A stretch of DNA of 20,762 nucleotides from positions 1 through 20,762 of the forward strand of contig CALIUX010000291.1 of NCBI GenBank assembly GCA_938048505.1. Direction: 5' to 3'. The notes under the pieces are model-generated. The model did not search any database, had not been told where the DNA came from, and saw nothing but the letters and a program-made list of their open reading frames with translations. This document shows positions 1 through 20,762 of this stretch, one piece after another. The position numbers and the translations under genes are program-made. How positions within the stretch are numbered: position 1 is the stretch's first letter; every line of letters begins with the position of its first letter. This stretch comes from an uncultured Pseudomonadales bacterium. GTDB taxonomy: Bacteria > Pseudomonadota > Gammaproteobacteria > Pseudomonadales > Cellvibrionaceae.

Positions 1-4
1 ATTA

Positions 5-1024
5 CTATGTTCTAGAACACGCCGATGCGGCATCGCTTACCAGACTAGGTCCTTTATAGATAAAACCGCTGTAAAGCTGAACCAGGCTCGCTCCTGCTTG
101 AATTTTTTCGGCAGCATCCTCGCCACTTAAAATACCGCCCACGCCAATGATAGGCAATTTACCTTCAAGCGCTTCAGAGAGTATTTTAATTGCCTGTGTT
201 GATTTATCTTTAACGGGCGCACCACTTAAGCCGCCCATTTCATTAGACAAGGGAGATGTTTCAACACCTTCACGGCCAATGGTTGTATTGGTCGCAATTA
301 CGCCATCAATACCCTGTTCGATTAATGTTTGCGCAACGCCTCTCAACTCATCTTCAGACATATCAGGCGCAATTTTAACAGCAATAGGAACATATCTACC
401 GTGCTCTTTATTTAGGGCAGTTTGACGAACCTTCACCCCCGCCAACAAAGCGTTGAGCGTTTCGCCAAATTGTAAGTTACGTAGACCTGGTGTGTTCGGC
501 GAAGAAATATTGACAGTGATATAATCGGCATGAGGGTAAACGGCATCTAAGCATGCAACATAATCGTCCAGTGCATTTTCTTCTGGTGTTGCTTTATTTT
601 TGCCAATATTAATACCCAACACACCCTTAAAGCTCCGGCGTTTTTTCACCTGCGCAACCAAATGCGCAACACCTTTATTGTTGAATCCCATGCGATTAAT
701 AATGGCTTCTTGCTCAGGCAAGCGAAATAAACGCGGTGCAGGATTACCAGGCTGTGCAAGTGGCGTAACCGTACCAATCTCGATAAAGCCAAAGCCCAGC
801 TCACCCATTGCATTAAAGTAGTCGCCGTTTTTATCTAAGCCCGCAGCTAATCCTACTTTGTTTGGGAAGTCTAACCCCATAACATTCACCGGGTCATGGA
901 TCGCCTTACCTGCAATCGCAGGTAATATTCGCAAGCGTTCGAGCGCTCCTAACCAATCGAGTGAAAGGTCATGACTCAGTTCAGGGTCAAGTTTAAACAG
1001 TAACGGTCGAATTAATGAGTACAT
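5..1024 (-). CDS. pyrD: Dihydroorotate dehydrogenase (quinone), class 2
   Basis: Catalyses the fourth step of de novo pyrimidine synthesis, oxidising dihydroorotate to orotate with FMN and passing electrons to membrane quinone. The 339-residue length is normal for class 2 enzymes. The amphipathic N-terminal segment that docks class 2 enzymes on the inner membrane is present (residues 1-40, starting [10 protein letters not shown]). The FMN-barrel motif [10 protein letters not shown] lies at about 59-68. [11 protein letters not shown] at 172-182 places the catalytic serine at 175, the position known for the E. coli enzyme. VKIAPD, IATNTT and the C-terminal GVGGI phosphate-binding loop follow. 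The start is ATG at 1024 with only a weak AGAG ribosome site. The stop is TAG at 5-7, so the gene is complete. It follows the pyk terminator and is probably transcribed alone or with genes beyond the left edge. Confidence 0.97.
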
Positions 1025-1173
1025 GGCAGGTCTCTAGCAAAGGGATGGATAGGCGTTAGAACGTTGAGCTTTAGAGCGATAAACACAGGATTAGAGGCTT
1101 CCACTGGGAGTCTTTTTAGTGAGCTCTTTTGACTTTAAAAAACGTTAATAAACAATGCATAAATACAGTAGAC

Positions 1174-1202
1174 GAAAAAAAACGCGCCTTAGCGCGCTTT
1201 TT
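1174..1202 (-). terminator. Rho-independent terminator of pyk
   Basis: A CGCGC/GCGCG stem (1183-1187 with 1192-1196, loop CTTA) is flanked by A-runs on the left and T-runs on the right. Read on the minus strand it ends in an eight-T tract, as expected 65-90 bp after the pyk stop. The A/T flanks on both sides mean it could also act on plus-strand transcripts. Confidence 0.8.
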
Positions 1203-1265
1203 ATCAAGCTGGTTTAAAGAAGTTTACGTTATAAACTCACTCAACGCACAGTATAAGCAAAGAGC

Positions 1266-2714
1266 TTAAAGAATCGGCTTACCGACTTCAACAATTTTCA
1301 TTGCATTCGTACCACCAGCAGACATAGCAATATCCCCGCGTGAAATGAGCACCAGATCTTTGTCTTTGATGACGCCTCGCATGCGCAGCTCACTAATGCC
1401 TCTTTCATTTGCTTTGTCCTGTGGGATTTCATGCAACGGAAAAGGAACAGGGTAAACACCACGATACAAAGCGCATTTCTGTAAAGTTTTACTGTGTGCC
1501 GATAGCGCAAAGATAGGCAATCTAGCACCAAACCGGCTCATCATAAAAGGGGTTGAGCCCGATTCAGTCATACTGATAATGGCTGCAACGCCCGGCATTT
1601 GCTTGGCGGTGTACATCACGGCCTGCGCAATCGCTTGGTCTATCGCCATTGTTTCCGGTACGTCACGGTGAGCATCAAGTGAAGCATGAGGGTGCCCTTC
1701 AGCACCTAAAATAACACGGACCATTGCCTCAACCGTTTCGACAGGAAATTGGCCTGCGGCTGTCTCTGCGGAGAGCATCACAGCATCCGTCCCATCAAGC
1801 ACAGCATTCGCTACATCAAATACCTCTGCACGCGTAGGCAATGGGTTATTGATCATGCTCTCCATCATTTGCGTTGCAGTAATCACTGCGCGGTTAAGTA
1901 CCCTTGCACGTTCAATAATATGCTTTTGAACACCAATCAGGGCGGCATCACCAATCTCTACACCCAAATCACCACGCGCGACCATCACCGCATCTGAAGC
2001 GATAATAATGCCATCTAAAACGTCTTTATCATTAACGGCTTCTGCCCGCTCAATTTTTGCAACCAGTGCGATGTCACCACCGGCCTGCTTAACCAAATCG
2101 CGCGTAAGGTGCATATCATCTGCAGTACGAGGAAAAGAAACGGCTAAATAATCGACGTCAATCGCAACAGCCGTTTTAATATCTTCTCGATCTTTTTCTG
2201 TTAGTGCCGGTGCCGTCAGGCCGCCACCTTGGCGATTAATGCCTTTATTGTTAGATAATTTACCGGCAACGGTTGTTATACAGTGGACTTTTGGACCTGC
2301 AACCTCTTCTACTTTGAGTACAACACGCCCATCATCAAGCAGCAGGTGATCCCCAACGGCAACATCATCAGGAAGCGCTTTGTAATCAATGCCTACATGC
2401 TCTTGATTACCTGCGTCACGATCTAGTTGTGCATCCAGTGTGAATTTATCACCGATGTTTAGTTGGATTGGGCCTATTGCAAAGCGTGCAATGCGAATTT
2501 TAGGGCCTTGCAAATCACCCAACACCGCGACATGGCGACCATGTTTAGCCGCTAGCTCACGCGTTAAATCACAGCGTCGCTTATGCTCTTGCGCGGTACC
2601 ATGGGAAAAATTCAATCTTACGACGTTAACACCCGCCAAGATAAGCTTTTCGAGTACACCACCTTCATCTGTAGCGGGACCGAGAGTACTGACAATTTTT
2701 GTCCTTCGTAACAT
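1266..2714 (-). CDS. pyk: Pyruvate kinase
   Basis: Converts phosphoenolpyruvate and ADP to pyruvate and ATP, the last glycolytic step. The protein is 482 residues, normal for the family. The N terminus [14 protein letters not shown] and the substrate-binding stretch VVRLNFSHG are typical. The B domain (about 70-165) follows, then the metal-binding [10 protein letters not shown] and the signature region around [28 protein letters not shown] leads into the C-terminal regulatory domain. An upstream in-frame TTG at 2726 would add four residues, but the ATG at 2714 is preferred. It has GGAG six bases upstream, and the TTG lies within that ribosome-binding site. The gene is flanked by its own terminator and by the oad operon terminator, so it is a single-gene unit. 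Direct repeats fill the upstream region. Isozyme type and allosteric effector cannot be told from this reading. Confidence 0.96.
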
Positions 2715-2758
2715 AAAGCGCTCCAATAACGTCTTGTGTGGCTATTCGTATGAGTATT

Positions 2759-2812
2759 TTACTGTTTGAAACTTACTGTTTAAAACTTACTGCTTAAAAT
2801 ACTGTTTGAGAT
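2759..2812. repeat. 14-bp tandem direct repeats upstream of pyk
   Basis: Three adjacent 14-bp units, TTACTGTTTGAAAC (2759-2772), TTACTGTTTAAAAC (2773-2786) and TTACTGCTTAAAAT (2787-2800), are followed by a fourth, ACTGTTTGAGAT, with a shortened period. They start 45 bp upstream of the pyk ATG, in the promoter/leader region. The function is unknown; regulator binding or slippage are both possible. Confidence 0.7.
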
Positions 2813-2848
2813 TTTGATCGTGGCCCAAAGCATGGACTTACCTCATGA

Positions 2849-2876
2849 GTTTACATCAATGGGTTTATATCGATGG
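2849..2876. repeat. Second 14-bp tandem repeat upstream of pyk
   Basis: GTTTACATCAATGG (2849-2862) is followed directly by GTTTATATCGATGG (2863-2876), two mismatches apart. It has the same period as the neighbouring repeat set but a different sequence, and lies between that set and the oad terminator. Confidence 0.6.
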
Positions 2877-2886
2877 AGAAGGCAAT

Positions 2887-2913
2887 AAAAAGCCCACAAA
2901 AAGTGGGCTTTTA
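2887..2913 (-). terminator. Rho-independent terminator of the oadGAB operon
   Basis: A perfect 7-bp stem AGCCCAC/GTGGGCT (2891-2897 with 2903-2909) encloses an AAAAA loop. On the minus strand it is followed by a T-run. It starts about 10 bp after the oadB stop, which marks oadB as the last gene of the operon. Confidence 0.85.
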
Positions 2914-2923
2914 CGATTTACTG

Positions 2924-4240
2924 TTAACCAGCAAGCATACCTTGAACAATCGAAATCATGACACCAGCAGCAACAGCCGAGCCAATCACGCCGGCCACAT
3001 TGGGCCCCATTGCATGCATAAGAAGGAAGTTTTGACCATTGGCTTCAAGCCCAACCTTATTAGACACCCTTGCAGCCATTGGCACGGCCGAAACACCAGC
3101 CGAGCCAATAAGTGGGTTGATTTTTTGCTTGCTTACAGCATTCATGAATTTAGCCATCAGTACACCACACGCGGTACCAATACCAAATGCCACAATACCT
3201 AAGATCAAAATACCCAGCGTTTTAGGATCTAAGAATTTATCGGCTTCAAGCTTTGAACCAACAGATAAACCTAAGAAGATGGTCACAATGTTGATCAACG
3301 CATTTTGTGCCGTATCACTTAAACGATCCACCACACCACATTCGCGCATTAAATTCCCTAAACAGAACATACCTAGGAGCGGTGCTGCAGAGGGCAAGAC
3401 AAGCGCAACAAGTACCAATAATACTAGGGGAAATAAGATTTTCTCACGCTTAGTCACTGGGCGCAGTTGCGTCATCACAATTTGGCGTTCAGCTTCATTG
3501 GTCAGCGCTTTCATTATGGGTGGCTGAATTAAAGGCACTAGCGCCATATATGAATACGCAGCAACCGCAATCGCACCAAGCAAATCAGGCGAGAGCTTAC
3601 TGGCAACATAAATGGCTGTCGGGCCATCAGCACCACCGATAATACCAATCGCAGCGGCGTCGGCAATCGAGAAATCCATCAAGCCAAACGCACTCAGCGC
3701 TACAGCCCCAATGACGGTAGCAAAAATACCAAACTGAGCGGCTGCACCCAAGAAAAGTGTTTTAGGGTTAGCCAGTAGCGGACCAAAGTCTGTCATGGCA
3801 CCCACACCCATAAAAATCAAGAGTGGTGCAATGCCGCTGGCAATCGCAACAGAATAGAAGCTATAAAGCATGCCATTATGATGGTCAGCCGCATAAGCCA
3901 TTTCTGATATTTGATGGCGAATCGCATAATCGGCGCCGTCATACATCTTGACCAACTCTTTCGCAGTAGAGCCTATTTCAGCACCCAGAAGCTGGGTAAC
4001 ATCTGCCAAAAATTGAACGTCGCCCGCCAAAATAGCATTTTCTGCCGCACTAAACGCCAAACCTGCACCAGGGATATTCGCAAGAACCCCCCCAAAACCG
4101 ATTGGCACTAATAAAAGAGGCTCAAAACCTTTGCGAATTGCCAAAAACAACAAGCCCATACAGATCAGGATCATACCTGCCTGACCGGTTGCCATTTGGT
4201 AAATGCCTGACTCGAACCAGAGGCCTAATAAATTATCCAT
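2924..4240 (-). CDS. oadB: Oxaloacetate decarboxylase, beta subunit (Na+ pump)
   Basis: Integral inner-membrane subunit that decarboxylates carboxybiotin and couples this to Na+ export. The 438-residue protein is hydrophobic throughout with many membrane segments and matches the family length. The conserved [13 protein letters not shown] lies at about 202-214, placing the ion-coupling aspartate at 205. A second conserved segment near the C terminus, [17 protein letters not shown], is also typical of the family. The start at 4240 has a strong GAGGAG site just upstream. It sits 13 bp after oadA, so the two are translated from one message, and a terminator follows directly. The Methylmalonyl-CoA decarboxylase and glutaconyl-CoA decarboxylase beta subunits are close relatives, but the full-length biotinylated alpha subunit next door points to oxaloacetate. 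Confidence 0.95.
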
Positions 4241-4253
4241 AGTCTCCTCGGCC

Positions 4254-6035
4254 TTAGGCGATCGTTAAGAGTGCATCGCCAACGGTGACAACATCACCAT
4301 CACGAACATGAATATCGCCGATAACACCGGCTTTAGGCGCACTGACTTCAGTCTCCATTTTCATGGCTTCTAACACAATGAGTGTTTCGCCCTGTTGGAC
4401 TTGCTGACCCGACTTAACCAAAACACGCACAATATTGCCCGCCAATGGCGCTGGAATCGACTCGCCACCCGTCACCGCAGCAGCAGGCGCTGCAGAAACA
4501 GCACCACCGCTTAATGGAACAATGCCGGTTAACTCACCACCATTACTGACTGATACTGTATAACTTTGACCTTCAACTTCGACGGTATACACCTCGTCAC
4601 CACCTTCCGTTTTCACAATAGCGCTTTCATTGCCAGTGGGGACAGGTTCGAATTGAGAAGGATCATTACGATTAATCAAGAACTTCAAACCGACTTGGCT
4701 AAACAAGGCATAGGTTAAGACATCATCAACTTCGTTATCGCCTTTGGCTAATGCAATGCCCTTTTCTTGCGCTGCTTTTCTAAGATCAGTTGTTAACTTG
4801 TCTAACTCATCTTCGATGAGATCTGCTGGGCGACAAGTAATAGGCGAATCGCCCTCAAGCACTTGTGCCTGTAATTCAGCATTTACATCAGCAGGTGTTG
4901 CACCGTATTCACCGCGCAAGACACCCTGTGTCTCTTTAGAGATTGATGCATAGCGCTTGCCGCTTAAGACGTTAATCACGGCTTGCGTGCCCACAATTTG
5001 TGAGGTTGGTGTGACCAGCGGAATATAACCGAGGTCTTTACGTACACGAGGAATCTCGTCTAATACTTCGTCAAGGCGGTCTGCAGCGCCCTGCTCTTTA
5101 AGCTGGTTTTCCATATTGGTGAGCATGCCACCAGGCACCTGCGCGGTAAGAATACGCGCATCAACGCCCTTCAATGCACCTTCAAACTTAGCATATTTCT
5201 TACGCACATCGCGGAAGTACAAAGCAATCTCTTCGAGCAAGCCTAAATCAAGGCCCGTATCGCGCTCGGTACCTTCAAGGGTTGCAACCAATGTTTCGGT
5301 GGGGCTATGGCCGTAAGTCATCGACATAGATGAAATAGCGGTATCAACATTATCAATGCCCGCTTCAACACACTTCAAAATGGTGGCATGTGCCAGACCT
5401 GTTGTTGCATGACACTGCATATGGATAGGAATATCACAAGCTGCCTTTAAGCGTGAAACCAGCTCGTAACCATCATAGGGTTTAAGAAGGCCTGCCATAT
5501 CTTTGATGGCAATCGAATCTGCGCCCATATCTTCGATGCGCTTGCCTTGTTCAATCCACGTCTCTAGCGTGTGAACGGGGCTAAGTGTATAAGAGATTGT
5601 ACCTTGCGCATGCTTGCCTACTTTTTTAACCGCTTTAAGCGCAGTGTCGATATTGCGCATATCATTCATGGCATCAAAAACACGAAAAACATCAACACCG
5701 TTGGTCGCAGCACGCTCAACAAACTTATTGACGACATCGTCAGCATAGTGACGATAGCCTAAAATATTTTGCCCTCTGAACAACATTTGTTGCGGGGTAT
5801 TAGGCATGGCTTTTTTAAGTTCACGAATACGATCCCAAGGATCTTCACCTAAGTAGCGAATACAGCTATCGAAGGTTGCTCCTCCCCAGGACTCCAAAGA
5901 CCAAAAACCCACTTTATCGAGTTTGGCCGCAATGGGCAGCATGTCATCGAGTCGCAAGCGTGTCGCAAACAATGATTGATGCGCATCGCGTAGCACGACG
6001 TCCGTAATACCTAAGGTTTTTTTCGTTTTAGTCAT
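4254..6035 (-). CDS. oadA: Oxaloacetate decarboxylase, alpha subunit (carboxyltransferase with biotin carrier)
   Basis: Transfers the carboxyl group of oxaloacetate to biotin, releasing pyruvate. The 593 residues hold three parts. An N-terminal carboxyltransferase TIM barrel carries [19 protein letters not shown] near the N terminus and the metal-site segment [12 protein letters not shown] in the first half. A conserved carboxylase domain follows (about 300-460). The C-terminal biotinyl domain (about 523-593) contains EAMKME, where Lys559 is the biotinylation site, 34 residues from the end as is usual. A flexible Ala/Gly-rich link (around [10 protein letters not shown]) precedes it. The ATG at 6035 has only a weak, distant AGAG site. 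It is the middle gene of oadG-oadA-oadB. The lysine and the metal-site histidines are present, so the enzyme looks functional. Confidence 0.96.
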
Positions 6036-6088
6036 AAAATGTTATCTCTACAATTCGGGCGGCAGTATAAACGCTATGGTTACTGCGT

Positions 6089-6346
6089 TTACGGCATGTG
6101 CTTGGCACGATGCTGGTGAATAGCTTCCTGAATGACAGCTAGAACTTTGGGGTCGACGGCAGCGGTACTGCCAGGAGAGGGCTGTGCGGGAGACGCAGCC
6201 ATAATGGGCTCAGGCTCAGGGAAAAAGCGATTAACGGCCCATGACATAATGCGGGTCGCAAAGACCAACAAGGTAAGGAATACAAAAACCGTCCCCATAC
6301 CAAACAGCATTAAGTCAAAGCCTTGCTCCAAAATGGATGGCTGCAT
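6089..6346 (-). CDS. oadG: Oxaloacetate decarboxylase, gamma subunit
   Basis: Small assembly subunit that holds the alpha and beta subunits together at the inner membrane. The 85 residues begin with one membrane helix (about 10-30, FDLMLFGMGTVFVFLTLLVF). A polar Pro/Ala linker follows, then the short C-terminal segment VLAVIQEAIHQHRAKHMP, a typical OadG tail that binds the alpha subunit. A strong GGAGG site lies eight bases before the ATG. It is the first gene of the oad operon, with 53 bp before oadA. Confidence 0.92.
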   Translation of the reverse strand: MQPSILEQGFDLMLFGMGTVFVFLTLLVFATRIMSWAVNRFFPEPEPIMAASPAQPSPGSTAAVDPKVLAVIQEAIHQHRAKHMP

Positions 6347-6916
6347 AATTAGAACCTCCGCGGGTAGTAATCGGTTGGCCGCTTTTAAAATACGGCAGTT
6401 AATACACTCTCAAATGATACAGGCTCATGCTCCGCAAACTAAGCAAGACACCTCATCTATATAGTCTAAATCTTCAACGGCCATTTTACAGGTTTTATTG
6501 ATTCGAGCAGTTTTACGCCGCTTGCGCAGCGCAGTACTGACTCTATTTAGGCTTGTTTGAGCTCTCTTAAGCTTAATGAAGTCTGAGCAAAAAAGCATTT
6601 GAGACAGTAAAAGAGGTTGGCGACGCAACAGCCAGACAACCCCCATTACTTGCAAAAAGCGGGCACATTCTACCTGAACCGCCACAAAACGCGACTCCCT
6701 TTGTATCACGAATGCTTCAATATTGGTCAATCGCTAAGAATTTGCAATAGATCAAGCGTAACAATCTACCACTTTCAATGACATTTTCTAACGTAAGCAG
6801 TACACTCCGCGCCGATCGTGAAGGTGAGCAAGTGGCATTACACCTAGCTGCTCCATTACGGTTAATACTGCACCGTCAATACGACCAAAACCGAAACTTC
6901 CAAAACGAGTCACTGC
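6347..6916. other. Intergenic region between oadG and dusC
   Basis: About 570 bp between divergent genes. It must hold the promoters of the oad operon (minus) and dusC (plus). I see no RNA gene and no convincing terminator. A 101-residue open frame on the minus strand (6425-6730) starts only at TTG without a ribosome site and matches nothing I recognise, so it is not called. Confidence 0.5.
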
Positions 6917-7867
6917 ATGCGCTTATTTTTAGCCCCAATGGAGGGCGTCGTCGACCATAACATTCGCCAGTTATACGCAGGTATTGGCGGTATTGATTTG
7001 GCCGTAACAGAGTTTGTGCGCGTATCAAAAGGTCGGCTTCCTGACTTTATTTTTCATAGGCTCTGCCCCGAGCTCACCAACCCTATTGATATTCCCGTAA
7101 GAGTTCAGCTGCTTGGCAGTGACCCACAAAACCTTGCTGAACACGCGGCGCGCGCAGCCGATTTAGGCGCATGCGGAATTGACCTCAATTTTGGCTGCCC
7201 CGCCAAAACGGTGAATAAAAGCCGTGGCGGCGCATGCTTGCTCACCGAGCCCACCCTTTTGCACGATATTGCAAGGGCTGTACGCAATGCCGTACCCGAT
7301 AGCATACCCGTTACTGCAAAGATCCGGCTGGGGTTCAACGGTCGAGAAGGTTATATCGATAATGCCAAAGCGCTCGCAGACGGCGGCATTGCAGAGCTAT
7401 TTGTCCATGCTCGCTCAAAAGTTGATGGCTATAAGCCACCGGCCTATTGGCCCTTGATTAGCGAAATTGTCGATGCGCTGTCTATACCTGTCATAGCGAA
7501 TGGCGAGATCTGGACCATCGAAAACGCCCTCCAATGTATTAAAGAATCAGCATGCCAAGACATTATGATTGGCCGCGGCCTACTCGCACGGCCTGACTTG
7601 GCACTCGCCATAAAGCATCATTTTGCGGGCACAGCTTATACATTTAAAACATGGGATGAAACGCTGCCAAAGGTTTGGCAATACCACCTCAGCACACTTG
7701 AGACGTATGACCCCAAGTATGCTGGTAACCGTTTAAAACAGTGGCTGATGTATCTCAAACTAACATACCCCGAAGCCGAGCCATTCTTTGAACAGATCAA
7801 ACGCTTACGCAAAGCCAATGAATTGCAAGACGCCTACGAGCATTATCAAAAAATACGCCTAAGCTAA
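6917..7867 (+). CDS. dusC: tRNA-dihydrouridine(16) synthase DusC
   Basis: Flavoenzyme that reduces uridine 16 in the D-loop of tRNA. The 316 residues agree with the length of E. coli DusC. The N-terminal FMN motif FLAPMEGVVD (4-13) is followed by NFGCPAKTVNKSRGGACLL, in which Cys94 is the expected catalytic proton donor. FVHARSK, IANGEIW and IMIGRGLLARPDLA form the C-terminal half of the FMN barrel, ahead of the helical tRNA-binding domain. The NFGCPAK wording and the total length favour the DusC subfamily over DusA or DusB. The ATG at 6917 has a weak ribosome site. The gene stands alone, converging with ggt 39 bp away with no clear terminator between them. Confidence 0.93.
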   Translation: MRLFLAPMEGVVDHNIRQLYAGIGGIDLAVTEFVRVSKGRLPDFIFHRLCPELTNPIDIPVRVQLLGSDPQNLAEHAARAADLGACGIDLNFGCPAKTVNKSRGGACLLTEPTLLHDIARAVRNAVPDSIPVTAKIRLGFNGREGYIDNAKALADGGIAELFVHARSKVDGYKPPAYWPLISEIVDALSIPVIANGEIWTIENALQCIKESACQDIMIGRGLLARPDLALAIKHHFAGTAYTFKTWDETLPKVWQYHLSTLETYDPKYAGNRLKQWLMYLKLTYPEAEPFFEQIKRLRKANELQDAYEHYQKIRLS

Positions 7868-7906
7868 AACAGTATTGGCTGGGATGTGTATTGTTAATTG
7901 GCTTTA

Positions 7907-9727
7907 TTAATTGACTTTAATAATTGGCTTCTGATTCCGACGAATAATACGAGGCTCCGTCACCGCTTCGAACTGGCCGTTTTTCAATACAATCGCTTGC
8001 GTGCCACCAAAGTCGCCTGCTTTGCGCAATTTATGGCCTTTAGCATCAAGGGCTTTTGCGGTTTTGCCTTCAAGAGGTAATTCAGTAAACACCCAATCGG
8101 GTTGCCATTGATGGTGAACGCGAGGCGTATCAAGAGCCTGTTCAAGGGGCTTATTCAAGGCCAAATAATTAACTAAACCTTGTAAGACCTGAGTGATAAT
8201 GGTGGGGCCGCCTGCCGCGCCTAGCGTCATGACTGGCTGATTGTTTTTTAGCACCAAGGTAGGGCTCATGCTCGATAGTGGGCGCTTAAACGGCGCAATG
8301 CTATTCGCCTCGCCACCCACCAGACCAAATGCATTAGGCACTCCTGGCGCCGCCACAAAATCATCCATTTGATTATTCAATAAAACACCCGTGCCCGGCA
8401 CCACTACCTTGCTACCAAAGCTTGTATTTAATGTGGTAGTAATTGCCACCCAATTGCCCTTTGCGTCTGCCGTCGTTAGGTGCGTGGTATGCTTATTAAG
8501 CTGCTTGTAAAAGAAATCGCTCGCAGCTTTTGGAGGCATACCATGAGTGATTTTCTGCGTCTCAGAGGCGTTAGACGGATGAATAGTTTTGCGTAGCGTT
8601 TTGGCATAATCCGCTCCAATTAGCCCCTTAGGCACCGGCACAAAATCCGCATCACCCAACCAATGCGCTCGATCAGCAAACGCCCGCTTCATAACCTCAA
8701 TCAACCAGTGATACCGCTCTGCATCAGTCATTGTGCCAATGGGCAGACCATCCAGCATGTTCAGCATTTGGGCAATGTGTGCTCCACCAGAGCTCGGCGG
8801 ACCAAAGCCATAAACATCGTACCCCATAAAACGGCTATGAACCGGCTCACGGTGTACCGTATGGTAGCGAGCAAAATCGTTAGCATCGATGATCCCACCA
8901 TTACGTGCCATCCACTGCGCCGTTTGCTTTGCAAATTCACCGCGATAGAACCAATTAGGACCATGCTTTGCTAAAGAACGATAGCTGCGGGCTAAATCCG
9001 GCTGTTTAAGCACAGTACCCGCTTGAAGAGGCTGCCCTTTTTTATCAAAAAAGATTTTTTTGGTCGCCTCAAAAGGCTGCATCTTGTCAGCTGTTCTCGC
9101 CAAACGGTTAGCCAAGGTATTGTCAATAGGAAAACCGGCTTCAGCAAGCTTAGCGGCCGGCATCAATACTTGATCAAATGTTAGCGCGCCTCCTTTTTGC
9201 TGGAGCTCATAGAGTGCCTGTACTGAACCAGGAATACCCACTGCCAGCGCGCCTGTTTTACTGAGCGCCTTACTAGCTTTGCCATCACGTAGGAACATAT
9301 CGCGATGCGCCTTAGCTGGGGCCATTTCACGGCCATCAATAGCAATGACTTTGCCGTTGGCCAGCCTTGCAACAATAAATAAGCCACCACCAATACCCGA
9401 GTTATGGCTATCAACCACCCCCAATGTAAAGGCCGCAGCAAGCGCCGCATCAATAGCATTACCGCCTTTAGCAAAAGCGTTGACAGCCGCCTCTGTAGCC
9501 AGCGGCTGAACGGTTGCCACAGCGCCTTTATGGCCAGGCAAAACCGTTGCATAGCCCAGGTTGGCTTGCACTGTAAGTGCTTTTTCTTTAGATGTTTTGA
9601 GCTCTGCCGAGAAGACAGGGGAAGCTAGCAAAACACAAGCACTAACCCATAAAAGTCGAGATCGAATACCACAAAAAAGAGAGACTATATTCACCGGTGA
9701 AGCCCACCTATCAAGTTGATTACACAT
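7907..9727 (-). CDS. ggt: Gamma-glutamyltransferase (glutathione hydrolase) precursor
   Basis: Periplasmic enzyme that cleaves the gamma-glutamyl bond of glutathione and related compounds. The precursor cuts itself into large and small subunits. A hydrophobic secretion signal (LLWVSACVLLASPVFSAE) ends near residue 41. The large subunit follows. HTTHLTTADAKGNWVAITTTLN contains the autocleavage site and the nucleophilic threonine, the first T of TTH (residue 414 from the ATG). SSMSPTLVL and LGAAGGPTIITQVLQG complete the substrate pocket. The first possible start is GTG at 9730; the adjacent ATG at 9727 is chosen. Both leave about 20 residues before the signal core, so the true start may be further in, for example a GTG at 9694. 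It lies 41 bp after tadA and may share its transcript. Confidence 0.94.
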   Translation of the reverse strand: MCNQLDRWASPVNIVSLFCGIRSRLLWVSACVLLASPVFSAELKTSKEKALTVQANLGYATVLPGHKGAVATVQPLATEAAVNAFAKGGNAIDAALAAAFTLGVVDSHNSGIGGGLFIVARLANGKVIAIDGREMAPAKAHRDMFLRDGKASKALSKTGALAVGIPGSVQALYELQQKGGALTFDQVLMPAAKLAEAGFPIDNTLANRLARTADKMQPFEATKKIFFDKKGQPLQAGTVLKQPDLARSYRSLAKHGPNWFYRGEFAKQTAQWMARNGGIIDANDFARYHTVHREPVHSRFMGYDVYGFGPPSSGGAHIAQMLNMLDGLPIGTMTDAERYHWLIEVMKRAFADRAHWLGDADFVPVPKGLIGADYAKTLRKTIHPSNASETQKITHGMPPKAASDFFYKQLNKHTTHLTTADAKGNWVAITTTLNTSFGSKVVVPGTGVLLNNQMDDFVAAPGVPNAFGLVGGEANSIAPFKRPLSSMSPTLVLKNNQPVMTLGAAGGPTIITQVLQGLVNYLALNKPLEQALDTPRVHHQWQPDWVFTELPLEGKTAKALDAKGHKLRKAGDFGGTQAIVLKNGQFEAVTEPRIIRRNQKPIIKVN

Positions 9728-9771
9728 CACCGCTAACTGAAACGGTTTATACGAATTCCCACTCAGACCTA

Positions 9772-10293
9772 TTACGTCGGGGATAGTTTATGATTCTTGA
9801 GTGCTTTCTTTTGTTCGCGACGCAAAGCAAAAAAGCGCTGCATCAGCTCACGGCACTCGTCTTCTAACACGCCGTTTACAACCGTTAAACGATGATTAAA
9901 GCATGCATCATTCACAAGCGGATTAGAGCAAATTCGCCCCGCCTTTGGCTCGTAAGCACCAAATACAATGCGCCCGATACGGGAATGTACTATCGCGCCT
10001 AAACACATAGTGCATGGCTCAACCGTCACATAAAGCGTTGCATCGGGTAGCCGATAATTGCGCAACGCTGCACATGCAGCACGAATGGCTTGCAATTCGG
10101 CATGGGCCGTTGGGTCACTCTGAGCAATCGGGCAGTTAAACCCTCGACCCACTATTTGATCGTCCACCACAACCAAGGCACCAACAGGTACCTCGCTTTC
10201 ATCAAAAGATTGCTGAGCAAGCTTAAGTGCCTCGCGCATAAACGCAATATCTTGCTCATTATGCTGAGCAGGTGCAAAAGAAGAATCACTCAT
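9772..10293 (-). CDS. tadA: tRNA-specific adenosine deaminase
   Basis: Zinc enzyme that deaminates the wobble adenosine 34 of tRNA-Arg(ACG) to inosine; normally essential. The 173 residues match the family. The cytidine/adenosine deaminase zinc site is intact: TAHAELQAI supplies His64 and the catalytic Glu66, and EPCTMCLGA supplies Cys94 and Cys97. The C terminus is Lys-rich. The ATG at 10293 has no strong ribosome site. It lies between DUF1653 (78 bp upstream) and ggt (41 bp downstream), on the same strand and with no terminator visible, so a three-gene unit is likely. Confidence 0.95.
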   Translation of the reverse strand: MSDSSFAPAQHNEQDIAFMREALKLAQQSFDESEVPVGALVVVDDQIVGRGFNCPIAQSDPTAHAELQAIRAACAALRNYRLPDATLYVTVEPCTMCLGAIVHSRIGRIVFGAYEPKAGRICSNPLVNDACFNHRLTVVNGVLEDECRELMQRFFALRREQKKALKNHKLSPT

Positions 10294-10371
10294 CTATACA
10301 CTACTCTAAATAAAAGGATAAGGGAGCAACCTTAAACGCCCAACTGAACAACGAACCCAAAACCCAATGCA

Positions 10372-10587
10372 TTACATTGGCCCAACATAGGCAAAACGAG
10401 GCGTTTCAACGCCATCCACTATGACGAGTTCTCTAAACATAGCAAGAGGCCTAACCCATAGGCTAAAGTCACCATACAGGCAACGGTAAACAACAAGCAT
10501 TTCATCACTTTCACTGTGTTGCGCTACGCCAGTAACGTGATAATACTGCCCTTTATAATGGCGATATTTACCTAATTCTAATGACAC
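10372..10587 (-). CDS. DUF1653 family small protein
   Basis: A 71-residue protein of the DUF1653 family, recognised from GKYRHYKGQYYHVTGVAQHSE, VYRCLYG and FSLWVRPLAMF. Family function is not established. The fold is a small beta-rich domain with no signal peptide, so it is probably cytoplasmic. The start is GTG at 10587, supported by GAGG seven bases upstream; no ATG lies in a better position. It is the first gene of the probable DUF1653-tadA-ggt unit and follows the grxD terminator. Confidence 0.85.
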   Translation of the reverse strand: MSLELGKYRHYKGQYYHVTGVAQHSESDEMLVVYRCLYGDFSLWVRPLAMFRELVIVDGVETPRFAYVGPM

Positions 10588-10611
10588 AAATTGCCCTCAT
10601 TTATTCTATTC

Positions 10612-10641
10612 ATTTTAAATAGTGCTTGGAGAAACACTCAA
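10612..10641 (-). promoter_or_regulatory. Possible promoter for DUF1653-tadA-ggt
   Basis: On the minus strand TTGAGT (10636-10641) and TAAAAT (10612-10617) are separated by 18 bp, 25 bp upstream of the GTG start and just after the grxD terminator. It matches the sigma-70 consensus at four of six and five of six positions. This rests on sequence resemblance only. Confidence 0.35.
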
Positions 10642-10652
10642 ATAAAGCCCAT

Positions 10653-10679
10653 AAAAAAACCCGCAGAGCGGGCTTTTTT
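10653..10679 (-). terminator. Rho-independent terminator of grxD
   Basis: A CCCGC/GCGGG stem (10660-10664 with 10668-10672, loop AGA) lies between an A-run and a T-run. On the minus strand it reads into seven Ts about 30 bp after the grxD stop. Confidence 0.85.
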
Positions 10680-10704
10680 CATTAATCATCACGCGCAATG
10701 AATG

Positions 10705-11028
10705 CTATGCATCACTTGGTACAGCTGCGTCAATAGCTTCTTTTAATTCGCCTTTTTCGTGCATTTCAGTAATGATATCGCAACCGCCAACTAGCTCACC
10801 GTTAACCCACAACTGAGGAAAAGTAGGCCAGTTAGCATAGGCCGGAAGATGCGTACGAATATCTGGATTAGAAAGGATATCAACAAAAGCAAAGCGCTGG
10901 CCGCAAGCCATAACAGCCTGTGATGCGCGCATCGAAAAGCCACACTGAGGGGCATCAGGGGAGCCTTTCATATATAAAATGACGGGATTGCTTTCAATTT
11001 GCTGCTTAATTGTATCAGTAATATCCAT
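10705..11028 (-). CDS. grxD: Monothiol glutaredoxin Grx4 type
   Basis: Cytoplasmic monothiol glutaredoxin that binds a [2Fe-2S] cluster with glutathione and acts in Fe-S delivery and iron sensing, usually with BolA-type partners. At 107 residues it is a single domain of normal length. The CGFS active site is at 29-32, with Lys21 in LYMKGSP ahead of it. The WPTFPQLWVNGELVGGCDI glutathione-binding loop follows. The ATG at 11028 has GAGG eight bases upstream. It has its own terminator, so it is transcribed alone. The motif set is unambiguous. Confidence 0.96.
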   Translation of the reverse strand: MDITDTIKQQIESNPVILYMKGSPDAPQCGFSMRASQAVMACGQRFAFVDILSNPDIRTHLPAYANWPTFPQLWVNGELVGGCDIITEMHEKGELKEAIDAAVPSDA

Positions 11029-11306
11029 AGATAACGCCTCGATATCTGAGTGTTTTAGTCAAGTATTAAGGATGTATTTTAGGGGATCACCCAGAGGGAA
11101 ACAAGGTATATCACGCTCATATGGCTCAGGAGCGACTCCAAACAAAAAAATAGCAAGGTGGAACGGCCTCTCATTAAGGCCCTATGCCATTTTAAAGAGT
11201 TGCCTTCTCACCACAATAAGCTACCCTGCTGATTCCCTTTCGTTTTGTCATTTATCCGTTTATTCCTTTTGGTAGTTGGCTCAGCGCTCACATATTGAGG
11301 CTACAC

Positions 11307-11957
11307 ATGACTACCCTTCGCCTATGCTACCAAACCATCGAGTTTGGTGATCTGGATATTCACCTGTGCACATTGCGCAACAAACAAGAGTTTTATGACC
11401 CTAAAGGCATTGCTGAAAAGCTGGGAATTAGCTCTGCCTCATGGCCCATTTTTGGTGTGGTTTGGCCATCTAGCATAGTGCTTGCCCATTTCATGCTTGA
11501 GTACAATACGCGATCCAAGCGCATTTTAGAGGTTGGCTGTGGAATGGCGCTTTCAACCTTATTACTCAATAAACAGCAAGCCGATGTAACAGCCACAGAC
11601 CACCACCCTGAGGTGAATACCTTTTTACAGCGCAACGCATTACTGAACCATGATCAGCCCATATCGTTTGAACGTGCAGACTGGGCAGATAAAAATGATA
11701 GCCTAGGTTTATTTGATCTGATCATTGGTAGCGATCTCTTGTACGAAGACGAACATATCGCTCTGCTCTCAGAGTTTATTGAAGCGCATGCTAACGCCAC
11801 ATGCGAGATCATCATTGTTGACCCAGGGCGAGGCCGTAAAAACAAACTCAAGAAACACCTTGAAGAGTTCGGTTTCAGCTGCACCCAACAAAAGGCTCTG
11901 AATACAGATTATCTCGAAAAAGAATTCAAAGGGACTATTTTGCAATTTGCGCGATAA
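11307..11957 (+). CDS. SAM-dependent methyltransferase, Methyltransf_16 (METTL21/COG3897-like) family
   Basis: A 216-residue class I methyltransferase. Motif I, RILEVGCGMALSTLLL, lies at about 72-87. An acidic VTATDHHPE follows, then FDLIIGSDLLYEDEH, the D-L-L-Y-E segment typical of the METTL21/lysine and COG3897 group. IIIVDPGRGRKNKLKKHLEEFGF forms a later strand-helix. The N-terminal WPSSIVLAHFMLEY is also typical of that group. The substrate is unknown; relatives methylate protein lysines. A TTG at 11295 lies in frame, but it is part of the TTGAGG ribosome-binding site of the ATG at 11307, so the ATG is chosen. It stands alone, converging on the xylanase gene. Confidence 0.85.
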   Translation: MTTLRLCYQTIEFGDLDIHLCTLRNKQEFYDPKGIAEKLGISSASWPIFGVVWPSSIVLAHFMLEYNTRSKRILEVGCGMALSTLLLNKQQADVTATDHHPEVNTFLQRNALLNHDQPISFERADWADKNDSLGLFDLIIGSDLLYEDEHIALLSEFIEAHANATCEIIIVDPGRGRKNKLKKHLEEFGFSCTQQKALNTDYLEKEFKGTILQFAR

Positions 11958-12036
11958 GACCGAATGACGCTCCACCCCATACTTGAATGACTAACTTCGA
12001 TTTACATGCTCGCTAATCAGGCTTACCAGTTCATAT

Positions 12037-13266
12037 TCATTCATCATGCGAACCTTTTGTATTGCGATTGAATTCGCTGAAGACTGTAGCCAGTAGTGAC
12101 ACCGCAGGCTTTTCATTACCTTTAGCATCCAGTAAATAAGGCTCGTTAGGTTGAGGAAATAAAAAAGACAACTCATCCATCCAGCTGATGCTGTCTGCAA
12201 AACCCCAAAAGGTAACGCCTTTACATTTTTCGACCAGCAAGCACTGATTTACGACGTCGCTGTAATACTCGCCCTGAGCTGTGTAGGGATCAGGGGCATC
12301 TTTAAATAAGCGAAGTCTGGCTTCTAGCTATGTAATTTCGATACTTAAGCCTAGGCGTGACAAGCGCTCCATATATGTTTTTAGTGTTGTTGGCGGAGCC
12401 AGCTCGTAGAGATTGTGCGCCTGTAGCCCCACACCATCCAATGGAACGCCCTGCCCTATGAGTTTCGCTATTACATGATAGAACGCCTCCGCCCGTTGAT
12501 TATTGTAATTGCGCAGTTGCTCGTTAAGATAAAGCTTAACGTCAGGGTCTGTCCTTCTAGCCGTTTCCAGTGCGATTCGAATATAGTCTTCACCAATATG
12601 ACGATAAAAGACATTTTCCTCGAACTCGCCATTCGAAAATAACCCCAGCACCTCATTGACGACATCCCACTCATGGATGCGCCCTTTATAGTGGGTTAAT
12701 ACTGTTTCAATGTGAGTGGTCATTAAGTTTAATAACGCACCCCGTCGCTCTTCTTGCGCGTACTTTTCAAGCCAAGCATCTAGGTCGGGCGATTTAAACA
12801 TGTCAGACGCCTTGCCAAATACCAGAGCGTGACCACGCACCCTCAGGCCTTTAGCAAGCGCAGCATCGACTATCTCGTCAGCCGCGCTAAAGTCATACTG
12901 TAATTTATCAAGGTCAATCAGCACTCCACCAAGTTTTAGGTCGTTTTCGGGCGTGATAGAGGTAAAGAGGTTCACGTACTTTGTATTACTCAGCTGGTTC
13001 ATACTTCTGACGGCTGCACCTAAATAAATTGGGGATTGCCTCACATGCATAGCCAATGCAGGCTCTGAATTCACCACCTCAGACTGTTTTAGATAATGGC
13101 GCTCAAACGTTAGAGGGTAGTAAGCTTTGAGTAGAACCCCGACTATACAGAGCAAAAAAACCATCGCAGAGCGGCCGGCAATTGTTCGCGTTTTTGTAAA
13201 GAATAAGCAAGGAAGCGAGATCAAGAATAAGCCAAAAAAAATGATAAGCGCTATGATGTAAAGCAT
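12037..13266 (-). pseudogene. GH10 endo-1,4-beta-xylanase interrupted by an in-frame amber codon at the catalytic nucleophile
   Basis: The first 312 codons (13266 to 12331) give two N-terminal hydrophobic segments (about 2-24 and 33-50), then a GH10 barrel. It carries SITPENDLK (103-111), RGHALVF (144-150), the acid/base motif WDVVNE with Glu205, and GVGLQAHN (278-285). The frame then meets TAG at 12328-12330, codon 313. The same frame continues without another stop for 96 codons to TAA at 12037. These encode LEARLRLF, GVTFWGFADSISWMDE and PYLLDAKGNEKPA, the normal end of a GH10 domain. The family sequence at the break is I-T-E-L, so the amber replaces the nucleophile glutamate; GAG to TAG is one substitution. 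As written, the product lacks the nucleophile and the last barrel elements and should be inactive. ATG 13266 has GAGG ten bases upstream. It probably ends the nitroreductase-marR transcript (83-bp gap). Confidence 0.85.
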
Positions 13267-13349
13267 GGACCATATACCTCAGTATTATTTGCTGAGAGCC
13301 GAAAGAATGTCTGAAAAAATTCTTCAACAAAAGAATATGTGTAAAACAA

Positions 13350-13793
13350 TTAAGAGCGGTTGTTATCCAATAGGTCTCTAACTTTATTGATACCAGGCAA
13401 AAGCTTGGCAAAAAAATCTGGCCCTAGCTGCTCAACAAGTTCGGCGAACACGCCTGGCATGATCTGCATTGCCTCCATAAGCGACTTTGAGCCTGCGGTT
13501 GAAATCGTCACAAGCTTACCTCGGCCATCGTTAGGGTCTGCTGAAATTTTTATTAATCCCATTTTTTCCAACTTTGAAAGCGTATTGGTCATACTCGGTC
13601 TAGCAACCCGAAAAACCTCCGCCAACTCAGCCGGGCTATTGGCTTTCTGCGAATGTTGTAAGTGATTCAATACACTAAAGTGAGAGAGCAGCATGTCTCC
13701 GGGCAAGGCTTGATCCAACCTTGCCTGCGACAAGCTTTGAATAATATTGACACTGCGAAAAAACTCAAAGATCGGATCTTGCTTATCAGACAT
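13350..13793 (-). CDS. MarR-family transcriptional regulator
   Basis: A 147-residue winged-helix repressor. Dimerisation helices lie at both ends. The DNA-binding core runs from about residue 40 to 110, with the recognition helix around EVFRVARPSMTNTLSKLEKMGLI and the wing DPNDGRGKLVTIS, whose D-R-G-K pattern is typical of MarR. These regulators commonly respond to phenolic or oxidising ligands and repress their own operon. The ATG at 13793 has AAGG eight bases upstream, and that ribosome-binding site lies in a 13-bp direct duplication. It follows the nitroreductase by 86 bp on the same strand. The two palindromes in the nitroreductase promoter are its likely operators. Confidence 0.9.
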   Translation of the reverse strand: MSDKQDPIFEFFRSVNIIQSLSQARLDQALPGDMLLSHFSVLNHLQHSQKANSPAELAEVFRVARPSMTNTLSKLEKMGLIKISADPNDGRGKLVTISTAGSKSLMEAMQIMPGVFAELVEQLGPDFFAKLLPGINKVRDLLDNNRS

Positions 13794-13794
13794 G

Positions 13795-13820
13795 GTTGTT
13801 ACCTTAGGTTGTTACCTTAG
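13795..13820. repeat. Perfect 13-bp tandem duplication at the marR translation start
   Basis: GTTGTTACCTTAG occurs twice in a row (13795-13807 and 13808-13820), directly upstream of the marR start codon. On the coding strand each copy holds AAGG, so the ribosome-binding site is duplicated. A partial further match (GTTTACCTTAT) lies at 13832-13842. Confidence 0.8.
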
Positions 13821-13879
13821 TACGTTGTAGCGTTTACCTTATCTTAACTGCATACTTAAAGACTACCTTCGCCATTAGC

Positions 13880-15016
13880 CTATTCAGTCAGCATGGATTC
13901 GACCGACCAGCGAGGGCTTGGGCCTGGATTGGCAGCGTATCCGACGCGCATCAGCATTTGGACGCGATGCTGCGGTGGCACACCCAACTCATCATGTACG
14001 CGTTTATAAAGACTCGCCATTTCTGGGAATTCCTGCAGTGTTTGGCTAAGCGGTTGCAGTGCTAACCCCTTCTGCGTCGCTTTAAGATGCAACCGCATGT
14101 ATTCCGCACCCGCTTTCAGTTGGCTTTTACGACTGTTATCGGCCGAGGTTTGCCAGACGATTGCTTGCGATGAATTGATAATACCTTTGAGCCTTGCAAG
14201 ATAGTCTGTCACTTGGCTATGCTCTGGGTCACTTAAGTTCTCGCGAGTGATTATTCCTCCCGCCATAAGCAGCTCTAGCATTGGGCCGCGAAGGTCGATG
14301 CCATCGGGGCTGGCCTCAATCTCACTTTTACCAAACCGCATTAAATCAGCACTTTCTTTCAGTGTACGTCGAATGCTCATTTCTACTTCCATGCCCTCAT
14401 AAAGATTGCTCTTCATTCTTTCGACACGCTCAGGCTCCACGCTGCCAAACGTGGATTCGATCGTCAGCAATTCGCTCAAGGCTGAAGGCGTCACCTTTTG
14501 CTCAGAATTAAACGCATCCTTGTTAGAGCGCCTAGCTAATATCTCTTTAAACAATGGATTCGGAGTAACCTCCGCCCTTACAAAGCGAATATCGGCAATA
14601 GGGCGATTATCTAAACGTTCACGCTCTCTAGGCTCCCCTAGTGGAAAAAAATCTGTTTGTAAATGGTAACCCATCTCTGCTGCAGTGATTTTCAGCAACT
14701 CTAAAAAACAACCCAAGCCAATTGTAATCTGCCGATCATAAGGATCCGTATGAGCAAGGCGCCGGCTTAAGTCACAGAAAAGCTGCATCCTATCATCACC
14801 AGTAAGCTCTACCCGCCATGGCTGACGATTATGTGGGCTTGGCGCCAAAATGGCATACGATAAACAATCTAAGCGAATGTCTCCGAAACTCTGCCCCGCA
14901 TCTTGCCACGGCGCTAAAGCCTTACGAGGCGTGCGCGTGCTGCCCCACAATACGCCACTGCTCGCCAAGATCGCAATCATCCCAGCACCTGTTTTAAGTA
15001 TCATTCTGCGTTTCAT
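13880..15016 (-). CDS. Acg-type nitroreductase-superfamily flavoprotein with twin-arginine signal
   Basis: A 378-residue protein of the nitroreductase superfamily, closest in character to the Acg family of duplicated, FMN-binding nitroreductase-like proteins. YAILAPSPHNRQPWRVEL (about 53-70) is the first FMN-binding motif. ARRSNKDAF and the later TSADNSRKSQLKAGAEYMRLHLKATQKGL correspond to the second half. The ATG at 15016 is chosen because GGAG lies seven bases upstream and it opens a Tat-like signal, MKRRMILKTGAGMIAILASSG. The longer frame from 15076 would run through the promoter palindromes. A Tat signal suggests a folded flavoprotein exported to the periplasm. The physiological substrate is unknown. 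It is the first gene of the nitroreductase-marR(-xylanase) cluster; the stop is TAG. Confidence 0.85.
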   Translation of the reverse strand: MKRRMILKTGAGMIAILASSGVLWGSTRTPRKALAPWQDAGQSFGDIRLDCLSYAILAPSPHNRQPWRVELTGDDRMQLFCDLSRRLAHTDPYDRQITIGLGCFLELLKITAAEMGYHLQTDFFPLGEPRERERLDNRPIADIRFVRAEVTPNPLFKEILARRSNKDAFNSEQKVTPSALSELLTIESTFGSVEPERVERMKSNLYEGMEVEMSIRRTLKESADLMRFGKSEIEASPDGIDLRGPMLELLMAGGIITRENLSDPEHSQVTDYLARLKGIINSSQAIVWQTSADNSRKSQLKAGAEYMRLHLKATQKGLALQPLSQTLQEFPEMASLYKRVHDELGVPPQHRVQMLMRVGYAANPGPSPRWSVESMLTE

Positions 15017-15030
15017 GTATAAACTCCACT

Positions 15031-15076
15031 TGGTTAGCCATCTAACCAATATAGTTATATGACTAACTAAATGCAA
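15031..15076 (-). promoter_or_regulatory. Promoter of the nitroreductase-marR cluster with two MarR-type palindromes
   Basis: On the minus strand TTGCAT (15071-15076) and TATATT (15048-15053) are separated by 17 bp. One palindrome, TAGTTA-N6-TAACTA (15052-15069), fills the spacer. A second, perfect one, TGGTTAG-CCAT-CTAACCA (15031-15048), follows the -10 box and would cover the transcription start. Their centres are 21 bp apart, two helical turns, so both face the same side. The TTAG-N4-CTAA core resembles the SlyA/MarR operator pattern. Repression by the adjacent MarR protein is inferred. Confidence 0.65.
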
Positions 15077-15313
15077 GCAGCTTTTACTGGTGATTGCTGT
15101 CTAGCGTAAACACTGCTAACGATTGGTCTCGTAGATTGGGGCGTTCGATATCCAGCCTACTGGCTTATTGAGGCAATTTTGCATGAATCAAATTCATGGC
15201 TGTAACGACGAATGAAAAAAACAACAGGCATCGCGAACAACGTAAATACGAAGAATTTGGCGACCGCAAAACTAGAGCATGAGATGGTCAACTAGTTGAA
15301 GGAATTTTCAGGG

Positions 15314-15345
15314 ATAAAAAAATCGGCCGCAAGCGACCGATTTTT
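15314..15345 (-). terminator. Rho-independent terminator of the GH50 agarase gene
   Basis: A long stem pairs AAAAATCGG (15318-15326) with CCGATTTTT (15337-15345), with an inner CGC/GCG stem and one mismatch. On the minus strand it ends in a seven-T run, 23 bp after the agarase stop. The 240 bp between it and the nitroreductase promoter (15077-15313) hold nothing I can identify. Confidence 0.85.
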
Positions 15346-15367
15346 AAAAAGCTAATACGCAGTACAA

Positions 15368-17740
15368 TCAATGCGCATTGGGTAACGCCTCTGTAGCAGC
15401 TTCTTTACCGCGACGTTTAACAGGCTTGGTTAACGGCCGATTAAAACGCTTGGGGTAAAGAGACTCATTAAAGTCTTTTGCCATATTCACCATGTCAGGA
15501 TATGGAATATCCGCCACATTCACAAAGCCGACATTATAAGACTCACCATCAAATGCTCGGCCGCTCAAAGGCGAATCAAGATATTGAAACCAGTGCGCAC
15601 CAACAAAATTATCGTGATCTGATACGCTATCCATATAAACACGATACTTACGTGCACGGTCTTTTTGATCAGTAGCATACAGCAAGCCAGGATGCAATAA
15701 GCCGCTATCGCTCGTGGCACCAAAGTGATATTCGCCAATAATGGCTGGCAGATCTACTTCTCTTAAGAATTCCCATTCAAATGGCTGCAAGCCTTCGTCG
15801 TAAACATTAAAGCTCAGTACATCGGTATATTTTGTAGAGGCTTGAATTGTTTCATCTGGCATACCCCATGTTGCCATACGCACACCCATATAGAGGTGGT
15901 TAGGCAAAACACGCTCAATGGCATTGTGCACCACTTCAAAATAACGGTTAGATAGCATAAGCAGCATCTGCGACAGATCAGCCGTCAGATTTTCATTGTA
16001 CTCTTTAAATTTCACGCCCTTTTTCATAGCATTAAAATCGGCAATATTGGTATTCCAGCTTTTATTTAATGCATCAACGGTTTTATACTTTTTAATCAAA
16101 TACTCACTGAATGCCGCTTTGGCAGGACTGTTTTCAGCATCCATGCCCATTGCCGCAACCGATAAAAAATAACGACGATCAACTGACCCCGTACGGTAGC
16201 CCCATGTTTTTTCATTATCAACAAACACTCCCACACACCACGGAGAGCCTTTAATTTCACGCGCTATTTGCTCAATCGTTAAATTTGCACGGCGCTCAAA
16301 TTCTGGATCATAAACATCAGGCATAGCGTGCCAGATTTCATTACCAGTTTTAATTTCCTTAAAGTCACCAATAATCCACCCATTGGCAAAATAAGGAACT
16401 TGCTCATTGGGATAAAAAGCCGGGTCGACCCAATTACCCATAGAAGTAAAGCCCCAGCTTTGCATACGTTTAAGCGTATTATTTTCCCAAGCAGTCAGAA
16501 AATCATCTGCCCCGTATTTACGCTCTAAATTAGCGCGATAAAAACTGAATGTTTCACCGTGTGGCAATGGACCATCATGAAAAGAACGGCGGTAACTATA
16601 ATGCTTACCTAATGCCTCATCGTGCGAAGGCAACCACTCAAAGAGATTTCTACGCGTCTCATTAGCCTGATAGCGAGTCGCCTGAACAGATTTGGGAACA
16701 TCCACTTTACCAATAGAGTCTTCAGGCGTCAGCTCTTCAGGGTCTCGGTAACGAATCGAATCATCTTTAAAGTCCATCCCTGTAGTTGTAAACATATTAG
16801 ACAGTCGGACATTGGCCACACCATTAGAAAAGAATAAATAGCCTTCAGGGTCAACCATCCACCACTTTCCATTCACTTTTTCTGTTCTAAAAAAGCCAGT
16901 TGCTTCACGCTTAGGGCCCGTTTTCCAACCACCAAAACGAGAGCGGTCTGCAAAAGGCTGGCTCACAGCCAACTCTGCAATTTCTTTATCAGAAACTTTT
17001 TTAAACTCTGTTAGAGAGTGTACTTTTGTTGGAAAATCGACTTTAGCATTTTGACCAAACTGATCGATCATTTTATGAACAAAGCTTTCATCATATTCGT
17101 GGTTTTGACGCAATCGAATATTGTCTACGCGCAAATGTTTTTTTGACATATTAGTACGCGTATTGAGCGAAATGCGAGTAACGCTCTCGTTTGACATAAA
17201 ATAATTGCCGTAAATAAGCACAAACATCAGATCATCCGTCTGCCAAGGCTTAGGATTTTCACGCATTCCTGTATCTATATTCCAAAACAAACCATCAACA
17301 GGCGCAAACAATGTATGTTTTTCGCCCTTAGGAATCACAATATGGCGATGCAAGTCGGAACCATTCGAACTAATGGATAAGAACAGTTGCACACTTTCAC
17401 TACCCGTATTTTCTACATCTAGCGCGACATGATATTCATCATAAACAGTCCAATCCTGAGGCGTTTCAAAGTCTATATGCACACCGCTATATCTTGCCGT
17501 ATCGAGAAACTCAATATCAAGAACATTGTCTCCATCAACAGCAACAACTTTATGGTTAGCATTCTCAGCTGTTAATTTAGGTGAGACTTGGTCAAAATTA
17601 GCCAGCACAGATAATGTTTTATACTCAGAATCAGTTGGAATCGCATAGTTATGAACCACGCTATCATTGTGATTTTTTGAAGAACAGCCAGAAAAAGACA
17701 GCGCACATGCAAGCGCACAAAAAAAAGGAAAGGGTCTCAT
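15368..17740 (-). CDS. GH50 beta-agarase lipoprotein
   Basis: Glycoside hydrolase of family 50, which cleaves agarose or its oligosaccharides, usually releasing neoagarobiose. The 790 residues begin with a lipoprotein signal ending FSGC (Cys19, Ser at +2, suggesting the outer membrane). An N-terminal beta-sandwich, carbohydrate-binding-like region spans about 40-210. The (beta/alpha)8 catalytic domain follows from about 225. FVDNEKTWG places the acid/base at Glu510 and IGEYHFGA places the nucleophile at Glu670. Their 160-residue spacing agrees with that known for Saccharophagus Aga50D. The C-terminal tail is basic (KPVKRRGKE). The ATG at 17740 has GGAG nine bases upstream. The gene has its own promoter region with repeats and its own terminator. 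It looks fully functional. Confidence 0.93.
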   Translation of the reverse strand: MRPFPFFCALACALSFSGCSSKNHNDSVVHNYAIPTDSEYKTLSVLANFDQVSPKLTAENANHKVVAVDGDNVLDIEFLDTARYSGVHIDFETPQDWTVYDEYHVALDVENTGSESVQLFLSISSNGSDLHRHIVIPKGEKHTLFAPVDGLFWNIDTGMRENPKPWQTDDLMFVLIYGNYFMSNESVTRISLNTRTNMSKKHLRVDNIRLRQNHEYDESFVHKMIDQFGQNAKVDFPTKVHSLTEFKKVSDKEIAELAVSQPFADRSRFGGWKTGPKREATGFFRTEKVNGKWWMVDPEGYLFFSNGVANVRLSNMFTTTGMDFKDDSIRYRDPEELTPEDSIGKVDVPKSVQATRYQANETRRNLFEWLPSHDEALGKHYSYRRSFHDGPLPHGETFSFYRANLERKYGADDFLTAWENNTLKRMQSWGFTSMGNWVDPAFYPNEQVPYFANGWIIGDFKEIKTGNEIWHAMPDVYDPEFERRANLTIEQIAREIKGSPWCVGVFVDNEKTWGYRTGSVDRRYFLSVAAMGMDAENSPAKAAFSEYLIKKYKTVDALNKSWNTNIADFNAMKKGVKFKEYNENLTADLSQMLLMLSNRYFEVVHNAIERVLPNHLYMGVRMATWGMPDETIQASTKYTDVLSFNVYDEGLQPFEWEFLREVDLPAIIGEYHFGATSDSGLLHPGLLYATDQKDRARKYRVYMDSVSDHDNFVGAHWFQYLDSPLSGRAFDGESYNVGFVNVADIPYPDMVNMAKDFNESLYPKRFNRPLTKPVKRRGKEAATEALPNAH

Positions 17741-17803
17741 TAATACACTCCAGAATGAGTATTTTCTTATATTATTGATTTTATGATGAAAATTAAGAGG
17801 CTT

Positions 17804-17875
17804 ATTTTATAAACCCATAGTATCGATACAAGCCAGAGCATCGATACAAACCAAAGTATCGAGATGTATCAGATA
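17804..17875 (-). promoter_or_regulatory. Likely agarase promoter overlapped by 18-bp operator-like repeats
   Basis: ATCGATACAAGCCAGAG (17822-17838) recurs 18 bp on as ATCGATACAAACCAAAG (17840-17856), followed by a weaker third unit from 17858. The first unit is centred on the palindrome TATCGATA (17821-17828). On the minus strand TTGTAT (17826-17831) and TAAAAT (17804-17809), 16 bp apart, form a candidate promoter about 65 bp before the agarase ATG. The nearest repeat overlaps the -35 box, as a repressor site would. The regulator is not in this window as far as I can tell. Confidence 0.5.
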
Positions 17876-18074
17876 GATGGTGATTGAGATTAAAAGCCAG
17901 GCCGACAAACAAAAGCATGCTGATATAAATCCATACGCAAATATCATACGACTCAGCAAACTATATACTGTCCAACAGAAAGAGGATACTTACATTAGGC
18001 AGCAAATATAACGCGTTCATATAATCAAGAAGATATACACTCTCGGCACAATTCTAAGTGTAAAAGCGACTAGA

Positions 18075-18096
18075 AGCCTGTAGAGACCCACAGGCT
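18075..18096. other. Stem-loop downstream of the outer-membrane protein gene
   Basis: AGCCTGT (18075-18081) and ACAGGCT (18090-18096) form a perfect 7-bp stem with an 8-base loop. On the minus strand it is about 125 bp after the beta-barrel gene stop, with only a loose T-rich tail, so it could be a weak terminator or an unrelated structure. Confidence 0.4.
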
Positions 18097-18220
18097 AATC
18101 AAGGCAGGGAAACAAGTTATCTCGAGACAGAGAATAACAAAGCTAAAACTAAGAACATAGCATTAAGAATATAGTACCAATAAATAGTACGCCAACCCAT
18201 AAAAAATATTAAACAGCATA

Positions 18221-18784
18221 TTACAGCGAGAGATCTATACTTGCATAAGTCGATTCATATTTCCCGAAATCTGCATTCATAGTTTTGTATGTAAAAGACA
18301 AACCAACGCTACTAGAAAAGCGATAACCTAATGTTAATTTACCAAAAAAGTCATGCCCGTCTATTTCTTTCTTTTCTTCGGGCCCAGAGTTAAGAAAGGC
18401 GCCTTCTTGCGACTCGACCGACCAGTCAGAGTATCCTACAGCCGGCTCAAAATAGAAATCATAAAAATTGAATATGTAGCCTATAGATAAATCCAATGAG
18501 ACATAGCTCAAATTATCAAAGGCATTCTTAAAAAATAAAATATCGTTCTCAGCGCTTTCTAATGCTAAATCAACAAAAACATTATTTTCAAACGCATAGC
18601 CACCATAGATATTAAATGCTTTTGAGTTTTTACCGACTTTTTCATCATCAAATACCAATTGCTTTTTCAGACTAATGTCAGTATTACCCAAACCGCCACC
18701 TAATCGTACCTTACTGTCTGAGTAAGCAGGAAAAGAGATCGCAGCCAAGCTAAGGCATAAAACAATGGAGCGTGAAGTCGACAT
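18221..18784 (-). CDS. Small outer-membrane beta-barrel protein
   Basis: A 187-residue exported protein of unknown function. A Sec signal peptide ends at AYS (residue 22). The mature part alternates hydrophobic and polar residues in strands such as AFNIYGGYAFENNVFVDLAL, YVSLDLSIGYIFNFYDFYFEPAVGYS and FFGKLTLGYRFSSSVGLSFTYKT. This is the pattern of an eight-stranded OmpA/OmpW-like barrel. It ends SIDLSL, without the usual terminal aromatic. The ATG at 18784 has AGAGG 11 bases upstream, a long spacing. It is on the same strand as the agarase, 480 bp away, and divergent from the cytochrome lipoprotein gene. A role in oligosaccharide uptake is possible but unsupported. Confidence 0.75.
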   Translation of the reverse strand: MSTSRSIVLCLSLAAISFPAYSDSKVRLGGGLGNTDISLKKQLVFDDEKVGKNSKAFNIYGGYAFENNVFVDLALESAENDILFFKNAFDNLSYVSLDLSIGYIFNFYDFYFEPAVGYSDWSVESQEGAFLNSGPEEKKEIDGHDFFGKLTLGYRFSSSVGLSFTYKTMNADFGKYESTYASIDLSL

Positions 18785-19210
18785 AAAGCATTTTACCTCT
18801 AAAAATAGGGAAGATTTGACTCACAAATTAGAATAGGTTTTCTGAATCAATACTGAATGCGATTGCTTGTTACATATCACGCTGAAGATGTCAGCCTAAA
18901 ATCCATACCCGCACAATAAATTTAAGCAATTAGCATTAAAAAACTGCAGCAAGAAATCAAGCTCTCAGCTATCAAGACTCAGCGCCCAATCAAAAATAAT
19001 AACAGGCTGGATGTTTGCCTAAGATTTAGCTGGCCGTGCAAGGAAGAAGAACAAAAATAAAATCGCTAAACTTCACAGCTTTGACCTTTAGTAGTTGAGT
19101 CAAAGTGCGGGTTCGCTGTACATTCTCCGCCATCCGAATTAACACACTTTCAGTGTTGACCAAACCAACAAACAGAAGCCATTCTAAAGCATGGCCTGCA
19201 AGGTTGATTT
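18785..19210. other. Divergent intergenic region
   Basis: 426 bp between the beta-barrel gene (minus) and the cytochrome lipoprotein gene (plus), and so expected to hold both promoters. An inverted repeat CTTTGAC-N13-GTCAAAG lies at 19079-19105, about 105 bp before the lipoprotein ATG, and could be an operator. No RNA gene or other gene is evident. Confidence 0.45.
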
Positions 19211-20762
19211 ATGTACAGATTTACCCTCCCTTTAAAATGCGCAGCACTTTTATCAGCAAGTTTACTGACAGCATGTGGGGGAGCAACGGTTTCATCATCC
19301 AGCAACCCATCATCGCTAGAGGCAAGTAGTCTTTCTAGTTCAGAAAATGCAGAATCCAGTATTGCTCAAGACAGCAGTTCAGAAGTCAGCAGTTCCCTAA
19401 GTATTAGCTCAACAATCACATCTAGTGACGTCCCCATCAGTAGTGCTAATAGCGATAGTGCCAAGAGTAGTACTGATAGCAGTATCGGTATCATTTTAAG
19501 TAGCATCAGCCAAGGTTCAACAAATAGTTCAACAAGCAGTATTGTTATTATTGAGGCGTCTAGCCTAAGTTCGAAACCCTCAAGCGCTTCAAGCAATACA
19601 TCAAGCCAAGGCGCCTCGGTCAGCAGTGCATTAAGCATTAGCTCAAGCTCATTAAGCAGTAGCTCATTGAACAGCTTGGAAAGTAGCTCTGTCATGAGCT
19701 CATCTACCGTATCAACTAGTAGCGTACCTTCGAGTAGCAGTGAAGAGCAAAGCGACTCAAGCGCTTTTTCTAGCTCGAGCGATGAAGCTAATTCGAGTGC
19801 TGATGAAAGCTCAAGTAGCGCAGCAATAAGCTCAAGCAGCTTTACTACAAGCAGCACTAGCAGCAGCTCAGCAACGAATGCACAAGCAAGCTGCCAAGAA
19901 GCTGTGCAGATGGGTGCCGCACTTTACTTGACGAATTGCCAGTTTTGCCACGGTGATGTTCCAGAAGATGGCCGCACCGTTTGGCGGGGCAATCGAGCAG
20001 TAATGGATATTTTTGATGAAGGGCAAGATGGGTATTTAACCAATAACACACCAACGATCATTGACAGCCTGACACTACCTGACTTCATTCAGGCCTATAT
20101 GCCCTTCACAACAAGCAACCTACCCTACTCTGAAATTGACCCAATACTCGCCTACATTACTCATACACTCAATACTGGCCAAGATTGGTGCCCAGGTGAT
20201 GCGTGGCCACCCATACCGTCTTTGGATAATTCATCAGAACAAAGCAGCTCCACACCATTTGACTCTGAATCGAGCTCTAGCGCAGGACTGACCTCTAGTA
20301 GCAATGAGTCGACTAGCAGTGAAGGCTTTAATGGCAGCTTTTTTAGCAGTAGTTCTTTTGGAAACAGTTCGTTTGAAAGTAGCTCCTTTAATAATACTTC
20401 CTCTAGCAGTAGCACTTTTAATAACAGCTTTTCAGGTGGCTTTGGATCAAGTAGTAGTCAGGTAGTTGGTGGCATTGGTCCAGAAAGAAAAGTGGTTTTA
20501 GCTACTCCAGGCGAAACAACCGGTTCGATTAAAATTGAAGATGATAAAGCACTCGCGCTGATTGATGAGCAAACTGTAATCACTGTAGAGGCAACCGGTT
20601 TTGATTGGTCAGAAGGGCCAGCATGGTCAAAAGATGGTGGGTTTTTACTGTTTTCAGATGTTCCACAAAATGTCATGTATCGCTTTCACCCAACAGAAGG
20701 AATTAGCGTTTACTTGGAACCTTCCGGCTCGACAGGCTATTACCCTCCTGGTAGCACACAAG
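19211..20762 (+). CDS. Poly-serine lipoprotein with cytochrome c and SMP-30/gluconolactonase-like domains (3' end beyond window)
   Basis: An open frame of 517 codons that runs off the right edge without a stop. It starts at ATG 19211 with AAGG eight bases upstream. The lipoprotein signal ends LLTAC (Cys22, Gly at +2), suggesting the outer membrane. Residues about 29-222 form a linker of roughly half serine. A c-type cytochrome domain follows (about 225-335) with haem motif CQFCH at 243-247, likely axial Met297 in AYMPF, and an extra Cys pair candidate (Cys228, Cys327). A second linker (about 338-417) is rich in Ser, Phe, Asn and Gly. From about 418 a propeller domain begins; GFDWSEGPAW (463-472) is the SMP-30/gluconolactonase metal-site strand with Glu468. 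Such lipoproteins with poly-Ser spacers are known in plant- and algal-polysaccharide degraders. Coupling lactone hydrolysis to electron transfer at the cell surface is an inference. Confidence 0.85.
   Translation, partial: MYRFTLPLKCAALLSASLLTACGGATVSSSSNPSSLEASSLSSSENAESSIAQDSSSEVSSSLSISSTITSSDVPISSANSDSAKSSTDSSIGIILSSISQGSTNSSTSSIVIIEASSLSSKPSSASSNTSSQGASVSSALSISSSSLSSSSLNSLESSSVMSSSTVSTSSVPSSSSEEQSDSSAFSSSSDEANSSADESSSSAAISSSSFTTSSTSSSSATNAQASCQEAVQMGAALYLTNCQFCHGDVPEDGRTVWRGNRAVMDIFDEGQDGYLTNNTPTIIDSLTLPDFIQAYMPFTTSNLPYSEIDPILAYITHTLNTGQDWCPGDAWPPIPSLDNSSEQSSSTPFDSESSSSAGLTSSSNESTSSEGFNGSFFSSSSFGNSSFESSSFNNTSSSSSTFNNSFSGGFGSSSSQVVGGIGPERKVVLATPGETTGSIKIEDDKALALIDEQTVITVEATGFDWSEGPAWSKDGGFLLFSDVPQNVMYRFHPTEGISVYLEPSGSTGYYPPGSTQ

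Follow-up and report, generated by a model that had tools for sequence, protein, structure and literature searches.

The window analysed here, 20,762 nucleotides in length, is an entire contig of the genome G000 (2,421,950 bases in 323 contigs, 72.5% complete) of an uncultured Pseudomonadales bacterium in the family Cellvibrionaceae. Its minus strand carries a GH10 xylanase gene interrupted by an in-frame TAG and, beside it, a gene for a MarR-type regulator:

12331..13266, minus strand: GH10 frame before the stop, 312 codons, with a hydrophobic N-terminus (by eye), barrel strands and the motif WDVVNE
12328..12330, minus strand: premature TAG, codon 313, at the column of the GH10 nucleophile Glu in alignments to structure chains and orthologues
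12037..12327, minus strand: continuation of the frame, 96 codons and TGA, matching the end of the GH10 barrel (Pfam positions 250-308 of 311)
13350..13793, minus strand: MarR-family regulator, directly upstream of the GH10 gene; the pair recurs at three of the six orthologous loci

Reading-frame analysis with translation table 11 placed the start of the GH10 frame at the ATG at 13266; 312 codons are followed by the TAG and then by 96 sense codons in the same frame, up to the TGA at 12037-12039. Residues 1-312 match the Pfam profile Glyco_hydro_10 (PF00331; 1.5e-50, profile positions 6-234), and the part after the TAG aligns with the last portion of this profile (6.2e-12), the two matches being consecutive along the profile on either side of the TAG. 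Taken together, the two parts match the GH10 profile across the barrel, and this domain is shared with endo-beta-1,4-xylanases such as 3wuf_A and 1nq6_A. The acid/base Glu motif WDVVNE and an identifiable nucleophile column are likewise common to GH10 xylanases and the window gene. These enzymes have a nucleophile Glu in a T-E-L/I motif, whereas the window has TAG at that column, and a single continuous translated barrel is replaced by 312 codons and a stop (table 11), so that no active enzyme would be expected. Judged from its sequence, the locus is an interrupted GH10 gene rather than a functional GH10 enzyme. An earlier note had described an isolated TAG in an otherwise intact minus-strand GH10 frame, and this description holds; the GH10 motifs it had quoted were found in the frame. 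The N-terminus is hydrophobic, as judged by eye only, and the product is probably membrane-anchored.

For alignment to solved GH10 chains, the stop codon was written as X. The search matched 140 sequences, and the nearest GH10 xylanases of known structure align from about residue 80 to 393 (best E 5.7e-47). In all three alignments printed out of the 140 matches (1nq6_A, 3wuf_A and 3wub_A, the last two being near-identical chains), X coincides with the Glu of the T-E-L motif, the catalytic nucleophile of GH10 enzymes. In the 1nq6_A alignment, the X column lies 108 residues downstream of the WDVVNE Glu by hand count, the same spacing as that of the pair 128/236 of Streptomyces lividans XlnA. The three alignments thus bear out the earlier placement of the TAG at the nucleophile, with the column corresponding to this Glu and not lying elsewhere.

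Relatives of the gene gave the same picture. A comparison of orthologous loci, which the earlier note had proposed as a check, showed a Glu codon at the TAG column in six of six orthologues, each with an uninterrupted frame. A wider set of GH10 loci was obtained by scanning named genomes with the six uninterrupted orthologues in aligned form; among the best 80 of the 499 loci found, 79 have Glu at this column and the remaining one (L167) has an alignment gap. Loci from genome searches have Glu there in 33 of 33 cases, and the acid/base column of the WDVVNE-type motif is Glu in 80/80 and 33/33 loci of the two sets, which overlap in that some of the same genes come from both collections.

Matches to the gene at E <= 1e-50 were present in seven of the 144 family genomes, G000 included. 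Their identity to the window GH10 is 55% in G003, which belongs to the same genus, 56% in G178, 48% in G030, 49% in G175, 47% in G177 and 43% in G104. G178, G030 and G177 appear to be Teredinibacter waterburyi Bs02 (L089/L032), the Marinagarivorans sp. PL25a_bin.100 MAG (L090/L004) and Alteromonadaceae bacterium Bs31 (L091/L034), respectively. All six intact orthologues (43-56% identity) have a hydrophobic N-terminus by eye, as in the window; they differ from it in their Glu codon at the site and their uninterrupted frame. Within the genus, the orthologue occurs in two of four genomes (G000 and G003); G001 gave no match at E <= 0.001, and G002 gave no orthologue and only a weak match (31%, 2.8e-11). 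The best DNA match within the genus is ~64% identical over the GH10 gene. The GH10 gene is accessory in the family, and since it is found in only 7/144 genomes and 2/4 of the genus, its loss is tolerated. A second, intact GH10 copy was not found in G000, where the gene is the single match in the 72.5%-complete assembly. A MarR-family gene adjoins the GH10 gene in the window, in G003, in T. waterburyi and in the Marinagarivorans MAG; none was found at E <= 1e-8 in G175, G104 and Bs31, where stretches of 16-17 kb were searched.

Several observations were made on GH10 genes other than that of the window. The TGA inside the G003 GH10 match was considered as an interruption and rejected, as it is the terminal stop of that gene. 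G003 has six GH10 matches versus one in G000, which may have fewer GH10 genes or may be missing sequence (72.5% complete). The genes L092-L097 come from Flexithrix and from MAGs of Opitutales, Gammaproteobacteria and Poribacteria, and their matches to the G003 orthologue start at residues 2-10 of 399; because these matches begin almost at the first residues, the GH10 form with a hydrophobic N-terminus may represent a wider GH10 subgroup. The GH10 gene L107 shares 35% identity with the G003 orthologue; its contig is titled 'MAG: Klebsiella pneumoniae', and this title, the only information used, is possibly misassigned.

The other genes of the window include three of separate interest. The minus-strand gene at 15368..17740 encodes a lipoprotein-like protein of 790 aa. 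It has an agarase CBM-like domain (Pfam PF17992, 2.2e-34) but no NCBIfam match, and it resembles a GH50-type agarase; this likeness suggests agar degradation. The gene at 13880..15076, also on the minus strand, encodes an Acg-family FMN-binding oxidoreductase (NF047509, over the cut-off) and ends in TAG. On the plus strand, 19211..20761 encodes a Ser-rich, lipoprotein-like protein that runs off the contig end; by eye, it has a CxxCH motif like that of cytochromes that bind haem, and Pfam and NCBIfam gave no match.

The state of the GH10 gene was assessed against its orthologues. The six orthologues share 86 invariant columns, at two of which the window differs: the TAG and one change of L to V. 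In a leave-one-out comparison, the window shows one departure besides the TAG, and the other six members show 3 to 14 each. Identity to G003 is 149/258 upstream of the stop, with the count beginning at the FERHY motif, and 55/86 downstream of it. The earlier statement that nothing else is broken is therefore well founded. In the maximum-likelihood tree, G003 and G178 group together with the window apart (support 81), and the branches are 0.357 for the window, 0.295 for G003 and 0.367 for G178. When only the portion downstream of the stop is used, which is short and has ragged C-termini, the branches are 0.56 for the window, 0.23 for G003 and 0.54 for G178. These comparisons give no clear sign of acceleration or drift, as would be expected if little had happened since the stop arose, or if the stop is not real. 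An older pseudogene was rejected, since other decay is absent and the branch is not long.

Concerning the exact position of the TAG, a single substitution could turn any of 123 other codons of the GH10 frame into a stop, via 163 substitutions in all. A random nonsense change would strike this codon with a chance of ~1/124 and either catalytic Glu with a chance of ~1/62, figures that are counted by codon, unweighted and post hoc. The earlier note had presented the site as the only residue whose loss by itself inactivates the enzyme; this is overstated, because the acid/base Glu of WDVVNE is as essential as the nucleophile. The weight it gave to the exact position is also unsupported: activity should be lost equally with a stop at nearly any point upstream of the last barrel strands, so the position would add no functional meaning. 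Recent bacterial pseudogenes with a single nonsense change have a lone stop and no other decay, as in the window gene; the difference is that the window stop happens to sit on a catalytic residue.

Whether TAG is read as a stop in this organism bears on the alternatives in which the GH10 frame would be translated throughout. TAG ends three of the 14 other genes that terminate in the window: pyrD and the nitroreductase, from which TAG had already been taken to be a normal stop, and the glutaredoxin gene (grxD). By a crude count that includes the GH10 TAG, it also closes 35 of the 192 coding-like segments of the sampled G000 sequence. Release factor 1 is present (432 bits against a curated cut-off of 423; positions 1-274 of 361, cut by a contig end). 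A tRNA search found 25 genes, in none of which ARAGORN read a CTA anticodon; this set, from a 72.5%-complete genome, also lacks several indispensable tRNAs, among them those for Lys, His, Cys and Phe. A single in-frame TAG within an otherwise good gene would fit reassignment of TAG to a sense codon; this reading was rejected as close to negligible on the presence of release factor 1, which is not lost, and the use of TAG as a stop, with which the incomplete tRNA list agrees.

Programmed or leaky readthrough, yielding a small amount of full-length protein, is improbable. It would fit the 96 conserved codons after the stop, with the frame intact to the TGA, but this conservation is explained equally by recency or by error, and the stop is not kept among relatives, all six orthologues having a sense Glu codon. 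A suppressor anticodon was not among the 25 tRNAs of the incomplete set. Moreover, near-cognate readthrough of UAG mostly inserts Gln, Tyr or Lys and not Glu, so the protein would be full-length but inactive. Conserved readthrough thus finds no support in these comparisons. More speculative still, and very unlikely, is the idea of the amber codon as a regulated switch, giving mostly a truncated membrane-anchored stub and rarely a full-length GH10 barrel that bears Glu or binds xylan without cutting it.

The remaining alternative is an artefactual stop in a gene that is in truth intact, the consensus being wrong at one base because of library damage, low coverage or a collapsed mixed population. 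In an assembly of 323 contigs and 72.5% completeness, one erroneous base would look identical to a null allele; the gene is otherwise well conserved, as expected if nothing were broken, and the one-base change proposed earlier (G to T in GAG) is of the type mimicked by oxidative damage in sequencing libraries. Coding frames continuing past a lone stop were screened for in the window and 20 stretches of G000 (180,868 bases). The threshold was loose, with coding scores overlapping out-of-frame ones, and the screen detects stops only, not frameshifts. Its output was 192 coding-like segments, with 17 candidates, of which four lie in the window and 13 in the 20 other stretches. On sorting by eye, only the window GH10 reads as one interrupted protein, the others being ordinary gene ends, starts of the next gene or non-coding frames. 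No internal stop was found in the 15 other window genes, of which that at 19211 runs off the contig. An error-rich assembly was therefore not seen as regards stops, which speaks against an artefact. The absence of any other gene with a lone stop in the ~160 kb of this crude screen outside the window counts against a null allele in the same way; nonsense errors and nonsense pseudogenes are both infrequent in the sample, and both readings therefore remain compatible with the data. Of the four explanations first offered for the stop, readthrough is thus disfavoured, and a null mutation or strain-level polymorphism and a base-call error both agree with what was found. An artefact is a possibility that we take seriously and regard as clearly the less probable.

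The best explanation in our view, with a probability of about 0.6, is that this accessory GH10 gene, for a probably membrane-anchored xylanase and next to a MarR-type regulator gene, is a null allele created by a recent nonsense change. In its favour are the Glu at the TAG column in all six orthologues and in 79 of the 80 wider loci, themselves the best 80 of 499. Lone-nonsense pseudogenes are common in bacteria, and in bacterial genomes real nonsense alleles are, in general experience, commoner than consensus errors that create a stop in an assembled contig; for this reason, a real allele is favoured over an error by ~2:1. Under a null allele, translation would end before codon 313, and the 312-residue product would lack the nucleophile and the last barrel strands and helices. 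Such a product should be unable to act as a xylanase and would probably be degraded. The nonsense change would be too recent for further damage to have accumulated, and the stop allele may be fixed in the strain or be one allele of the population.

The feature is most likely ordinary, a recent loss of the enzyme or an error in sequencing, and not a new mechanism. Its importance reaches little beyond the genome itself and would be greater only if readthrough were true. If the stop is an error, it serves as a caution that automatic annotation will label the enzyme truncated or a pseudogene. If it is real, the locus would represent a freshly lost accessory polysaccharide-degrading gene, and an example of ongoing gene loss.
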